Assembly: GCA_027486415.1 (NCBI GenBank)
Contig: JAIXPC010000013.1
Location: 1 to 64,000, forward strand
DNA length: 64,000 bases
From: Sphingomonadales bacterium
GTDB lineage: Bacteria > Pseudomonadota > Alphaproteobacteria > Sphingomonadales > Sphingomonadaceae
Reading direction: 5' to 3'
Positions within the stretch are counted from its first letter, which is position 1. Each line of letters begins with the position of its first letter. A model generated the notes under the pieces. The model saw nothing but the letters and a program-made list of their open reading frames with translations, searched no databases and was not told where the DNA came from. This document shows positions 1 through 64,000 of this stretch, in pieces. Position numbers and translations under genes: made by a program.

Positions 1-957
1 CGGTTGCGCAACCAGTCATCGGCCGCCAGCGCCGACGCCGAGGCCGCTGCGGCTGCACGTGATGGCGTGCGGCTTGCGATTGTGGCCGATACGGTGGGTG
101 CGTATCTCGATCTCTGCTGGGCCGGTGAACTGGCCAGTGTCGCTAGCCGGCAGATTGACCTGCAGCGCCGCCAGGTGGAAACGGTGCAGCGCCAGTTGCA
201 GGCCGGCGAGGTGTCACCGTTGGAACTGGCCCAGGCCCGCCAGTTGCTGGGCCGGCTGGAAGCTGGCCTGCCGGCGTTTGAGGCCGACGCCCAGCGCGCC
301 CGTTACATGTTGGCCAATCTGGAAGGCCTGCCCCCCGCTGAGGCCGTGCAATTTCAGTGCCAGCGCCCGCCGTCCATCGCCGGGGCACTGCCGGCAGGCG
401 ACGGCGCCGGGCTGCTGGCGAGGCGGCCCGACATTCGCGAGGCCGAACGACGGCTGGCCGCTGCCGGTGCCCGCGTGAAAGTCGCTACTGCCGAAATGTA
501 TCCGCGGGTCAGCCTAGGCGCGTCGGGTGGCCTGATCGCTGGCGCACTCGACGCCTTCATCACTCCGTTGATCAGCTGGTCGTTCATCAACCCCGCTCGC
601 ATCAAGGCCCGCATCGCGCTGGCCAAGGCCAATCAGGATGGCGCATTGGCGCAATATGATGCCACCTGGCTGCGAGCCTTGCGGGAAGTGGAAAGCGCCC
701 TGGCGGATCTGGATGCCGAACGCCGGGCCAATCAGTCGCTGGCGGCTGCCAATGTCGACGCGCGCGCCGCTGCTCGCCGTGCCGATGCTCGGGTGACCAT
801 CGGCGATGCTCATCCGCTACTTGCGCTCGATACCCGCCGCACTGCGTTCGATACCGAACTCCAGGCTGCCCTCTCCGCCCGCAGGCTCGCGCAGCGTCAA
901 GTCTTCCTGTTCCGAAGCCTTGGCGGAGGATGGGAGGAGTCTTCGGTCATGAAATGA
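1..957 (+). CDS. RND efflux outer membrane factor, NodT/TolC family (5' end outside window)
   Basis: The reading frame is open from the first base, so the N-terminus with the expected lipoprotein signal lies upstream. The visible 318 or so residues are the second half of an outer membrane factor that forms the outer-membrane exit channel of a tripartite RND pump. The family signature LLARRPDIREAERRLAAA is present, followed by a motif resembling VATAEMYPRVSLGAS, and the rest is long Ala/Arg-rich helix typical of the periplasmic tunnel. It ends ATG AAA TGA. It probably closes an efflux operon that begins outside the window, because the RND genes at 3521-7882 are separated from it by a 740-base gap and a minus-strand marR. 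Which pump it serves cannot be decided here. Confidence 0.85.
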   Translation, partial: RLRNQSSAASADAEAAAAARDGVRLAIVADTVGAYLDLCWAGELASVASRQIDLQRRQVETVQRQLQAGEVSPLELAQARQLLGRLEAGLPAFEADAQRARYMLANLEGLPPAEAVQFQCQRPPSIAGALPAGDGAGLLARRPDIREAERRLAAAGARVKVATAEMYPRVSLGASGGLIAGALDAFITPLISWSFINPARIKARIALAKANQDGALAQYDATWLRALREVESALADLDAERRANQSLAAANVDARAAARRADARVTIGDAHPLLALDTRRTAFDTELQAALSARRLAQRQVFLFRSLGGGWEESSVMK

Positions 958-1137
958 GTGCCCATTGGCCCGGACGTCCCGCCCTGCGTGTCAGACTCCG
1001 CGAGCTGGGGGGCAAACGTCGGCGGATCGGATGTCGGCACTTTGGCAGTCCTCAAGAGCGCGCGGAAATCACGCTCAGCCACAAGAATTTTCTCGCCAAC
1101 CTAAGAGGAGGCTGGCTTGAAGGTCAAAGGTACGGAA

Positions 1138-1153
1138 TTTCCCGCTCGGGAAA
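1138..1153. promoter_or_regulatory. Palindromic operator-like site 1
   Basis: TTTCCCGCTCGGGAAA: seven-base arms TTTCCCG/CGGGAAA around a two-base centre. The same arms recur at 1187-1202, 49 bases downstream, which is close to an integral number of helical turns. Two such sites in phase suggest cooperative binding of a dimeric repressor. The protein is not known. The gene they once served is not obvious. Confidence 0.45.
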
Positions 1154-1186
1154 CTCAGATCGACTGAGCGCAATTTGTGATGATAA

Positions 1187-1202
1187 TTTCCCGAACGGGA
1201 AA
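1187..1202. promoter_or_regulatory. Palindromic operator-like site 2
   Basis: TTTCCCGAACGGGAAA has the same arms as the site at 1138-1153 and a different two-base centre. It is preceded by the AT-rich stretch TGATGATAA, which could be part of a promoter. The role is inferred only from symmetry and duplication. Confidence 0.45.
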
Positions 1203-1316
1203 GTCGATCCCACAAACCCCCGGTTGGCGACGGCCGTCTGGGAACCGGCGTATGAACTTGGTTCCCGATCCTCTGACGAACAGGGATTGGGCCTGGCCGG
1301 TTGCCGAAGGAGGTTG

Positions 1317-1461
1317 GTGACGGTACTTTTCTGGTTGTTCGTGGGGGAAGGTCTCGCAATCGAGATCGGCTTCAAAGGCAGGAAAGATGTCGATAGATGC
1401 TGGAAACGCGAAAAAATTTTCGCGCCGATTTCATCAATAATTTCAACAGGGTGGTCAAATG
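1317..1461. repeat. Left copy of a diverged direct repeat flanking the marR-RND cassette
   Basis: This stretch matches 7962-8106 with the same internal spacing: GTGACGGT at 1317 and CGATAGATGCTGG at 1391 here, against 7962 and 8035 there. Between and after these anchors the match is partial. Read on the minus strand, both copies encode a related peptide with the pattern K-S-A-R-x-F-F-x-x-S-S-I-Y-R, so the repeat may be the remnant of a coding sequence. In this copy the frame stops shortly after the motif. Confidence 0.5.
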
Positions 1462-1695
1462 ACGGGCCTTGGGGCGGGCCGGACCGTCAATAACGAAAAT
1501 AAAACAAATCAAAACAACGTTTTATGGTGTATCTGAACGATCGAGTGGGGCAGTGACGAGAAACGGATAAAGGGGGCAGGGATTGGCGGCAATGGCGTAG
1601 AATTTCGCAGCGCATCGCCGTGCCATCAGAAACGTTGCCCGCTTTGCAGAAATACTGAAGGATTGTTGCTTCCTTTGCTGTTGCTGACTGGACGC

Positions 1696-2193
1696 TCACT
1701 CAGACTTTACCAAACTGGCTGCAATTTTACTCAGAATCCTGTCCAGCGTTTCCATCTCGTCGTCGGATATGCCTGCCCAGGTTTGATCGTGCAGCCGATC
1801 CGCCTCATGGCGCAGCAGCGGCACCAGTTGATAGGCCGCGTCGCGAAGATGCACCTGCCACACTCTGCGGTCAGTGTGATGCGGTCGCCTTTCCACCAGG
1901 GCCAGTTCTTCAAGGCGGTCGATCGCCTGTCCGACCGTGGCGCGCTCCAGGTCAAGCAGGCGGGCTAGATCTGATTGGGTCAGGCCCTGTTGCCGGAGAA
2001 GATAGGCAATGATCCGCCATTGCGTCCTTGTCAGCCCGGTGTGGGCGATGCGGCGCTCAAAGGCTTGTCGCAGGGCGCGCGTGATCTCCTCCATCCGGAA
2101 GATGATGTCGTCACGCGGCGTCAGCAACGGCTGGGCCGGGTCCTGTTTTGTCGAAATCGCACGCAGCGGCATATCGTCATCATGCTCGGGCAT
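1696..2193 (-). CDS. MarR family transcriptional regulator
   Basis: A 165-residue protein of normal MarR length. The winged helix-turn-helix spans about residues 55-125, with the recognition region LTQSDLARLLDLERATVGQAIDRLEE followed by the wing ERRPHHTDRRVWQVHL (the conserved DxR wing motif is HTDRR). Flanking helices would form the dimer interface. It is transcribed away from the hydrolase-thioesterase-RND genes, with only 47 bases between the two start codons. Classic MarR arrangement suggests that it represses both itself and the cassette and is released by a ligand, probably a pump substrate. The ligand is unknown. Confidence 0.88.
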   Translation of the reverse strand: MPEHDDDMPLRAISTKQDPAQPLLTPRDDIIFRMEEITRALRQAFERRIAHTGLTRTQWRIIAYLLRQQGLTQSDLARLLDLERATVGQAIDRLEELALVERRPHHTDRRVWQVHLRDAAYQLVPLLRHEADRLHDQTWAGISDDEMETLDRILSKIAASLVKSE

Positions 2194-2240
2194 TGACGAT
2201 ATGGCAAGGCGCTTTATTGTAAGGCGATATACAGAAAGAC
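2194..2240. promoter_or_regulatory. Divergent control region between marR and the hydrolase-RND operon
   Basis: A 47-base AT-richer gap that must hold the promoters of both divergent genes. It contains two direct copies of CGATAT (2198 and 2225) and of AAGGCG (2206 and 2221). No perfect MarR palindrome is visible. It is assigned as the probable MarR operator region from position alone. Confidence 0.45.
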
Positions 2241-3119
2241 GTGTGCTTGATTCAGCGGATCATATTCTCCGGAGCCGAAGGGCAGTTGCTCGCGGCGGAT
2301 GCTGTTGGGGAGGCTGGCTCACCACCGGTATTGCTGGCGCATGGCGGCGGGCAGACACGGTTGAGCTGGCGCCGCACGCAGGAACGGCTCGCGGCTGCGG
2401 GATTTCGAGCCATTGCAATCGATCTGCGCGGTCATGGCGAAAGCGACTGGGCGCCTTCGGGCCATTATCGCATCGAGGATTTTGCAGACGATCTTCTTCG
2501 CGTGGCGGACCGGCTGGGCACGCCCCCCGCGCTCGTCGGCGCCTCGCTGGGCGGGCTGTCCGGGCTGATTGCCGAAGGCGAGATCAGGCCGGGCAGCTTT
2601 GCCTCGCTCACCCTCGTCGACATCGCGCCCAACATGGAGCCCGCCGGCGTTGCTCGGGTGATGGGCTTCATGGCGGCCCATCTTGAAAGCGGCTTCGCTT
2701 CGCCCGAGGAGGCCGCCAACATTGTTGACATCTATCGCCCGAGGGAAGGCCGGCGGACACCGGTAGAGCGGATCGCGCCCTATCTGCGGGAGGGCGCCGA
2801 CGGGCGCTGGCGCTGGCATTGGGACCCGCGCTTCATCACCTCGGTGATGTCGAGCCGGGGCGAAGCCCGCATGGAGCGGCTTGGCGATGCAGCTGCAGGG
2901 CTTTCCTGTCCAGTGCATCTGATCCGTGGCGGTTCCAGCGATCTGGTGTCGCCAGAAGGGGCGGGGGCGTTCCTTGAACTTGTGCCGCACGCCCGCTTCA
3001 CCGACATCGCCGGCGCCGGCCACATGGTGGTGGGAGACCGCAACGATGCGTTCGCCGAAGCCATCGTGGGTTTTCTCCGCGACGCACAGACTCGATCGGA
3101 AACTGCAGATGTCCGTTGA
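2241..3119 (+). CDS. Alpha/beta hydrolase
   Basis: A 292-residue alpha/beta-hydrolase-fold protein. The oxyanion-type HGGG is near residue 34, DLRGHGESD follows, the nucleophile elbow GASLGG places the catalytic Ser at residue 102, and GAGH gives the catalytic His at about 261. An acidic residue in SSDLVSPEG fits the third member of the triad. There is no signal peptide, so it should be cytoplasmic. The start is GTG with only a weak AGAAAG upstream. Its end overlaps the thioesterase start, so translation is probably coupled. Placement in a MarR-controlled efflux cassette suggests that it acts on the exported or inducing compound, but the substrate is unknown. Confidence 0.85.
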   Translation: MCLIQRIIFSGAEGQLLAADAVGEAGSPPVLLAHGGGQTRLSWRRTQERLAAAGFRAIAIDLRGHGESDWAPSGHYRIEDFADDLLRVADRLGTPPALVGASLGGLSGLIAEGEIRPGSFASLTLVDIAPNMEPAGVARVMGFMAAHLESGFASPEEAANIVDIYRPREGRRTPVERIAPYLREGADGRWRWHWDPRFITSVMSSRGEARMERLGDAAAGLSCPVHLIRGGSSDLVSPEGAGAFLELVPHARFTDIAGAGHMVVGDRNDAFAEAIVGFLRDAQTRSETADVR

Positions 3120-3528
3120 CCGGAGCGCCTTGACCACCATCGAAGGGTTGCAGGCGGCGCTGCACATCGCCCCCTTCCATCGCTGGCTGGGCCTAGATCT
3201 CGTGTCGGCATCACCGGCGGGCATCGTGATCGCCATGCCGTGGCGCGACGATCTGGTGTCGAATCCGGCGATCGGCGCGGCGCATGGCGGCGTGCTCGCC
3301 TCGCTCATCGATCTGGGCGGGCTCTATGCCGTGCTGGCGGCCGGTGGTCTCGCGCAGGCGACAGCTGATCTTAGGGTCGATTATCATCGCCCGGCATTGG
3401 CAGGCCGAATTCTGGCGCGAAGCCGGGTCGTCAAGATCGGCAAGCGGCTGAGCGTCGCCGATACAACGGTAGAAAGTGAAGCCGGGGACCTGCTGGCGTC
3501 CGGCCGGGGAGCCTATCTTGGTGCTTGA
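3109..3528 (+). CDS. PaaI-like hotdog-fold thioesterase
   Basis: A 139-residue protein with the hotdog-fold pattern HRWLGLDL, then NPAIGAAHGGVLASLIDLGG (the helix carrying the catalytic region in PaaI/YbgC-type enzymes) and the strand LRVDYHRPA. Members hydrolyse acyl-CoA or aryl-CoA thioesters. The ATG at 3109 lies inside the 3' end of the hydrolase gene (11-base overlap), and its own stop overlaps the GTG of the RND adaptor by 8 bases. The three genes are therefore very likely one coupled unit. The substrate cannot be told from the sequence. Confidence 0.82.
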   Translation: MSVDRSALTTIEGLQAALHIAPFHRWLGLDLVSASPAGIVIAMPWRDDLVSNPAIGAAHGGVLASLIDLGGLYAVLAAGGLAQATADLRVDYHRPALAGRILARSRVVKIGKRLSVADTTVESEAGDLLASGRGAYLGA

Positions 3529-4681
3529 TGCTGTGTGGAAACGGAATGCTGCGCGTGCCGCTGGTCTGTGCGCGGCCATTCTGGCGCTAGCCGGCTGCTC
3601 GTCGGAGCCCAAGCCGGAAGATGCGCCGGCGGCTGCGCCCCGGGCGATCGAAGTGCAGGCCGCTCCTGCGCGCGCCGAGCAACTGTCCCTACCGGTGCGC
3701 GCATCGGGCACGGTTGCTGCGATGCAGACGAGCAACGTGACCGCGCTGGTAGAAGGGCCGGTGGACCGCGTGTTCGTGCGCGTCGGCGACCGCGTCAGCA
3801 AAGGTCAGCCCTTGCTGCGCATCAGGCAGGCCGATTATCAGCGCCGTGCCAGCGAAGCCGAAGCGGCCGTGCGCCTGGCCGAGGCCGAGGCGGTGCAGAC
3901 CGAGCGGGCCTACCAGCGGGTGCGGGAACTGAAAGCAAGCGGATTTGCGCCAGCCGCCCGGCTCGACGAGGCGGAAGCCGCGCGCGACGTGGCGCGCGCC
4001 CGCCGCGACCAGGCCCGTGCGGCGCTGGCGACGGCGCAGCAGGCGCTGGCCGACACCGTCCTGCGCGCCCCCTACGACGGCGTCGTCACCCAGCGCATGG
4101 TGGACGAGGGCATGTTCCTCAACAGTCGCTTCTCGATGGGCGGGCAATCTGCGGCGCTGCAGCTGCAGGAACTGCGCGTGGTGGCAGCCATCGTCGCCGT
4201 GCCCGAAGCCCGAGTGGCGGACCTGCGCAAGGGCCAGCCGGCGCGGCTGTTCATCACCGGCCAGCCCGAACCGCTGCCCAGCGAAGTCTACATCATAAAC
4301 GATTTCATCGACCCCAAGGCGCGCACGGTGGAGGTGCGGCTGCCGGTGCGCAACCCGGGCTATGCGATCAACAGCGGTGTGTCGGTAGTGGCCGAGATCA
4401 TCACCGACCCGGTCGAGGCGATCATCGTGCCGCGCCGTGCCCTGCGCGGAGACGGTGCCAATGTGCATCTGTTCGTGCTGGCAGGTGACACGGTCCGGCG
4501 CCGCGCGGTCAAGACCGTCGATGTCGATCTTGACCGCGTGCGGATCCTGGAGGGCGTGGCGGCCGGCGAGAAGGTCGTGCTCGATCCGCCGGCCACGCTG
4601 GCTGATGGGGCAAAGGTGCGCGTGCGCGCGACAGATGCGCGGCCGGGTCCTGCGGCCGGCAGCGCGCCGGGCGCGCGGTAG
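3521..4681 (+). CDS. RND efflux periplasmic adaptor (membrane fusion protein), lipoprotein
   Basis: The adaptor bridges the inner-membrane RND pump and the outer membrane channel. Starting from GTG 3521 gives a short charged N-terminus, a hydrophobic stretch and the lipobox LAGC at about residues 23-26, ideal for a lipoprotein. An ATG at 3476 is possible but would make the n-region too long. The body shows the barrel-sandwich motifs VRASGTVAAMQTSNVTALVEG and APYDGVVTQRMVDEG around an Ala-rich helical hairpin (about residues 100-175). A GGGGAG ribosome site precedes the GTG. It is followed 12 bases later by the pump gene. Confidence 0.88.
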   Translation: MLDAVWKRNAARAAGLCAAILALAGCSSEPKPEDAPAAAPRAIEVQAAPARAEQLSLPVRASGTVAAMQTSNVTALVEGPVDRVFVRVGDRVSKGQPLLRIRQADYQRRASEAEAAVRLAEAEAVQTERAYQRVRELKASGFAPAARLDEAEAARDVARARRDQARAALATAQQALADTVLRAPYDGVVTQRMVDEGMFLNSRFSMGGQSAALQLQELRVVAAIVAVPEARVADLRKGQPARLFITGQPEPLPSEVYIINDFIDPKARTVEVRLPVRNPGYAINSGVSVVAEIITDPVEAIIVPRRALRGDGANVHLFVLAGDTVRRRAVKTVDVDLDRVRILEGVAAGEKVVLDPPATLADGAKVRVRATDARPGPAAGSAPGAR

Positions 4682-4693
4682 GAGGGCGCCGCC

Positions 4694-7600
4694 ATGTGGC
4701 TTGCTGATGTCTCGATCCGCCGACCGGTGTTTGCGACGATGATGATCGGCGCGCTGGTTGTGTTGGGCCTGATCAACTTCACTAGGCTTGGCGTCGATCT
4801 CTTTCCGCGTGTCGAATTTCCCTATGTCTCGGTCAGCACGTCGCTGGAAGGCGCGGCGCCGGGCACCATCGAAACCGAGGTAAGCGATGTTCTGGAGGAG
4901 GAGCTGAACAGCATCTCCGGCATGCGCCAGATGCGCTCGGTGAGTGCCGAGGGGCTCTCCCAGGTGTTTCTCGAGTTCGAGCTGGAGGAAGACGGCGATG
5001 TGAAGGCGCAGGATGTGCGCGACAAGGTGAGCATCGCCCTGCGCGGTCTGCCCACCGACGCGGACCCGCCCGTGGTCGAAAAGGTCGACCCGGACGCCAG
5101 CCCGATCCTGTCGATCATGCTGTCCGGGGACATGCCGATCCGCGAACTCACCACCTATGCCGACGAGGTGGTGAAGGAGCGCATCCAGCGTGTGCCCGGC
5201 GTCGGCTCGGTCACCCTGGCCGGGGGGCGCGAGCGAGAGATGCGGATCTGGCTGGATGCCGCACGCATGCGCGCGGTTGGCGTGACAGCCGACGATGTGG
5301 TGCGGGCGGTGCGCGGCGGCAATGCCGAACTGCCCGGCGGCCGCCTGGAGATCGGCGGCGCGGCGCGGGAACTGGGCGCCCGCACCATGGCCGAGGCGCG
5401 CGCGCCCGAGGAATTCGGGGCCATTATCGTCCAGTGGCTGCCCAACGGCGCCGCCGTGCGTGTTCGCGACGTTGCCCGGATCGAGGATGGCCAGCAGGAC
5501 GAGCGCAGCTTCGCCCAGTTGAACGGTGCGCCGGGGGTGGCGCTCGAGGTACGGCGCCAATCCGGGCGCAACACCGTCGAGGTCGCCCGCGCCATCCGCG
5601 CCGAGGTGGAGGCGCTGGCGAAATCAGCACCGCCGGGCGTCAGCATGGTTGTCGCGCGTGACACGTCGCGCTTCATCGAATCCTCGATCAAGGACGTGCA
5701 GTTCGAAATCGCCGTTGCCATCGTGCTGGTGGTGCTTGTCACCTTCTTTTTCCTGCTGAGCTGGCGGGCGACGATCATCGTCACGCTCGCCATTCCGACC
5801 TCGTTGGTCGCCACCTTCATCGCCTTTGGCGCGTTCGATCTCACCATCAACATGATGACGCTGCTGGCGCTCACTGTGGCGATCGGTCTGCTGGTCGACG
5901 ATGCGATCGTGGTGACCGAAGCGATCCAGCGCGATATCGATGAAGGTGCCGATGCGCGCACGGCGGCCTTTGCCGCGACAAAGCGCGTGGCGCTTGCCGT
6001 GCTCGCCGGCACCTTCGCCACGCTGGCGGTGTTCGTGCCCATCGCCTTCATGGAAGGCATCGTCGGCCGCTTCTTCTTCCAATATGGCCTTGCCATCGTC
6101 TTTTCGGTCAGTGTTTCGCTACTGGTCGCCTTCACCCTCACGCCGATGCTGGCAGCCCGCCTGCTGAAGGCCGGCGATCATGGCGGGCCGTGGCTGGCGC
6201 GCATCGAAGCCTTCCACCAGGGAACGGAGCGCCGCTATGCCCGTATCGTGCGCTGGGCGCTGGAACGGCGCCGGCTGGTGATGGCTATCGCCCTGGGCAG
6301 CCTGGTCGTGGGCGGCGTGGCGGCCTCCATGGTGCCATCAACCTTCATGTCGTCCACCGACCGCAGCGAGTTTCTGGCGACGGTGAAACTGCCGCAGGGC
6401 ACGGGCATCGCCGGGGCGCGCGCGGCGGCGGCGCGGGCGGACGCCGCGCTGCGCGCCATCGATGACGTGAAGCTGGTGTTCGTGACGGTTGGGGCCGGCA
6501 GCCGCCAGCGCAGCAATGAACTGGAGTTCTACATTGCCATCACGCCCAAGCAGGCGAGGTCGATCCACCAGATGGAGGTGATGGACAAGGCCCGCGCTGC
6601 GCTGCGACAGGCCATTCCCCAAGCCAACGAGATCGTTGCCTCGGAAGTGCCCTGGGTTTCAGGCGGTGGCATCGGGCAGGCTGCGATCGAGCAGGTGGTG
6701 ATGGGCCGCGATCTGGCTGAGGCCGAGGCCTATGCGGCAAGGCTGGTGGCGGCGATGAAATCGCGGCCGGAGTTCGCCGACGTCCGGTCCAGCTATGAAG
6801 GCGGCCGGCCGGAACTGCAGTTGCGCATCGACCGCACGCGGGCTGCCGATCTTGGCGTTTCGGCGCGCGACCTTGCCAACTCGACCCGGATTCTTTTGGG
6901 CGGCGTGGAGGCCGGCACGTTTGAAGAAGGTGGCCGTCGTCACGATGTGAGGGTGCGCCTCGAAGAAGCGCAGCGCCAGTCGCCTGACATGGTGGCAACC
7001 CTGCAGACCCGCAGTCTTGACGGCCGGCTGGTCGATCTGGGCCAGGTGGCCGATCCGCGCATCGGGACCGGCCCCGTGCAGATTGACCGCCAGGACCGGG
7101 GCCGCAAGGTCTCGGTGCTGGCCAACAGCGCTACCGGAGTGTCGCTGGGGGCGGCCGTGAATGCCATGGACGCCCTCATTGCGGCCAATCCGCCGCCGCC
7201 TGGGATCGAACTGGTTCTGGAGGGGCAGGCGCGCCGCATGGCGGAAACCGCAACGGCTATCGGCTTTGCCTTCCTGCTGGCGCTGATCGCGCTCTACATC
7301 GTGCTGGCCAGCCAGTTCGACCGCTTTGGCCAGCCTTTCCTCATCATGTTGACGGCACCCCTGTCATTCTCGGGCGCCTTTATCGCCATGCTGATCGGCG
7401 GGCAGGAAATGAGCCTGTTCGGCCAGATCGGGCTGCTGGCGCTGATGGGCATTGTGATGAAGAATGGCATCCTGCTCGTCGACCGCGCCAACCAGCTTGT
7501 GGAGGACGGGCTTTCGCAGGCAGATGCAATGGCGCAAGCTGCGCCGGAACGGCTGCGCCCGGTGCTGATGACGGCTTTCGCCGCCATTTTCGGGATGATC

Positions 7601-7882
7601 CCGGTGGCGCTTGCTGCGTCCGATGGTTCCGAATGGCGCAATGCCATGGGCTTCATCGTGATCGGCGGCCTCATCACCTCGACAATGCTGACGCTGATCG
7701 TTGTCCCGGCCGCCTGGATGCTGCCGGAAGATGTCGCGCGGCTGTGGCGGCGTACGATAACGCGGAAAGATGCGGGCAAGAGCGATGCGAAGTCGGTTGC
7801 TACCCCTGCACCGGCCGAAGGCACGGGTCACGATGAGGCCGCCTTGTCTCCTGCACGCGCCCGCGCGGCAGAGACTGCCTAG
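4694..7882 (+). CDS. RND efflux pump permease (HAE1/AcrB-like)
   Basis: A 1062-residue inner-membrane pump, normal length for the HAE1 family. It opens with MWLADVSIRRPVFATMMIG (TM1), has two large periplasmic loops, and carries the proton-relay pair Asp402-Asp403 in GLLVDDAIVVTEA of TM4. Near the C-terminus are the second set of helices, with LALMGIVMKNGILLVDRANQ (TM10) and RLRPVLMTAFAAIFGMIPVA. An AGGAGGG ribosome site lies just upstream. It pairs with the adaptor at 3521-4681. The cassette itself carries no outer membrane factor, so it probably borrows the one at 1-957 or another. The substrate class is not predictable. Confidence 0.92.
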   Translation: MWLADVSIRRPVFATMMIGALVVLGLINFTRLGVDLFPRVEFPYVSVSTSLEGAAPGTIETEVSDVLEEELNSISGMRQMRSVSAEGLSQVFLEFELEEDGDVKAQDVRDKVSIALRGLPTDADPPVVEKVDPDASPILSIMLSGDMPIRELTTYADEVVKERIQRVPGVGSVTLAGGREREMRIWLDAARMRAVGVTADDVVRAVRGGNAELPGGRLEIGGAARELGARTMAEARAPEEFGAIIVQWLPNGAAVRVRDVARIEDGQQDERSFAQLNGAPGVALEVRRQSGRNTVEVARAIRAEVEALAKSAPPGVSMVVARDTSRFIESSIKDVQFEIAVAIVLVVLVTFFFLLSWRATIIVTLAIPTSLVATFIAFGAFDLTINMMTLLALTVAIGLLVDDAIVVTEAIQRDIDEGADARTAAFAATKRVALAVLAGTFATLAVFVPIAFMEGIVGRFFFQYGLAIVFSVSVSLLVAFTLTPMLAARLLKAGDHGGPWLARIEAFHQGTERRYARIVRWALERRRLVMAIALGSLVVGGVAASMVPSTFMSSTDRSEFLATVKLPQGTGIAGARAAAARADAALRAIDDVKLVFVTVGAGSRQRSNELEFYIAITPKQARSIHQMEVMDKARAALRQAIPQANEIVASEVPWVSGGGIGQAAIEQVVMGRDLAEAEAYAARLVAAMKSRPEFADVRSSYEGGRPELQLRIDRTRAADLGVSARDLANSTRILLGGVEAGTFEEGGRRHDVRVRLEEAQRQSPDMVATLQTRSLDGRLVDLGQVADPRIGTGPVQIDRQDRGRKVSVLANSATGVSLGAAVNAMDALIAANPPPPGIELVLEGQARRMAETATAIGFAFLLALIALYIVLASQFDRFGQPFLIMLTAPLSFSGAFIAMLIGGQEMSLFGQIGLLALMGIVMKNGILLVDRANQLVEDGLSQADAMAQAAPERLRPVLMTAFAAIFGMIPVALAASDGSEWRNAMGFIVIGGLITSTMLTLIVVPAAWMLPEDVARLWRRTITRKDAGKSDAKSVATPAPAEGTGHDEAALSPARARAAETA

Positions 7883-8213
7883 CGGCCAGCGCCGCCGCAA
7901 GGGCAAGGAACCCGCTGGACCGTGCCCGACCGGCGCTGTCGGACGTTGTCCTAATCGACGGGTGACGGTCCTTTTTCAGCATGGCCGAGGTCGCAGTCGG
8001 TCCAAGGAATCCGCTTCCGTCGCGGAATAGCCAGCGATAGATGCTGGACTCGCCAAAAAAATTTCGTGCTGATTTTCTCAATGAATTCAATAGTGCAGCG
8101 ATCTGGCGGACCACAGGCCGGCCAGCAGGGCAGGAAAGTTCAAATAGGCGTTTAAAGACAGACAGTTAGGGCATTGTGGAACAATGGAATGGGAGTGACC
8201 GGCGAGCGCCGGT
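7883..8213. other. 331-base gap, mostly the right flanking repeat
   Basis: Between the pump gene and the minus-strand gene at 8214-8558. It contains the right copy of the flanking repeat (7962-8106). A minus-strand frame is open from 8114 back into the pump gene, but it does not resemble a real protein after the repeat-encoded peptide. No clear terminator hairpin with a T-tract is seen after the pump stop. Confidence 0.5.
7962..8106. repeat. Right copy of the diverged direct repeat flanking the marR-RND cassette
   Basis: This matches 1317-1461 in the same orientation. The anchors are GTGACGGTCC at 7962 and CGATAGATGCTGG at 8035. The segment after the second anchor, about 65 bases, is roughly 70 percent identical by eye. 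Read on the minus strand it encodes LRKSARNFFGESSIYRWLF, related to the peptide from the left copy. The spacing between anchors is 73 bases here and 74 in the left copy. Confidence 0.5.
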
Positions 8214-8558
8214 TCAGAGCCGAATAGTGTCGTCAGACAGCGCCGACAGGCGTTCCACCAGGCCGATCATCCGGCAATAGGTCTCGATCTTCCTGTCGTC
8301 GCCTGCGGCGAACTTGCTGCCGTTGACGGGCAGGATCTCTGCATTGGGGAACAGATCGTCGATCCCCGAATTGACGAAATGCCAGGCATCGTCGTCAAGC
8401 ATGTCGAACAGGAAAACGCATCGTTCGGTGCGCGGGCTGTCAGCGAGCGCAGAAACGCCGGGCATCACGACGCAATCATGGCCGTCTGCCGACAAGCGAT
8501 GTTTCATCGCCAACCCGAATGCGACGTTGGCGTGCGTAATGATGACCAGCCCTGACAA
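8214..8558 (-). CDS. Hypothetical protein, possibly a degenerate receiver-like domain
   Basis: Not recognised with confidence. The TTG at 8558 is preferred as start because AGAGGG sits six bases upstream; longer starts have no such site. The 114-residue product begins LSGLVIITHANVAFGLAMKHRLSADGHDCVV written in shorter pieces: a hydrophobic strand GLVIITHAN, a helix, a second strand, and later CVFLFDMLDDDAW. That alternation and length resemble a CheY-like receiver, with the Asp of FLFDML where a phospho-acceptor might sit, but the usual Lys-Pro end motif is absent. It lies alone before a regulator island, with an AT-rich inverted repeat upstream. Confidence 0.55.
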   Translation of the reverse strand: MSGLVIITHANVAFGLAMKHRLSADGHDCVVMPGVSALADSPRTERCVFLFDMLDDDAWHFVNSGIDDLFPNAEILPVNGSKFAAGDDRKIETYCRMIGLVERLSALSDDTIRL

Positions 8559-9416
8559 TGTTTGCCCTCTGCAATGAAGGGCGTCTGTAAAATTGCTTGT
8601 GACTGGTGTCCACCCCGACAATTTACATTGTGGCAAATATTTTACAGTTAATGATAAAATATTGATTTATAAGGCTCTGCGCGCAACCGCCTCGCGCACG
8701 AGCTGCTTGCCGGACCGCGGCCCTTGACCCCCGAACCGATTCCCGTGGATCGGGCCGATTGGTCAGCAGCTATTGTCGTACGTCCCGCGACATAGGGGAA
8801 AATACGGATGCTTCTGCACCAAAGGGCGGCTGGTGGTGCCAAAAATGGATGTGTTTTTTTCGGCAGGGGCCGGGGCGCTGACGCAAGCTTTGATGCAAAA
8901 GCGAACCTTCGGGGGCCTTCTTGGCATCTCTATTGCCAATTTTCGAACGATTAGTGCGTTTCGGGTTTGCAGCCGGCGAATCAAAGTTCATCTCGCGTTC
9001 ACAACCGGACCAAATGCAGTTTGGCTTCGCTCCGCCTGACGATAAAAATTGATCCGGATGTGATGTGGAACTGAACTTATCGATCAGCAGCGAGGGCTGG
9101 TCGGCTTTGGGGGCGAAGCAGGGATTCAGGTCTCGTCAGCATCATGTCCAGGCTTTGGGGTCGCCATGACGTGTGTTGTTCTATCGGGAATTCGGGCCCG
9201 CGAAATGCCCGAGGATCAGGCGTATCTTGTATCCCGGCACGTCCTGCGCCCTGCGCCGGAGCGCATGCCCTGTGCCATGCCAACCGACAATGCCTTGTTA
9301 TGGCGACCTGATTTGTCGCAGCTGGGTAACTTCCACCGGGGGCATCAGGCCGCCGATGCCATTAACCTTCATCCGATAGCGGACGCAAATTGGTGCTATG
9401 ATATGGTGTGCACGCG
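8559..9416. other. Long gap upstream of the regulator island
   Basis: About 850 bases without a gene I can support. It holds an AT-rich inverted repeat (8636-8663) and the symmetric ACAATTTACATTGT (8618-8631), both likely tied to the promoter of the minus-strand gene at 8558. It also has a TATGAT box at 9397-9402 close to the start of the regulator at 9417. A short frame at 8773-9039 has no recognisable protein features. Codon use and base composition look non-coding. Its length is unusual for this otherwise compact window. Confidence 0.5.
8636..8663. promoter_or_regulatory. AT-rich inverted repeat
   Basis: AATATTTTA (8636-8644) and TAAAATATT (8655-8663) are perfect nine-base arms around a ten-base centre. 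The segment is almost free of G and C in a GC-rich genome. It lies about 80 bases upstream of the gene starting at 8558 on the minus strand. It could be an operator or an upstream promoter element; the cognate protein is unknown. Confidence 0.4.
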
Positions 9417-10322
9417 ATGATGGCTGATGAAAAGATTGCCAGAGAGAGCATGCCGATCCAGCCGCCGCTGATTGGCGATCTGGGCACGGTTCTTGTTGTC
9501 GATCGTGACGAATTGTGGGCGGGAACCTGCGCCAGTCATCTGCGGAGCAGGGGTTATCATACCGTCGTGGCCGACAGCGTTGCCGAAGCGCGTGACAAGG
9601 CCTGCCGCGCGCCTGTCACGGCGGTCATCGTGGGTAACAGGCTGCCCGATGGTGATGGGTTTGGGGTGATTGAAGCGTTGAGCCGGCCGGGCGCGGTTCC
9701 GGGCTACCGGCCCGGCTTTGTCCTGATTGTGGATGATCTGACGCTGGACATTGCCATGCGGGCGATCCGGGCGTCGGTGGTGGACGTGCTGGAACGGCCG
9801 TTCGGCCTGATGGCGCTGGACGCGGCGCTGGGCCGCCACCGCGCCGCGCGGGGTCAGCCGGATGATGACGCCATGGTGACCAGGCGTTTTGCCGATCTGA
9901 CCGCCGAGCTGCGCCGGTTGAGCAACATGCTGGCAAAGGACGCCGACGAAGAACCGCTGCGCGCGCCGCCGGCCCGGCGGACCGACAAGGATCTTGACGC
10001 CGTTCTGGTGAAGAAGCTGATCCGGGCCGAATATTCGCGCGCCAGGGTGATCGGCGGCAAGATCCTTGGTGATCCGGCGTGGAACATCCTGCTCGATCTG
10101 CTGCTGGCGTCGCTGGAAGGCCGCCAGGTGGCGGTGTCGAGCGCCTGCATCGTGGCCGGCGTGGCGACCACCACCGCACTGCGGCTGGTCAATCGCATGG
10201 TCGATGACGGGGTCCTGGTCCGCATCCCGGACGAGAGTGACGGGCGGCGGCATTTCCTGGCCATCGAGCCGGCCGTCGAGCAGGCGCTGAAGGCCTATAT
10301 CCTCGATCTTGCCGAGCTGTGA
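9417..10322 (+). CDS. Response-regulator-like protein: pseudo-receiver fused to a MarR-type winged helix
   Basis: A 301-residue protein. Residues of about 25-140 form a receiver fold: LGTVLVVDRDELW gives the acidic pair, VIVGNRLPDGDGFGVIEAL matches the strand-3 region, and VVDVLERPFGL matches the end. The phospho-acceptor Asp, expected three residues before LPDGDG, is Gly, and the conserved Lys before Pro is Arg. The C-terminal part (about 200-301) is a MarR-like winged helix with SSACIVAGVATTTALRLVNR and the wing RIPDESDGRRHFLAI. The start is uncertain: GTG 9408, ATG 9417 or ATG 9420. A TATGAT box at 9397 would give a very short leader. It is probably a DNA-binding regulator not controlled by ordinary phosphorylation. 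Confidence 0.78.
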   Translation: MMADEKIARESMPIQPPLIGDLGTVLVVDRDELWAGTCASHLRSRGYHTVVADSVAEARDKACRAPVTAVIVGNRLPDGDGFGVIEALSRPGAVPGYRPGFVLIVDDLTLDIAMRAIRASVVDVLERPFGLMALDAALGRHRAARGQPDDDAMVTRRFADLTAELRRLSNMLAKDADEEPLRAPPARRTDKDLDAVLVKKLIRAEYSRARVIGGKILGDPAWNILLDLLLASLEGRQVAVSSACIVAGVATTTALRLVNRMVDDGVLVRIPDESDGRRHFLAIEPAVEQALKAYILDLAEL

Positions 10323-10499
10323 CAGGCAAGCCGCCGCCCGGGGCGGATCATTCGAAACCGGATATTGTTGGAATGCCAACCACTTTGCAGTTGGCAAACG
10401 GGCTTCCTATCCACGTTTTTGTCAAAGGTCACGCCAAGGGGAGCGTATGGGGACGATGTTGGCGCGCTTGCCCGCCTGTCACGAACTGAAGGCCGCGCA

Positions 10500-10814
10500 A
10501 TGACCAGCCCGGGGCAACCCGCCAGCGACTTCATCCAGCAGGCGCTGCACGTCGAACGCGTGTTCATGGCCAAGATTGGCGTGGACGCGCTGAAGCCCGA
10601 AGCCAAGCTGCTGCTGCTGCTCAACCAGCACGGCGCAATGAGCGTCAAGCAGGCGATGAGCATTTCCGGCCTGTCGTATCGCGGCTTCTACAATCTGCTC
10701 AACCGCCTCAATGCCCAGCAGCTTGTCACCATCACGCCCGATACCAGCGACCGGCGGGTGAAGAAGATCGGGCCGGGCGAGAAGGCGAAATTCGCCGTCC
10801 TGCTCGCCGGCTGA
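10500..10814 (+). CDS. Minimal MarR-like winged-helix protein
   Basis: A 104-residue protein starting at ATG 10500. After a short helix it is essentially one winged helix: LKPEAKLLLLLNQHG, then MSVKQAMSISGLSYRGFYNLLNR as the helix-turn-helix and the wing ITPDTSDRRVKKIGP. The D-x-S-D-R-R wing resembles that of the regulator at 9417, but there is no receiver and no C-terminal dimerisation helix as in full MarR proteins. It sits 177 bases downstream of that regulator on the same strand. It probably binds DNA; the target is unknown. Confidence 0.7.
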   Translation: MTSPGQPASDFIQQALHVERVFMAKIGVDALKPEAKLLLLLNQHGAMSVKQAMSISGLSYRGFYNLLNRLNAQQLVTITPDTSDRRVKKIGPGEKAKFAVLLAG

Positions 10815-10825
10815 GCCGTCGCATA

Positions 10826-10869
10826 CCGGGCCTGCCGGCGCGACTCGGCACCCCGGTGGCAGGCCTGGG
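10826..10869 (+). terminator. GC-rich inverted repeat after the winged-helix gene
   Basis: CCGGGCCTGCC at 10826 pairs imperfectly with GGCAGGCCTGG at 10858, with about 20 bases between, beginning 11 bases after the stop at 10814. No T-tract follows, so it may act as an attenuating or protective hairpin rather than a full intrinsic terminator. Confidence 0.4.
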
Positions 10870-11012
10870 TATCATTCCGGAGCCAGTTGCAATTGCCCGC
10901 TGCCCTGCCCCTCGGTAATCCCGCACAAGAAGCGTTCGGATGCGGTTGTGACCTTGTTTGTGCCGGCGACGAGCCGCCCTCCATATGCGGCCAGCAACAA
11001 GGGTCGCCAACC

Positions 11013-11264
11013 ATGAGCATGCATCTGAAACGGCAAGCCAACCTGGGGTTCGCGCTCGCGGCCGTCGGCGTTCTCGCCGCCCTGCTGCTGAAGGACATGG
11101 GGCTGTGGAAACTGCTCATCCCGGTCTGGCTGGTGGCATGGGTGGTCGTGCAGATTGCCCTGCAACACGTGGCCACCCGCCCGCTCACCCAAGACAGCAA
11201 GCGCCGCTGGCCCGATGCCGCCACCGTCCGGCGCTGCATCAAGTCGCGGGACGCGGTGGGCTGA
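11013..11264 (+). CDS. Small inner-membrane protein, hypothetical
   Basis: An 83-residue protein not recognised as a known family. The ATG at 11013 follows AAGGG by about nine bases. The two hydrophobic segments LGFALAAVGVLAALLL and LWKLLIPVWLVAWVVVQIAL make two likely membrane helices separated by a short KDMG loop, with a basic tail (DSKRRW, RRCIKSR). Both ends therefore probably face the cytoplasm. It lies between two regulator genes on the same strand, and nothing in the sequence links it to them functionally. Confidence 0.55.
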   Translation: MSMHLKRQANLGFALAAVGVLAALLLKDMGLWKLLIPVWLVAWVVVQIALQHVATRPLTQDSKRRWPDAATVRRCIKSRDAVG

Positions 11265-11558
11265 TCGCCGCGCGCTAACCGCGCTTATCCGAAAATGTCC
11301 GGCCTGTTGCCAAGCCGGTTGCCATGGCGGCGCGGCGACTCGATGGCCAGCGCGCCATGCGCCTTTCCCTGCGCCGGCGGGCCGCGCACATCGTGCCAGC
11401 GGGGTGCCGCCCCTGCCGATCGGCATGGGGGAAACTACCGATACCGGCACTGATCCAGCTTGTTTCGGCGTTAACGAAAGGGAATTTGGCAGCGTGACGA
11501 TGTCGGGGGCGTGGCCCACGGCGCCACCGCCCACAGGCGTTTCAGTTGGGAACGGAAC

Positions 11559-12221
11559 ATGACGGAACTGGTTGGTGACATGATGGATGGTGGCCGGGTC
11601 GGTCTGGCGGAACGCCGGTCGTTTGACCCCATTGATTTCAGCGATGCCGCAAATGCCCTGCATTCGCTGATCTCGCAGGCGGAAACGCTGCTGCGGACGT
11701 GCCGCACTCTCGTCACCCAGGTGCGGGAACCGGCCGGCGCTGCCGACAGCAACTGGGCGCAGCGCATCAGCGAGCTGCAGGACCAGCAGGATGCGATGGC
11801 GCAGTGGACGGATCGCGCCGGCGTGCGCGGCGACAAGGCCGATGGCCGTGGCTTTCGCCGGTACGATCACATGGATGTGGATGTCGATCTGCTGCAGATC
11901 TTCAAATCCTGCCTGCCGGATCTGGGCATCGCGCCGCTGGTGGTGCTGACCACGCTGCTGGCCAACCAGGGTCGCATCGTTGCCAATGCCGATATCCGCA
12001 AGGCGCTGGGCACGGAATCGCTGACCATCGTCAAGGTTTACGTGTCGCGCCTGCGCCACCTGTTCCGCAGCCACGGCGTCGACGTGGAAATTTCGGTGCT
12101 GAAGGGTGGTTACGGCCTGCCGCGCGATTGCGCCGTGCAGGTGCTGAGCGGGCTGGGCTTTGACGACAGCCAGGTCAAGACGATCCTCAGCTCGTCGCTG
12201 ATCGAGCGCGCGCGCGCCTGA
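11559..12221 (+). CDS. Stand-alone OmpR-type winged-helix regulator (no receiver)
   Basis: A 220-residue protein from ATG 11559 (GGGAACGGAAC just upstream). Residues of about 1-110 are helical and unrecognised, with a Gln/Asp-rich stretch (SELQDQQDAMAQW) that may be coiled. Residues of about 125-195 match the OmpR/PhoB DNA-binding domain: LVVLTTLLANQGRIV, ADIRKALGTE, then TIVKVYVSRLRHLFRSHG as the recognition helix and VLKGGYGL as the hairpin. The normal N-terminal receiver is missing, so activity must be controlled otherwise. It is the last gene of the regulator island and converges on greB. Confidence 0.75.
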   Translation: MTELVGDMMDGGRVGLAERRSFDPIDFSDAANALHSLISQAETLLRTCRTLVTQVREPAGAADSNWAQRISELQDQQDAMAQWTDRAGVRGDKADGRGFRRYDHMDVDVDLLQIFKSCLPDLGIAPLVVLTTLLANQGRIVANADIRKALGTESLTIVKVYVSRLRHLFRSHGVDVEISVLKGGYGLPRDCAVQVLSGLGFDDSQVKTILSSSLIERARA

Positions 12222-12234
12222 TCCGGCATTTGCT

Positions 12235-12255
12235 GCCGCCGGTCAGCCCGGCGGC
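12235..12255. terminator. Bidirectional hairpin between the OmpR-like gene and greB
   Basis: GCCGCCGG (12235-12242) and CCGGCGGC (12248-12255) form a perfect eight-base stem with a five-base loop. It begins 14 bases after the stop at 12221 and includes the last codons of greB on the other strand. It sits at a convergent junction, so it may stop transcription both ways. No T-tract is present. Confidence 0.45.
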
Positions 12256-12725
12256 CAGCAGATGGCAAGGATTTCCCAGCTTTTCTCGCCGCCGGGCAGA
12301 CGGACGGCGCGCACATCGCCCACCTTCGCTCCTCGCAGCGCCCGGGTGATCGGCGCGCTCCACCCGATCCGCCCGGCGGCAGCATCCTGTTCATCGTCCC
12401 CCACCAGGGTCAGCGTGCGCTGGTTGTCGTCATCGTCGGCGATGGTGACGGTGCAGCCGAACAGCACGCGATCCCGCTCTGTCTGGCGGGCGGGATCGAT
12501 GACGCGGGCAGCGGCCATGCGTTTTGAAAGATGGCCCAGCTCGCGGTCGATCTCGCGCAGGCGCTTGCGGCCATAGAGATAATCGCCATTCTCGCTGCGA
12601 TCGCCATTGCCCGCAGCCCAGCGCACCACCTCGACGATCTCGGGCCGGTCCTTGTGCAGCAACTGGTCATAACGCGCCCGCAGCGCGGCCATGCCGGCGG
12701 GTGTGATCGGATTGCCGTCTGTCAC
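12243..12725 (-). CDS. greB: Transcription elongation factor GreB
   Basis: A 160-residue Gre factor that rescues backtracked RNA polymerase by stimulating transcript cleavage. The N-terminal coiled coil carries the family hallmark GNGDRSENGDYLYGRKRLRE, whose acidic residues at the coiled-coil tip (D and E of DRSENGDY) reach the polymerase active site. The C-terminal half is the FKBP-like domain ending EKSWEILAI. The Arg/Lys pattern YGRKRLREIDRELGHL is more GreB-like than GreA-like. The start is GTG 12725, overlapping the photolyase stop as GTGA, so the two are probably co-transcribed. Confidence 0.88.
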   Translation of the reverse strand: MTDGNPITPAGMAALRARYDQLLHKDRPEIVEVVRWAAGNGDRSENGDYLYGRKRLREIDRELGHLSKRMAAARVIDPARQTERDRVLFGCTVTIADDDDNQRTLTLVGDDEQDAAAGRIGWSAPITRALRGAKVGDVRAVRLPGGEKSWEILAICWPPG

Positions 12726-14212
12726 AGGTCGAGTTGTCCCTGGCGGTCTTCGCCGGCGCTTTTGCGGCGGCGCGTCGTGTCTGGCAAGCCGGCGCGGCGG
12801 CTGCCGTGGCGCTGGACGATGGCCCGGGCCGGGCCGGCGTGGGCGGGATCACGGCGGATCGCGGTGATGGCGGCCTTTGCCGCGCGCGCGGCGTCCTCAT
12901 GGTTCACCAGGGGGGCGGGGTAGGCCAGATCGGCGCCTGCCTTCCACGGTTCGTGCACCAGCGGCGCCTTCAGCGCGGCGAGTTCCGGCACCCAGCGCCG
13001 GATGAAGCGGCCATCCGGATCCTGATCAAAGCCCTGCTTCACGGGGTTGTAGATGCGCGGGATGTTGGTGCCGGTGGTGCCCGATTGCATTTGCACCTGG
13101 CTCCAGTGGATGCCCGGCTCGTAATCGGTGAACAGTCGCGCCAGCACGGCCCCGCTCTGCCGCCAGTCAAGCCGCAGGTGATAGCTGGCCACCGCCATCA
13201 CCATCGCCCGCATGCGAAAGTTCAGCCAGCCGGTGGCAGCGAGGCTTCGCATGCAGGCATCGACAAAGGGCCAGCCCGTGCGCCCCTCCGCCCACGCCGC
13301 CAGCCGTTCCTCGTCGTGCGCCGGCAGCGCGTCGTAGGCGGGGTGCAGGCAGCGCGCTTCCAGCCAGGGCGCATCCTCAAGCTTCTGGATGAAGTGGCAG
13401 TGCCAGTGCAGCCGGCTGATGAAACTGTCGATGGCGCGCACGAAGGTCACGTCGTCGGCTGCCTTCCAGCGCTGGCGGGCAGCAAGTGCGGCCTGGGCGG
13501 CTTCGCGCATCGAAATCGTGCCCAGCGCCAGATGTGGTGACAGGCGGGAGCAATGATCAGCAGCACTGTCGGGCGCCGACATGGCGCGGCGGTAGGGGCG
13601 GCCGCGTTCGCCAAGGAAGCTTTTCAACAGGGCGAGGCCTTCGCGGCGGCCGCCGGGCTGGCGATTGCAGGGATCGGGGGCGAGGCCCAGTGCGGTCGCA
13701 TCGGGCAGCGGATCGCCCGCCACGTCGGCCATCGGGATGCTGGCAGGCGCGGGCACGCGTGGTGCACGCATCAGCCCCTCCCAGCGCGCCGCCCAGCCAT
13801 CGCGGTTGCCATGGGCGCGCCAGACGCCGTGCTGCTGCGTTTCGATCATCGGCACTCCGGCCGCGCGCGCCCAGCGGCGGACGGCGCGATCGCGGGCAAA
13901 GCTCCACAGGGTGCCGGTTTCCTGGTGGGCGTGGATGGCGGTGAGGCCGTGGCGGCGATGCAGGTCGTCCAGCACGGCCACCGCCTCGCCCACGCGCAGC
14001 ACCAGCCGGCCGCCGCGAGCCGCAAGGCTGCGATCAAGATCGATCAGGCTGTCGGCCACAAACCCGTATTGCCGGCCGCTGGCATCGGGCTGCGCCCACA
14101 GTTCGGGTTCGACGACATACAGCGGCAGCACGGGCCGTCCGCTGGCGCAGGCTGCCGCCAGCGGGGCATGATCATGCACGCGCAGATCGCGCTTGAACCA
14201 GACAATCTCCAT
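12722..14212 (-). CDS. Cryptochrome/deoxyribodipyrimidine photolyase family protein
   Basis: A 496-residue flavoprotein. The N-terminal photolyase Rossmann-like domain starts MEIVWFKRDLRVHDHAPL. The FAD-binding helical domain is at about residues 215-440, with SRLSPHLALGTIS, RTGWPFVDACMRSLAATGWLNFRMRAM and FTDYEPGIHWSQVQMQSGTTG. The start at ATG 14212 matches the family start; upstream in-frame codons lack homology. The motif EPGIHWSQVQMQSG, rather than the ASNSQGWQW of classical CPD photolyases, places it in a different subfamily from the enzyme at 43859-45238. It may repair another lesion or act as a photoreceptor. It is co-transcribed with greB. Confidence 0.85.
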   Translation of the reverse strand: MEIVWFKRDLRVHDHAPLAAACASGRPVLPLYVVEPELWAQPDASGRQYGFVADSLIDLDRSLAARGGRLVLRVGEAVAVLDDLHRRHGLTAIHAHQETGTLWSFARDRAVRRWARAAGVPMIETQQHGVWRAHGNRDGWAARWEGLMRAPRVPAPASIPMADVAGDPLPDATALGLAPDPCNRQPGGRREGLALLKSFLGERGRPYRRAMSAPDSAADHCSRLSPHLALGTISMREAAQAALAARQRWKAADDVTFVRAIDSFISRLHWHCHFIQKLEDAPWLEARCLHPAYDALPAHDEERLAAWAEGRTGWPFVDACMRSLAATGWLNFRMRAMVMAVASYHLRLDWRQSGAVLARLFTDYEPGIHWSQVQMQSGTTGTNIPRIYNPVKQGFDQDPDGRFIRRWVPELAALKAPLVHEPWKAGADLAYPAPLVNHEDAARAAKAAITAIRRDPAHAGPARAIVQRHGSRRAGLPDTTRRRKSAGEDRQGQLDL

Positions 14213-14320
14213 CGCCGCCGCGTTTAGCCGTGCCGTGGCTGCGGCGCCCCGGCGGCGGTGTCGCAGGAACAATCAGGGTGCCCGGGGATTGGCCTTTCAC
14301 GCAGGGGAAAGGAGGACATC

Positions 14321-14641
14321 ATGGGTATCATGTTATGGATGTGGCTGGTGCTGGCGTTTCCCGTTGCCCTGATCATCGACATGTTGATGACGCCGAAAGG
14401 CAATCGCGACGAGGCGGATGACCGGCATGAACACCGCGACCGCGATGACGGCCACGCGCATTTGACCGACAGCGAGCGCGAGATCCAGCGCCAGCGCCTG
14501 GCACAGCGCGGTTCCGCCGCCATGGCGCGTGACCACGGCCGCCTGACCGATCCTCAGGACGAGGAAGACATCAACCGCCAGCGCGAGCAGGACCGCATCC
14601 GCATGGCCAACCGAGGAGGCCGCCATGTTCCGGCACAATGA
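14321..14641 (+). CDS. Small membrane-anchored charged protein, hypothetical
   Basis: A 106-residue protein with a strong AAAGGAGG site eight bases before ATG 14321. One N-terminal membrane helix ([19 protein letters not shown]) is followed by a very polar tail rich in Asp, Arg, His and Gln ([14 protein letters not shown], then [14 protein letters not shown]), likely helical or disordered in the cytoplasm. It is not a family I recognise. Its 3' end overlaps the next small gene by 17 bases. Confidence 0.6.
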
Positions 14642-14879
14642 TTTCGCAGGATCCTATTCGCAGCAGCGCGGCAACGCGCGCGGCGGCAGGGGCGGCCGGC
14701 GCGGCGGGCTGATGCCGATGCTGCTGGCCGGCCTGGCCGCCGGTGTGTGGTATGCCAGCCGCAAGAAGGGCGATGGCCCCACGGCGCACCGGGCCGACGG
14801 CGCCGATGACAGCGCGTCCTATGGCGCCGGCATCGCCGATGAAGGGACGATTCCGGACAGCGGCATCCCCGTCGTTTGA
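14625..14879 (+). CDS. Small Gly/Arg-rich membrane protein, hypothetical
   Basis: An 84-residue protein starting at ATG 14625, with GGAGG six bases upstream inside the previous gene. The N-terminus is Gly/Arg rich ([12 protein letters not shown]), then a short hydrophobic helix [16 protein letters not shown], then an acidic tail. It is probably translated together with the 14321 gene. The function is not apparent. Confidence 0.55.
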
Positions 14880-14937
14880 CGTTTGCACCGCACCGGCAAC
14901 GCCGCTAGACGCCACCCGGAAACGGGCGGTGGAGGCG

Positions 14938-15300
14938 ATGCCGGTGCGTGTGACGCTGTATGGAATTCCCAATTGTGACACGGTGAAAAAGGCGCGCGCC
15001 GCCCTGGCCGAGCGCGGGGTGGCGTGCGACTTCCACGATTACAAGAAGGCCGGCGTGCCTGCCGACGCGCTGGCGCGCTGGGTCGAGCGCTGGGGCTGGG
15101 AAGCGGTGCTGAACCGCGCCGGCACCACGTTCAAGGCGCTGCCCGATGCCGAAAAGGCCGGGCTGGATGCCGCCAGGGCGATCGCGCTGATGCAGGCCAA
15201 CCCCAGCATGATCAGGCGGCCGATCGTCGAAGGCGACGGCGTGGGTGACGGCGTGGCGCTGATCGGCTTCAAGCCTGATCATTGGGCGGGGGCGTTCTGA
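14938..15300 (+). CDS. ArsC/Spx-family protein (YffB-like)
   Basis: A 120-residue thioredoxin-fold protein. It opens VRVTLYGIPNCDTVKKARAAL, where the single Cys of PNCDTVKKA is the family active-site position, and later has NPSMIRRPIVEGDG, which matches the conserved arginine-containing loop of arsenate reductase relatives. The length and the single Cys fit the YffB subgroup of uncertain function rather than genuine arsenate reductases, and no other ars genes are near. The ATG at 14938 follows GGTGGAGG. Its stop overlaps the next start by one base (TGATG). Confidence 0.85.
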   Translation: MPVRVTLYGIPNCDTVKKARAALAERGVACDFHDYKKAGVPADALARWVERWGWEAVLNRAGTTFKALPDAEKAGLDAARAIALMQANPSMIRRPIVEGDGVGDGVALIGFKPDHWAGAF

Positions 15301-15707
15301 TGGCGCGCTGGCTGGTGAAATCGGAACCGTTCAAATACAGCTGGGACCAGCTGCTGAAGGACGGCAAGACGGCCTGGGACGGGGTCCGCAACAACCAGGC
15401 CGCGATCTATCTTCGCAGCATGAAGATGGGCGACGAGCTGTTCTTCTATCACAGCAACGAAGGCCTGTGCATCATCGGCATCGCCGAGGTTGTGGGCGAG
15501 CATTTCATCGATCCGACCGATCCCAAGGGCCGCTTTCCGGCGGTGATGGTCGGCCCCAGGGCGCCGATGCCGCGCCCGGTCACGCTGGCCGAGATGAAGG
15601 CCGAGCCGCGCCTTTCCGGCATGGCGATGTTCCGCCAGTTCCGCCTGTCGGTCGTGCCGATCACGGACGAGGAATGGGACGTGGTGATGGACATGGCGCA
15701 CGCCTGA
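15300..15707 (+). CDS. EVE domain-containing protein
   Basis: A 135-residue single-domain EVE protein (PUA-like fold, related to thymocyte nuclear protein 1). It begins MARWLVKSEPFKYSWDQLLKDGKTAWDGVRN, here given as the motif pieces WLVKSEP, YSW and WDGVRN. Next are LFFYHSNEGLCIIGIAEV and VTLAEMKAEP, all typical. EVE domains bind modified bases in DNA or RNA; a cellular role here is not established. It is translationally coupled to the ArsC-like gene (TGATG). Confidence 0.9.
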   Translation: MARWLVKSEPFKYSWDQLLKDGKTAWDGVRNNQAAIYLRSMKMGDELFFYHSNEGLCIIGIAEVVGEHFIDPTDPKGRFPAVMVGPRAPMPRPVTLAEMKAEPRLSGMAMFRQFRLSVVPITDEEWDVVMDMAHA

Positions 15708-15758
15708 CACGCAAGGCTGCCGCAGCGCGAGCGGGCGTCTTTGCCGCCATGCCGGCGT

Positions 15759-17186
15759 TCAATCCCGCGCCGCCAGTGCTGCCAGATTGGCCTCGTGATC
15801 GGCGCGACTGAGGCGGTAGCGCGAAACGGCGAGGATCATCAGCGCCCACACCAGCCAGATCGCCGGCACATAGGTGGCGCCCAGCTGCCACAGGCTGTCG
15901 GCGCTGACCTGGTCGGGCCGCGCGCCCTTGGGGAATTCGGCCAGGGTCAGAACCACGCTGGCCGCCATCACGCCCAGCCCCTGCACCGCCTTTCTGATGA
16001 ACGTGTTGGCGGCAAAGAACACGCCTTCCGAACGCTGCCCGGTCTTCAGTTCCGCCTGTTCGACCAGATCGGCCAGCATCGAGGCAGTGAGCGCCTGGAA
16101 GCAGATCACCAGCCCGACATCGATCAGGGTGACGAAGAACACCACCCAGAACACCACCGGATCGCCATTCGCCGGCAGCAGATCGAACAGCCGCGCCAGG
16201 ATCGGCAGCGGCAGCGCCAGCCCGGCCAGAAGCCCGATCACGACGGCACCGCGCTGCTTGCCGAGCCGGCGGGTGACCCAGGGAGACAGACCACCGCCGA
16301 GCGCGGCCGAGGCAAAGACGCTCATGGTGATCAGGCCGATCTGTTTCGATGAGAAGCCCCAGAAATAGGCCGAGAAATAAAAGCTCAAGGAGGCCGAGAT
16401 GCCGGTGGCGATGGCGCCGAAGATGGCAGCGGCGAACAGTGCGGCGAAATCGCGGTTGGCCAGCGTCGCGAAGATTTCGGCAAAGATCGCCTTCACCCCC
16501 AGCGACCGGCGTTTCGGTGGCGCGCGCAGGTGGCGGACATGGCCGTGGGTGCCCAGCGCCGAAATCAGGATCGCGGCGAGGATCAGCACCGATGCGATCA
16601 TGCCATAGACTTCATAGGCATCGCGGTTGAACTGGCCGTTGGGGATTTCGGCTGTTGCAAAGGCCGGGAACAGCAAGGTGAAATTGGCGACCGTCATCAC
16701 GGTGCCGATGGCCCAGGCAAAGAACAGCCGCCAGCCGAACAGGGCGCTGCGGTCATCATAGCTGCGGGCCAGTTCGGGGCCGAGCGCCGTGCTGGGGATT
16801 TCATAGAAGCTGATGCTGATCCGCGTCAGGCTGGCCAGCACCAGGAGATACCAGAACAGCGCCGTCTGCGACCAATCGGCCGGCGGATCCCACACCAGGA
16901 AATAGATGGCGGCGGTGGGGATGGCCGAGGCATAGAGGAAGGGGTGACGCCGCCCCCAGCGTGATCGCAGATTGTCGGACCAGTAACCGATGACCGGATC
17001 GACCACCGCATCCATGATCAGCGCAAAGGTGATGGCCAGACCGACAAGCCGCGCATCGACGCCGATGACCTGGCTGTAGAACAGCAGCAGGAAATAGCTG
17101 AAGCCGCCGTCCTTGATGCCATAGGCCCCGGCCCCAAGGCCATAAGCAAGGCGTGTGCCCAATGACGGCCGCTCGGCGTCTGCCAT
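15759..17186 (-). CDS. MFS transporter, GPH sugar:cation symporter type
   Basis: A 475-residue, about 12-helix membrane transporter. The start at ATG 17186 is fixed by the ribosome site AAGGGGAAGG just upstream. The N-terminal region with GLGAGAYGIKDGG, MDAVVDPVIGYWSDN and SRWGRRHPFLYASAIP matches the MelB-like glycoside-pentoside-hexuronide family, in which the DPxxGYxSD loop helps bind the cation. The substrate is not predictable. It is a single gene, transcribed toward the EVE gene. Confidence 0.82.
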   Translation of the reverse strand: MADAERPSLGTRLAYGLGAGAYGIKDGGFSYFLLLFYSQVIGVDARLVGLAITFALIMDAVVDPVIGYWSDNLRSRWGRRHPFLYASAIPTAAIYFLVWDPPADWSQTALFWYLLVLASLTRISISFYEIPSTALGPELARSYDDRSALFGWRLFFAWAIGTVMTVANFTLLFPAFATAEIPNGQFNRDAYEVYGMIASVLILAAILISALGTHGHVRHLRAPPKRRSLGVKAIFAEIFATLANRDFAALFAAAIFGAIATGISASLSFYFSAYFWGFSSKQIGLITMSVFASAALGGGLSPWVTRRLGKQRGAVVIGLLAGLALPLPILARLFDLLPANGDPVVFWVVFFVTLIDVGLVICFQALTASMLADLVEQAELKTGQRSEGVFFAANTFIRKAVQGLGVMAASVVLTLAEFPKGARPDQVSADSLWQLGATYVPAIWLVWALMILAVSRYRLSRADHEANLAALAARD

Positions 17187-17230
17187 ATGATCCTTCCCCT
17201 TGGCTCTGCTGGCCTTTTGCAGGGGCAGTA

Positions 17231-17947
17231 TCAGCGGCGAACCGCGCCCTGTAAAGCCAGCCAGTCCATCAGCCAGCGTGCCGCCGGGCCGGGGGTGTGA
17301 TCGGGGCGGTGCAGCAGTTCGATCGGGTAGGTGGTGCCGGGCCAATCAGGCAGTTCCAGCCGCATCAGTGTGCCGGCAGCAAGATCATCCGCCACCATCG
17401 GCAGGGGCATGTTGCCCCAGCCGGCGCCGGCCTTCAGCAGCGCGTGCTTGGCGCTCATGTCGCCCAGTCGCCAGGAACGGGGGGACAGGACGCCGAAATC
17501 CTTGCCTTCCGTCAGTTTCGAACGATCCGTCAGCACCAGTTGCAGATGCCGCTGCGCTTCGCCCGGCGCGATGCCGGGGGCCGTGAGCGGGTGGCCCGGG
17601 GCCGCCACCGGCACCAGCGGCACCCCGGCCAGGGCCCGGCGCACCAGCCGTTCATTGACACCATCCAGCGCGCCCGCGATCGCCAGCGTTGCCGATCCGT
17701 CGAACAATCGCGCCTGCACGGCGCCCAGCGCCTCGACGTGAAGGCGCAGGGACAGGGTCGGGAAACGCGCCTGCAGCCGGGTGAGGGCCGTGACCAGCAT
17801 GGCGACCGGGAACATCACCGTGACGGCCAGTGACAGCTCGGCCTCCTGGCCCGCGCCCAGCGCCGCCACCCCGGCCTTCAGCGCGGCCACATTGCCCAGC
17901 GTGTCGCGGGCGTGGGCCAGCACCAGCCGCCCGGCATCGGTCAGCAC
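17231..17947 (-). pseudogene. LysR family regulator lacking its DNA-binding domain (5'-truncated)
   Basis: What remains is about 238 residues: the end of the linker, [19 protein letters not shown], and the whole co-inducer-binding domain down to LQGAVRR. LysR proteins carry LTxAG at about residue 60, after an N-terminal helix-turn-helix; here the homology stops abruptly at VLTDAG (17947) and the sequence upstream is wrbA coding sequence on the other strand. The open frame continues to 18148, but only by reading antisense to wrbA. A protein made from it could not bind DNA in the usual way. See the wrbA fragment at 17942-18193. Confidence 0.8.
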
Positions 17948-18193
17948 GGCGGCAACGAAACCACGCTGTTTTCGATCATCACCAACCTGATGCACTTCGG
18001 CATGGTGATCGTCGGCCTGCCCTACAGCCACCAGGGCCAGATGCGGATCGACGAGGTGGTGGGCGGCGCCCCTTATGGTGCCACCACCATTGTCGGCGGC
18101 GACGGCAGCCGCCAGCCATCCGAAACCGATCTCGCCGGCGCCCGCCACCAGGGCGAGCAGGTGGCGAAGATTGCGGCCAAGTTGTTTGGTTGA
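17942..18193 (+). pseudogene. wrbA: 3' fragment of NAD(P)H:quinone oxidoreductase (WrbA family)
   Basis: About 83 C-terminal residues of a WrbA flavoprotein, from [20 protein letters not shown] through IVGLPYS and [15 protein letters not shown] to the end [13 protein letters not shown]. The family is about 200 residues long, so the first 115 or so, including the FMN phosphate-binding loop, are missing. The homology begins at 17942, exactly where the LysR homology on the other strand ends. The two genes were probably divergent neighbours, and one deletion removed both 5' ends and the shared promoter. Confidence 0.82.
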
Positions 18194-18225
18194 GCAAATG
18201 CGGCCGGGGGCGTAAACCCGGCCGC

Positions 18226-19089
18226 ATGAGCACCACGTTCACCCTTGATACCTCGACAAGCCGCGCCCACCCGGTGCCGGAACCGGTGCGCCGGCTGACG
18301 GTGCCGGCCATCAGCAAGCGCAAGGGCAAGGATGGGGCCGGTGAGCCGATCGTGATGCTCACCGCCTACACGGCGCGGATGGCGCAATTGCTTGATCCGC
18401 ATTGCGACCTGCTGCTGGTCGGCGATTCGCTGGGGCAGGTCATCTATGGCCTCGACACCACGGTGAAGGTGACGATCGACATGATGATCGCCCACGGTGC
18501 CGCCGTTGTGCGCGGATCATACCGCAGCGTCGTGGTGATCGACCTGCCCTTTGGTTCCTACGAGGAAAGCCCGGAAGCCGCGTTCCGCACCGCGTCGCGC
18601 GTGATGCAGGAAACCGGCGCGGCCGCCGTCAAGCTGGAGGGTGGCGCGGTGATGGCGCCCACGGTCAGGTTCCTCAGCGAACGCGGCATTCCGGTGATGG
18701 CGCACGTCGGCCTCACCCCGCAGGCGGTCAACGCGCTGGGCGGTTACGGCGCGCGGGGCCGCAGCGAAGCGGAACAGGCCAAGATCCTGGCCGACGCCAA
18801 GGCGGTTGCCGATGCCGGCTGTTTCGCGCTGGTGGTGGAAGGCGTGGTGGAGCCGCTGGCCCGCGCCATCACCGAGGCCGTGGCCTGCCCCACGATCGGG
18901 ATCGGCGCGTCACCGGCCTGCGATGGCCAGGTGCTGGTGGTGGACGACATGCTGGGCATGTTCGAACGCGTGCCGCGCTTTGTCGAACGCTTCGACGATC
19001 TTGCCGCCCGGATCAGCGATGCCGCCAGCCGCTATGCCGGCGCGGTGCGCGAACGCCGCTTTCCCGGCGACGCACAGCTGTATCGCTGA
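18226..19089 (+). CDS. panB: 3-methyl-2-oxobutanoate hydroxymethyltransferase
   Basis: A 287-residue enzyme that transfers a hydroxymethyl group from methylenetetrahydrofolate to 2-oxoisovalerate, giving ketopantoate, the first step of pantothenate synthesis. The Mg-binding GDSLG ([11 protein letters not shown]), [27 protein letters not shown] and [13 protein letters not shown] motifs are intact, as is the C-terminal [21 protein letters not shown]. The start at ATG 18226 gives normal family length. It is the first gene of a run with the YfgM-like gene, bamB and der. Confidence 0.96.
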
Positions 19090-19171
19090 GGCTTTACCTT
19101 TGCGGCAGCGTCGGGCATTCACGCGCCGGCAATCCTGATGGTGTCACTGACCGACACGGAGCTTGAAGACC

Positions 19172-19879
19172 TTGGCCAAACCGCCCGCCACCCCAGATGA
19201 TTCCTTCCTGCGCGAGGTGGACGAGGAATATCGCCGCTCGCAGCTGGCCGGCCTGTGGAAGCGTTATGGCACGATCGCCATCGCGGCCGTGGTGCTGGGC
19301 TTGGCGGCGCTGGCCGGTTGGCTGTTCTGGCAGGATCGGCAGGAAAAGGCCGCTGGCGAGGCCGGCGCTTCCCTGATCCGGGCGACGGAGCAGCTGGAAG
19401 TGGGCGAAGGCGCCCGTGCCCGCCCGGTGCTGGAAGCGATGACGCGCGATGGCCCCGGTGCCTATGCCGGTCTGGCGCGGATGGTGCTGGCCAATGATGC
19501 GCTGGCCGGTGGTGACCGGGCCAAGGCGCGTGGCCTGTACGAGGCGGTGGCCAATGACAGCACGCTGCCGCAGCCGTTGCGTGATGCCGCGCTGGTGAAG
19601 GCGGTGCGGACGGGGTTTGACCAGATGCGCCCGGCCGACGTGATCGCCAAACTGAAGCCGCTGGCGGTGCCGGGCAACCCGTGGTTTGCCGTTGCCGGTG
19701 AGCTGGTGGCCGTGGCGCACTTCAAGGATGGCAAGCCGGAAGCGGCCAAGCCGATCCTGATCGCCATGGTCAAGGACGACAAGCTCGGCCCGTCGCTTCG
19801 CACCCGCGCGGCGCAGCTGGCGATTGCCGCCGGGGTGGATATCGGCACGCTGGGCCTTGATGCCCCGCCGGCGCAATAA
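19172..19879 (+). CDS. YfgM-like membrane-anchored tetratricopeptide protein
   Basis: About 235 residues. A short cytoplasmic segment (DSFLREVDEEYRRSQLAGLWKRYG) precedes one membrane helix (IAIAAVVLGLAALAGWLFW). The periplasmic part contains TPR-like helical repeats (AGLARMVLANDALAGGDRAKARGLYEAV). This is the architecture of YfgM, a SecYEG-associated chaperone-like protein. A TTG start is needed: the one at 19172 has GGAG ten bases upstream, while TTG 19163 is too close to that site. It precedes bamB, as in many proteobacteria. Confidence 0.82.
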   Translation: MAKPPATPDDSFLREVDEEYRRSQLAGLWKRYGTIAIAAVVLGLAALAGWLFWQDRQEKAAGEAGASLIRATEQLEVGEGARARPVLEAMTRDGPGAYAGLARMVLANDALAGGDRAKARGLYEAVANDSTLPQPLRDAALVKAVRTGFDQMRPADVIAKLKPLAVPGNPWFAVAGELVAVAHFKDGKPEAAKPILIAMVKDDKLGPSLRTRAAQLAIAAGVDIGTLGLDAPPAQ

Positions 19880-19886
19880 GGGTCAG

Positions 19887-21269
19887 ATGGTGAGCACGCC
19901 CAACAGCATCCGCACCGCATCGGTGATCCTGATGGCCAGCCTGGCGCTGGCCAGCTGCGGCGCCTTCAAGAAGGGCGCGCGCACCCGCACGCCCACCATT
20001 GGCGAACGCATTCCGATCCTCAGCTTTGAAACCCGCGCCGAGGCCGAAACCGAGCTGAAGGACACGGCGATCGTGCTGCCGGCGCCGGAAACCAATGCCG
20101 ACTGGGCGCAGCCGGGCGGATCGCCGACCAAGGTGGGCGGCCACCTGGTGCTGGCCGAACAGCCGGCGCAGACATGGCGGGCCAGCATCGGCAAGGGCAG
20201 CAGCGGCACCGCGCGCCTGAACGCCGCGCCGGTCGTTGCCGATGGCAAGGTCTTCACCATCGATATCGCCGGGCAGGTCAGTGCGTTTGACGCCAAGTCG
20301 GGCGCGGTGCTGTGGCGCGCCACGGTGAAGCTGCCCAAGCGCGGCAGCCGGGCCGCATTCGGCGGCGGTGTGTCGGCGGGCGATGGCCGGGTTTATGTCG
20401 CCACCGGCTATGGCATTGCGCTGGCCTATGATGTGGCAACCGGCAAGCAATTGTGGGAACAGGCGCTGGTGCAGCCGCTGCGCGGTGCGCCGGCGGTGGC
20501 GGCCGGCCGGGTGTTCTTCCTCAGCCAGGACAATCAGCTTCACGCTCTTGATGGCGCCACCGGTCAGGTGCGCTGGACGGTCAATGGCACAGTGGAAACC
20601 GCCTGCATCCTGGGGTCAGGCGCACCGGCCATTGCGCTCGACACCGTGGTCGCGGGCTTCTGTTCCGGCGAACTGAACGCGCTGCGCGCCGAAAACGGCC
20701 GCACCGTCTGGCAGGACCAGCTGGCCCGCACCGGCCGTTCGACGGCGATGGCGGCATTGGCCGATATCGACGGATCGCCGGTTGTCGATCGCGGCCGCGT
20801 GTTTGCCATCGGCCATGGCGGCCGCATGGTCAGCCTGGAACTCGCCACCGGCCAGCGCGTGTGGGAGCGCAACTTCGCCGGCGTCTGGACGCCGTGGGCG
20901 GCGGGCGAATTCCTCTATGTCGTCACCGTCGAAGGCGAGGTGCTGTGCATCACCCGCACCGAAGGCAAGCTGCGCTGGGTGACGCGCCTCGCCCAGTTCC
21001 GCAAGCAGAAGCCGGCCAAGCCCGGCCGTGATGGCCGCCCCGGCACGCCAGCCAAGACCAAGGGCCCGATCCAGTGGGCCGGCCCGGTGCTGGCCAGCGA
21101 ACGGCTGTGGCTGACCAACAGCAACCGCGAGCTGGTGGCGCTGGATGCCTATGAAGGCAAGAAGGTCGCCACCATCAAGTTGGGCGACGCTGCCTATCTG
21201 CCGCCGGTGGTGGCGGGCGGCATGATGTATGTGCTGACCGATGACGGCACGTTGACGGCCTATCGTTAA
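19887..21269 (+). CDS. bamB: Outer membrane assembly lipoprotein BamB
   Basis: A 460-residue lipoprotein of the BAM complex, which inserts beta-barrel proteins into the outer membrane. ATG 19887 follows AAGGG. The signal peptide ends in the lipobox LASC at about residues 21-24. The mature part is a PQQ-type beta-propeller, with repeated blades carrying A-x-D-x-x-x-G-x-x-x-W motifs (for example VSAFDAKSGAVLWRA, LAYDVATGKQLWEQ and LHALDGATGQVRW). It ends EGKKVATIKLGDAAYLPPVVAGG and so on. It is located between the YfgM-like gene and der, the standard order. Confidence 0.92.
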   Translation: MVSTPNSIRTASVILMASLALASCGAFKKGARTRTPTIGERIPILSFETRAEAETELKDTAIVLPAPETNADWAQPGGSPTKVGGHLVLAEQPAQTWRASIGKGSSGTARLNAAPVVADGKVFTIDIAGQVSAFDAKSGAVLWRATVKLPKRGSRAAFGGGVSAGDGRVYVATGYGIALAYDVATGKQLWEQALVQPLRGAPAVAAGRVFFLSQDNQLHALDGATGQVRWTVNGTVETACILGSGAPAIALDTVVAGFCSGELNALRAENGRTVWQDQLARTGRSTAMAALADIDGSPVVDRGRVFAIGHGGRMVSLELATGQRVWERNFAGVWTPWAAGEFLYVVTVEGEVLCITRTEGKLRWVTRLAQFRKQKPAKPGRDGRPGTPAKTKGPIQWAGPVLASERLWLTNSNRELVALDAYEGKKVATIKLGDAAYLPPVVAGGMMYVLTDDGTLTAYR

Positions 21270-21296
21270 ATCGCCAGCGCTGGTAAGGCGCTGGCG

Positions 21297-22718
21297 ATGA
21301 CTGCTGGAAACATCCTTGATTTCGATGCCGACGCGCCGCGCGTGGCCATCGTTGGCCGCCCCAATGTCGGCAAATCCACCCTGTTCAACCGCCTGGTTGG
21401 CCGCCGGCTGGCGCTGGTGGACGATCAGCCCGGCGTGACGCGCGACCGCCGCGAAGGCGCCGCCAGCCTGTTCGATCTGAATTTCGTTGCGGTCGATACC
21501 GCCGGTTTCGAAGACGGCAGCGATGACAGCCTGTCGGGCCGCATGCGCGCCCAGACCGAAGCCGCCGTGGGCCGCGCCACCGTGGCGGTGCTGGTGTATG
21601 ATGCCCGCGCCGGGGTGACGCCGCTGGATCGCCATTTCGCCGGCTGGCTGCGCCGGCGCGGTGTGCCGCTCGTGCTGGTCGCCAACAAGGCGGAAGGCCT
21701 GCAGGCCGAAACCGGCATCAACGAAGGCCATGAACTGGGCATGGGCGAGCCGATCGGGCTTTCGGCCGAACATGGCCTGGGCCTTGCCGATCTCTATCAG
21801 GCGCTGGCCCCGCACCTGGCCAGGGCCGAGGCCGAAGAGGCGGACGATGATGCGCCGCCCGAAGAGGGCGAGGACCTGCCGGAACCGCCGCCGGGGCCGC
21901 TGAAGATCGCCATCGTCGGCCGCCCCAATGCCGGCAAATCGACGCTGATCAACAAGCTGCTGGGCGAACAGCGGCTGGTGACCGGGCCGGAAGCCGGCAT
22001 CACCCGCGATTCCATCGCCATCGACTGGGAATGGCAGGCGCGCGACGGGACGGTGCACCCGGTGCGCCTGATCGACACCGCGGGCCTGAGGAAGCGGGCC
22101 AAGGTGACCGACAAGCTGGAGAAACTGTCTGCCGCCGATACCAAGCTGGCGATCGATTTTGCCGAGGTTGTCGTGCTGCTGCTCGACGCCACCCTGGGCC
22201 TCGAAGCGCAGGATCTGCGCATTGCCGACAAGGTGCTTTCCGAAGGCCGGGCGTTGATCATTGCCTTGAACAAGTGGGATGTCGCCGACGATCAGAGCCG
22301 GCTGTTCCAGGGCGTCAGGAAGGCGCTCGACGATGGTCTTTCGCAGGTGAAGGGCGTGCCCTTGCTCACCTGTTCGGGCGCCACCGGCAAGGGGCTCGAC
22401 ACGCTGATCGATGTGGCGCTGACGACGCGGGCGCGCTGGTCGCGGCGGGTGCCGACATCGGCGCTCAATCGCTGGTTCGAAGCTGCCACCAGCCGCAATC
22501 CGCCGCCGGCGCCGGGCGGCGTGCGGGTGAAACTGCGCTATGCCACGCAGGTGGCGACGCGGCCGCCGACATTCGTGGTGTTTGGCAACCGCACCGACAG
22601 CCTGCCGGCGAGCTATACGCGCTATCTCACCAACAGCCTGTCGAACGATCTTGATTTCGGCGGCCTGCCAATCCGGCTGAGCTTCCGCGGCGGGCGCAAT
22701 CCGTTCCACAAGAAATAG
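21297..22718 (+). CDS. der: Ribosome biogenesis GTPase Der (EngA)
   Basis: A 473-residue tandem GTPase needed for 50S subunit assembly. There are two complete G domains: the first P-loop GRPNVGKS at residues 20-27 with DTAGF, and the second GRPNAGKS at about 208-215 with DTAGLRKRAKVTDKLEK and NKWD. They are joined by an acidic linker (EEADDDAPPEEGEDLPE). The C-terminal KH-like domain ends in SFRGGRNPFHKK, the typical Der tail. The gene is 27 bases after bamB. Confidence 0.97.
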   Translation: MTAGNILDFDADAPRVAIVGRPNVGKSTLFNRLVGRRLALVDDQPGVTRDRREGAASLFDLNFVAVDTAGFEDGSDDSLSGRMRAQTEAAVGRATVAVLVYDARAGVTPLDRHFAGWLRRRGVPLVLVANKAEGLQAETGINEGHELGMGEPIGLSAEHGLGLADLYQALAPHLARAEAEEADDDAPPEEGEDLPEPPPGPLKIAIVGRPNAGKSTLINKLLGEQRLVTGPEAGITRDSIAIDWEWQARDGTVHPVRLIDTAGLRKRAKVTDKLEKLSAADTKLAIDFAEVVVLLLDATLGLEAQDLRIADKVLSEGRALIIALNKWDVADDQSRLFQGVRKALDDGLSQVKGVPLLTCSGATGKGLDTLIDVALTTRARWSRRVPTSALNRWFEAATSRNPPPAPGGVRVKLRYATQVATRPPTFVVFGNRTDSLPASYTRYLTNSLSNDLDFGGLPIRLSFRGGRNPFHKK

Positions 22719-22732
22719 CAGGGAGTTCTGCC

Positions 22733-23365
22733 ATGACGTTGCTGGGCTATTGGCGGTCGACAGCGGCGTGGCGGGTGCGGCTGGCGCTGGCGCTGAAGGG
22801 CGTGACGGTTGATCAGCAGCCGGTCAACCTGATCGACGGCGCACAGCGCAGTGCCGACCACCTGGCGCGCAATCCGCAAGGCCTGGTGCCGGTGCTGATC
22901 GATGGCGATGCGGTGCTGACGCAAAGCCTGGCCATCATCGAATATCTCGACGAGCAATATCCGTCGCCGCCGCTGCTGCCGGCCGATGCCGTGGGGCGGG
23001 CGCTGGTGCGCGCGGCGGCGCTGACCGTCGCCGCCGACGTTCACCCGCTTGGCAATCTGCGCGTTCAGCAGTGGCTGCGTCGCGAGATGGGCCAGGATGA
23101 TGCCGCGGTGACGCGCTGGCTGCACCAGTGGATGGGCGACGGTCTTGCCGCGCTGGAAGCCTTTGCTGCACGGCATGGCGGCCGCTTCCTGTACGGCGAC
23201 ACGCCGGGCCTGGCCGATATCGTGCTGCTGCCGCAGCTCTACAACGCCCGCCGCTTTGGCCTGCCCCTCGGCAATGTCCCCCGACTGATCGCGATTGACG
23301 CCGAGGTCGCGGCGCAACCCTGGGCCATGGCCGCCCACCCGGACAGCCAACCCGACGCGCGCTGA
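22733..23365 (+). CDS. maiA: Maleylacetoacetate isomerase / zeta-class glutathione S-transferase
   Basis: A 210-residue GST-fold protein. The zeta-class N-terminal motif is YWRSTAAWRVRLALALKG, in which the Ser remains but the Cys of the classical SSC motif is Ala, as in many bacterial members. QSLAIIEYLDEQYP is the glutathione-binding SNAIL-type region, and DTPGLADIVLLPQLYNARRF is the C-terminal domain motif. Zeta enzymes isomerise maleylacetoacetate in tyrosine breakdown; no other genes of that pathway are nearby, so the physiological substrate is open. It starts 14 bases after der. Confidence 0.85.
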   Translation: MTLLGYWRSTAAWRVRLALALKGVTVDQQPVNLIDGAQRSADHLARNPQGLVPVLIDGDAVLTQSLAIIEYLDEQYPSPPLLPADAVGRALVRAAALTVAADVHPLGNLRVQQWLRREMGQDDAAVTRWLHQWMGDGLAALEAFAARHGGRFLYGDTPGLADIVLLPQLYNARRFGLPLGNVPRLIAIDAEVAAQPWAMAAHPDSQPDAR

Positions 23366-23407
23366 GGCTGTCATTTTCCCGCCCTGAACGGGATCGTTGA
23401 CACAAAT

Positions 23408-23436
23408 TTACCAACGACATTGCAAAATCGTATAAA
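23408..23436 (+). promoter_or_regulatory. Possible promoter of the autotransporter gene
   Basis: TTACCA (23408-23413) and TATAAA (23431-23436) are separated by 17 bases, inside an AT-rich segment upstream of the start at 23488. A better -35 match, TTGACA at 23397, has no good -10 at 17 bases. The assignment is by eye only. Confidence 0.4.
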
Positions 23437-23487
23437 TTTGTTATTCCCACCGGATTGGGGTCAATTGCGTACATTCCGGGGGTTTAC

Positions 23488-26400
23488 ATGTTGGGTCGTC
23501 ATTCGTCCGTGCAGGTCGCGCCTGTTCGTGCCATTTCGCGTGCGCGCAGCGTGCGTCAGATCGGCATCGCGGCGCTCATGCTCGCCGGCACGGCGCTGGC
23601 CCCGGCCCACGCGCAGGTCGCCAATCTGGGCGGCACCACCGTCTCCCGCAATGATTTCGTCAGCCTGCCCGGGTTTGTCGGTATCGAACCGACCGAGATC
23701 ACCAATGGCCTGCTGCGGATCAACCCGCTGGTGAACGGGCTGAATTACAGCGGCGACCTGACCGACAGTGGCGGCCTGCTGACCTTCGTCAAGTTCGGCG
23801 TGAACAACCTGACGCTGAGCGGCGTCAACACCCACAGCGGCATCACGGCGGTGCAGGGTGGCAGGCTGATCCTCGGTTCGGCAACCGCCCTGTCGCCCAA
23901 TTCGCAGCTGACCGTTACGGGCTCCGCCGCCGCGCTGTCCACGCTCGACATGAATGGCTTCAACGGCACCGTGCGCTCGCTGTCGGGCAACGCGACGGGC
24001 GTCGTCACGGCCGGCAGCGGCCCGGCTGTGCTCACCATTGATGGCCCTGCCAGCCAAGTCTTTTCAGGTGCGCTGCAGGGCAATCTTGGCATCGTCAAGC
24101 GCGGTGCCGGTACCCAGACGTTCACCAACGGCGATCCGGTCAATGCGCCGACGACGGCCACCGGCCCCATCACGCTGCAGGCGGGCGGCCTGCGGTTGGG
24201 ATCGAACAATGCGCTGGGCAGCGGCCTGATGACCGTGACTGGCCCCGGCACATTATCGGTGGCGGGTTCGATCAATCTGCACTTTGACAACAATGTCGTC
24301 CTGAACAACACGCTGACCGTGGCGGTCGCCGCCGGCCAGGGCCTGACGATGAACGGTGTCATCAGCGGTTCCGGCACCCTCAACAAGATCGGGGTCGGCG
24401 CCGGCCTGACGCTCAATGGCGCCAACACCTACACCGGCGGCACGACCCTGGCCGGCGGTTTCCTGTTCATCGGCAACGCCAGCGCGCTCGGCACGGGCAC
24501 TGTCACCCAGACCCAAACCAGCATCATCAGCCTTGCCAATCCGGCACAAAGCCTGACGCTGGCCAACAATTTCCAGCTGCAAGGCTCTTCGCTGCAGGTG
24601 ACGGCGCCCAATGCCGGCGTGACCTTCACCCTGGCCGGCAACATCACCGGTGGGCCCGACATCAACGTGCAGACAGGCGCGGGCAGGGTCACGCTGGCCG
24701 GCGCCAACAGCATCTCGGGTTTCATCCGGCTGCAATCGGGCACGCTGGGTGTGGCCAGTTCTGCCGCCGTGAACGGATCGCAGGCCATCCGCGTCGAAGC
24801 CAACGGCACGTCGGTCGAGGTCAACGGCCCCGGCCACAACATCACGACGCGCCTGATCAGCCGCCCCGGCAGTGGTGCTCTGGCCGTCCGGCTGGATCAT
24901 GGTGCGGACAATATGCTGTTCAGCGGCGCGCTGCGCGATGGCGATACCGCCGGCGGCCATACGCTGCGGATCAACAAGTTCGGCACCGGCATCTTCACCG
25001 CGTCGAACGCCGATACGAACCTGTTCAACAACAACATCGTTTCGGGCGGGTTCGTTGTCGAGGAAGGCACGCTCAACCTGACCGGCCGGATGAGCAACAA
25101 CATCCAGGTGCAGGGCGGCGCAGCGTTGACGGGCACGGGTGTCCAGGATGCCGGCACGACCACCATCGCCGCTCTGGCCACGCTGTCGCCGGGCGATGCG
25201 CTGGCGGGGCCATCGGCGATCGGTACGCTGACGCTGCAGAATCTCGCGCTGTCGGCCGGGGCGGTCACCCTGTTCGATCTTGGCGCGCCCAGCATCAACA
25301 CGGCCAACCCGATCAACGACCTGATCGTGGTCAACGGCAATCTTGGGCTGGGCGGCGAATTCCGCTTCAACATCCTGCCGGGCTTTGGCGGCGGCACCTA
25401 TCGCCTGATGACCTATGGCGGTGCGCTCAGCGGCACTGTCACGCTGGGTCTGCTTCCCGCCGGCTTTGATTACAGCCTGAGCACCAGCGGCGGCTTCATC
25501 GATCTGGTCGTCGCCCTTCAGGACAGTTACTGGGATGGCAGCGGGCCGTTCGGGGACAGCGACGTTGCGGGCGGCAACAATGTCTGGAACGCCGCCAACA
25601 CCAACTGGACCGATGCGGGCGGCACTGTCATCTCGGGCTGGTCCAATGGTCGCCGCGGCTATTTCACCAACACCGGCGGCACCGTCATGGTGGATGGCAA
25701 TTTCAGCTTTGAACGGCTGATGTTCACCGCAGATGGCTATGTGCTGAATCCGGCGGCGAGCGCAACCCTGGGCGCGGATGCCGGCACGATCGAGGTGACG
25801 GCAGGCAACACCACCACGATCAATGTCAATCTGGTGGGCACCAATGGCCTTGCCAAGGCCGGCACCGGCACGCTGGTGCTGTCGGGTGACAACACCTATG
25901 CCGGTGGTACCGCGCTGGATGCCGGCACCATCCGGGTGAGCAACAGCGCGGCGCTTGGCACGGGTGCGCTCACCATGGCCGGCGGCACCACGCTGGCGGC
26001 GGGCGCGAACGGCCTGACGGTGGGCAATGCCGTCGTCACCAACGGCGTCGGCACCATCGACACCGGGGCCAACACGCTGACGCTGGCGGGCGTCATCTCG
26101 GGCGCTGGTTCCATTGCCAAGGCGGGCGCGGGCACGTTGATCCTGTCCGCTGCCAACACCCATGGCGGTGGCACGACGCTGAATGCCGGCACGATCAGGG
26201 TCGGCAACAGCGCGGCGCTGGGCACCGGTGCGCTGACCATGGCCAGCGGCACCACCCTGCAGGCCGGGGCTGCCGGCCTGACCGTGGGCAATGCGATCGC
26301 CCTGGCCAGCGGCGGCATCATCGATGTCAACGGCCAGGTGCTCACGCTGGGCGGCGTCGTCTCCGGCACCGGCCCGCTGTCGGTGATCGACAGCCAGGGC

Positions 26401-29079
26401 CAGGCTGCCGACGCGCTGATCCTTGCCGGCGTCAACAGCCATACCGGCGGCACCGTCGTCACCGGCACCACCGTGCAGGTCAGCCAGGATGCCAATCTTG
26501 GCAATGCCGCGGGCGGCGTGATGCTGGTTGGCGGCACGTTGCGGACCACGGCGAGCTTCAGCACCGCGCGCGGCGTGACGCTGGGCACCGGTGGCGGCGT
26601 CATCGATGTCGCGACCGGCACCACGCTCACCAGCACCGGCGTCATCAGCGGCACCAGCCTCACCAAGCTGGGCGGCGGCACGCTGGCGCTGAACGCAGCC
26701 AACACCCACAGCGGCGGCACGGCGCTGAATGCCGGCACCATCGCGATCGGCAATGCCGCCGCGTTGGGCACCGGTGCGCTGGCCATGGCCGGCGGCACCA
26801 CGCTGCAGGCGGGCGCTGCCAACCTGGCGGTGGCCAATGCGATCAGCACGGCGGGCGTCGGCACGATCGACACCGGGGCCAACACGCTGACGCTGAACGG
26901 CGTGATTTCGGGCACAGGTTCCATCGCCAAGGCCGGTACCGGCACGCTGACGCTCAATGCAGCCAACAGCTACGTCGGTGGCACCGCGCTCAATGCCGGC
27001 ACCATCACGATTGGCAATGCCGCCGCGCTCGGCACCGGCACCCTCGCCATGGCCGGCGGCACCACGCTGCAGGCGGGCGCTGCCAACCTGGCGCTGGCCA
27101 ATGCGATCAGCACGGCGGGCGTCGGCACGATCGACACCGGGGCCAACACGCTGACGCTGAACGGCGTGATTTCGGGCGCAGGTTCCATCACCAAGGCCGG
27201 CACCGGCACGCTGGTGATGAACGCGGCCAACACCCACACAGGCGGAACGGCGCTCAATGCCGGCACCATCCAGGTGGGCAGCAGCACGGCGCTGGGCACC
27301 GGCACGCTCACCATGGCGGGTGGCACCACCCTCGTTGCCGGGGCAGCTGGCCTGACGACGGCCAACGCCATCGTCACGCAGGGTGCCGCCACGATCAACA
27401 CCGGGGCCAGCCCGGCCACCTACGTGCTGTCCGGCGTGATCAGCGGCGCTGGCAGCCTCACCAAGCAGGGCACCGGCACTCTGACCCTGTCCGGCGTCAG
27501 CACCTACACGGGCGCGACAACGGTGGCGGCGGGCACGCTCAACGTCACCGGTCGCCTCGCGTCAGCCGTCACGGTCAATTCGGGTGCGGCGATCACCGGC
27601 AATGGCACGGTGGGTGCCCTCAACGTGCTCAGCGGTGGTTCGGTCAATCCGGGCGCTCCGGGCAGCATCGATGTCGCCACCCTGAACGTGGCCGGCGCGG
27701 TGACCCTTGCCGGCACCTATTCGGTGAACATCGCCGGTGCGGCCAGCGATCTGATTGCGGCTGGCGGTGCCATCACGCTTGGCGGCACGCTCACCGTCGC
27801 GTCGGTCACCCCGCCGCTGTTCGGCCAGGAATTCGTCGTGGCGAGGGGCGCTTCGGTGACCGGCACCTTTGCCAGCACCACCGGTCTTGAACTGTTTGGT
27901 CCGGCGTTCCGGGCGGTCGTGGCCTACACGCCGACCACGGCGGTGATCCGCATCGCACCCAACAGCCTGGTGAATCTCGGCAACAGCTTTGGCGGCCTGA
28001 CCGGCAATGCGCTGGAAGCCGCGCAGGCCTTTGATCGGGCCGTGGCCGCGGGCTTCAATCCGCAGGCGTTCCTGCCGCTCTATGCCAACGCCGGGTCCAA
28101 CCTGCCCCGCGTCATGCGCGAAGTCTCAGGGGAACAGCGCGCCACCGAACGCCGCGTGGTGCTGGATACCAACCGCGTGTTCCGCGAAACGGCGCTGGAT
28201 CGCCTGAACCTTGGGCTTGCCGCGATGGCAGGCCAGCAGGTCAGCAGCAGCGATGGGGATCGCTCGCTCACCTTCTGGCTGCGCGGCGCCGGCAGATGGG
28301 GCAAGGCGCAGACCAACGGTGCTGCCACCACGTTCCAGACCGAACAGGTGGGCCTGCTCACCGGTATCGACTGGTCGCGTGACTCGCTCACGGTCGGCGG
28401 GATGTTCCACTACACCACCACCAACGTGGAGTTCGGCTTCATCGGTGGCAGCAGCCGCGTGGAAACGGTTGGCGGCACCGTCTATGCCGGCTACCGCAAC
28501 GATGGCGGCCTTGTGGCCAACATCGGGGCCAGCGCCGCAGGCGCCCGCACCAACGGCAGCCGCGCCATCACGCTGACTGGCTTCAACCAGTCGCTTTCGG
28601 GCCGCACCACCGGCACCACCTATCAGGGCTTTGGCGAACTGGGCTGGGATCTGGCGGCCTCGGCCGACACGCGGATCGAACCATTCGCCCGCCTGAGCTA
28701 TGTGAAGGCGGACATGAATGGCCTTGCCGAAACCGGCGGCATCGCGGCGCTGGTGGCGGCCAAGCAGAGCTATGACCTCACCATCATCAACCTCGGCATG
28801 CGCTTTGGCGCCAATGTCGGCAAGGTGGCGCTGAACGGCAGCGCGTCGATGCAGGGCGCCACGGGCGATCGCGACGCGATGACGGTGATCGGCATTCCGG
28901 CGGTGGGCCAGAACGGCAATATCCGTTCGGTGCTGATCGATCGCACCGCGCTGCTGCTGCAGGGTGGTGTGGCCGTGAACCTGTCGGACAAGATCCGGTT
29001 CAACCTCGATTATTCGGGGCTGATCGGCAAGCGCAACGACGATCATGGTGGCCGCGCGACCCTGAACTTCGCGTTCTGA
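23488..29079 (+). CDS. Autotransporter with PATR repeats and C-terminal beta-barrel
   Basis: A 1863-residue type V secreted protein. The extended signal peptide has basic residues (RAISRARSVRQ), a hydrophobic core and a likely cut after APAHA at residue 42. The passenger is a long Gly/Thr/Ala/Asn-rich beta-helix with passenger-associated transport repeats such as GTGTLTLSGVSTYTGATTV. Residues from about 806 to 1341 include near-identical 88-residue units. The last 270 or so residues, from RSLTFWLRGAGRWGKAQ, form the translocating beta-barrel and end in Phe (NFAF), the signal for BAM. It probably serves as a surface adhesin or structural fibre; no protease or esterase motif was seen. Confidence 0.92.
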   Translation: MLGRHSSVQVAPVRAISRARSVRQIGIAALMLAGTALAPAHAQVANLGGTTVSRNDFVSLPGFVGIEPTEITNGLLRINPLVNGLNYSGDLTDSGGLLTFVKFGVNNLTLSGVNTHSGITAVQGGRLILGSATALSPNSQLTVTGSAAALSTLDMNGFNGTVRSLSGNATGVVTAGSGPAVLTIDGPASQVFSGALQGNLGIVKRGAGTQTFTNGDPVNAPTTATGPITLQAGGLRLGSNNALGSGLMTVTGPGTLSVAGSINLHFDNNVVLNNTLTVAVAAGQGLTMNGVISGSGTLNKIGVGAGLTLNGANTYTGGTTLAGGFLFIGNASALGTGTVTQTQTSIISLANPAQSLTLANNFQLQGSSLQVTAPNAGVTFTLAGNITGGPDINVQTGAGRVTLAGANSISGFIRLQSGTLGVASSAAVNGSQAIRVEANGTSVEVNGPGHNITTRLISRPGSGALAVRLDHGADNMLFSGALRDGDTAGGHTLRINKFGTGIFTASNADTNLFNNNIVSGGFVVEEGTLNLTGRMSNNIQVQGGAALTGTGVQDAGTTTIAALATLSPGDALAGPSAIGTLTLQNLALSAGAVTLFDLGAPSINTANPINDLIVVNGNLGLGGEFRFNILPGFGGGTYRLMTYGGALSGTVTLGLLPAGFDYSLSTSGGFIDLVVALQDSYWDGSGPFGDSDVAGGNNVWNAANTNWTDAGGTVISGWSNGRRGYFTNTGGTVMVDGNFSFERLMFTADGYVLNPAASATLGADAGTIEVTAGNTTTINVNLVGTNGLAKAGTGTLVLSGDNTYAGGTALDAGTIRVSNSAALGTGALTMAGGTTLAAGANGLTVGNAVVTNGVGTIDTGANTLTLAGVISGAGSIAKAGAGTLILSAANTHGGGTTLNAGTIRVGNSAALGTGALTMASGTTLQAGAAGLTVGNAIALASGGIIDVNGQVLTLGGVVSGTGPLSVIDSQGQAADALILAGVNSHTGGTVVTGTTVQVSQDANLGNAAGGVMLVGGTLRTTASFSTARGVTLGTGGGVIDVATGTTLTSTGVISGTSLTKLGGGTLALNAANTHSGGTALNAGTIAIGNAAALGTGALAMAGGTTLQAGAANLAVANAISTAGVGTIDTGANTLTLNGVISGTGSIAKAGTGTLTLNAANSYVGGTALNAGTITIGNAAALGTGTLAMAGGTTLQAGAANLALANAISTAGVGTIDTGANTLTLNGVISGAGSITKAGTGTLVMNAANTHTGGTALNAGTIQVGSSTALGTGTLTMAGGTTLVAGAAGLTTANAIVTQGAATINTGASPATYVLSGVISGAGSLTKQGTGTLTLSGVSTYTGATTVAAGTLNVTGRLASAVTVNSGAAITGNGTVGALNVLSGGSVNPGAPGSIDVATLNVAGAVTLAGTYSVNIAGAASDLIAAGGAITLGGTLTVASVTPPLFGQEFVVARGASVTGTFASTTGLELFGPAFRAVVAYTPTTAVIRIAPNSLVNLGNSFGGLTGNALEAAQAFDRAVAAGFNPQAFLPLYANAGSNLPRVMREVSGEQRATERRVVLDTNRVFRETALDRLNLGLAAMAGQQVSSSDGDRSLTFWLRGAGRWGKAQTNGAATTFQTEQVGLLTGIDWSRDSLTVGGMFHYTTTNVEFGFIGGSSRVETVGGTVYAGYRNDGGLVANIGASAAGARTNGSRAITLTGFNQSLSGRTTGTTYQGFGELGWDLAASADTRIEPFARLSYVKADMNGLAETGGIAALVAAKQSYDLTIINLGMRFGANVGKVALNGSASMQGATGDRDAMTVIGIPAVGQNGNIRSVLIDRTALLLQGGVAVNLSDKIRFNLDYSGLIGKRNDDHGGRATLNFAF
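25903..27510 (+). repeat. 88-residue (264-base) passenger repeats in the autotransporter
   Basis: Units start with GGT-x-L-(N/D)-A-G-T-I at 25903, 26167, 26713, 26977 and 27241. The spacings 25903-26167, 26713-26977 and 26977-27241 are each exactly 264 bases, and the last unit is 270 bases. The units at 26713 and 26977 are nearly identical in DNA, which points to recent duplication or gene conversion. Between 26167 and 26713 lies a longer, diverged double unit. Confidence 0.85.
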
Positions 29080-29110
29080 TCGGCGCTGTTCCGATCGGGC
29101 AGACCAGTTT

Positions 29111-29139
29111 GACGGCGGCTCCGCACCGGGGCCGCCGTC
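29111..29139 (+). terminator. Hairpin after the autotransporter gene
   Basis: GACGGCGGC (29111-29119) and GCCGCCGTC (29131-29139) form a perfect nine-base stem with an eleven-base loop, 31 bases after the stop codon. It is followed by GT-rich sequence rather than a T-tract. Confidence 0.55.
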
Positions 29140-29232
29140 CGTGTGTGTGACGACCTGCCACACAAATCAGGCGCACAGGCGGACGTGTCGTGGCATTGAC
29201 CGTGCCGCCCCGGCATCCCTATCGGAACGCGC

Positions 29233-30252
29233 ATGACCAGCCTTGCCAATTTCATGTCCGACAACGCCGCCGCGCCTTGCCCGGAGGTGCTGGCCGCCAT
29301 CACCGCCGCTGCCCCCGCCCAGAACGCCGGTTATGATGGAGATGACTGGTCGCGGCGGCTGGATCCGCTGTTCGGCCAGCTGTTTGGCCGTGAATGCGTC
29401 GCCCTGCCGGTGAGCACCGGCACCGCGGCCAATGCGCTGGCACTGGCCTGCCTGGTGCCGGCCTGGGGGGCGGTCGCCTGCCATACCGAGGCGCACATCC
29501 ATGTCGATGAATGCGGTGCGCCGGAATTCTACACGGGCGGAGCCAAGCTGCTGCTTTGCCCCGGTGATCACGGCAAGCTGACGCCGGCCGGGCTGGACAA
29601 GGCGCTGGCCAGCCATCGCGGCGATGTGCACCAGGTGCAGCTGGGTGCGCTGTCGATCACTCAGGCCACCGAATGCGGCACCGTCTATTCGGTCGCCGAG
29701 GTCGCCGCCTTGACGGCCCATGCCGCGGCGCGGGGCTGGCGCGTGCACATGGATGGCGCGCGCTTTGCCAATGCCGTCGCGGCGCTGGGCTGCGATGCGG
29801 CCGCTATGGTGGCGGGCGTTGATGCCTTGAGCTTTGGCTGCATCAAGAATGGCGGCATGACCGCCGAGGCGCTGGTGCTGTTTGACACCGAGCTGGGCGA
29901 TCAACTGCGCTGGCGGCGCAAGCGGGCCGGGCAGATGCCATCGAAGGGCCGGTTCAACGCCGCCCAGATCATCGCGATGGTGGAAAACGACGTGTGGCTC
30001 AGGAATGCCCGTGCCGCCAACGCCGGCGCGCAGGCGCTGGCCGAGGCAGCAGCATCGCGGCTGCTGCACCCGGTGGAGGCCAACGAGGTGTTCGTGCAGC
30101 TCAATCCCGGTGAACCGGAGCGGCTGCGCGAACAGGGTTTCCTGTTCTATGACTGGGGCGATGCCGGTTCGAACGAAGCGCGCCTGGTGGTGAGCTGGGA
30201 CACGCCGCCCGCGCAGATCGAGGCGCTGGCCCGCGCGCTGGCGCAGGGCTGA
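29233..30252 (+). CDS. ltaE: Low-specificity L-threonine aldolase-like PLP enzyme
   Basis: A 339-residue fold-type I PLP enzyme that should cleave beta-hydroxy amino acids such as threonine to glycine plus an aldehyde. It starts MTSLANFMSDNAAAPCPEVL; SDN followed by a conserved region is the family opening. STGTAANALAL binds the cofactor phosphate, RVHMDGARFANA supplies the Asp that contacts the pyridine ring, and Lys205 in SFGCIKNGG is the Schiff-base lysine. Its stop overlaps the exporter gene start (TGATG), so the two are co-translated. An amino-acid-related exporter next to an amino acid lyase is plausible but unproven. Confidence 0.88.
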   Translation: MTSLANFMSDNAAAPCPEVLAAITAAAPAQNAGYDGDDWSRRLDPLFGQLFGRECVALPVSTGTAANALALACLVPAWGAVACHTEAHIHVDECGAPEFYTGGAKLLLCPGDHGKLTPAGLDKALASHRGDVHQVQLGALSITQATECGTVYSVAEVAALTAHAAARGWRVHMDGARFANAVAALGCDAAAMVAGVDALSFGCIKNGGMTAEALVLFDTELGDQLRWRRKRAGQMPSKGRFNAAQIIAMVENDVWLRNARAANAGAQALAEAAASRLLHPVEANEVFVQLNPGEPERLREQGFLFYDWGDAGSNEARLVVSWDTPPAQIEALARALAQG

Positions 30253-31175
30253 TGGCCACGGCTGCACCGCCCGCCGCCCCTGCCACCGGCTTCACCCCGC
30301 TGGCCTGGTTTGCCTTCATCACCTGCACCCTGATCTGGGGCAGCACCTGGTTCGTCATCCGCACGCAATTGGGCGAGGTGCCGCCCAGCTGGTCCGTCAC
30401 GTGGCGCTTTGCGCTGGGTGCGGCCGTGATGTTCGCCCTGTGCGTGGTGACGCGCAAATCGCTGCGGCTGACAGCGCGGCAGCACGGCTTCGCGCTGCTC
30501 GTCGCCGTCTCCCAGTTCGTGCTCAATTTCAACCTTGTCTACCGTTCCGAACAATATCTGGCATCGGGCCTCGTCAGCCTCACCTTCGCTTTCCTGCTCG
30601 TCACCAACACCGGCTTGTCGGCGCTGTTCCTCGGCACGCGGGTGAGCGGCCGCTTTGTCGTCGGCAGCGCCATCGGGCTGGCCGGGGTGGCGCTGCTGTT
30701 CGCGCCCGATCTGGGCAAGCCCGGCGGCGAACACATGGGCCTGGGGCTGGCGCTCGCCTTTGGCGGGGTGATTTCGGCCAGCATCGCCAATGTCTTGCAG
30801 GCGACCAGCGCCGGCCGCGCCATGCCGTTGGAAGCCGGCCTGGCCTGGGCGATGGCATGGGGGGCGCTGATCGATGGCGCGGTGGCATGGGCCGTGTCAG
30901 GCCCGCCGGTCATCTCGACGGCGCCCACCTATCTCGCCGGGCTGGCCTATCTTGGCATCGCCGCATCGGCCGTCGCCTTCAGCCTGTATTACATTCTGAT
31001 CCGCAGCGTGGGGGCCGGGCAGGCGGCGTGGAACGGCGTGGTGGTGCCGGTGGTGGCCATGGCGCTTTCGACCCTGCTGGAAGGCTATGAATGGACGTTG
31101 ACGGCGGTCGCCGGCATCGCGCTGGCGCTGGTCGGGCTGGGCATCGCGCTGAAGGCCAAGGCGGCGCAATCCTGA
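30252..31175 (+). CDS. EamA/DMT-family transporter
   Basis: A 307-residue inner-membrane protein with about ten helices in two EamA repeats. The first opens WFAFITCTLIWGSTWFVIRTQLG, the characteristic EamA start, and the second begins near GLGLALAFGGVISASIANVLQ. Such proteins export amino acids, nucleosides or other metabolites. It overlaps the threonine aldolase stop by one base. The substrate is unknown. Confidence 0.87.
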   Translation: MATAAPPAAPATGFTPLAWFAFITCTLIWGSTWFVIRTQLGEVPPSWSVTWRFALGAAVMFALCVVTRKSLRLTARQHGFALLVAVSQFVLNFNLVYRSEQYLASGLVSLTFAFLLVTNTGLSALFLGTRVSGRFVVGSAIGLAGVALLFAPDLGKPGGEHMGLGLALAFGGVISASIANVLQATSAGRAMPLEAGLAWAMAWGALIDGAVAWAVSGPPVISTAPTYLAGLAYLGIAASAVAFSLYYILIRSVGAGQAAWNGVVVPVVAMALSTLLEGYEWTLTAVAGIALALVGLGIALKAKAAQS

Positions 31176-31270
31176 ACCGCCCTATGTAACCGCCCTGATT
31201 CCCATCGGTGGCCAGGCTGCGATGATCATTGCCATGGTGCCGCCGCTGCGGCCACAGGGGAGTGAGCGCG

Positions 31271-32080
31271 ATGAAGACCATATTGGTTCATATCGAGGGC
31301 GATGACGGCCAGGAATCGCGGCTGCAGGCAGCGTTCGATCTGGCACGGGCGACGGGTGGCCATCTCGTCTGCCTGTCGGTGATGCCCTATGCCGCCTATG
31401 CGCTGGGCGATCCCGCCATGGGCGCGTTTCCGGTCACCACGCTGATCGACGCGGTGGAAGCCCGCCGCAAGGAGGAGCGTGTGGCCGTGGAGGCCAAGCT
31501 GCGCCACGAAGGGCTGGGCTGGGAATGGCACAGCGCCGATGGCGATGCCGGTGACCGGCTGGTGGAACACGCCCGGCTGGCCGACGTGGTGGTGATGAGC
31601 GCCGGGCCGTTCGCCAAGGTGGCGGCCATGCAGCTGGGGCTGACCGGCGATGTTGCCATGCGCGCGCCGGCGCCAGTGCTGGCCGTGCCGACGCGGTCGC
31701 GCGGCTGCAACCTCACCGGGCCGGCGCTGGTGTGCTGGGATGGCGGGCAGGAAGCCGCCCGCGCCCTGCGCGTCGCGCTGCCGCTGCTGGCGCAAAGCCA
31801 GAGCGTGACACTGCTGACCGTCGAGGAAAAGGACAATGAATTTGGCGGCCGCGCGGCGGCGGCATTCCTGTCACGCCACGGCATCCACGCCGAGGTGATG
31901 GAACGCAGCCGGGGCAGCGCCAGCGTGGAGCAGGTGATCCGCAGCGTCGCCGCCGAAATCCAGGCCGGCCTGATCGTGCAGGGTGCCTATGGCCACAGCC
32001 GCATGCGCCAGATGCTGTTTGGCGGCGTGACGCGCGGCCTGCTGGCCGACGCGCCGGTGCCGCTGCTGATCGCGCACTGA
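31271..32080 (+). CDS. Universal stress protein family, tandem domain
   Basis: A 269-residue protein with two UspA-like domains. The first starts MKTILVHIEGDDGQESRLQAAFDLA. The second starts at about residue 150 with GPALVCWDGGQEAARALRVALPLL and ends with the nucleotide-binding pattern GLIVQGAYGHSRMRQMLFGGVTRGLL, which matches the G-2x-G-9x-G-(S/T) ATP-binding motif with slight variation. ATG 31271 is preferred over upstream codons because it opens the conserved first strand. A cytoplasmic stress role is inferred from the family. Confidence 0.85.
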   Translation: MKTILVHIEGDDGQESRLQAAFDLARATGGHLVCLSVMPYAAYALGDPAMGAFPVTTLIDAVEARRKEERVAVEAKLRHEGLGWEWHSADGDAGDRLVEHARLADVVVMSAGPFAKVAAMQLGLTGDVAMRAPAPVLAVPTRSRGCNLTGPALVCWDGGQEAARALRVALPLLAQSQSVTLLTVEEKDNEFGGRAAAAFLSRHGIHAEVMERSRGSASVEQVIRSVAAEIQAGLIVQGAYGHSRMRQMLFGGVTRGLLADAPVPLLIAH

Positions 32081-32087
32081 TCGGCGA

Positions 32088-34361
32088 TCAGGCCGCTTTC
32101 GGCAGTCGCTGTGCCAGCCGCCACAATTTTTCGGGCGTGGCCGGCATTTCGACCTGTTGGCCATCCAGTGCATCGATGATGGCGTTCATCACCGATGGCA
32201 TGGCGCCGATGGTGCCGGCCTCGCCGCAGCCCTTCACGCCGAGCGGGTTGGTGGGCGACGGCGTGTTCAGCGTTTCAAAGGCAACCGCCGGCGGCATCAC
32301 GTCGGCGCGCGGGATGCCATAGTCCATCAGGCTGCCGGTGATCAGCTGGCCGGCCTCGTCATAGACGATATCCTCGATCACGGCCTGGCCCAGGCCCTGC
32401 GCGATGCCGCCGTGGATCTGGCCTTCCACCAGCATCGGGTTCACCAGCACGCCGAAATCATCGACCAGGCTGTAACGGGTGACGGCGATGCGCCCGGTAT
32501 CGGGGTCCAGCTCCACCTCGGCGATGTGGCAGCCGTTGGGGAAGGTGGGGGCAGGCTTGGCCTCGTGCGTGGTATAGCGGCTGCGGCCATCCAATGCGCC
32601 GGGGTGGCGGGTGGCGAGTTCCGCCCACGACAGTGTGGCATTGCTGCTGCGCGCCTTGAACAGGCCATCGGCATAATCGACATCGCCGCCCAGATCGGCA
32701 CTGGCCAGGGCCACGCCGCGGGCGATCATGTCGTCAGCGCACACCAGCACCGCGCCTCCGCCGAACGCCATCGACCGCGAACCGCCAGTGCCGCCGCCGA
32801 CATCCATGCGCGACGTGTCGCCCTGCACGATGCGGATCTGCTCCATCGGCACGCCCAGCTTGGCCGCTGCGACCTGCGCATACGCCGTTTCATGGCCCTG
32901 GCCGTTGGATTGGGTGCCGACCGACATTTCGATGGTGCCGTCAGCCGCCACCCGCACATCGGCGTGCTCCTCGGTGCCGCCGCCGCCGGCGATCTCGACA
33001 TAATAGGCCATGCCGCGCCCCAGCCGCTTGCCGCGCTGCGCGGCATCCGCCTTGCGGGCGGCAAAGCCGTTCCAGTCCGCCACCTGCTTGGCGCGTTCCA
33101 GCACGGCCGGGAAATTGCCGACATCGAAGGTGAGGCCCAGCCCGTTGGCGTGCGGCAGCTCGGCCGGCAGCAGCAGATTGCGCGCCCGCATCTCGTCCAC
33201 CGGCACGCCAATCTCGCGCGCCGCCGCCTCGATCAGCCGCTCCATGATATAGGCCGATTCCGGCCGGCCAGCGCCGCGATAGGCATCAACGGGCGTGGTA
33301 TTGGTGACGACACCGTGCACGAGGTTGTGGATGGCCGGGATGCGATACACACCGCCCATGATGCGCCCGCCCGCCATCGTCTGGATCGCCGGGCCGAACT
33401 GCGCCTGATAGGCGCCGAGATCAGACCAGGTTTCGACCTTGAGCGCGAGGATGCGGCCATCCTTGTCGAGGGCAAGGGCGGCTTCACTCTCCATGGCGCG
33501 GCCATGCGTGTCGGTCTGGAAGGCGTCGCCGCGCTCGCCGGTCCACTTCACCGGGCGGCCAAGGTCGCGCGCGGCGTGCAGGACGAGGGCATATTCGGGA
33601 TAGAGGAAGCTCTTCATGCCAAAGCCGCCGCCGACATCGTGGGTGACGACGCGGACCTGTTCGACCGGCACCTTCAAGATCGCCTTGGCCAGCTCGCGGC
33701 GCATGGAGGTGACGCCCTGGCTGCCGGTGGTGAGGGTGAAGCCATCCTCGCCAAATTCGCCCAATGCCGCGCGCACCTCCATCGAGGTGGGGGCGACACG
33801 GTTCTGTATGATGCGCAGCCGCGTCACGTGCGCGGCGCCGGCGATCGCGGCATCGGCGGCAGCGCCGTCGCCCACCTGCCAGTCGAACAACGTGTTGGAA
33901 CCGGCAGCTGCCCAGATCACCGGCGCACCGGGCGCGGTGGCAGCGGCGATGCTGGCGACGGCGGGCAGTTCCTCGTAATCCACCCACACGGCTTCGGCAC
34001 CGGCGCGGGCGGCTTCGCGGCTGTCGGCCACGATGAAGGCAACGCCGTCACCGACGAAGCGCACCGTGTCATCCGCCAGCAGTACGCGCGGCGTCTGGAC
34101 CTCGCCTGACAGTGGCACCAGGCAGGGGATCACGCCATAATGCGCCACGTCCTTGTGGGTGTAGACGGCAACGACGCCCGGCACGTCCAGCGCCGCCGAG
34201 ATGTCGATGCTGGTGATGCGGGCATGGGCGTAGGGGCTGCGCAGGGTGACGCCATAAAGCATGCCCTCGCGCGACAGGTCATCGGTGTAGCGGCCCTGGC
34301 CGGTGAGCAGGCGCGCGTCCTCGACACGGGTGATCGATTGGCCGGTGCCGAACTTCATCAC
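32088..34361 (-). CDS. Xanthine dehydrogenase family molybdopterin-binding subunit
   Basis: A 757-residue large subunit of a molybdenum hydroxylase. The start MMKFGTGQSITRVEDARLLTGQGRYTDD and the second domain with VTHDVGGGFGMKSFLYPEY, DAYRGAGRPESAY and GVKGCGEAGTIGAMPS are intact; the last carries the catalytic Glu next to the molybdenum. The sequence is closer to carbon monoxide/aldehyde dehydrogenase L subunits than to true xanthine dehydrogenases, but the CO-dehydrogenase Cys loop (VAYRCSFR) is not present, so CO oxidation is unlikely. The usual FeS and FAD subunit genes are absent from the neighbourhood. It overlaps the upstream gene by four bases (ATGA). Confidence 0.9.
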   Translation of the reverse strand: MMKFGTGQSITRVEDARLLTGQGRYTDDLSREGMLYGVTLRSPYAHARITSIDISAALDVPGVVAVYTHKDVAHYGVIPCLVPLSGEVQTPRVLLADDTVRFVGDGVAFIVADSREAARAGAEAVWVDYEELPAVASIAAATAPGAPVIWAAAGSNTLFDWQVGDGAAADAAIAGAAHVTRLRIIQNRVAPTSMEVRAALGEFGEDGFTLTTGSQGVTSMRRELAKAILKVPVEQVRVVTHDVGGGFGMKSFLYPEYALVLHAARDLGRPVKWTGERGDAFQTDTHGRAMESEAALALDKDGRILALKVETWSDLGAYQAQFGPAIQTMAGGRIMGGVYRIPAIHNLVHGVVTNTTPVDAYRGAGRPESAYIMERLIEAAAREIGVPVDEMRARNLLLPAELPHANGLGLTFDVGNFPAVLERAKQVADWNGFAARKADAAQRGKRLGRGMAYYVEIAGGGGTEEHADVRVAADGTIEMSVGTQSNGQGHETAYAQVAAAKLGVPMEQIRIVQGDTSRMDVGGGTGGSRSMAFGGGAVLVCADDMIARGVALASADLGGDVDYADGLFKARSSNATLSWAELATRHPGALDGRSRYTTHEAKPAPTFPNGCHIAEVELDPDTGRIAVTRYSLVDDFGVLVNPMLVEGQIHGGIAQGLGQAVIEDIVYDEAGQLITGSLMDYGIPRADVMPPAVAFETLNTPSPTNPLGVKGCGEAGTIGAMPSVMNAIIDALDGQQVEMPATPEKLWRLAQRLPKAA

Positions 34362-35161
34362 ATCTTCTCCTCAAGGCAGGCCGCAAGCCCGGCGTGATAA
34401 TCGGGATATTTCAGGCAATAGCCAAGCTGCCTTTTCATGCGGCCGTTGGCCACGCGCCGGCACTCCGCATAAAAGGCGCGGCCCATGGGGGACAGGTTGG
34501 CCTGTTCCAGTGGCACCAGCGGCGAAGGCTCCTGCCCGATCAGCCGCGCGGCCGCGGCCGTTACCGCTTCGCCGGGCGCCGGCAGATCATCGGCGATGTT
34601 GAAAATGCCGGCCGGGCCGCCGGCCATGCTGGCCAGCACGGCGCCGGCGATATCATCGACATGGATGCGGCTGAACACGTGGCCGGGCAGATCGATGCGG
34701 GCCACGGGCCCGGCGCGCAGGCGATCGATGGCCGACCGGCCGGGGCCATAGATGCCGGGCAGGCGGAACACGCGTGACCCTGGGTGCAGCGCTTCCCACT
34801 GCTCGTCGGCGAGGTTGCGGCCGGCGCGGCGGCCCTGGCGCGGTGCGCCTTCATCGACCCAGGCCCCGCCGACATCGCCATAGACGCCGGTGGACGAGAG
34901 ATAGCCGATCCATTTCGCCGGGGCGGCGGCAAGGCGCGACCCGTGCGCTGCCAGCACCGGATCACTGCCATCAGGCGCGGGCGGCACCGAGGACAGGATG
35001 TGGCTGGCGCTGGCAATGGCGTCCGGCAGTTCGGCGCTGTCCAGCGTCAGCACACCTGGTGCCGCGCGGGACCGGACGGCGGTGATGGCAAAGCCGGCGG
35101 CGCGCGCCGCATCGGCGATACGGCTGGCGGAATAGCCAAGGCCAAGGACGAGAAGATGCAT
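34358..35161 (-). CDS. NAD(P)-binding epimerase/dehydratase-like protein (YeeZ type)
   Basis: A 267-residue atypical short-chain dehydrogenase. The start MHLLVLGLGYSASRIADAA contains the GxGYSA-type dinucleotide loop of the YeeZ group. IGYLSSTGVYGDVGGAWVDE holds the Ser and Tyr of the active site region, and LPGIYGPGRSAIDRLRAG and FSRIHVDDIA follow. YeeZ-type proteins have no firm function. Its TGA overlaps the ATG of the molybdopterin subunit, so the two are coupled. Confidence 0.85.
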   Translation of the reverse strand: MHLLVLGLGYSASRIADAARAAGFAITAVRSRAAPGVLTLDSAELPDAIASASHILSSVPPAPDGSDPVLAAHGSRLAAAPAKWIGYLSSTGVYGDVGGAWVDEGAPRQGRRAGRNLADEQWEALHPGSRVFRLPGIYGPGRSAIDRLRAGPVARIDLPGHVFSRIHVDDIAGAVLASMAGGPAGIFNIADDLPAPGEAVTAAAARLIGQEPSPLVPLEQANLSPMGRAFYAECRRVANGRMKRQLGYCLKYPDYHAGLAACLEEKM

Positions 35162-35245
35162 GGCGCATCCATAAGGCCGCGACGGCCACCTGCCCAGCCT
35201 ATTGGCCAGCTTGTCGCAGCGTGCGCGCGTGGCAGCATCGCCGCC

Positions 35246-36346
35246 ATGCTCAGCCGCGCCGATGATTATCCAATTCACCAGACACCGGAGCCGATCGCGG
35301 TGTCGGGTACGGATCGCAATTTCTACGATCGCTATTTCTTCTCCGCGCAAAGCCCGGATGGCAGCGCCGTGGTGGGGGTGGCGCTGGGCGTCTATCCGCA
35401 TCTGAACATCATCGATTGTGCGGTGTCGGTGCTCCATGCCGGGCAGCAGCACAGCCTGTTCGCCAGCTGCGTGCTGCATGGCGAGCGCATGGATCTGCGC
35501 GTTGGCCCGGTGACACTGGACGTGCTGGAACCACTGCACCGGCTGCGCCTTGCCATCGCGCCGAACGAGACGGGCATTCAGGGCGATCTGGTCTTCACCG
35601 GCCGCGCCGCACCCATATTGGAGCCGCGCTTCACCCGCCGCATCGGCACGCGCACCTTGATGGACGTGACGCGCATGACCCAGGGCGGCGAATGGGCCGG
35701 CAGCGTGACGGCGGCCGGGGTGACCCACGAGCTGGCCGGCTGGCGCGGCACCCGCGACCGCAGCTGGGGCGTGCGGCCGATTGGTGCCCCCGACGCGCAG
35801 AGCCCGCAGCCGGCGGTGCCGCCGCAATTCTTCTGGCTGTGGACGCCGACCGCCTTTGATGACTGGCACCTGTTCTTCCACACCAACGACGACGAACATG
35901 GCCGCCCGTGGAACCGCGCCGGGGTGCTGGTTCGAGTGAAGGACGGCGCGCATTTCCCGCTGGACGATGCGCGCATGGGCCAAGCCTTCCGCCCCGGCAG
36001 CCGCCACGCCGCCGCTGCCCGGCTGGAAGCGCGCCTGCCCGACGGCCGCCCGGTGACGGTGGATTTCCGGATGGGCGATGATTTCCTGATGCGGGGGATT
36101 GGTTATGGCCACCCGACGCGCGGGCACGGGATGTTCCAGGGGGAGGACAGCCTGGCGCACGAGGTGATCGACGCCGGCGGCTTCGATCGCGCCAATCCGG
36201 CCAATGTTCACATCCAGGGCCTGTCCACCGCGCAGATGGTGATCGGCAGCGCGGCGCCGGTGACGGGGCGGGGGCTGTTCGAGCAGTTGGCCATTGGGCC
36301 GCACGCACCGTCGGGCTTCACGGGGTTGTTCGACCTTGCCGGCTGA
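35246..36346 (+). CDS. Hypothetical protein, possible lipocalin/CrtC-like fold
   Basis: A 366-residue protein with no signal peptide or membrane helix. It is rich in beta-strand patterns and contains WRGTRDRSWGVRPIG, a motif seen in families related to carotenoid hydratase and AttH-like lipocalins, then FFWLWTPTAFDDWHLFFHTND and GIGYGHPTRGHGMFQGED. By analogy it would bind or act on a hydrophobic molecule in a barrel, but the assignment is weak. It is divergent from the YeeZ-like gene and overlaps the phosphotransferase gene downstream. Confidence 0.6.
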   Translation: MLSRADDYPIHQTPEPIAVSGTDRNFYDRYFFSAQSPDGSAVVGVALGVYPHLNIIDCAVSVLHAGQQHSLFASCVLHGERMDLRVGPVTLDVLEPLHRLRLAIAPNETGIQGDLVFTGRAAPILEPRFTRRIGTRTLMDVTRMTQGGEWAGSVTAAGVTHELAGWRGTRDRSWGVRPIGAPDAQSPQPAVPPQFFWLWTPTAFDDWHLFFHTNDDEHGRPWNRAGVLVRVKDGAHFPLDDARMGQAFRPGSRHAAAARLEARLPDGRPVTVDFRMGDDFLMRGIGYGHPTRGHGMFQGEDSLAHEVIDAGGFDRANPANVHIQGLSTAQMVIGSAAPVTGRGLFEQLAIGPHAPSGFTGLFDLAG

Positions 36347-37322
36347 GCATCTCTCCCGCTTCCTGTCTGCCCGCTGGGGCGAGCCGGTGACGATCAGCGG
36401 CCTGAAGCGCTTTCATGGTGGTTCGGCCCGGCAGACCTATCGCTTTGATGCCACGTCGCCATCGGGCCGGCACGAGGCGCTGGTGCTGCGCCGCGACCCG
36501 CCGTCCAGCCTGATCGAGACCGACCGCCTGGCCGAATATCGCGCCATCGAATGCTTTGCCGGCAGCGACGTGCCGGTGCCGGAACCCGTGTTCTGCGACA
36601 CGGGGGCAGACAGTTTCGGATCCCCCGGTTTCCTGATGCGCGAGGTGGCGGGCGGGATGGCGGCGGGCCTGCTCGAACCCGAACCCTATGGCGATCATGC
36701 CGCCAGCATCGGCCAGCAATTCTTCACGGCGCTGGGCCGCATCCACGCCGCCGATCCGGCCCGCGCCGGGCTGCCGGCGATGGACCCTGCCGATGCCGCG
36801 TCCGCGCGGCTGGCCCACTGGGAAGCGGCCTTTCGTGCCGACGCCTTCCGGCCGGAGCCGCTGGTCGAGCTGGCATTCGCCTGGCTGAAGGCCAATATGC
36901 CGCCGCCGCCCGCCCGCATCAGCATCGTCCACGGCGATTATCGGTCGGGCAATTTCCTCCACGACGGTGCCGGCCGGCTGCTCGCCGTGCTGGACTGGGA
37001 AATGGTCCATCCCGGCGACGCGCACGAGGATCTCGCCTGGGCCTGCGATCCCTTGTGGTCCAATTTCTCAGGCAAGGCCGCGGCCTGCCTGCCATTGGCC
37101 GACGCCGTCGCGCTGTGGCAGGCAGCGTCGGGTCTGACGCTGAACCCCGTCAGCTGGCGCTGGTGGCGGCTGTTCGCGCAGGTGCAGGGGCTGGTGATCT
37201 GGATCAGCGCCGCGCGCGAGGTGATCGACGGCCGCAGCCATGACCCGGTGCTGATGTTCGCCGGCACCATTCCCTATCGCTTCCACAGCCTGACACTGGC
37301 GCAAGCCCTGGAGGCGTTATGA
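36336..37322 (+). CDS. Phosphotransferase family protein (APH/ACAD10-like kinase fold)
   Basis: About 328 residues of the aminoglycoside-phosphotransferase/choline-kinase fold. LKRFHGGSARQTYRF is the glycine-rich loop, EALVLRRDPP is the ATP-anchoring strand, VHGDYRSGNFLHD is the catalytic loop with Asp, and LAVLDWEMVHPGDAHEDLAW is the metal-binding Asp motif. Bacterial relatives often sit with fatty-acid or acyl-CoA genes. The start is uncertain: TTG 36336 lies within the end of the previous gene, and no ATG precedes the conserved region. It is coupled to the next gene by ATGA. Confidence 0.85.
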   Translation: MPAEHLSRFLSARWGEPVTISGLKRFHGGSARQTYRFDATSPSGRHEALVLRRDPPSSLIETDRLAEYRAIECFAGSDVPVPEPVFCDTGADSFGSPGFLMREVAGGMAAGLLEPEPYGDHAASIGQQFFTALGRIHAADPARAGLPAMDPADAASARLAHWEAAFRADAFRPEPLVELAFAWLKANMPPPPARISIVHGDYRSGNFLHDGAGRLLAVLDWEMVHPGDAHEDLAWACDPLWSNFSGKAAACLPLADAVALWQAASGLTLNPVSWRWWRLFAQVQGLVIWISAAREVIDGRSHDPVLMFAGTIPYRFHSLTLAQALEAL

Positions 37323-37690
37323 GCCTGCCGCTCCCCGCTCTCCTTGGCGCGCTCGCCGCCGCGCAGGCGAACGAGGTTGCGCCCGCCCTGCAGATGCTGG
37401 GTCAGCCGGGCGCCCCTGACACCAATTATGCCGGCGGCACGGCGGCAACATCGGCGCTGATCCTGATGATCGCCGCAGCCGAAGCCGCCGCCCAGCCGGC
37501 GCGCGAACAGGCCTGTGCCGATGCGGCCCGCCCGCTGATCGGGGATGCCGCCGAAGGGCGCGACAATCGCGCCGCGGCCTTGGGCAAACTGGGCGGCAAG
37601 GCGGCGCTGGCGCTGCTGCGCGCCGAGGCGCAGGCCGAATGGGCGGTGCTTGGCGGCCTGGCGCTGCCAGCGCCGGTGCCGGTCGAATAG
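37319..37690 (+). CDS. Small Ala-rich hypothetical protein
   Basis: A 123-residue, mostly helical, alanine-rich cytoplasmic protein (about one third Ala) with no recognised domain. It starts four bases inside the phosphotransferase gene (ATGA), so it is very probably made with it. Small helical partner proteins next to this kinase type are common in related bacteria, but I cannot name a family for this one. Confidence 0.6.
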   Translation: MSLPLPALLGALAAAQANEVAPALQMLGQPGAPDTNYAGGTAATSALILMIAAAEAAAQPAREQACADAARPLIGDAAEGRDNRAAALGKLGGKAALALLRAEAQAEWAVLGGLALPAPVPVE

Positions 37691-37738
37691 GGGACGAATC
37701 GGCTTTTATTGCCGCGGCCTTTCGCGCACGATGGCGCC

Positions 37739-40318
37739 ATGCTTGATGCCCGCTCTGCCCCGCCGCTCACCGAAGTGCGGCTGACCGATTACCGTGAGCC
37801 CGACTGGTTCGTGCCCGAGGTGGAGCTGGATTTCCGCCTCGATCCCGTCCGCACCATGGTCAAGGCCCGGCTTCATGTCGTTCGCAACGGCGCGCATGAC
37901 CGCCCGTTGGTGCTCGACGGGGTGGATCTGGAAACCACGCAGACGCGGATCAACGGTGTCCCGGTGCCGATCTATGCCAATGGCGACCAGTTGACCCTGC
38001 CCATCACCGGCGACAGCGCCATCATCGAAACCGATGTGGTCATCCTGCCGTCGCGCAACACGCGGCTGATGGGCCTTTATGCCAGCGAAGGCCGGCTGGT
38101 CACCCAGTGCGAGGCGGAAGGATTCCGTTCGATCACCTGGTTCCCGGATCGGCCCGACGTGCTGTCGCGCTATCGCGTGCGGCTGGAGGCGGACAAGGCG
38201 CTGTTCCCGGTGCTGCTGTCGAACGGCGATCGGGGGCAGGCGCGCGATCTTGGCAATGGCCGGCACGAGATCGTGTGGACCGATCCCTGGCCCAAGCCTT
38301 GTTATCTGTTCGCGCTGGTTGCTGGTGACCTGAAAGCGCTGGAGGATGAATTCACCACCATGAGCGGCCGGCGGGTGCGCCTCGCCATCTGGACCGCGGC
38401 TGCCGATGTGCCGCGCTGTGCCCACGCCATGGCGGCGCTGAAGGCCAGCATGGCCTGGGACGAGCGCGTCTATGGCCGCGAATATGATCTGGATGAGTTC
38501 AACATCGTCGCCGTGGCCGATTTCAACGCCGGCGCGATGGAGAACAAGGGCCTCAACATCTTCAATTCCAAGTATATCCTGGCTGACACCGACACCGCGA
38601 CCGACATGGATTTCGATGCGGTGGCTGGCGTTGTCGCCCACGAATATTTCCACAACTGGACGGGCAATCGCGTCACCTGCCGCGACTGGTTCCAGCTGAG
38701 CCTGAAGGAAGGGCTGACCGTCTATCGCGACCAGCAGTTCAGCGCCGACCAGGGCAGCTCCGCGGTCAAGCGCATCGACGATGTGCGCGGGCTTCGCGCC
38801 GTGCAGTTCCCCGAAGATGCCGGCCCGCTGGCCCACCCGATCCGGCCCGATCATTATGCCGAGATCGCCAATTTCTACACTGCGACCGTCTACAACAAGG
38901 GCGCTGAGGTGATCCGCATGCTGGCGACCCTGCTGGGTGAAACCGGCTTCCGGCGTGGCACCGATCTGTATTTCGATCGCCACGATGGCCAGGCTGTCAC
39001 CTGCGAGCACTGGGTAAAGGCAATGGAGGACGCCAATGGCGTTGAACTCGGCCAGTTCCGGCGCTGGTACGAGCAGGCCGGCACGCCGACCATTGCGGTG
39101 GATGTGCGCCAGACGGGCCGCCGCGTCGAGGTGACACTGCGCCAGTCCGTGCCGCCAACGCCCGGCCAGCCGCACAAGATGATGATGCACATGCCGTTCC
39201 GCCTCGCGCTGATCGGCACGGCAAGCGGCGCGCGCGTCGGCGACGAACTGGTGGTGCAATTGCGCGATGCCGTCACCCACCTGACCTTTGATGACGTGGC
39301 GGAACCGGTGTTGCCCAGCCTCAATCGGGGTTTTTCGGCCCCGGTGATCGTGCAGGCACCAATGCCCCGCGCCGATCTGGCCTTCCTGGCCGCCCATGAT
39401 GACGATCCGTTTGCACGCTGGGAAGCATTCCAGCAGCTCGCCCTGTCGGTGCTGTCGACGGACGATGATCCTGCCGAACTGGTTGCAGCCGTGCGCGGCA
39501 CCCTGGCCGATCCGGCGCTGGATGCGGCCTTCAAGGGGGAGGCGGTGCTGCTGCCGACCGAAAGCTTCATCGGTGATGCGGCGGCCGTGGTGGACGTGGA
39601 GGCGATCCACCGTCGCCGCGATACCGCCCGCACCGCGATTGCCGTGGAACTGGAACGCGAATGGCACGCCGCCTATCACGAACAGCTGACGACGCTGGCC
39701 GCTGATCCGGCGGCGCTGACCCCGGCGGCCAAGGGTGCGCGCCGGCTGGCCAATGTAGCGCTGGGCTACATGGTGACGGCCGGATCGGATGCCGCGTTCG
39801 AGGCCGCGCGCCGCCAGTATGACACGGCCGCGACCATGACCGACCGCATGGGCGCGATGACGGCGCTGTTGGGCAGCCCGTCCCCGCATCGCGAGGCGGT
39901 GCTTTCCGATTTTCACGCCCGCTTTGCCGGCAACCACGACGTGATCGACAAATGGTTCACCGCGCAGGCGCTGGCCAATCGGCCCGACGTGCTGGAAACG
40001 GTGCGCAGCCTGACCACGCACCCCGATTTCAATCCGGCCAACCCCAACCGGCTTCGCAGCCTGATCGGGGCCTTTGCCGCCAACCAGCGCTGGTTCCACG
40101 CTGCCGATGGCGCCGGCTATCGCCTGCTGGCCGACCAGCTGATCGCGGTTGATCGGATCAATCCGCAAAGCGCGGCGCGGCTGGCGGTGCCGCTGGGGCG
40201 CTGGCGGCGCTTTGATGCCGGCCGATCCGTGCTGATGCGGGCCGAGCTGGAACGCATCGCCGCCACGGCCGGAATGTCGCGCGACGTGCTCGACATGGTC
40301 TCGCGGGCGCTGGCGTGA
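37739..40318 (+). CDS. pepN: Aminopeptidase N (M1 family metallopeptidase)
   Basis: An 859-residue zinc aminopeptidase of normal E. coli PepN length. The substrate-recognition GAMENKG is at residues 265-271, the zinc site HEYFHNW at 301-307 with the downstream Glu in LKEGLTVYRDQQF, and the C-terminal helical domain follows. ATG 37739 is chosen because upstream residues are not conserved. It removes N-terminal amino acids from peptides in the cytoplasm. Its stop overlaps the GTG of the next gene, so it heads a five-gene coupled operon. Confidence 0.95.
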   Translation: MLDARSAPPLTEVRLTDYREPDWFVPEVELDFRLDPVRTMVKARLHVVRNGAHDRPLVLDGVDLETTQTRINGVPVPIYANGDQLTLPITGDSAIIETDVVILPSRNTRLMGLYASEGRLVTQCEAEGFRSITWFPDRPDVLSRYRVRLEADKALFPVLLSNGDRGQARDLGNGRHEIVWTDPWPKPCYLFALVAGDLKALEDEFTTMSGRRVRLAIWTAAADVPRCAHAMAALKASMAWDERVYGREYDLDEFNIVAVADFNAGAMENKGLNIFNSKYILADTDTATDMDFDAVAGVVAHEYFHNWTGNRVTCRDWFQLSLKEGLTVYRDQQFSADQGSSAVKRIDDVRGLRAVQFPEDAGPLAHPIRPDHYAEIANFYTATVYNKGAEVIRMLATLLGETGFRRGTDLYFDRHDGQAVTCEHWVKAMEDANGVELGQFRRWYEQAGTPTIAVDVRQTGRRVEVTLRQSVPPTPGQPHKMMMHMPFRLALIGTASGARVGDELVVQLRDAVTHLTFDDVAEPVLPSLNRGFSAPVIVQAPMPRADLAFLAAHDDDPFARWEAFQQLALSVLSTDDDPAELVAAVRGTLADPALDAAFKGEAVLLPTESFIGDAAAVVDVEAIHRRRDTARTAIAVELEREWHAAYHEQLTTLAADPAALTPAAKGARRLANVALGYMVTAGSDAAFEAARRQYDTAATMTDRMGAMTALLGSPSPHREAVLSDFHARFAGNHDVIDKWFTAQALANRPDVLETVRSLTTHPDFNPANPNRLRSLIGAFAANQRWFHAADGAGYRLLADQLIAVDRINPQSAARLAVPLGRWRRFDAGRSVLMRAELERIAATAGMSRDVLDMVSRALA

Positions 40319-41268
40319 CGGCGACCGATCGCACGCTGCCCCTTTTCCATCACGCTGATTACGCGCCGCCGCTGCCGCCGGGGCACCGGTTCCCGATGTC
40401 GAAATATGCGCTGCTGCTGCCCGAACTGGCCGCGGCGGGCCAGCAGGTCGCGCTCCACGCGCCCGACCTGATGCCGGTGGAATGGCTGCACGCCGTCCAT
40501 GATCCCGCCTATGTCGATGCCGTCATCGCCGCCGCCGTGCCGCCGGCGGTTGAGCGGCGCATCGGTTTTCCGGTCACGCCGGCGGTGGCGCGGCGCACGC
40601 GGCTGGTGGCGGGGGGCACCCACGGCGCGGCGCTGCATGCCCTGGCTTACGGCTGGGCCGCCAACGGTGCGGGCGGCAGCCATCATGCCGGGCCGGATGG
40701 CGGTGCGGGCTATTGCGTCACCAACGATCTGGCGATCGCCGCCAACCGGCTGGTGACGGAAGGACAGGCGCGCTGCATCCTGATCGTCGATTGCGACGTG
40801 CACCAGGGGGACGGCACGGCGCGCATCATGGCCGGGCGGGCCGACATCATCACGCTGTCGATCCATGCCGACAAGAATTTCCCAACCCGCAAGGCGCAAT
40901 CGCACCATGATATCGCACTGCCCGATGGCACTGGCGATGCCGATTATCTCGCTGCGCTGGAACCGGCACTTGCCGCCTTGCTGGCCCGCCACCGCCCGCA
41001 ACTGGTGCTGCACCAGGCCGGGGTTGATCCGCACCGGGATGACCGGCTGGGCCGGCTGGCGCTCAGCGATGCCGGACTGGCCGCGCGCGAAGCGCTGGTG
41101 GCGCGTGCCGTGCAGCGGGCCGGGGCGGCGCTGGCGGTGACGCTGGGGGGCGGCTACGGCGATGATCCTGCCGTCATCGCCCGTCGCCATGCCGCCGCGA
41201 TCCGTGCCAGCTGGCAGGCGTGGTGCGCGGGGGAAGATGCCATTGCCGCCCGTAACAGGGGCGAATGA
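40315..41268 (+). CDS. Histone deacetylase family zinc amidohydrolase
   Basis: A 317-residue class I/II deacetylase-fold enzyme. The paired His are in GGSHHAGPDGGAGYC, the zinc-binding Asp and His in IVDCDVHQGDGTA, the third ligand Asp in LHQAGVDPHRDDRLG, and the Gly loop in TLGGGYGDD, so it should be active. Bacterial members deacetylate polyamines, acetoin-pathway proteins or other acyl amides; the substrate here is unknown. GTG start at 40315 overlaps pepN (GTGA), and its stop overlaps the sigma factor start (ATGA). Confidence 0.9.
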   Translation: MTATDRTLPLFHHADYAPPLPPGHRFPMSKYALLLPELAAAGQQVALHAPDLMPVEWLHAVHDPAYVDAVIAAAVPPAVERRIGFPVTPAVARRTRLVAGGTHGAALHALAYGWAANGAGGSHHAGPDGGAGYCVTNDLAIAANRLVTEGQARCILIVDCDVHQGDGTARIMAGRADIITLSIHADKNFPTRKAQSHHDIALPDGTGDADYLAALEPALAALLARHRPQLVLHQAGVDPHRDDRLGRLALSDAGLAAREALVARAVQRAGAALAVTLGGGYGDDPAVIARRHAAAIRASWQAWCAGEDAIAARNRGE

Positions 41269-41846
41269 AGATGGATGCGCCCGCCACCGGAGCCAGCACC
41301 GCCGCCACTCTGGCGACGGCGCTGATGCTGCGCGTGCGCGACGGCGATGCGGTGGCCTTCACCCAATTGGTGCGGCTGCTGGAGCGGCCGGCGCTGGCGC
41401 TGGCCACCCGCACCTTGCTCGACCGCGCGGCTGCGGAGGATGTGTGCCAGCAGGCCTTTGCGCGGTTGTGGACCCATGCCGCCCGCTTTGATCCCGATCG
41501 CGGCAGTATCGAGGCCTGGTTCCGCCGCATCCTCGTCAACCTCTGCCTCGATCGCCGCCGCGCCATCCGGCCGGTGCAGCCGATCGACAGCGCCTTTGAT
41601 GTGGCCGATGCCCGCCCCGATCCCGAAGCGGCGGCCATCCGCGCCGATGCTCACGCCCGACTGGATGCGGCGATGGCCCGGCTCAATCCCCGCCAGCGGC
41701 TGGCGCTGGCGCTGTTTCACGGCGAGGGCCTGTCGATGGCCGAAATCGCCGCGCAGATGGAAACCACGGCCAAGGCTGTCGAGGGATTGCTGGGCCGCGC
41801 CCGTAATGAATTGAGAAGCCTGATGACTGAAAGCACCGCAACGTGA
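41265..41846 (+). CDS. ECF-type RNA polymerase sigma factor
   Basis: A 193-residue group IV sigma factor. Region 2 includes DRAAAEDVCQQAFARLWTHAARFDP and the DNA-melting helix FRRILVNLCLDRRR. Region 4 is LNPRQRLALALFHGEGLSMAEIAAQMETTAKAVEGLLGRARNELR, here cited in parts, ending in the -35 recognition helix. It is followed, in overlapping frames, by a probable membrane anti-sigma factor and a periplasmic protein, suggesting an envelope-stress or metal-stress signal. The start is ATG 41265 (or 41271). Confidence 0.9.
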   Translation: MKMDAPATGASTAATLATALMLRVRDGDAVAFTQLVRLLERPALALATRTLLDRAAAEDVCQQAFARLWTHAARFDPDRGSIEAWFRRILVNLCLDRRRAIRPVQPIDSAFDVADARPDPEAAAIRADAHARLDAAMARLNPRQRLALALFHGEGLSMAEIAAQMETTAKAVEGLLGRARNELRSLMTESTAT

Positions 41847-42304
41847 CCGCCGCCCTGTCCTCCGAAACCGCGCTGGAAATCATCGCCAGCCACGGCGCCG
41901 ATCCGGCCCGCTGGCCCGCCGATGTGCGCGTCACGCTGCTGGACATGGTGGATGATGCGGCGGTTGCCGCCGCCCTGGCCGACGCCCGCGCGCTGGATGC
42001 GTTGCTGGCTGACTGGGCTGATGCACCGGCTGAAGGGGCGATCGATGTTGCCGCCATCACGGCGCTGCCGCAGCAGGGGATGGCACCGCGCCGCGCTGCC
42101 GGCTGGCGTCCGGCGCTGCTGGCCGCCAGCCTGGCGCTGGTCGTGGCCGTGGGTGGCTGGCTGGGCCTATCGGGCTCGATGAATGTTGCCGGGGGCGCCC
42201 GGGTTGCCGCTGTCTCGCCGTCGGCCGAGCCAGCGGTGGGCGAGGCGGATGTCGCCTTTGCCTATGTCTTCACGCCGACCGCTGCCGAGGAAGATCTGAT
42301 ATGA
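41843..42304 (+). CDS. Probable anti-sigma factor, single-pass membrane protein
   Basis: A 153-residue protein. The N-terminal cytoplasmic part has ETALEIIASHGADPARWPADVR, a pattern seen in anti-sigma-like proteins paired with ECF factors. One membrane helix (WRPALLAASLALVVAVGGWLGL) is followed by a periplasmic tail ending TAAEEDLI. No zinc-binding HxxxCxxC motif is present. The assignment rests mainly on topology and on overlap with the sigma gene (GTGA) and the periplasmic protein gene (ATGA). Confidence 0.7.
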   Translation: MTAALSSETALEIIASHGADPARWPADVRVTLLDMVDDAAVAAALADARALDALLADWADAPAEGAIDVAAITALPQQGMAPRRAAGWRPALLAASLALVVAVGGWLGLSGSMNVAGGARVAAVSPSAEPAVGEADVAFAYVFTPTAAEEDLI

Positions 42305-42861
42305 GCCGCAAAATTCTGCTGGCGGCACTGATTGCCGCCCCGCTGCTTTCGGTGTCGGCGCGCGCCGAAGATGCGCCGCCGCCGCCCCCGCCGCCGGGCG
42401 CCCACGCCGGGCACGGCATGGGCGACATGGGTGGCATGAAGGTGGAAAAGGCGCTCGACATTCGCCGGGGCATGTTCCCGTCGATGAGCGAGGCCGGCCG
42501 CAAGACCATGCATGACGCGATGATGGCCAGCGGCAGCCGCCGCGATGTCCGCGAGAAGATGGCGGTCATCCGCGAAAAGATGCTGACCGCGCTGGAAGCC
42601 GAGCGGTTTGACGCCGCCGCCGTCAAGCGCGCGATGGACGAGGAACGCGCGCTGGCCGAAGCCACCCGCCAGCAGCGCCAGGCCGCCATGCTCGCCGCGT
42701 TCGGCAAGCTCAGCACCGAAGACCGCAAGGCCTTCGTTGCCGACAGCCGCGCCATGAAGCAGCGCATGCAGCAGCGCATGGCAGGCTGGCGCGATCGGCT
42801 GCGGGCGCGAATGCAGGCGCGCAGCCTCAGTGCTCCGCCGGCACCGCCGCAGGACAATTGA
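42301..42861 (+). CDS. Spy/CpxP-like periplasmic protein
   Basis: A 186-residue secreted protein. The signal peptide MSRKILLAALIAAPLLSVSARA is cut before EDAPPPPPPPG. A His/Met-rich segment (HAGHGMGDMGGM) that could bind metal follows, then long amphipathic helices rich in Met, Arg, Lys and Glu (REKMAVIREKMLTALEAERFD), resembling the LTxxQ/heavy-metal-sensor family. In related ECF systems such proteins act as chaperones or modulate the anti-sigma factor. It ends the operon and is followed by a strong terminator. Confidence 0.78.
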   Translation: MSRKILLAALIAAPLLSVSARAEDAPPPPPPPGAHAGHGMGDMGGMKVEKALDIRRGMFPSMSEAGRKTMHDAMMASGSRRDVREKMAVIREKMLTALEAERFDAAAVKRAMDEERALAEATRQQRQAAMLAAFGKLSTEDRKAFVADSRAMKQRMQQRMAGWRDRLRARMQARSLSAPPAPPQDN

Positions 42862-42885
42862 ACCCAGTCCCCCTTGGGTAACTCA

Positions 42886-42918
42886 GGCCCGCCAGCCCGT
42901 CTGGCGGGCCATTTTGTT
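42886..42918 (+). terminator. Rho-independent terminator of the pepN-ECF operon
   Basis: GGCCCGCCAG (42886-42895) and CTGGCGGGCC (42901-42910) form a perfect ten-base stem with a five-base loop, followed by ATTTTGTT. It begins 25 bases after the last gene of the operon. The loop and right arm are duplicated at 42925-42946. Confidence 0.85.
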
Positions 42919-42946
42919 CAGCCTCGCCAGCCCGTCTGGCGGGCCA
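42890..42946. repeat. 22-base direct duplication spanning the terminator and the end of the transaminase gene
   Basis: The 22 bases 42890-42911 recur exactly at 42925-42946, 35 bases apart. The first copy is most of the operon terminator. The second encodes the last residues (ARQTGWRG) of the minus-strand transaminase. Both copies can fold into a hairpin through CGCCAG and CTGGCG. Confidence 0.85.
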
Positions 42947-43781
42947 CCTCGTTCCACGTCAGTTCGGCCAGCCGTGCCGTGACCGGGCCGGGCTTGCCGC
43001 TGCCCACCCTGGCGCCATCGATCGTCACGATCGGCAGGATCGGCGCGGTGGTGGAGGTGAGGAAGGCCTCGTCTGCGGCAAGGGCTTCGGCCAGGGTGAA
43101 GGGCCGTTCCTCCACCACCATCTGCGCGCCCAGCGCCAGCCGGATCAGGCTGTCCCGCGCGATGCCGGGCAGGATGTGCGGGCCGGTGGGGTGGGTGATG
43201 ATGCGCCCGTTCGTGATGATCCAGGCGTTGGTGCTGCTGCCTTCGCGCACCGTGTCGCCATCCACCATCCACGCTTCGAATGCGCCGGCCTCGCGCGCCG
43301 CCTGCTTGGCGAGCACGTTGGCGAGCAGGCCCGTCGTCTTGATGTCCACCCGGCCCCAGCGATTGTCGGGCCGGGTGATGACGCCAACGCCACTGTTCAG
43401 CTGGCGAAGGCGCTGGGCGAAATCAAACCGGCGGACGGTCATCACCAGGTTGGCCGGGGCGGCGTTGGGGAAGGCATGATCGCGCTTGGCCGTGCCGCGG
43501 CTGACCTGGATGTAGATGATGCATTCGCTGTGGCCGTTGGCGGCGATCAGCCGGCGCGCCTGCAGACCCAGCGGGCCATCGGCGATACCAAGGCTGATGC
43601 CGAGTTCGGCGAGGTTGCGGCGCAGACGCACGACATGGGGCTGCCAATCGAGGATGCGCCCGTTCATCACCGCGCACACTTCATAGACCGCATCCCCGAA
43701 CTGGGTCCCGCGATCCTCGATATGCAGGCTGGCGGCCGACAGCGGCAGGATGCGCCCGTTGACATAGGCCAGTTGCGGCAT
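42918..43781 (-). CDS. D-amino-acid transaminase-like PLP enzyme (class IV)
   Basis: A 287-residue fold-type IV aminotransferase. Lys148 in RVDIKTTGLLANVLAKQAA is the PLP lysine, EGSSTNAWII is the class IV motif, and RGTQFGDAVYEV is the N-terminal substrate region. The residue patterns fit D-alanine transaminase, which supplies D-amino acids for the cell wall, better than branched-chain enzymes, though specificity is not certain. ATG 43781 follows GGGGAG. Its 3' end carries the duplicated terminator sequence. Confidence 0.87.
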   Translation of the reverse strand: MPQLAYVNGRILPLSAASLHIEDRGTQFGDAVYEVCAVMNGRILDWQPHVVRLRRNLAELGISLGIADGPLGLQARRLIAANGHSECIIYIQVSRGTAKRDHAFPNAAPANLVMTVRRFDFAQRLRQLNSGVGVITRPDNRWGRVDIKTTGLLANVLAKQAAREAGAFEAWMVDGDTVREGSSTNAWIITNGRIITHPTGPHILPGIARDSLIRLALGAQMVVEERPFTLAEALAADEAFLTSTTAPILPIVTIDGARVGSGKPGPVTARLAELTWNEVARQTGWRG

Positions 43782-43858
43782 GGTGTTGCGCTCCCCGTGA
43801 CACGTGCAGGTGATGCGTCTAGCGGCTGCCGCTCCCGATTGTCGAGAGGCCCGCCTGC

Positions 43859-45238
43859 ATGACCACCCAGCTCGTCTGGTTCCGCAACGATCTGCGCCTT
43901 GCCGATCACGCCGCACTGATCGCTGCAGCGGCGGGCGGGCCGTTGGCAGCGCTGTTCGTGCTGGACGATGACACGCCGGGCCATTGGCGCACCGGTGCAG
44001 CCCAGCGCTGGTGGCTGCACCACAGCCTCGCCAGCCTGTCGGCCAGCATTGCCGCGCGTGGCGGCCGGCTGATCCTGCGTCGTGGCCGCGCCGGACCGAT
44101 CGTGCGGGCGCTGGCTGGGGAACTGGGGGCCGAAGTGCACACGCTGGATCACGTCGAGCCTTGGGCGCGCGAGCAGGTGAGGGAGGCCGGTGCCACCACC
44201 CATGCCGGGGTCACGCTGGCCCCGGTGGACAGCGTCTTGAGCGGCACGGGCGGGCGCTATCGCATCTTCACGCCGTGGTGGAAGAAACTGCTCCACCAGA
44301 TGCCGCCGCCCCGCCCGCTGGGCGTGCCGGATATGCGCTGGGCTGACGTGGGTCACATTGCCAGCGATGATCTGGCCAGCTGGCGACTGTTGCCGACCGC
44401 GCCGGACTGGTCGGGCGGTTTTGCCGACTGGCAGCCGGGCGAGGCCGGGGCCGGCGCACGTCTTGGCGAATTCGCCGCCAGCGCTGCCCGTTACGATGCG
44501 GGGCGCAACCTGCCTGCGGTTGAGGGCACTTCGCGCCTGTCACCGCACCTCGCCATGGGGGAGGTTTCGATCAACGCCGCCTGGCACGCGATTGCGGATG
44601 CGGTGGGGGAGACGGTGGGCGAGCCGTGGCTGCGCGAACTGGGCTGGCGGGACTTTTCCGCCAACATCGTCGATCAGTTCCCCGATCATGGCGACGCGCC
44701 CAACCGCGCAGCCTTTGCCCGCTTCCCGTTCCGCGATGATCCCGAAGGCCTGAAGGCGTGGCAGCAGGGCCAGACCGGCTATCCCGTCGTCGATGCCGGC
44801 ATGCGGCAATTGTGGGCAACCGGCTGGATGCACAACCGGGTGCGGATGATCACCGCCAGCTTCCTGGTGAAACACCAGCTGATCGACTGGCGCCACGGCG
44901 CGCGCTGGTTCTGGGATTGCCTGGTTGACGCCGATTACGCCAGCAATTCGCAGGGATGGCAGTGGGTGATGGGATCGGGGGTGGACAGCTCCCCCTTTAA
45001 CCGCATCTTTGCGCCTGTCGGCCAGAGCGCGAAGTTTGCCGCCGCCGATTATATCCGCCGCTGGGTACCGGAGCTGGCCGGTCTGCCCGATGATGCCATC
45101 CACGCGCCGTGGGAAGCCGGGGTGGCGCTGCTCCGCGCCGGGGTGAAACTGGGCCGGGATTACCCGGCACCGATCGTCGACCACAACGCCGCCCGCGCGC
45201 GGGCGCTGGCAGCGTGGGCGATGGTGAAGGCCGCATAA
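43859..45238 (+). CDS. phrB: Deoxyribodipyrimidine photolyase (CPD class I)
   Basis: A 459-residue light-dependent DNA repair enzyme. The N-terminal antenna-binding domain starts MTTQLVWFRNDLRLADHAAL. The FAD domain includes GTSRLSPHLAMGEVS, ELGWRDFSANIVDQFP, GQTGYPVVDAGMRQLWATGWMHNRVRM and the lesion-binding DYASNSQGWQWVMGSG. All hallmark residues of the classical enzyme are present. It is divergent from the transaminase. A second family member lies at 12722-14212. Confidence 0.95.
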   Translation: MTTQLVWFRNDLRLADHAALIAAAAGGPLAALFVLDDDTPGHWRTGAAQRWWLHHSLASLSASIAARGGRLILRRGRAGPIVRALAGELGAEVHTLDHVEPWAREQVREAGATTHAGVTLAPVDSVLSGTGGRYRIFTPWWKKLLHQMPPPRPLGVPDMRWADVGHIASDDLASWRLLPTAPDWSGGFADWQPGEAGAGARLGEFAASAARYDAGRNLPAVEGTSRLSPHLAMGEVSINAAWHAIADAVGETVGEPWLRELGWRDFSANIVDQFPDHGDAPNRAAFARFPFRDDPEGLKAWQQGQTGYPVVDAGMRQLWATGWMHNRVRMITASFLVKHQLIDWRHGARWFWDCLVDADYASNSQGWQWVMGSGVDSSPFNRIFAPVGQSAKFAAADYIRRWVPELAGLPDDAIHAPWEAGVALLRAGVKLGRDYPAPIVDHNAARARALAAWAMVKAA

Positions 45239-45239
45239 T

Positions 45240-45318
45240 CCCACCCCCAGCCCCTCCCGCAAGCGGGAGGGGAGGCTCTGAAGTTCCCCTCCCGCTTGCG
45301 GGAGGGGTCAGGGGTGGG
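45240..45318. repeat. Double-hairpin palindromic repeat, copy 1
   Basis: Two perfect GC-rich hairpins, CCCCTCCCGC-AA-GCGGGAGGGG and CCCCTCCCGC-TT-GCGGGAGGGG, are flanked by inverted outer arms CCCACCCCCAG and CAGGGGTGGG, so the whole 79 bases is one large palindrome. It nearly fills the gap between the convergent photolyase and pirin genes. Related copies are at 58678-58769 and 62279-62371. It is likely a REP/BIME-like interspersed element with a bidirectional terminator role. Confidence 0.85.
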
Positions 45319-45329
45319 CCTGAACCGGC

Positions 45330-46034
45330 TTACGCCAGATCGAACACCAGCACTTCCGCGCCATCCTCCGACGCCAGCGCCAGCGCGTCGCTGCCCTTCA
45401 CGGCCAGGCCATCGCCCTGTTTCAGCGCATGGCCATCCACATTCAGCGCACCGCGCGCCACCTGCACCCAGGCGTGGCCGCGAGTGATGGGGGCGGACAA
45501 GGTGCCGCCCGGCGCCAGCACGGCGCGAGTGATGCTGGCGTCGCTGTGAATCGTCACGGCACCTTCGGGCGCATCGGGTGCCGCGATCACGTCCAGCCGC
45601 GATTCCCCGTCGGCCACTGTCGGCAGCGTCTTCTGCTCATAACCCGGCGCAATGCCGCGCTGGTTGGGCAGCAGCCAGATCTGCAGCAGATGCACCTCGT
45701 CGGTAGGGCTGGCATTGAACTCGCTGTGGCGGATACCGGTGCCGGCGCTCATGCGCTGCGCTTCGCCGGGGCGGATGACCGCGCCACTGCCGATGCTGTC
45801 GCGATGCTCCAGCGCGCCATCAAGGATATAGGTGACGATTTCCATGTTGTCGTGGCCGTGGGTCGGGAAGCCGCCGCCGCCGGCGATGCGATCCTCGTTG
45901 ATCACCCTGAGCGCGCGAAAGCCCATGACGTTGGGATCATAATATTGCCCGAACGAGAAACTGTGCGTGGCCTTCAGCCACCCATGATCGGCGCGGCCAC
46001 GGTCTTCGGATTTGCGGTGCAGGTAGGTCGGCAT
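45330..46034 (-). CDS. Pirin family protein (quercetinase-like bicupin)
   Basis: A 234-residue bicupin. The N-terminal metal-binding cupin has ATHSFSFGQYYDPNVMGFRALRVINED, GGGFPTHGHDNMEIVTYILDG and MSAGTGIRHSEFN, whose His and Glu residues bind the metal. The C-terminal cupin is degenerate. Bacterial pirins oxidise quercetin or sense redox state; the role here is unknown. ATG 46034 is chosen because GGAG lies seven bases upstream. Confidence 0.92.
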   Translation of the reverse strand: MPTYLHRKSEDRGRADHGWLKATHSFSFGQYYDPNVMGFRALRVINEDRIAGGGGFPTHGHDNMEIVTYILDGALEHRDSIGSGAVIRPGEAQRMSAGTGIRHSEFNASPTDEVHLLQIWLLPNQRGIAPGYEQKTLPTVADGESRLDVIAAPDAPEGAVTIHSDASITRAVLAPGGTLSAPITRGHAWVQVARGALNVDGHALKQGDGLAVKGSDALALASEDGAEVLVFDLA

Positions 46035-46119
46035 GTCTGTCTCCATCTGGGGAGTGTGTGGTGATGATATGGGAGGGCCGCGCGGCGCTGCCAGATGCGC
46101 GCCTGTCGCGGCAGCCATG

Positions 46120-46812
46120 TCAGAAGGGAATGACTTCGCCCTGCCAGTCGATCAGCAGGCCCGATCGCGCCGGTGTCGCCGTGTCGATCACGCGGAGCAA
46201 GTGGCGGGCGCTCTCCTCCGGCGTCAACAGCGTTTTCACGCCCGACTGGAACGGTTTGGAAAGGCTGCTGTCCACGGTGCCGGGATGCAGCCCCAGCAGC
46301 ACCTGATCGGGGTTTCGCCGCGCCTGTTCGATGGCCATGGTGCGGATCAGCTGGTTCAGCGCCGCCTTTGACGCGCGATAGCTGTGCCAGCCGCCCAGCC
46401 GGTTGTCGGCGATGGAGCCGACCCGTGCCGACAGCGCGGCCAGCACCGTCTTGCGGCCCCTGGGCATCAGCGGCAGCAGCGCGCGGGCCACCAGCGCCGG
46501 GCCGACGGTATTGACGGCAAAGGCCGTGGCCATTGCATCGGCCGAAAGCTGGCTGTTGGCCTTTTCCGGCGCCAGGCCCGGCCCGTGCAGCACGCCCGTC
46601 GCGATGACGACGAGATCGGGCGGTGAAGTCAGCGCGGTGGCGGCGGCTGTGATGCTGGCCGGGTCGGTCAGGTCAACGCCGCCCGCGCGGCTCCAGCGGG
46701 TGACACGCGCGCCATCCTGTTCCAGCAGGGCGGCAAAGGCGGCGCCAATGCCGCCACTGGCGCCAACGATGACGGCATGGAGGCCGGGCGAGAAACTGGG
46801 GAGAAGCGTCAT
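46120..46812 (-). CDS. Short-chain dehydrogenase/reductase (CsgA-like)
   Basis: A 230-residue SDR. The NAD(P)-binding loop is VGASGGIGAAFAALL, the catalytic region is AALSARVGSIADNRLGGWHSYRASKAALN with Ser and YxxxK, and LGLHPGTVDSSLSKPF follows. This last motif is typical of the CsgA-like group. It has a cytoplasmic location and unknown substrate. ATG 46812 or 46818 could be used. It is 85 bases upstream of the pirin gene on the same strand. Confidence 0.87.
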   Translation of the reverse strand: MTLLPSFSPGLHAVIVGASGGIGAAFAALLEQDGARVTRWSRAGGVDLTDPASITAAATALTSPPDLVVIATGVLHGPGLAPEKANSQLSADAMATAFAVNTVGPALVARALLPLMPRGRKTVLAALSARVGSIADNRLGGWHSYRASKAALNQLIRTMAIEQARRNPDQVLLGLHPGTVDSSLSKPFQSGVKTLLTPEESARHLLRVIDTATPARSGLLIDWQGEVIPF

Positions 46813-46887
46813 GCCCACCGCTTAGCGTGGGCGCGGGGGCAGGGCAGGGGCCGCGTGGTCGCAGGCGCGCCTGGTCCTTCTCCCCGA

Positions 46888-47265
46888 TCAGTCCTTTTCC
46901 ATCGTGCACTGCAGCGGATGCTGGTGCTGACGGGCAAAGTCGATGACCTGGTTCACCTTGGTCTCGGCCACTTCATAGGTGAAGATGCCGCACACGCCGA
47001 CGCCGCGCTGGTGGACGTGCAGCATCACCCGGGTCGCGTCCTCGATCGTCATCTTGAAGAAGCGCTGCAGGGTCAGCACGACGAATTCCATCGGCGTGTA
47101 ATCGTCGTTCAGCATCAGCACCTTGTACAGTGCGGGCTTGGCCGTCTTGGTTTCCGGCTTTGTGACGACCCCAACGCCGGTGCGGCCGCCGCCGATCTCG
47201 CGATCCTCGTCAGTCAGGCGCGGGTCGAAGCGCACGGGCGCGCTCTGAAGGCGGACAGGCGTCAT
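46888..47265 (-). CDS. clpS: ATP-dependent Clp protease adaptor ClpS
   Basis: A 125-residue adaptor that delivers N-end-rule substrates to ClpAP. The conserved core runs [24 protein letters not shown], then [24 protein letters not shown], which form the N-degron pocket and the ClpA contact. The N-terminal 40 residues are poorly conserved and likely flexible. No clpA is in the window beyond it. Confidence 0.95.
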
Positions 47266-47422
47266 TGGCAGGGCAAACCGGGGAAAAAGGAAACCGATAC
47301 GATCTTATATAGCAAATTCGCCGCCCGAAAAAAGGCCTGCGACACGACACGGCAGGCCGGTATGAAAAGGGGGCGAGCCGCCTTCCGGCGACCCGCCCCG
47401 CAATCCATTCACGGCGTTGCGC

Positions 47423-48151
47423 TTACTTCAGCGTCCACGCCGCCTTCATGCGATCGGTGGCGAGCGCGACCTGGTTTTGCACCGGCTCCATCACCTCGCC
47501 AGCCAGCTTGACCATCATCTCGGTCAGCTTGCTGTAATCGGCGACGGCGGCATCGAACTGCGCCTTGGCGAAATCCGTCTGCAGCTGCAGCAGCTCGTTC
47601 GGGGTCTTGGCGGCGGCCAGGGTCTTGACCATGGCGTTGGTGTCTTCGAACGACTTCTTGGCGGTATCGGTCAGGTGGGTCATCACCTGCTCGACACCGG
47701 CGGTGGCAGCCTTGGCCGACGCGATCAGCGCATCGACATTGGCGCGGGTCATTTCGGTAAGCTCGTCGAGGCTCTTCATGCTGGCTTCAACGGCTTCCTT
47801 CGACTTGGCGGCAACCTGCTCCATCGCGGCCTTGCCATTGTTGATGGCGGCTTCGGCCTGGGTGTTGAGCTGGCTGACGGTGGTGCGGACAGCGTCCTGG
47901 GTGGTTTCAAAGGCAGTTGCCATGGTGAGATCCTTGGAGTTGAAAGCGGCGGCGATGGGGATGACCCGCGCGGCCGGCCGGGGTTCCGCCGCGGGGGCGG
48001 CCACCGGCTGGGCGGGGTTGACCGCCGCTTTTTCCGCCGGTTGATCCGCCGGAGAAACAGCAGTCGCAGACAAGGCCGGGGCCGACGCCTTGGCCACGCG
48101 CCGCGCCTTGGCCGGGGCCTTGGACTTGGGGGCGGTGGTCTTGGCAGCCAT
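47423..48151 (-). CDS. Phasin family protein with Lys/Ala/Pro-rich N-terminal extension
   Basis: A 242-residue polyhydroxyalkanoate granule-associated protein. From MATAFETTQDAVRTTVSQ onward (about 165 residues) it is a typical phasin with long amphipathic helices (AKSKEAVEASMKSLDELTEMTRANVDALI). Before it lies a 76-residue basic, Ala/Pro-rich tail (KTTAPKSKAPAKARRVAKA) resembling histone-like tails of PhaF-type proteins. ATG 48151 has GGAG six bases upstream. An internal ATG at 47923 also has a strong AAGGAT site, so a short form may be made too. Two TTGC-GCAA sites upstream suggest control by PhaR. Confidence 0.87.
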   Translation of the reverse strand: MAAKTTAPKSKAPAKARRVAKASAPALSATAVSPADQPAEKAAVNPAQPVAAPAAEPRPAARVIPIAAAFNSKDLTMATAFETTQDAVRTTVSQLNTQAEAAINNGKAAMEQVAAKSKEAVEASMKSLDELTEMTRANVDALIASAKAATAGVEQVMTHLTDTAKKSFEDTNAMVKTLAAAKTPNELLQLQTDFAKAQFDAAVADYSKLTEMMVKLAGEVMEPVQNQVALATDRMKAAWTLK

Positions 48152-48168
48152 GCACATCTCCGACTTTG

Positions 48169-48179
48169 CTGCAATGCAA
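48169..48179. promoter_or_regulatory. PhaR-like operator candidate 1 upstream of phasin
   Basis: CTGCAATGCAA matches the CTGC-N3-GCA(A/G) pattern reported for the PHA repressor PhaR in other alphaproteobacteria. It lies 18 bases upstream of the phasin start, inside the leader. The assignment is by analogy. Confidence 0.45.
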
Positions 48180-48214
48180 CATAAGGCCGGAGCGATGCGC
48201 TTTCAAGGGGATTT

Positions 48215-48231
48215 ATGTTGCGGCGCAACAT
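48215..48231. promoter_or_regulatory. PhaR-like operator candidate 2 upstream of phasin
   Basis: ATGTTGC-GGC-GCAACAT is a symmetric site with seven-base arms and a three-base centre, containing TTGC-N3-GCAA. It lies 46 bases from candidate 1 and about 64 bases upstream of the phasin start. It fits a second PhaR dimer site. Confidence 0.5.
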
Positions 48232-48248
48232 GAACCGCGCAGGCGGTG

Positions 48249-48785
48249 TCAGCTCCAGTGCAACCCTTTGTTACTGCATGTCAATTGGCGGCCCGCACGC
48301 GCAGCAGCCTGAACCAGCAGTGCGGCAACGGCGCTGCGGTTGCACGTGGGCGGTGCGCCGGCAAAGGCTGTCGCCACCGATTCGGCCCAGGTGCAGCCGC
48401 CGGCCACGCTGACTCCATCTTGCGCCACGGTGATGGCACGGGTGCGGTTCAGGTCGGCGGCCAACATCGCGCAACCGGCGACCAGCGGTGCCATGCCGTC
48501 CACGGCGTCACCGGCGAAATCCCACGTCACCGGCGTGCCTTCCAGGCCGGCCGCCACCAGCTTGTCCAGCGCGCTGCTGGCCATGGCGCTTTCGCCCGCA
48601 CCCAGCGCAAGGCGCACCAGCCGCAACCGCGCCGTCAGCCGCCGTGCGCCCGACTGGATCAGTTCGTTGATCTCGGCATCCGGCGTTTCGTCGTCCAGAA
48701 GTTCACTGGCGGTCATCACGCTGGCGATGGGGGTGGCCAGATCGTGGCACAGCCAGCGCACCAGATATTGCGTCGTGTCGGTCAT
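48249..48785 (-). CDS. chpT: Histidine phosphotransferase, ChpT type
   Basis: A 178-residue protein resembling ChpT, which passes phosphate from the hybrid kinase CckA to CtrA and CpdR in the alphaproteobacterial cell-cycle pathway. The phospho-accepting His is in VRWLCHDLATPIASVMTASELL. The rest is a degenerate ATPase-like domain (ALLVQAAARAGRQL). It is shorter than the 200-250 residues usual for the family. It overlaps the cold-shock gene by four bases (ATGA). Confidence 0.82.
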   Translation of the reverse strand: MTDTTQYLVRWLCHDLATPIASVMTASELLDDETPDAEINELIQSGARRLTARLRLVRLALGAGESAMASSALDKLVAAGLEGTPVTWDFAGDAVDGMAPLVAGCAMLAADLNRTRAITVAQDGVSVAGGCTWAESVATAFAGAPPTCNRSAVAALLVQAAARAGRQLTCSNKGLHWS

Positions 48786-49021
48786 TCACTTGCCCCTGCG
48801 ACTGTCTCGCCGTCGTCGCGCAATTGCAGGCCCAGCGCAATCAGGCGGCCGTCGCCATCCTGCGCCAATTCGAAATCCAGCCGCTGGCCCGGCTGCAGGC
48901 CCGTCAGACCAATGCTGGTCACCGCGCTGACGTGCACGAACACGTCGCGCGGGCCCAGATCGGGCGTCAGGAAGCCATAGCCCTTCTTGCCATCAAACCA
49001 TTTCACCGCGCCACTGGCCAT
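48782..49021 (-). CDS. Cold-shock-domain protein
   Basis: A 79-residue CspA-like OB-fold protein. RNP-1-like KKGYGFLTP and RNP-2-like DVFVHVSAV are present, with the opening ASGAVKWFDGKKG. It binds single-stranded RNA or DNA. The core lacks some aromatic positions of the major Csps, and a 12-residue acidic tail follows. ATG 49021 overlaps the stop of the JAMM gene (TGATG). Confidence 0.9.
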   Translation of the reverse strand: MASGAVKWFDGKKGYGFLTPDLGPRDVFVHVSAVTSIGLTGLQPGQRLDFELAQDGDGRLIALGLQLRDDGETVAGASE

Positions 49022-49425
49022 CACACCACCTCGATGGTGACGGGCGAAAACTGCGCTGGTCTGCCGTCCGCCGATCGCGGCGCCCAGGCGCTGAGACCGC
49101 CGCCAGCGATAATCAGCCAGATCTGGCCATTTTCGGTCGCCCGTGCCGCATCGCGCGCCGATGGTTCGGCGCGGCCGTTGGGGTGGCTGTGCCAGTGGCC
49201 GATCACCTGCCGCCCGGCCCCGCGGGCATTGCGGTGGGTGGCGAGCAGGGTGGCCGGATCAATCTCGAAACTGCGTGCCGGATCGCGGGCGACATTGCAC
49301 GCCGCCACCAGTTCTTCCACGCGGCCTTCACGGCCCAGCAGCAGCCCGCACACTTCCTGTTCTGGCGATGCAGCGGCGAGATCGAGCAAATATTGCCGAT
49401 CCCCGCTTGATATCTGCAACTTCAT
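49021..49425 (-). CDS. M67/JAMM-family metalloprotein (Mov34/MPN/PAD-1 fold)
   Basis: A 134-residue JAMM protein. Zinc ligands are seen in GHWHSHPNGRAEPSARD (H-x-H-P followed by P-S-x-x-D) with the upstream catalytic Glu in EQEVCGLLLG. Bacterial members remove ubiquitin-like or sulfur-carrier C-terminal extensions, or process cysteine-synthesis carriers (Mec+ type). No sulfur-carrier gene is adjacent. It starts only 17 bases from the divergent rluD start and heads a three-gene overlapping run with the cold-shock and chpT genes. Confidence 0.85.
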   Translation of the reverse strand: MKLQISSGDRQYLLDLAAASPEQEVCGLLLGREGRVEELVAACNVARDPARSFEIDPATLLATHRNARGAGRQVIGHWHSHPNGRAEPSARDAARATENGQIWLIIAGGGLSAWAPRSADGRPAQFSPVTIEVV

Positions 49426-49442
49426 GCAAACATGGCTAATCC

Positions 49443-50411
49443 ATGGGGGCTGAAAAGTCGATCACGATCACTCTGCCGGCAACGGCAGCCGGCCAGCGGC
49501 TGGACAAGGCGCTGGCCGAGGCGGTGCCGTTGTTCAGCCGGGAACGGCTGAAGACCTTGGTGCAGGCCGGACGCCTGTCGGGCGCGGCCGGGGTGATCTG
49601 GGATCCGGCGACCAAGATGAAGGGCGGCGAGGCGCTGACGCTCGACGTGCCCGAAGCCCGGCCTTCAGACACGCAGGCGCAGGATATCCCCCTCACCATC
49701 GTGCACGAGGATGATCATCTGCTGGTGGTGGACAAGCCGGCGGGCCTTGTCGTCCACCCGGCGGCCGGCAATCTGGATGGCACCATGGTCAACGCCCTGC
49801 TGCACCATTGCGCCGGGCGGCTGTCGGGCATCGGCGGTGTGGCCCGGCCGGGCATCGTCCATCGCATCGACAAGGACACGTCGGGCCTGCTGGTCGTTGC
49901 CAAGACCGATCGCGCCCACGAAGGACTGGCCGCGCAATTCGCCCGCCATGATGTCGAGCGGCGCTATACGGCCGTGGTTGCCGGCATTCCCGCGCCGCCC
50001 GCCGGCCGGATCGAGGGCAATCTGGCGCGCAGCAGCAGCAACCGGCAAAAGATGGCCATCGTCCGCGCCGGGCAGGGCAAGCATGCGATCACCCATTATC
50101 GCACGGTCGCCGCGTTTTCTGGCGCGGCCCAGGTGGAATGCCGGCTGGAAACGGGCCGCACCCACCAGATCCGCGTTCACATGGCATCCATTGGCCACGG
50201 CCTATTGGGTGATGCGGTGTATGGGCGCACGCCGGGAAAGCTTGCGCCCATCCTGGCCGATCTGGGGTTTGCCCGGCAGGCCCTGCACGCGGCCACACTG
50301 GGGTTCGTGCATCCTGTCACCCAAGAAAAGCTTTCTTTCGAAAGCGCCCTGCCGGCCGATATGATGGCATTGATCGCGCGTCTTGATGGCGCGCAGGAAG
50401 GAACGAAGTGA
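49443..50411 (+). CDS. rluD: RluA-family pseudouridine synthase (probably RluD)
   Basis: A 322-residue rRNA-modifying enzyme. The N-terminal S4 RNA-binding domain is RLDKALAEAVPLFSRERLKTLVQAG, and the catalytic domain has LLVVDKPAGLVVHPA and HRIDKDTSGLLVVAKT with the catalytic Asp143. RluD makes pseudouridines in helix 69 of 23S rRNA. The start at 49443 has no obvious ribosome site, and only 17 bases separate it from the divergent JAMM gene. It overlaps rpoH by one base (GTGATG). Confidence 0.93.
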   Translation: MGAEKSITITLPATAAGQRLDKALAEAVPLFSRERLKTLVQAGRLSGAAGVIWDPATKMKGGEALTLDVPEARPSDTQAQDIPLTIVHEDDHLLVVDKPAGLVVHPAAGNLDGTMVNALLHHCAGRLSGIGGVARPGIVHRIDKDTSGLLVVAKTDRAHEGLAAQFARHDVERRYTAVVAGIPAPPAGRIEGNLARSSSNRQKMAIVRAGQGKHAITHYRTVAAFSGAAQVECRLETGRTHQIRVHMASIGHGLLGDAVYGRTPGKLAPILADLGFARQALHAATLGFVHPVTQEKLSFESALPADMMALIARLDGAQEGTK

Positions 50412-51325
50412 TGACGTCGAACCTGCCCGTCGCCAAGCAGGCCAGCATCCCGGTGCTGGGATCGGAAGCCGGATTGAACCGCTATCTGGCCGAAATCCGC
50501 CGCTTCCCGCTGCTGTCCCCCGAACAGGAATATATGCTGGCCAAGCGCTGGCAGGAGCATCAGGATCCGGCCGCTGCGACCAAGCTGGTGACCAGCCACC
50601 TGCGCCTGGTCGCGCGCATCGCCATGGGCTATCGCGGCTATGGCCTGCCGGTGAACGAGCTGATCGCCGAGGGCAACATCGGCCTGATGCAGGGCGTGCG
50701 GAAGTTCGACGCCGAAAAGGGCTTTCGCCTTGCCACCTATGCCATGTGGTGGATCAAGGCGGCGATCCAGGAGTATATCCTGCGCAGCTGGTCGTTGGTG
50801 AAGATCGGCACCACTGCAGCCCAGAAGAAGCTGTTTTTCAACCTGCGCCGCCTGAAGGGCAAGATCGGTGCGGTGGAAGACGGCGATCTGCGCCCCGAAC
50901 AGGTCGAACAGATCGCCACCACCCTAGGCGTCAACGAGGACGAGGTGGTTCAGATGAACCGCCGCATGGGCCACGGCGGCGATGCCAGCCTCAACAGCCC
51001 GCTGCGCGAGGAGGGCGAGGGCGAATGGCAGGACTGGCTGGCCGATGATGGCCCGCTGGCCGACGAACTGCTGGCCGACAGCGAGGAACGCGAGCAGCGC
51101 CATGGCCTGCTGGTCACCGCGATGGCGACGCTCAACGAACGCGAACGCGACATCCTCACCCAGCGCCGGTTGATCGACGAGCCGGAAACGCTGGAGGAAC
51201 TGTCGCAGCGTTATGGCATCAGCCGCGAGCGCGTGCGCCAGATCGAGGTGCGTGCCTTTGAAAAGCTGGCCAAGGCCATGCAGACCGCCGCCACCGAACA
51301 GCGCCTGCTGCCCGAACACGCATGA
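50411..51325 (+). CDS. rpoH: RNA polymerase heat-shock sigma factor RpoH
   Basis: A 304-residue sigma-32 factor. It has the short region 1.2 (GLNRYLAEIRRFPLLSPEQE), region 2 (LVARIAMGYRGYGLPVNELIAEGNIGLMQGVRKFD, then LATYAMWWIKAAIQEYILRSWSLVKIGTT), the RpoH box QKKLFFNLRR, and region 4 (SQRYGISRERVRQIEVRAFEKLA). ATG 50411 follows AAGGAACGA; GTG 50408 is also possible. Alphaproteobacteria often have two rpoH genes, and this may be one of them. It is translationally coupled to rluD. Confidence 0.96.
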   Translation: MTSNLPVAKQASIPVLGSEAGLNRYLAEIRRFPLLSPEQEYMLAKRWQEHQDPAAATKLVTSHLRLVARIAMGYRGYGLPVNELIAEGNIGLMQGVRKFDAEKGFRLATYAMWWIKAAIQEYILRSWSLVKIGTTAAQKKLFFNLRRLKGKIGAVEDGDLRPEQVEQIATTLGVNEDEVVQMNRRMGHGGDASLNSPLREEGEGEWQDWLADDGPLADELLADSEEREQRHGLLVTAMATLNERERDILTQRRLIDEPETLEELSQRYGISRERVRQIEVRAFEKLAKAMQTAATEQRLLPEHA

Positions 51326-51369
51326 CAGGCGCATTGACGCCGGCCGCGCATCAGGGTTGAAGACGCGCC

Positions 51370-52062
51370 ATGGTGGCGCGTTTCTTCCGGTTGCTGGCGG
51401 GCTGGCTGTTGGGCCTGGCCGGGGCGTTCGTCGTGCTCAGTATCGTCTGGGTTCTGGTCTATCGCTTTGCCCCGGTGCCGATCACCTGGCTGATGGCGCG
51501 CGATGCGCTGGCCGGGAAGCACGTCGAACATGAATGGGTGCCGTTGACCGCGATGTCGCGCAGCCTGCCGCGCGCGGTGATCGGGGCCGAGGACGCCAAT
51601 TTCTGCACCCACAACGGCATTGATTTCAGCGCCGTGGCGGCCGCCGCCGAAGCCAACATGAGCGGCCGCAAGCTGCGCGGCGGATCGACCATCAGCCAGC
51701 AGACCGCCAAGAACGCCTTCCTGTGGCCCGAACGCTCCTATGTGCGAAAGGGGCTGGAGGCGTATTTCACCCTGCTGATCGAAGCCGGCTGGGGCAAGCC
51801 ACGCATCATGGAGGTCTATCTCAACATCGTCGAGATGGGGCCGGGCATCTATGGCATGGCGTCCGCTTCCCAGCATTATTTCGGCAAGAGCGTCGACCGG
51901 CTGAGCGCCAAGCAGGCGGCCCGGCTGGCCGCCATCCTGCCGCAGCCGATCAAGCGCAGCGTCAACAAGCCATCAAAGAGCGTGCGCCGTTACGCCCGCC
52001 GCATCGAAAAGCGCGTGCGGGTGGTGGCAGACGAAGGGATCGACGCCTGCCTGTGGCGCTGA
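51370..52062 (+). CDS. mtgA: Monofunctional peptidoglycan glycosyltransferase MtgA
   Basis: A 230-residue GT51 enzyme that polymerises lipid II into glycan strands. One N-terminal membrane helix (LLAGWLLGLAGAFVVLSIVWVLV) anchors it, and the catalytic motifs follow: AVIGAEDANFCTHNGID with the catalytic Glu, RGGSTISQQTAKNAFL, KPRIMEVYLNIVEMGPGIYGM and AARLAAILP. It is 44 bases after rpoH and its end almost meets the convergent oxidoreductase gene. Confidence 0.95.
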   Translation: MVARFFRLLAGWLLGLAGAFVVLSIVWVLVYRFAPVPITWLMARDALAGKHVEHEWVPLTAMSRSLPRAVIGAEDANFCTHNGIDFSAVAAAAEANMSGRKLRGGSTISQQTAKNAFLWPERSYVRKGLEAYFTLLIEAGWGKPRIMEVYLNIVEMGPGIYGMASASQHYFGKSVDRLSAKQAARLAAILPQPIKRSVNKPSKSVRRYARRIEKRVRVVADEGIDACLWR

Positions 52063-52065
52063 TCC

Positions 52066-53163
52066 TCAGCTGTTCGGCACGATCAGATATTTCTGCCCCG
52101 TCGCGCGGCGATACCAGCCGGCCACGGCATCCGGTTCCAGCATCCCTTCCAGGCTGACCCGGTGGCTGTAGTGGCTGGCAAAGGTGGTGGTCAGCTCGGC
52201 CGCCACGCGCTGCTTCAGCCGCTCGTGCGTCTCGCGGCCAAACATGCGCAGGCGCGGGAACAGCAGCCAGCCGCCCATCGCCCACGCCATGCCGAAACCA
52301 CGGCCAAATGTTGTCGGGCTCATGTCCAGCCCGCCATAGATATAGACCTGCTTCAGCGTTTCCGAGCCATAGCGGCTGTAGCCGCCGGCGCGCGCGTTGA
52401 TCGCCGCTTCCATCGCGGTGAGGATCTGCCCGGCCAGCGGCCCGCCGCCGATGGCATCAAATGCCAGCGTGGCGCCGGTTTCCGTGCAGGCCGCGATCAG
52501 CTGCGCCATGAAATCGGGCGCAGTCGAATCGACAACGTGCTTCGCGCCGATGCCGGTCAGGATCGCGGCCTGTTCGGCCGATCGCACGATGTTGACCAGC
52601 GGCACGCCATCGGCGGCGCAGATCTTGACCAGCATCTGCCCCAGGTTCGACGCTGCCGCCGTGTGGACGATGGCGCTGTGGCCTTCGGCGCGCATCGTTT
52701 CAACAAAACCCAGTGCCGTCAGCGGGTTGACAAAGCAGGACGCGCCTTCTTCCGCCGTCGCGCCATCGGGCAGCACCAGCGCCTCATGCGGCTTCACCAC
52801 GCGATAATCGGCATAGGTGGCGCCGCCGATGATGGCCACTTTCTTGCCCACCAGATGCTCGGCCCCGGCCCCGGCGCTCACCACGGTGCCGGCGCCTTCG
52901 TTTCCGCACGGCATCGCCTGGCCGATGCGCGCTGCCATCGCACGCATGCCGGCCGCCGGCACTGCCGCCCGGATGGCGCCAGGTTCGCCGCGCACCGTCG
53001 TCATGTCGGCCGCGCCGGTCAGCAGGCCGATATCCGAAGGATTGATCGGCGCGGCTTCCATCCGCACCTTGATCTCGCCGGCCCCGGCCTCGGGCTCCGG
53101 CACCTCGGCCAGCGCCAGGATCAGTTCACCGTCTGCCGTGATGGTCGATTGAATCTGGCGCAT
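52066..53163 (-). CDS. MDR-family zinc-independent oxidoreductase (quinone reductase/enoyl reductase like)
   Basis: A 365-residue medium-chain dehydrogenase. The N-terminal GroES-like domain has EIKVRMEAAPINPSDIGLLTG and PCGNEGAGTVVSAG. The Rossmann domain has SAIVHTAAASNLGQMLVKICAADG and FDAIGGGPLAGQILTAM. Zinc ligands of alcohol dehydrogenases are not visible, fitting the quinone oxidoreductase/enoyl reductase branch. The substrate is unknown. It ends only 3 bases from mtgA. Confidence 0.87.
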   Translation of the reverse strand: MRQIQSTITADGELILALAEVPEPEAGAGEIKVRMEAAPINPSDIGLLTGAADMTTVRGEPGAIRAAVPAAGMRAMAARIGQAMPCGNEGAGTVVSAGAGAEHLVGKKVAIIGGATYADYRVVKPHEALVLPDGATAEEGASCFVNPLTALGFVETMRAEGHSAIVHTAAASNLGQMLVKICAADGVPLVNIVRSAEQAAILTGIGAKHVVDSTAPDFMAQLIAACTETGATLAFDAIGGGPLAGQILTAMEAAINARAGGYSRYGSETLKQVYIYGGLDMSPTTFGRGFGMAWAMGGWLLFPRLRMFGRETHERLKQRVAAELTTTFASHYSHRVSLEGMLEPDAVAGWYRRATGQKYLIVPNS

Positions 53164-53184
53164 CGCATTCTCTCCTTGGGATAA

Positions 53185-53511
53185 TCAGAGATCCGGCAAC
53201 TTGAAGCCCGGCGGCAGCTGCATGCCGGCGGTCAACTTGCCCATCTCGGCGCTGCCGGCCTGATCGGCCTTGGCCTTGGCGTCGTTGAAGGCGGCGATGA
53301 TCAGGTCTTCCAGCATCTCGCGGCTGTCAGCCGTCATCAGCGATGGATCGATCGACAGGCCGCGCACGGCGCCGCGGGCGGTGGCGCGCACCGTCACCAG
53401 TCCGCCGCCGGCCGCGCCCTCCACCTCGATCTGGTCAAGCTGGGCCTGGGCCTTTGCCATCTGTTCCTGCACGTTGCGGGCAGCGTTCATCAGTTCATCA
53501 AGGGTCGGCAT
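53185..53511 (-). CDS. YbaB/EbfC family nucleoid-associated protein
   Basis: A 108-residue small DNA-binding protein. It begins MPTLDELMNAARNVQEQMAKAQAQL and continues with GLVTVRATARGAVRGLSIDPSLM and LEDLIIAAFNDAKAKAD, the family pattern; it ends PPGFKLPDL. It forms a dimer that binds DNA and sits beside dnaX, as in most bacteria. It starts eight bases after the dnaX stop. Confidence 0.95.
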   Translation of the reverse strand: MPTLDELMNAARNVQEQMAKAQAQLDQIEVEGAAGGGLVTVRATARGAVRGLSIDPSLMTADSREMLEDLIIAAFNDAKAKADQAGSAEMGKLTAGMQLPPGFKLPDL

Positions 53512-53519
53512 CTTACGTC

Positions 53520-55184
53520 TCACGCACTCAGTTTGAGGGGGGTCAATTCGGCTTGCGGAAAGGCCGTCATCAGCGCGGACACCGTGGGATCGGCGCGCAT
53601 CTGGGCTTCCAGCGCCGCCAGCCGCGCCAGTTCCACCTCGCGCAGCGTCTCTCCGCCGCCATCGGCCTGCCAGTCGACTTGCCATTTCTGGCCGGTCCAT
53701 TCGTCAAGGCAGCGCACGATGGCCAGCGGCACGTCCTTGGGCAGGCCTTGCGCTGCCAGCACCAGCCGTGGCGGCGCGAAATCCACCACGCGAACATCGT
53801 CGGTCAGATAATGCGCCAGCCGGGCCTCGCTGCGGCTGCGGAACAGCGCCACCATGGCTTCGAAACTGGCCGGCACCTCGCCCATGCCGGGTGCAGCGAC
53901 GGGCGGCGCTGCGGGCAGGGCGGCAGCCGGCGCTCCCGCCGGGGCTGGGGCGGCAGCCGCCGCGGGGCCCGCCATCGTCGCGCCGTTCTGCTGCAACTGG
54001 CGCACCAGCGATCCCGGATCCGGCAGATCGGCGGCGTGGCACAGGCGCAGCAGCGCCATTTCGGCCGCCTGCAACGGCACCGGGGCCGATTGCACCTCGT
54101 CCAGCCCCTTCAGCAGCATCTGCCAGAGCAGGCTCAGGCGCGGGAAGGTCAGCGCCTGCGCCCAGCTGTCCATCGCCGCCTGTTCCTCGGCCGACAGCAA
54201 GGGATCGCGGCGCGGGGCGAGGCGCTGGCGGGTGATGCCGTGCACCAGCCCCAGCAGCTCGCGGATCAGCTGGGCCGGATCCTGCCCCAGATCATATTGG
54301 CGCGCGATCGCTGCCATCAGGCCAGCCACGTCGCCGGTCAGCGCCTGGCCAAACAGCGCCCGCACCGCGCCGCGGTCGGCCAGGCCCAGCATGTCGCGCA
54401 CCGCATCGGCGGTGATCGTGTCGCCGCTGTGGGCGATGGCCTGATCCAGGATCGACAGGCCGTCGCGCACGCTGCCTTCGGCGGCCCGGGCAACCAGCGC
54501 CAGCGCATCGACTTCGAACGCCACCTGTTCCTGTTCGAGGATGCGGGCGAAATGATCGGCCAGCATTTCGGCCGGCACCCGTTTCAGGTCAAACCTCTGG
54601 CAGCGCGACAGGATCGTCGCCGGCACCTTGTTCACCTCGGTCGTCGCCATGATGAACTTCACGCCCGGCGGCGGTTCTTCCAGTGTCTTCAGCAGCGCGT
54701 TGAACGCCGCCTTCGACAGCATATGGACTTCGTCGATGATGTGGATCTTGAACCGGGCCGATACGGCGGCATAGCGCACGCCCTCGATGATCTCGCGCAC
54801 ATCGTCGACCCCGGTGTTGGACGCGGCGTCCATTTCCACCACGTCCATGTGCCGCCCGGCGGCAATCGCCACGCAGGGTTCGCATTCGCCGCACGGCGTG
54901 ATCGTCGGCCCGCCCTGGCCGTCTGCGCCCACGCAGTTCAGCGCTTTTGCGATGATGCGCGCGGTCGATGTCTTGCCCACGCCGCGCACGCCGGTCAGCA
55001 GCCAGGCCTGCGCCAGCCGCCCGCGCGCAATGGCATTGGCCAGCGTCTGCACCATCGCCTGCTGGCCCAGCAGACCATCGAAATTTGCCGGCCGATATTT
55101 GCGCGCCAGCACGCGATAGACCGGTGCCGCAGGTGCGGCCGGCAATTCAAGCCCCGGAAAGGCCATTTCGGATTCGTCTGACAT
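53520..55184 (-). CDS. dnaX: DNA polymerase III subunit gamma/tau
   Basis: A 554-residue clamp-loader ATPase. It has a Walker A (LLTGVRGVGKTSTARIIAKALNC), a zinc module with Cys in LNC and CGECEPC, a Walker B/DEVH (IIDEVHMLSKAAFNALLKTLEEPP) and sensor 1 (ATTEVNKVPATILSRCQRF). After the lid comes an Ala/Pro-rich linker (about residues 400-430) and a tau C-terminal region. No clear A-rich slippery sequence for a programmed frameshift was noticed. The chaperoned beta clamp is loaded by this complex. Confidence 0.96.
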   Translation of the reverse strand: MSDESEMAFPGLELPAAPAAPVYRVLARKYRPANFDGLLGQQAMVQTLANAIARGRLAQAWLLTGVRGVGKTSTARIIAKALNCVGADGQGGPTITPCGECEPCVAIAAGRHMDVVEMDAASNTGVDDVREIIEGVRYAAVSARFKIHIIDEVHMLSKAAFNALLKTLEEPPPGVKFIMATTEVNKVPATILSRCQRFDLKRVPAEMLADHFARILEQEQVAFEVDALALVARAAEGSVRDGLSILDQAIAHSGDTITADAVRDMLGLADRGAVRALFGQALTGDVAGLMAAIARQYDLGQDPAQLIRELLGLVHGITRQRLAPRRDPLLSAEEQAAMDSWAQALTFPRLSLLWQMLLKGLDEVQSAPVPLQAAEMALLRLCHAADLPDPGSLVRQLQQNGATMAGPAAAAAPAPAGAPAAALPAAPPVAAPGMGEVPASFEAMVALFRSRSEARLAHYLTDDVRVVDFAPPRLVLAAQGLPKDVPLAIVRCLDEWTGQKWQVDWQADGGGETLREVELARLAALEAQMRADPTVSALMTAFPQAELTPLKLSA

Positions 55185-55271
55185 CGCGTCCCGTCTTACC
55201 CAAGCCCGCCCGCGCCGTCACGTCAGCTTTGCGAATCCCTTGCGCTCCGGCGCTTCTGTCGCCATATGCGC

Positions 55272-55367
55272 CGTGGGAGCCGGGCGGACAGGCCGCTCGC
55301 CAACCCGGTCAGGTCCGGAAGGAAGCAGCCGCAACGATTCCGGTCTGGGTCGTTCCCGGCTCCCACC
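55272..55367 (+). ncRNA. ffs: Signal recognition particle RNA, small bacterial type
   Basis: About 95 nt, hairpin type. The outer helix GTGGGAGCCGGG (55273-55284) pairs with CCCGGCTCCCAC (55355-55366). The apical domain carries the conserved GGTCAGGTCCGGAAGGAAGC and AGCC, which bind the M domain of Ffh and include the GGAA tetraloop. It sits on the strand opposite dnaX and the ferredoxin gene. The exact 5' and 3' ends are estimated from the stem. Confidence 0.93.
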
Positions 55368-55400
55368 CCACGCATCGCGTTTCGAAATATGACGCCTGGC

Positions 55401-55733
55401 TCAACGGCTCATGTCGACGACGCCGCGCGGCATCTTCACATCCAGCGACGTCATGTCTGCAGTCAACTTGATCTGGCACGACAGCCGGCTCTGGCGGTTG
55501 GCGCCGGCCGCGAAGTCGAGCATGTCTTCCTCTTCCTCCGATGGCGGCGGCAGCTTGTCGATATCGCCGCCGATCAGGTGGACATGGCACGTCGAACAGG
55601 CCATCGCGCCTTCGCACGTGCCTTCCAGCGGCTGACCGTCGGCCTGCGCCACGTCGAGCAGACGGGTCCCGGGCTGCGCCTCGACCACGCGCTCGGCGCC
55701 GCCGTCGGCAGAGATGAAACGGATGCGGATCAT
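55401..55733 (-). CDS. 2Fe-2S ferredoxin (adrenodoxin/ISC type)
   Basis: A 110-residue ferredoxin. The cluster Cys lie in LEGTCEGAMACSTCHVHL and in RQSRLSCQIKL, the C-x5-C-x2-C-xn-C pattern of adrenodoxin-type proteins. It carries electrons in FeS-cluster assembly or to oxygenases. It is directly followed upstream by two cysteine desulfurase genes on the same strand, supporting a role in FeS assembly. The start is ATG 55733. Confidence 0.92.
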   Translation of the reverse strand: MIRIRFISADGGAERVVEAQPGTRLLDVAQADGQPLEGTCEGAMACSTCHVHLIGGDIDKLPPPSEEEEDMLDFAAGANRQSRLSCQIKLTADMTSLDVKMPRGVVDMSR

Positions 55734-55752
55734 GGCACCGATACTGGCGTCG

Positions 55753-56880
55753 TCATGCCAGTTCAGCAAGATGGCGCGCCACCACGGCGTTGATCTGCGC
55801 GGCTGCGGCGTCGATCTCGTCAAGCGTGGTGAAACGTCCAAAGCCCAGCCGCAGCGAGGCCTTGGCCGCCACATCGGTCACGCCCAGCGCGGTGAGCACG
55901 TGGCTGGGGCGGCCCGTCACCGCCGCGCAGGCCGAACCCGAAGAGATGGCAAGGCCCGGCAATTGCTGGATCAGCGGCACGGCGATGCCGGGAAAGCGCA
56001 GGTTGAGATTGCCCGGCCAGCGCCGATCCGGATCGCCGTTGACCACGGCACCCGCCAGCGCCGCCAGCAGGCGATCCCGCAGCATCAGGGCGTGATCATG
56101 GTCGGCGGCCATGCGCTCGCCGGCAAGGCGCGCGGCTTCGCCCAATCCGGTGATGAGGGCCGTGGGCAGCGTGCCGGACCGGCCATCTTCCTGCCCGCCG
56201 CCGTGCAGCAGCGGCGTGATCACCGTGTAGGGCCGGCGATAGAGCGCACCGACGCCCTTGGGCCCATGGATCTTGTGGGCGGTGATGCTCATCAGGTCGA
56301 TGCCACACGCTTCGACATCGATCGGCACCTTGCCGAAGCCTTGCGCGGCATCGACGTGGAACACCGCCCCGACATCGTGGGCGAGGCGGCTGATGGCGGC
56401 GAGATCCTGGATGACGCCGATTTCGTTGTTGACCGCCATCACGCTGACCAGTGCCACGTCCTCGGCCAGCGCGCGTTGCAGGTCGCCAATGTCGACAAGG
56501 CCGGTATCGCGCACCGGCACGATGGTCAGCTGGGCGCCGATGCCGGCCAGATACTGCGCGGTTTCCAGAACGGAGGAATGCTCGGTCGCCAGCGTCACGA
56601 TCCGCCGCCGCGTCTGGCCGGGCGCGGTCAGCAGGCCCTTCAGCGCCCAGTTGTTGCTTTCGGTGGCGCCGCTGGTGAAGGCGATGGCCTCTGTGGGCGC
56701 ATTGATCAGGCTGGCGACGTGGCTGCGCGCCAGCTCCACCGCTGCCTTGGCCTTGTAACCCCACAGATGCGCGCTGTGCGGGTTGCCGAAACCATCGACG
56801 CCCCACGGTGCCATCGCCGCAGCCACGGCCGGGTCAAGCGGCGTTGTCGCGCCATAATCGAGATAGATGGGCAGGCTCAT
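55753..56880 (-). CDS. Cysteine desulfurase (first of two)
   Basis: A 375-residue PLP enzyme that takes sulfur from cysteine. It has YLDYGATTPLDP at the start, the cofactor Lys in SITAHKIHGPKGVGAL, and the catalytic Cys in SSGSACAAVTGRPSHVL. The insert in AVTGRPSHVL resembles the IscS/NifS group I loop. It lies between the ferredoxin and a second desulfurase; the start ATG 56880 overlaps the stop of the second (ATGA). Confidence 0.93.
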   Translation of the reverse strand: MSLPIYLDYGATTPLDPAVAAAMAPWGVDGFGNPHSAHLWGYKAKAAVELARSHVASLINAPTEAIAFTSGATESNNWALKGLLTAPGQTRRRIVTLATEHSSVLETAQYLAGIGAQLTIVPVRDTGLVDIGDLQRALAEDVALVSVMAVNNEIGVIQDLAAISRLAHDVGAVFHVDAAQGFGKVPIDVEACGIDLMSITAHKIHGPKGVGALYRRPYTVITPLLHGGGQEDGRSGTLPTALITGLGEAARLAGERMAADHDHALMLRDRLLAALAGAVVNGDPDRRWPGNLNLRFPGIAVPLIQQLPGLAISSGSACAAVTGRPSHVLTALGVTDVAAKASLRLGFGRFTTLDEIDAAAAQINAVVARHLAELA

Positions 56881-57962
56881 GCCACGCGCCTGTGGCCCAG
56901 CCGTGCCGCCATGGCCAGCCAGGCTGCGGTGAATGCGGCAATATCGGCGTCGGTCGTGGCCGGCGACAGGCTGACGCGGATGGCCTCGCCGGCGGCTTCC
57001 CCAGCCCCCGTTCCTTGGCCCATCGCGGCGAGCACGTGGCTCGATTTGACCTTGCCCGACGAACAGGCCGCGCCGGCCGAGACCATGATGCCTTCGAGAT
57101 CGAGCATCATCACCTGCGTCGCCGCTGCCACCCCGGCCAGGCCGATGCTGCTGATGTGGGGCAGGCGAGGGGCGTCGCCGCCGTGGATGATGGCACCGGC
57201 GGCGGTCAATTCGGCCTCCAGCGCGGCGCGGCGGGCGGCGACGGCAATCCAGTCGTGCGTTTCGGCCACGGCGGCGGCAAGTCCGGCGATGCCGGGCAGG
57301 TTGGGCGTGCCGCCGCGATGGCCACGTTCCTGCCCACCACCACGCTGGCGCGGGATCAGCCGGTCGGGTGCGCGCGCGATCAACGCGCCAACACCGGGCG
57401 GGCCGCCCAGCTTGTGCGCCGAAATCGCGATGAAATCGGCTTCGGGGAACGCGATCTTGCCGGCGGACTGCACGCAATCGGCCAGCAGCATCCCGCCTGC
57501 GGCGCGCACCATCGCCCCGATCTCGGCCAGCGGCTGGATCACGCCGGTTTCGTTGTTGCCGGCCTGCACCGCGACCAGCGCCGGGCCGTCCTTCAGCGCC
57601 GTTTCAAGCGCGTCGAGGCGCAGGATGCCATCGCCGCCAACCGGCAGCAATGCCACGTCATCGCGGGCCTGCAGCACGGCGCTGTGTTCGGTCGCACTGG
57701 CCAGCATCCGCAAGCCGGTGCCATGCGCCGCCAGCGCAATCGCCTCGGTGCCGCCGCTGGTGAAGATCACCTGCGCCGGGGTGGCACCGGCAAAGTGCGC
57801 CACGGCATCGCGCGCGCCTTCCAGAAGGCCATTGGCCGCCCGCCCGCCGGCGTGGACGCTGGCCGGATTGCCGACAATGGCCAGCGCATCGGCCACCGCC
57901 CGGGCAGCGGCGGCGCTCACCGGCGTGGTGGCGGCATGATCGAGATAGATTCGGCTTTTCAT
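56877..57962 (-). CDS. Cysteine desulfurase-like protein (second of two)
   Basis: A 361-residue relative of the neighbouring enzyme with low identity to it. It has IYLDHAATTPVS, the cofactor Lys in AISAHKLGGPPGVGAL, and the catalytic Cys in VSAGAACSSGKVKSSHVL. The first part is shorter than in IscS. ATG 57962 starts the conserved core; upstream in-frame residues have no homology. The two tandem desulfurases probably feed different sulfur acceptors, but no scaffold gene is adjacent. Confidence 0.92.
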   Translation of the reverse strand: MKSRIYLDHAATTPVSAAAARAVADALAIVGNPASVHAGGRAANGLLEGARDAVAHFAGATPAQVIFTSGGTEAIALAAHGTGLRMLASATEHSAVLQARDDVALLPVGGDGILRLDALETALKDGPALVAVQAGNNETGVIQPLAEIGAMVRAAGGMLLADCVQSAGKIAFPEADFIAISAHKLGGPPGVGALIARAPDRLIPRQRGGGQERGHRGGTPNLPGIAGLAAAVAETHDWIAVAARRAALEAELTAAGAIIHGGDAPRLPHISSIGLAGVAAATQVMMLDLEGIMVSAGAACSSGKVKSSHVLAAMGQGTGAGEAAGEAIRVSLSPATTDADIAAFTAAWLAMAARLGHRRVA

Positions 57963-58027
57963 TGCAACTGGGTTCGCTCCCGCCATATAGGGCGCAATCC
58001 CCACATTGCGCCAGAACTGGGAGCGAT

Positions 58028-58675
58028 ATGCCCGAAGTGATCCTTGCCGGCCCGGAAGGGCGTCTTGAAGGCCGTTACCAGCCCGGCACCACCCCGCGCG
58101 CGCCGGTCGCCATCATCCTGCAGCCGCACCCGGCGCAGGGCACGATGAACCACCCGATCGTGCTGGCGATGTATCAGAGCTTCGTGAAGCGCGGTTTTGC
58201 CACCCTGCGCTTCAACTTTCGCGGCGTCGGCCGCAGCCAGGGCACGTTCGACAATGGCATTGGCGAGCTTTCGGATGCCGCCTCCGCACTCGATTGGCTG
58301 CAGCAGTTCAACCCGGAAGCCCACACCACCTGGGTCGGCGGCTTTTCCTTCGGCGCGTGGATCGGCATGCAGCTGTTGATGCGCCGTCCAGAGATCAAGG
58401 GCTTCATCTCCATCGCCCCGCCGGCCAACATGTATGACTTCAGCTTCCTCGCGCCCTGCCCGTCGAGCGGCATCATCATCGATGGCGAGAATGACGAAGT
58501 GGTGCCGCCGCCGGCCGTGCTCAAGCTGGTCGACAAGCTGAAGACGCAAAAGCACATCACCATCCACCACGAGACGATTCCGGGCGCCAACCATTTCTTT
58601 CAGAACGAGATGGACCTGCTGATGGGGCAGGTGGATGGCTATCTGGATATGCGGCTGGCGAACGGGGGCAGGTAA
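58028..58675 (+). CDS. Alpha/beta hydrolase (YsgA/DUF-type, cytoplasmic)
   Basis: A 215-residue alpha/beta hydrolase. IILQPHPAQGTMNHPIVLAM and FATLRFNFRGVGRSQG precede the nucleophile elbow GGFSFGAW with Ser107, then DGENDEVVPP (Asp) and GANHFF (His). It resembles a conserved alphaproteobacterial family of unassigned esterases. It starts 65 bases from the divergent desulfurase. A palindromic repeat follows its stop. Confidence 0.85.
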   Translation: MPEVILAGPEGRLEGRYQPGTTPRAPVAIILQPHPAQGTMNHPIVLAMYQSFVKRGFATLRFNFRGVGRSQGTFDNGIGELSDAASALDWLQQFNPEAHTTWVGGFSFGAWIGMQLLMRRPEIKGFISIAPPANMYDFSFLAPCPSSGIIIDGENDEVVPPPAVLKLVDKLKTQKHITIHHETIPGANHFFQNEMDLLMGQVDGYLDMRLANGGR

Positions 58676-58677
58676 GT

Positions 58678-58769
58678 CCCACCCCCAGCGCCTCCCGAAA
58701 GCGGGAGGGGAACCGTGTTCGCTGCGTCATTCTTCTCCCCTCCCGCATGCGGTAGGGGCTGGGGGTGGG
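58678..58769. repeat. Double-hairpin palindromic repeat, copy 2
   Basis: This has the same layout as the repeat at 45240-45318: outer arms CCCACCCCCAG and CTGGGGGTGGG, and inner hairpins CCTCCCGAAAGCGGGAGG and CCCCTCCCGCATGCGGTAGGGG (one mismatch), with a longer middle. It nearly fills the convergent gap between the hydrolase and anmK, ending one base before the anmK stop. Confidence 0.82.
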
Positions 58770-58770
58770 A

Positions 58771-59856
58771 TCAGGCCAGCCGTCCGCCCATCATCGGCTC
58801 CGGCACGCCAGTCGTCTCCGGCCAGCTCAGCGGCTTGCCGTCCAGCACGCGCACCGCCAGCCACGCAAACGCCTCTGCCTCCAGCGCGTCGCCGTTCCAC
58901 CCGACCGCTTCCACCGGTTCGGCGGGCACGCCGCAGCGGCGGGCGATCTCGGCCATCAGCACCGGGTTGTGCCGCCCGCCGCCGGTCACCAGCAGGCGAC
59001 CAACCGGCGGCACATGGCCCAGCGCCAGCCGCACGGTTTCCGCCGTGAACGCCGTCAGTGTCGCCGCACCGTCACCCGGTGACAGGCCGCGGCAGGCGGC
59101 GATATCCCAGGCGTTGCGATCCAGCGATTTGGGCGGCGGCGCATCGAACCACGGATTGTCGGTCAGCGTCAGCAGCACGTTGTCATGGCACGTCCCGCTC
59201 GCCGCCACCCGGCCATCCTCGTCAAAACCGCGGCCGGTGTGGGTGTGCACCCAGTCATCGATCAGCGCATTGCCCGGTCCGGTGTCGAAACTGCCCCAAC
59301 GGCCGTCTTCGGCAAACCACGTCAGGTTGCCCACCCCGCCGAGGTTGAGCACGCCCAGCGGCCGGCCCAAGGCCTCTGACCGGGCGCGGTGATAGCCGGG
59401 TGCCAGCGGCGCACCCTGGCCGCCGGCGGCCACATCGGCAGAACGGAAATCAAAGGCGACCGGAATGCGCGTCGCCGCCTTCAGCGTGGCGCCATCGCCG
59501 ATCTGCCACGTCCAGCGTCGGTCAGGCCGGTGCGCGATGGTCTGGCCGTGAAAGCCGATCACCGCCACGTCATCGCGGCGCGTGTGGGTGGCGGCGAGCA
59601 GGCGGTGGACGGCCATGGCGTGCAGCCCGGTCGATTCCTGTTCCACCGCATCGATCAGCGGATCGCGCGCCGGGGCGTGCATCTCCAGCGCGCGGGCCAT
59701 CGCGGCGCGCAGTCGCTGGCGGAAATCCGGTTCATAGGGGAAGAACATGAAGGCGATGGGGTTCACCGCGTTTTCGCCATCGGTTTCCACCAGCGCGGCA
59801 TCGATGCCGTCCATCGAAGTGCCCGACATCAGGCCCACTGCAAGTCGCGTCGTCAT
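58771..59856 (-). CDS. anmK: Anhydro-N-acetylmuramic acid kinase
   Basis: A 361-residue kinase that phosphorylates and opens anhydro-MurNAc during recycling of cell-wall fragments. The family start GLMSGTSMDGIDAALVE is present, followed by GFHGQTIAHRPD, PLGVLNLGGVGNLTW, DTGPGNALIDDW and LLVTGGGRHNPVLM. ATG 59856 begins three codons into the longest frame. It is divergent from the serine hydrolase gene by 48 bases. Confidence 0.95.
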   Translation of the reverse strand: MTTRLAVGLMSGTSMDGIDAALVETDGENAVNPIAFMFFPYEPDFRQRLRAAMARALEMHAPARDPLIDAVEQESTGLHAMAVHRLLAATHTRRDDVAVIGFHGQTIAHRPDRRWTWQIGDGATLKAATRIPVAFDFRSADVAAGGQGAPLAPGYHRARSEALGRPLGVLNLGGVGNLTWFAEDGRWGSFDTGPGNALIDDWVHTHTGRGFDEDGRVAASGTCHDNVLLTLTDNPWFDAPPPKSLDRNAWDIAACRGLSPGDGAATLTAFTAETVRLALGHVPPVGRLLVTGGGRHNPVLMAEIARRCGVPAEPVEAVGWNGDALEAEAFAWLAVRVLDGKPLSWPETTGVPEPMMGGRLA

Positions 59857-59904
59857 GCCCGCCACGCTAGCGCAGCCGCCGCCCGCTGGCTATGAGGCTT
59901 GGCC

Positions 59905-61146
59905 ATGCGTGCCGTTGTCGCCCTTTGCCTGCTGCTGGCCAGTCCCGCCGCTGCCAATCCGCTGGCCGATCTCGCCGCCGGCCGCGATGCGCGCGCGCCC
60001 CAACTGGCCGGCGTCATCGGCGTGGTGGCTGACAGGAACCGCATCCTGCGCGCCGAAGCCCATGGCCTGGCCGACATCGCTGCCAATCGCCCGCTGAAAA
60101 CCGACAGCGTGGTGCGCGTCGCCTCCATCTCCAAGCTGGTCGTTGCCATCGCCGTGTGGCGGCTGGTGGAGCAGGGCCGGCTCGACCCTGATCGCGATGT
60201 GTCGGATTATCTCGGCTGGCGCTTGCGCCACCCGGCCCACCCGGATGCGCCGGTCACCCTGCGCCAGCTCCTGTCCCACACCAGCGGCATCGTCGATGGC
60301 CCCGGCTATGGCTTTGCGCTTGAGGAGCAGCTCAAGGACAGGCTCACCCCGCAGCACTGGGGCCCCGGCGCACCCGGCAAACGCTTTGAATACGCCAATC
60401 TGAATTACGGTATCATTGCCACGGTGATGGAGGCCGCGACCGGTGAACGCTTTGACCGGCTGATGACGCGGCTGGTGCTGGCACCGCTGAAGATCGACGC
60501 CGGCTACAACTGGCAGGGCGCATCCGACGCCGTGATCGCGCGGGCCGCCGTGCTCTATCGCAAGGGGGCCGATGAAACGGCATGGAACCCGGCCGGGCCG
60601 TGGGTGGCGCAGGTCGATGATCTGAAGGGGAAACGCGCCGCCTGCCCGGTGCGCTCCACCGCCGGCTGTGATCTGGCGGCCTATCGGCCCGGCACCAACG
60701 GCACGATCTTCTCCCCGCAGGGCGGGCTTCGCATCGCGCTTCCCGATCTTGCCCGTATCGGCCAGCTGCTGCTGCGCGGTGGCGAGCTGGGCGGCGTGCG
60801 CCTGCTCAAACCTGCCACCGTCAGGGCCATGCTCACGCCGGTCTGGCAGGCGGGGCAGGGCGTGCCGGGCGACGATTATCACGGCCAGATGCTCTGTTAT
60901 GCCGCCGGCCCGCACTGCCTGTCGGGCCGAGCGGGGGCAACCGACCAGCCGGTACCGGGCGCGGCGTGGGTCGGCCATCTCGGCGAAGCCTATGGCCTGC
61001 TCGCCGGTCTGTGGATCGATCAGCGCAAGGGCCGTGTCATCGCCTATGCCCTCACCGGCACTGGCGCCGACCCCTTCCCCTATCCGCGCGTCACCTCCGC
61101 CTTCACTTCGGCAGAAGACATCATCATGGCCGAGCTCGCGCGCTGA
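59905..61146 (+). CDS. Beta-lactamase-fold serine hydrolase, exported
   Basis: A 413-residue class C-like penicillin-binding/esterase family protein. The signal peptide MRAVVALCLLLASPAAA is clear. The S-x-x-K is ASISKLV, and YANLNYG is the Y-x-N motif. A G-x-G/H-x-G-like region near HLGEAYG completes the site. The substrates of this family are esters, beta-lactams or D-amino acid peptides. It is located next to anmK, and a cell-wall role is plausible. It overlaps the next gene by one base (TGATG). Confidence 0.85.
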   Translation: MRAVVALCLLLASPAAANPLADLAAGRDARAPQLAGVIGVVADRNRILRAEAHGLADIAANRPLKTDSVVRVASISKLVVAIAVWRLVEQGRLDPDRDVSDYLGWRLRHPAHPDAPVTLRQLLSHTSGIVDGPGYGFALEEQLKDRLTPQHWGPGAPGKRFEYANLNYGIIATVMEAATGERFDRLMTRLVLAPLKIDAGYNWQGASDAVIARAAVLYRKGADETAWNPAGPWVAQVDDLKGKRAACPVRSTAGCDLAAYRPGTNGTIFSPQGGLRIALPDLARIGQLLLRGGELGGVRLLKPATVRAMLTPVWQAGQGVPGDDYHGQMLCYAAGPHCLSGRAGATDQPVPGAAWVGHLGEAYGLLAGLWIDQRKGRVIAYALTGTGADPFPYPRVTSAFTSAEDIIMAELAR

Positions 61147-61757
61147 TGGACCCGCTTGCCATCATTGCCGACGAGCTGAAGCGGCGTGACCGCGAACGCT
61201 GGCTGACCTGCCTCTATGCCGCAGCGCCGGCCCGCCCCGGTCTGGTCGCGCTGTTCGCGCTGGATGCCGAACTCGCCCATGTCGTCGCCACCACCACCGA
61301 ACCGATGCTGGGCGAAATCCGCCTTGCCTGGTGGCGGGACAGGTTGACCGAGCTGGACAGCGCGCCCGCCCCTGCCCAGCCCCTGTTGCAGGCCCTGCAA
61401 CAGCGCGCGCTGCCGCGCCTTTCGGGTGCGGACCTGGCCACGCTGGAAGATCGCTGGCTCGGCCTTCTCGATGGGGAAATTGTCCCGCAATCGCATATCG
61501 ATGGCGGCGCGCAGCTGTTCGTGCTGGCAGCGCGCCTGCTGGGCGGCGACGTGCGCGAAGCCGCGATGCTGGGCCAGGCCTGGATGCAGGGTGTGGCCGT
61601 GCCGGGCCGCACCAGCGTGCTGCTGCGCCCACTGCGTGCGCTCGCCGCGCTGTCGGCCCGCGATGCCGCCCGCCGCGCCGCTGGCCAGCCGCCCGAACAG
61701 CCGGGCAGCGCGGCGCGGCAGTGGCTGATGCTGAAGGTGGTTGCGCTCGGGCGCTGA
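61146..61757 (+). CDS. Squalene/phytoene synthase-like protein (short)
   Basis: A 203-residue member of the squalene/phytoene synthase fold. It contains FALDAELAHVVATTTEPMLGEIRLAWWRDRL, which matches the conserved R-x-x-W-W-R-D region, but the paired D-x-x-x-D motifs for Mg-diphosphate binding are incomplete, and it lacks the C-terminal third of catalytic enzymes. It resembles the NDUFAF6-like branch, which assists respiratory complex assembly. Enzyme activity is doubtful. Confidence 0.75.
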   Translation: MDPLAIIADELKRRDRERWLTCLYAAAPARPGLVALFALDAELAHVVATTTEPMLGEIRLAWWRDRLTELDSAPAPAQPLLQALQQRALPRLSGADLATLEDRWLGLLDGEIVPQSHIDGGAQLFVLAARLLGGDVREAAMLGQAWMQGVAVPGRTSVLLRPLRALAALSARDAARRAAGQPPEQPGSAARQWLMLKVVALGR

Positions 61758-61805
61758 GCCGGCGTAACGATCAGCCGTCAGGGTCGTCGGCAGGGGAGCA
61801 CCATC

Positions 61806-62270
61806 GTGCGCCGCATCCTTGGCTTTGTCGTCGCGCTTGTCGGCCTGCTTGGCGCCGGCCTGCTGCTGTGGCGCGCGCCGCCCGTCACCCAGCCGGCCGC
61901 CGCGCTGGAAGTTGCCGATGCCGATCCCGATGGCCAGCCGGCCGATGGTGCCGAACCGCTGGTGGCGCCCAGATCGCCGCTGTCGGATGCAGAGCGCGAG
62001 GCGCGGCGGCTGGCGCGGTATGACAAGGATGATGATGGCGCGGTCAGCCGCACCGAATTTCTCGGCAACCGCCGCAAATCCTTTGAAAAGGCCGATCGCA
62101 ATCGGGATGGCCGACTGGATTTCGAGGAATATGCCGTCGCCACCGCCACGAAATTCGCCCGTGCCGACCGCAACGCCGATGGCGCGCTGACGGCCAGGGA
62201 ATTTGCGACGACGGCCACGAAACGCAAGGCGAAGGCCGCGTGTGTGTGTCCTCAGCCGGCGGAGGAGTGA
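61806..62270 (+). CDS. EF-hand calcium-binding protein, membrane-anchored
   Basis: A 154-residue protein with an N-terminal membrane helix or uncleaved signal (ILGFVVALVGLLGAGLLLW) and three canonical EF-hand loops: DKDDDGAVSRTE, DRNRDGRLDFEE and DRNADGALTARE. Loop positions 1, 3, 5 and 12 have acidic or polar residues that should bind calcium. It should face the periplasm. GTG start at 61806. A palindromic repeat follows its stop. Confidence 0.85.
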   Translation: MRRILGFVVALVGLLGAGLLLWRAPPVTQPAAALEVADADPDGQPADGAEPLVAPRSPLSDAEREARRLARYDKDDDGAVSRTEFLGNRRKSFEKADRNRDGRLDFEEYAVATATKFARADRNADGALTAREFATTATKRKAKAACVCPQPAEE

Positions 62271-62278
62271 GCTTTCGG

Positions 62279-62371
62279 CCCACCCCCAGCCTCTCCCGCC
62301 TGCGGGAGGGGAGCAGGACGGGTCAGGCGCACAGGGTTCCCCTCCCGCCTGCGGGAGGGGTCAGGGGTGGG
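62279..62371. repeat. Double-hairpin palindromic repeat, copy 3
   Basis: This has the same layout as the copies at 45240 and 58678: outer arms CCCACCCCCAG and CAGGGGTGGG, inner hairpins CTCCCGCCTGCGGGAG and CCCCTCCCGCCTGCGGGAGGGG. It fills most of the convergent gap between the EF-hand gene and trmFO. Confidence 0.85.
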
Positions 62372-62383
62372 TGTTGACCAACC

Positions 62384-63706
62384 TCACGCCACCTGCATCC
62401 ATGCCGCCAGATCAGCCCGCGCCCGCGCCACAAGGGCCGGCTTGCGCTGGTCCTTCTTGGGTGCCGGCTCGATCGCCGGGAACAGGCCGAAATTGACGTT
62501 CATCGGCTGGAAGGTGGCGGCTTCCGCGCCGCCGGTGATGTGGTGGAGGAGGGCGCCCAGCGCCGTGGTGGCCGGCGGCGGCACCGGATCGCGGCCCTGC
62601 CGTTCGGCAATGGCAAAGCGCGCCGCCATCAGCCCGACGGCGGCTGATTCCACATAGCCTTCACAACCGGTGATCTGGCCGGCAAAGCGGATGGCCGGGC
62701 GCGCCTTCAGCCGCAGCGTCTGGTCAAGCAGCACTGGCGACTTGATGAAGGTGTTGCGGTGCAGGCCGCCCAGCCGCGCGAACTGGGCATTTTCCAGCCC
62801 CGGAATGGTGCGGAACACGCGCACCTGTTCGGCGTGCTTCATCTTGGTCTGGAAACCGACCATGTTCCACAGTGTGCCGCTGGCATTGTCCTGCCGCAGC
62901 TGCACCACCGCCCAGGCGCGCTTGCCGGTGGCGGGGTTGGTCAGGCCCACCGGCTTCATCGGCCCGAATCGCGGCGTGTCGCGGCCGCGTTCGGCCATCA
63001 CCTCGATCGGCATGCAGCCGTCGAAATAGGGCGTGTTGGCCTCCCACTCCTTGTAACTCGTCTTCTCGGCCGCCAGCAGCGCATCGATGAACGCCTCATA
63101 TTGGGCCTTGTCCATCGGGCAGTTCAGATAATCCTTGGCCCCGCCCTTGTCCCAGCGCGACTGGAACCAGGCGGTGCCAAGATCGATTGATTCAAAATGG
63201 ATCACCGGCGCAATCGCATCGAAGAAGGCCAGCGCGTCTTCGCCGGTCACCTCGCGGATAGCGTGGGCGAGCGGTTCGGCCGTCAGGGGCCCGGTGGCGA
63301 TGATCACGCTGTCCCACTCCGCCGGCGGCAGGCCGGTGATCATTTCGCGCACGATCGTCACGTTGGGGTGGGCAGCGAGCGCGGCAGTGACACCGGCCGA
63401 GAAGATGTCGCGATCCACCGCCAGCGCCGATCCGGCCGGCACGCGCGCCTTGTCGGCCTCGCGCATCACCAGCGACCCCAGCGCGCGCATTTCCTGGTGG
63501 ATCAGGCCAACGGCATTGTTGTCGGGATCGTCGCTGCGAAAGCTGTTGGAGCAGACGAGTTCGGCCAACCCATCGGTGCGGTGCGCGTCGGTGCCGTGCA
63601 CCCCGCGCATCTCGTGCAGGATCACGGGGATGCCGGCCTCTGCCGCCTGCCACGCCGCTTCCGACCCTGCGAGGCCGCCGCCGATGATGTGGATTTCCTG
63701 TGTCAT
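62384..63706 (-). CDS. trmFO: Folate/FAD-dependent tRNA (uracil-54-C5)-methyltransferase
   Basis: A 440-residue flavoenzyme that methylates U54 of tRNA using methylenetetrahydrofolate. The start [23 protein letters not shown] is the FAD-binding loop; ATG 63706 opens the conserved first strand. [33 protein letters not shown] and [11 protein letters not shown] follow, with the conserved [15 protein letters not shown] and the C-terminal NVNFGLFP motif. It is convergent with the EF-hand gene and separated by palindromic repeat copy 3. Confidence 0.96.
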
Positions 63707-63984
63707 GGCCGGCGCTATACGCATTTCGTGCGCTGCCGTCCAAGCGCAGGGGGCGGACGCTGTGCCGCAGTGCGGGAAGCGCTTGGCTCCAGAGCGTTTT
63801 GGCCCCCCGAATTTTCCAGTGTGCGGCAGAAAGTCGCTGTTTGGCCTTCCCATCCGTTTTGGGCCTCGCTATACCCGGCCCAGCCCCGGCCTCACTGTCG
63901 GCGCGTTCGTTTGGAAGTCGTCATGATGCATCGCGGCCAGCGTTCGGCCGGCCCCAGCCCAGTCGGTTCGGCGGGAGAACTCCC

Positions 63985-64000
63985 ATGCCAAGGCTGACGG
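63985..64000 (+). CDS. Possible start of a gene running out of the window
   Basis: ATG 63985 is preceded at a good distance by GGGAG (63973-63977). Only five codons (MPRLT) are visible, so no product can be named. It would be divergent from trmFO. Confidence 0.3.

Follow-up and report, generated by a model that had tools for sequence, protein, structure and literature searches.

The window, a 64,000-nt stretch of a contig from a Sphingomonadales bacterium, comes from a genome of the same genus as Sandarakinorhabdus limnophila DSM 17366 and carries a regulator gene whose product appears to join a receiver domain, a linker helix and a MarR-like winged helix (Table 1). The open reading frame was confirmed on the plus strand at 9408-10322 and encodes 304 amino acids from a GTG at 9408 or 301 amino acids from an ATG at 9417; we number residues from the ATG.

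Table 1. Features of the regulator locus, in window coordinates.
Feature	Position	Strand	Basis
Whole ORF, pseudo-receiver/MarR-like winged-helix regulator	9408..10322	+	three orthologues 50-52% identical, common downstream order
Further possible start ATG, preceded by AGAGAG	9450	+	sequence
Receiver domain, approximately residues 25-142, with D29, R30, G73, V105 and R127	9489..9842	+	Pfam, residue table, AlphaFold2, Foldseek, VIA
Codon GGT for Gly73 at the phospho-acceptor Asp position	9633..9635	+	translation, alignment
Predicted linker helix, residues 151-174	9867..9938	+	model (pLDDT <50); pattern in aligned clade
Predicted MarR-like winged-helix domain	9984..10319	+	MarR_2 below cut-off; Foldseek PefR and Variovorax MarR; family alignment
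Conserved cassette neighbour, no Pfam match	8214..8636	-	shared order; not a receiver by profile comparison
Small MarR-like cassette neighbour	10452..10814	+	Pfam MarR_2/MarR below cut-off; shared order
Small conserved cassette gene, product has a hydrophobic stretch	10887..11264	+	shared order
Cassette neighbour, OmpR-like C-terminal winged helix	11559..12221	+	Trans_reg_C below cut-off; shared order

The receiver scores above the Pfam cut-off for PF00072 (32.7 bits against 30.2, E 9.2e-8), and the C-terminal domain scores below those for MarR_2 (18.4 bits against 27) and MarR (13.1 bits against 24.6). Within NCBIfam, the protein falls below the cut-off of Saro0803 (16.5 against 200), and its best partial match, the ActR/PrrA/RegA group, is also far below its threshold (42.6 against 250 bits). 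When solved structures were searched with phmmer, the N-terminus matched NtrC4-type receivers and the C-terminus matched Tm0710, a MarR protein. The full-length model is weak, with a mean pLDDT of 54 and values below 50 in the linker; residues 221-290, the region that matches MarR structures, reach 74-82. The top Foldseek matches of the C-terminal part were PefR and a Variovorax MarR (E 4e-5 to 1e-4, probability 1.00), at a high rmsd of 9-13 Å in the top three rows. In the model the output domain has a MarR-like winged-helix fold, though it lies under the Pfam MarR cut-offs, and a single chain holds both a receiver and this output. The linker pattern L-[ST]-x-E-[LI]-x-x-L recurs in all 12 aligned members of the clade described below.

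We aligned the active site of the receiver with others, including four receivers from the same genome. Only one of the five catalytic positions is kept, D29; Arg30 stands at the second acidic position, Gly73 at the acceptor Asp, Val105 at the Thr and Arg127 at the Lys. The earlier note had read Gly for the acceptor and Arg for the Lys correctly, had missed the loss of Thr, and was mistaken in regarding the acidic pair as kept: VVDRDE has Asp first and Arg second where intact relatives linked to Tad genes have DDD. In the alignment, the second Asp of VDRD falls opposite the third Asp in the relatives' VDDD, so the pair is broken. LPDGDG, to which it had also pointed, is present and lies outside the five catalytic positions. 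The protein thus lacks the DD, D, T, K set that defines a canonical response regulator, and it combines a recognisable receiver with absent key catalytic residues, Asp among them, as pseudo-receivers or aspartate-less receivers do. It is almost certainly a pseudo-receiver protein. Separately, Cys38 (window 9528-9530) in receiver helix alpha1 is Cys in 12 of 12 aligned clade members, with or without a phosphorylation site.

A receiver-only AlphaFold2 model, built from an input of five sequences, is of moderate confidence (mean pLDDT 66) and does not form beta5. In this model Gly73 (model residue 53) is the final residue of beta3 and Val105 (model residue 85) the final residue of beta4; placing Gly73 at the acceptor position relies on this secondary structure together with the alignment. 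Foldseek matched the modelled receiver to receivers. By VIA, its highest Z was with the PhoP receiver (5ed4_F; Z 13.7, rmsd 1.9, 100 residues), and a CheY protein matched as well (CheY4, 4h60; Z 12.6, rmsd 1.7, 96 residues). The receiver fold thus appears to be retained in the model. Loss of Asp phosphorylation is well supported, because four of the five catalytic positions are replaced and the Gly is the last beta3 residue in the model. Phosphorylation could have moved to D31, D78 or D80, which follow beta1 or beta3 in sequence and lie near the old site. We consider this very improbable: none of the three is at the beta3 end, where the model places Gly73, and the second metal-binding residue has been lost together with the Thr and the Lys.

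The gene was found in four of 24 genomes of the genus at E <= 1e-30, the window's included, and the other three copies are orthologues, 50-52% identical to the window protein. All three have D,S,D,T,K at the catalytic positions, where the window protein has D,R,G,V,R. Since they keep Asp, Thr and Lys, the Asp loss is specific to the window lineage. The orthologue receivers, too, are less than fully canonical: their second acidic position is occupied by Ser, and LPDG has Asn in place of its Pro. The nearest genomes are only ~51% identical in this protein, so the window substitutions rest on one assembly. An assembly or sequencing error would fit an allele seen in a single assembly; several separate codons have changed together in a frame that is otherwise open, so that no single error suffices as the cause, and we find this explanation hardly credible.

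The window and the three orthologues share a gene order: the minus-strand gene at 8214, the regulator, the genes at 10452, 10887 and 11559, and further downstream genes. One orthologue genome has an additional open reading frame between the 8214 homologue and the regulator, and none of the three orthologue stretches had a match to the efflux genes that lie upstream of 8214. The other genes of this cassette (8214-12221) are 38-63% identical between the window and the three Sandarakinorhabdus genomes and the genes downstream of it 79-91%, which marks the cassette as a fast-changing block. The 8214-8636 neighbour was rejected as a degraded receiver, since hhalign gave it a probability of at most 2% with each of five profiles; in that comparison a row of its four-row alignment is fragmentary, and several rows of the other cassette neighbours' alignments are cut by stops. 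The upstream regions of the window and orthologue genes have only one 9-mer in common, and the single exact palindrome seen upstream of four other copies is absent from the window, so that these regions revealed no operator common to window and orthologues. On a short contig labelled as an Oxalobacteraceae MAG, a partial Sandarakinorhabdus cassette (L045) includes a regulator that has the Asp and is close to the orthologues; its placement in that MAG is probably a binning error.

A cognate kinase gene close by is customary for a canonical response regulator, though not required. No histidine kinase lies in the 64-kb window by profile search: none of the 21 HATPase_c matches of the genome falls there. 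The nearest on the same contig is at ~110 kb, and a distant kinase is possible. A crude motif search for adjacent kinases found the two annotated kinases supplied and none in the window.

A tree of 87 winged-helix sequences joins the window protein, its three orthologues and eight distinct relatives from Sphingobium, Novosphingobium, Sphingomonas and three further genomes in one clade (support 100/95); the tree uses the winged helix alone, with few columns and long branches outside the clade. It is highly probable that the window protein belongs to an alphaproteobacterial family of receiver, helical linker and MarR-like winged helix. A search of 298 genomes of the bacterial family returned seven with a match at E <= 1e-28, three of them in the window's genus, the window itself included. 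A plasmid search gave 34 records, and in eight of these a single site spanned 80% or more of the query. Among the plasmid matches, pMC4 of Sphingopyxis indica has a protein named 'JAB domain-containing' that matches this winged helix (L142, 3446-4258); its gene has Trb conjugation genes on one side and a MobF relaxase on the other. The same name is attached to three further plasmid matches.

In the closest relatives outside the genus, Tad/Flp genes lie directly upstream of the regulator at nine of nine loci, six of them on plasmids, in the order CpaE-CpaF-TadB-TadC-TPR-TadG-Flp-TadE. The nine include pNIN1, the source of the queries, and YBL2, whose protein is identical to that of pNIN1 and is counted here but not in the tree; the YBL2 stretch spans only the last part of the Tad operon. 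The peptidase had no match in the G700 and G732 loci. By annotation, in pNIN1 and 3pYBL2-3 only, the regulator is the final gene of the operon and an opposite-strand ParB gene follows; on both plasmids there are also, a few kb ahead of the operon, genes for a HAMP histidine kinase, a lone receiver protein and an acyl-homoserine-lactone synthase. On pNIN1 of Sphingobium sp. JS3065 (L110, 1-8816; L137, 250-9769), where the Tad operon ends in the receiver-MarR regulator, EAL proteins are found near the operon beside the HAMP kinase, the lone receiver protein and the synthase. Six of the eight aligned Tad-linked relatives have D,D,D,T,K; G700 and G732 sit inside the Tad clade with G,N,D,A,K.

By sequence, the window gene belongs to this Tad-linked clade, but no Tad operon lies beside it. 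No Tad genes were matched in any of the four Sandarakinorhabdus stretches (16-64 kb), and the cassette genes had no match within the Tad-linked loci compared. A tie to the genome's own Tad cluster (contig C14, ~510-514 kb) was rejected: that cluster is of a different Tad lineage (CpaF 51%, TadB 26%), and the 19 kb examined there contained nothing that matched the regulator query. In one of seven more distant loci (L128), TadB, TadC and TPR matches lie a few kb from the regulator.

The two halves of the window protein have diverged unevenly. Against the orthologues, the winged helix is 83% identical, the linker 30-33% and the receiver 32-35%. The resulting ratio of receiver to winged-helix identity, 0.39-0.42, is the lowest of 66 pairs, the next being 0.48. 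Tad relatives form four pairs whose winged helices are 82-87% identical, and in these the receivers are 59-68% identical. These figures indicate that the output domain has been conserved and that the receiver is either drifting freely or adapting; the low receiver identity could equally reflect simple decay. The receiver might then be a functionless remnant under relaxed constraint, and the protein already a plain MarR-like repressor or activator whose N-terminus is gradually being lost. This would agree with the gap from Tad pairs of like winged-helix identity, and with relatives that have the domain in other company: the same genome has two winged-helix relatives, one (L003) without a Pfam receiver and one (L002) with none visible by eye in its N-terminus, and five of the 87 family rows have a different N-terminus and no receiver. 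However, the frame is open over the entire receiver, the model still has a receiver fold, and conserved positions remain, among them D29, the alpha1 Cys and those of the RAS-V-D-L-PF segment. On balance we regard a mere remnant as rather unlikely. As a separate observation, L002 (1447-2157), L021, L025, L028 and L031 form a winged-helix branch without a visible receiver and with an QVADMAQGLAALAD helix in the N-terminus.

The explanation that we find best overall, at somewhat better than even odds, is that the protein is a phosphorylation-independent pseudo-receiver member of a rare, known type of response regulator; that its receiver is still useful to such a regulator we put at about even. 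The protein would be a family member that turned pseudo-receiver in its own lineage and acts as an orphan regulator, active without Asp phosphorylation. It would bind operators of the ancestral type through its winged helix, as a dimer that linker and winged helix hold together. The receiver would do no more than provide a scaffold, either for dimerisation or for a partner, and output would be set by the protein's own amount or by a partner. Control by ligand, partner or abundance, as the earlier note had concluded, is plausible, but a domain in simple decay would account for the data too.

A ligand or redox signal may instead gate the pseudo-receiver, C38 in alpha1 or a small molecule replacing phosphorylation. 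A recent review (PMC12632262) describes other pseudo-receivers that bind ligands or are under redox control by a Cys located after alpha1, and the alpha1 Cys is found throughout the 12 aligned clade members. Because relatives that retain the phosphorylation site have this Cys just as well, it did not evolve as a substitute for phosphorylation, and we think such gating quite improbable.

Beyond this clade, the winged-helix profile has matches at E <= 1e-6 in 24 of 289 genomes of the class, of which four, the window's included, are Sphingomonadaceae; the loci returned by this search were the ones examined. A receiver with this winged helix was found in other alphaproteobacterial families. The residue table has 14 rows from outside the Sphingomonadaceae, two of which come from plasmids. 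In 11 of the 14, both acidic residues, the Asp, Thr or Ser, and the Lys are retained; L102 has Ala for Thr, and L098 and the relative from Azospirillum sp. B510 (L116) have lost most catalytic positions. The table leaves out L095 and L100, whose open reading frames have no receiver, and L097 and L099, near-copies of L096. Within the window's family, genome G613 has an intact active site. Separate losses of the phosphorylation site are likely, their number being drawn from one tree. For seventeen rows of genus-specific short relatives, identity as receivers was not supported, at a probability of 6-12%.

Across the Sphingomonadales, 208 of 296 genomes have a match to the winged-helix profile, and every matching genome belongs to the window's family; five family genomes are shown without a match and 68 match-less genomes are unlisted, and since the profile spans several branches, the figure counts the domain. 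A typical member of this common type (L077-L085, e.g. L077 7152-8234) is a winged-helix regulator of ~340 aa whose N-terminus resembles an eroded receiver. In nine of ten neighbourhoods, picked from the best matches, a nearby gene is one that we take, by eye, to be purA; in the tenth, the gene caller returned no purA. One such member had no NCBIfam family at E <= 1e-5; Pfam assigned its winged helix to HTH_27 and recognised no receiver in it. When the N-termini of 25 rows of this type were combined into a single profile, they aligned with receivers over 121-125 columns at an hhalign probability of 75-79%, against 0.1-0.8% for two winged-helix and five column-shuffled controls; against the receivers of the window clade the probability is only 29%. 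We read this N-terminus as a putative eroded receiver. A broader reading, which we hold tentatively, is that the family lost phosphorylation repeatedly (in the window species, in G700/G732, in Azospirillum sp. B510, in the L098 lineage and in the widespread Sphingomonadaceae member), that a near-universal Sphingomonadaceae transcription factor is built on an eroded receiver that has escaped recognition, and that the window protein is a snapshot taken soon after a switch from phosphorylation to other control.

These results can be set beside several known systems. The Tad-linked response regulators of Sphingobium, Novosphingobium and Sphingomonas plasmids share with the window protein the layout of receiver, linker and winged helix, the clade and a near-identical recognition helix; where annotated, they are called merely 'response regulator' (e.g. 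WP_230463495.1 on pNIN1). Unlike it, they have DD/D/T/K intact in six of eight cases, adjoining Tad genes and, on the two plasmids checked, a HAMP kinase. They point to a regulator tied to the plasmid-borne Tad pili of sphingomonads, of which we found no study in the literature searched. For receiver-MarR fusions and Tad-linked sphingomonad regulators, that literature, with subscription papers mostly outside it, yielded an Azospirillum table and no study of this family. The Azospirillum survey (PMC4618731) includes MarR among response-regulator output families, so that a receiver with a MarR output, as in the window protein, had already been described, one of the two outcomes that the earlier note named as refuting its view; the earlier note's view of MarR as an unusual partner stands as to rarity but not as to novelty, given this survey and the other alphaproteobacterial families. 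The Azospirillum sp. B510 plasmid relative, whether or not it is the gene that the survey counted, has a related winged helix behind its receiver and is a pseudo-receiver too, but through other changes (G,H,Q,A,D).

PefR, the Variovorax MarR and Tm0710 share the winged-helix fold by Foldseek or a sequence match by phmmer, and their chains match the C-terminal part of the window protein only. For its receiver, the counterparts are pseudo-receivers and aspartate-less receivers such as RitR, ChxR, Rem and HP1043, which in the passages available (PMC12632262, PMC4395418) have the fold without the acceptor Asp and its partner residues, as in the window. Pseudo-receivers make up ~6% of bacterial receivers, or ~13% of prokaryotic ones by an earlier inference, and in the same passages of that 2025 review the working of non-phosphorylatable bacterial receivers is called a mystery (PMC12632262). 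Those passages make no mention of a MarR output among pseudo-receivers, and the word is absent from the main text of PMC4395418. We conclude that the architecture is already known but rare, and that what is new here is a pseudo-receiver and a MarR output together, with intact relatives close enough to compare. One clade thus offers intact, partly eroded and fully eroded receivers in front of DNA-binding domains that are related to one another (window and orthologues share 83% identity here), a ready-made biochemical comparison.
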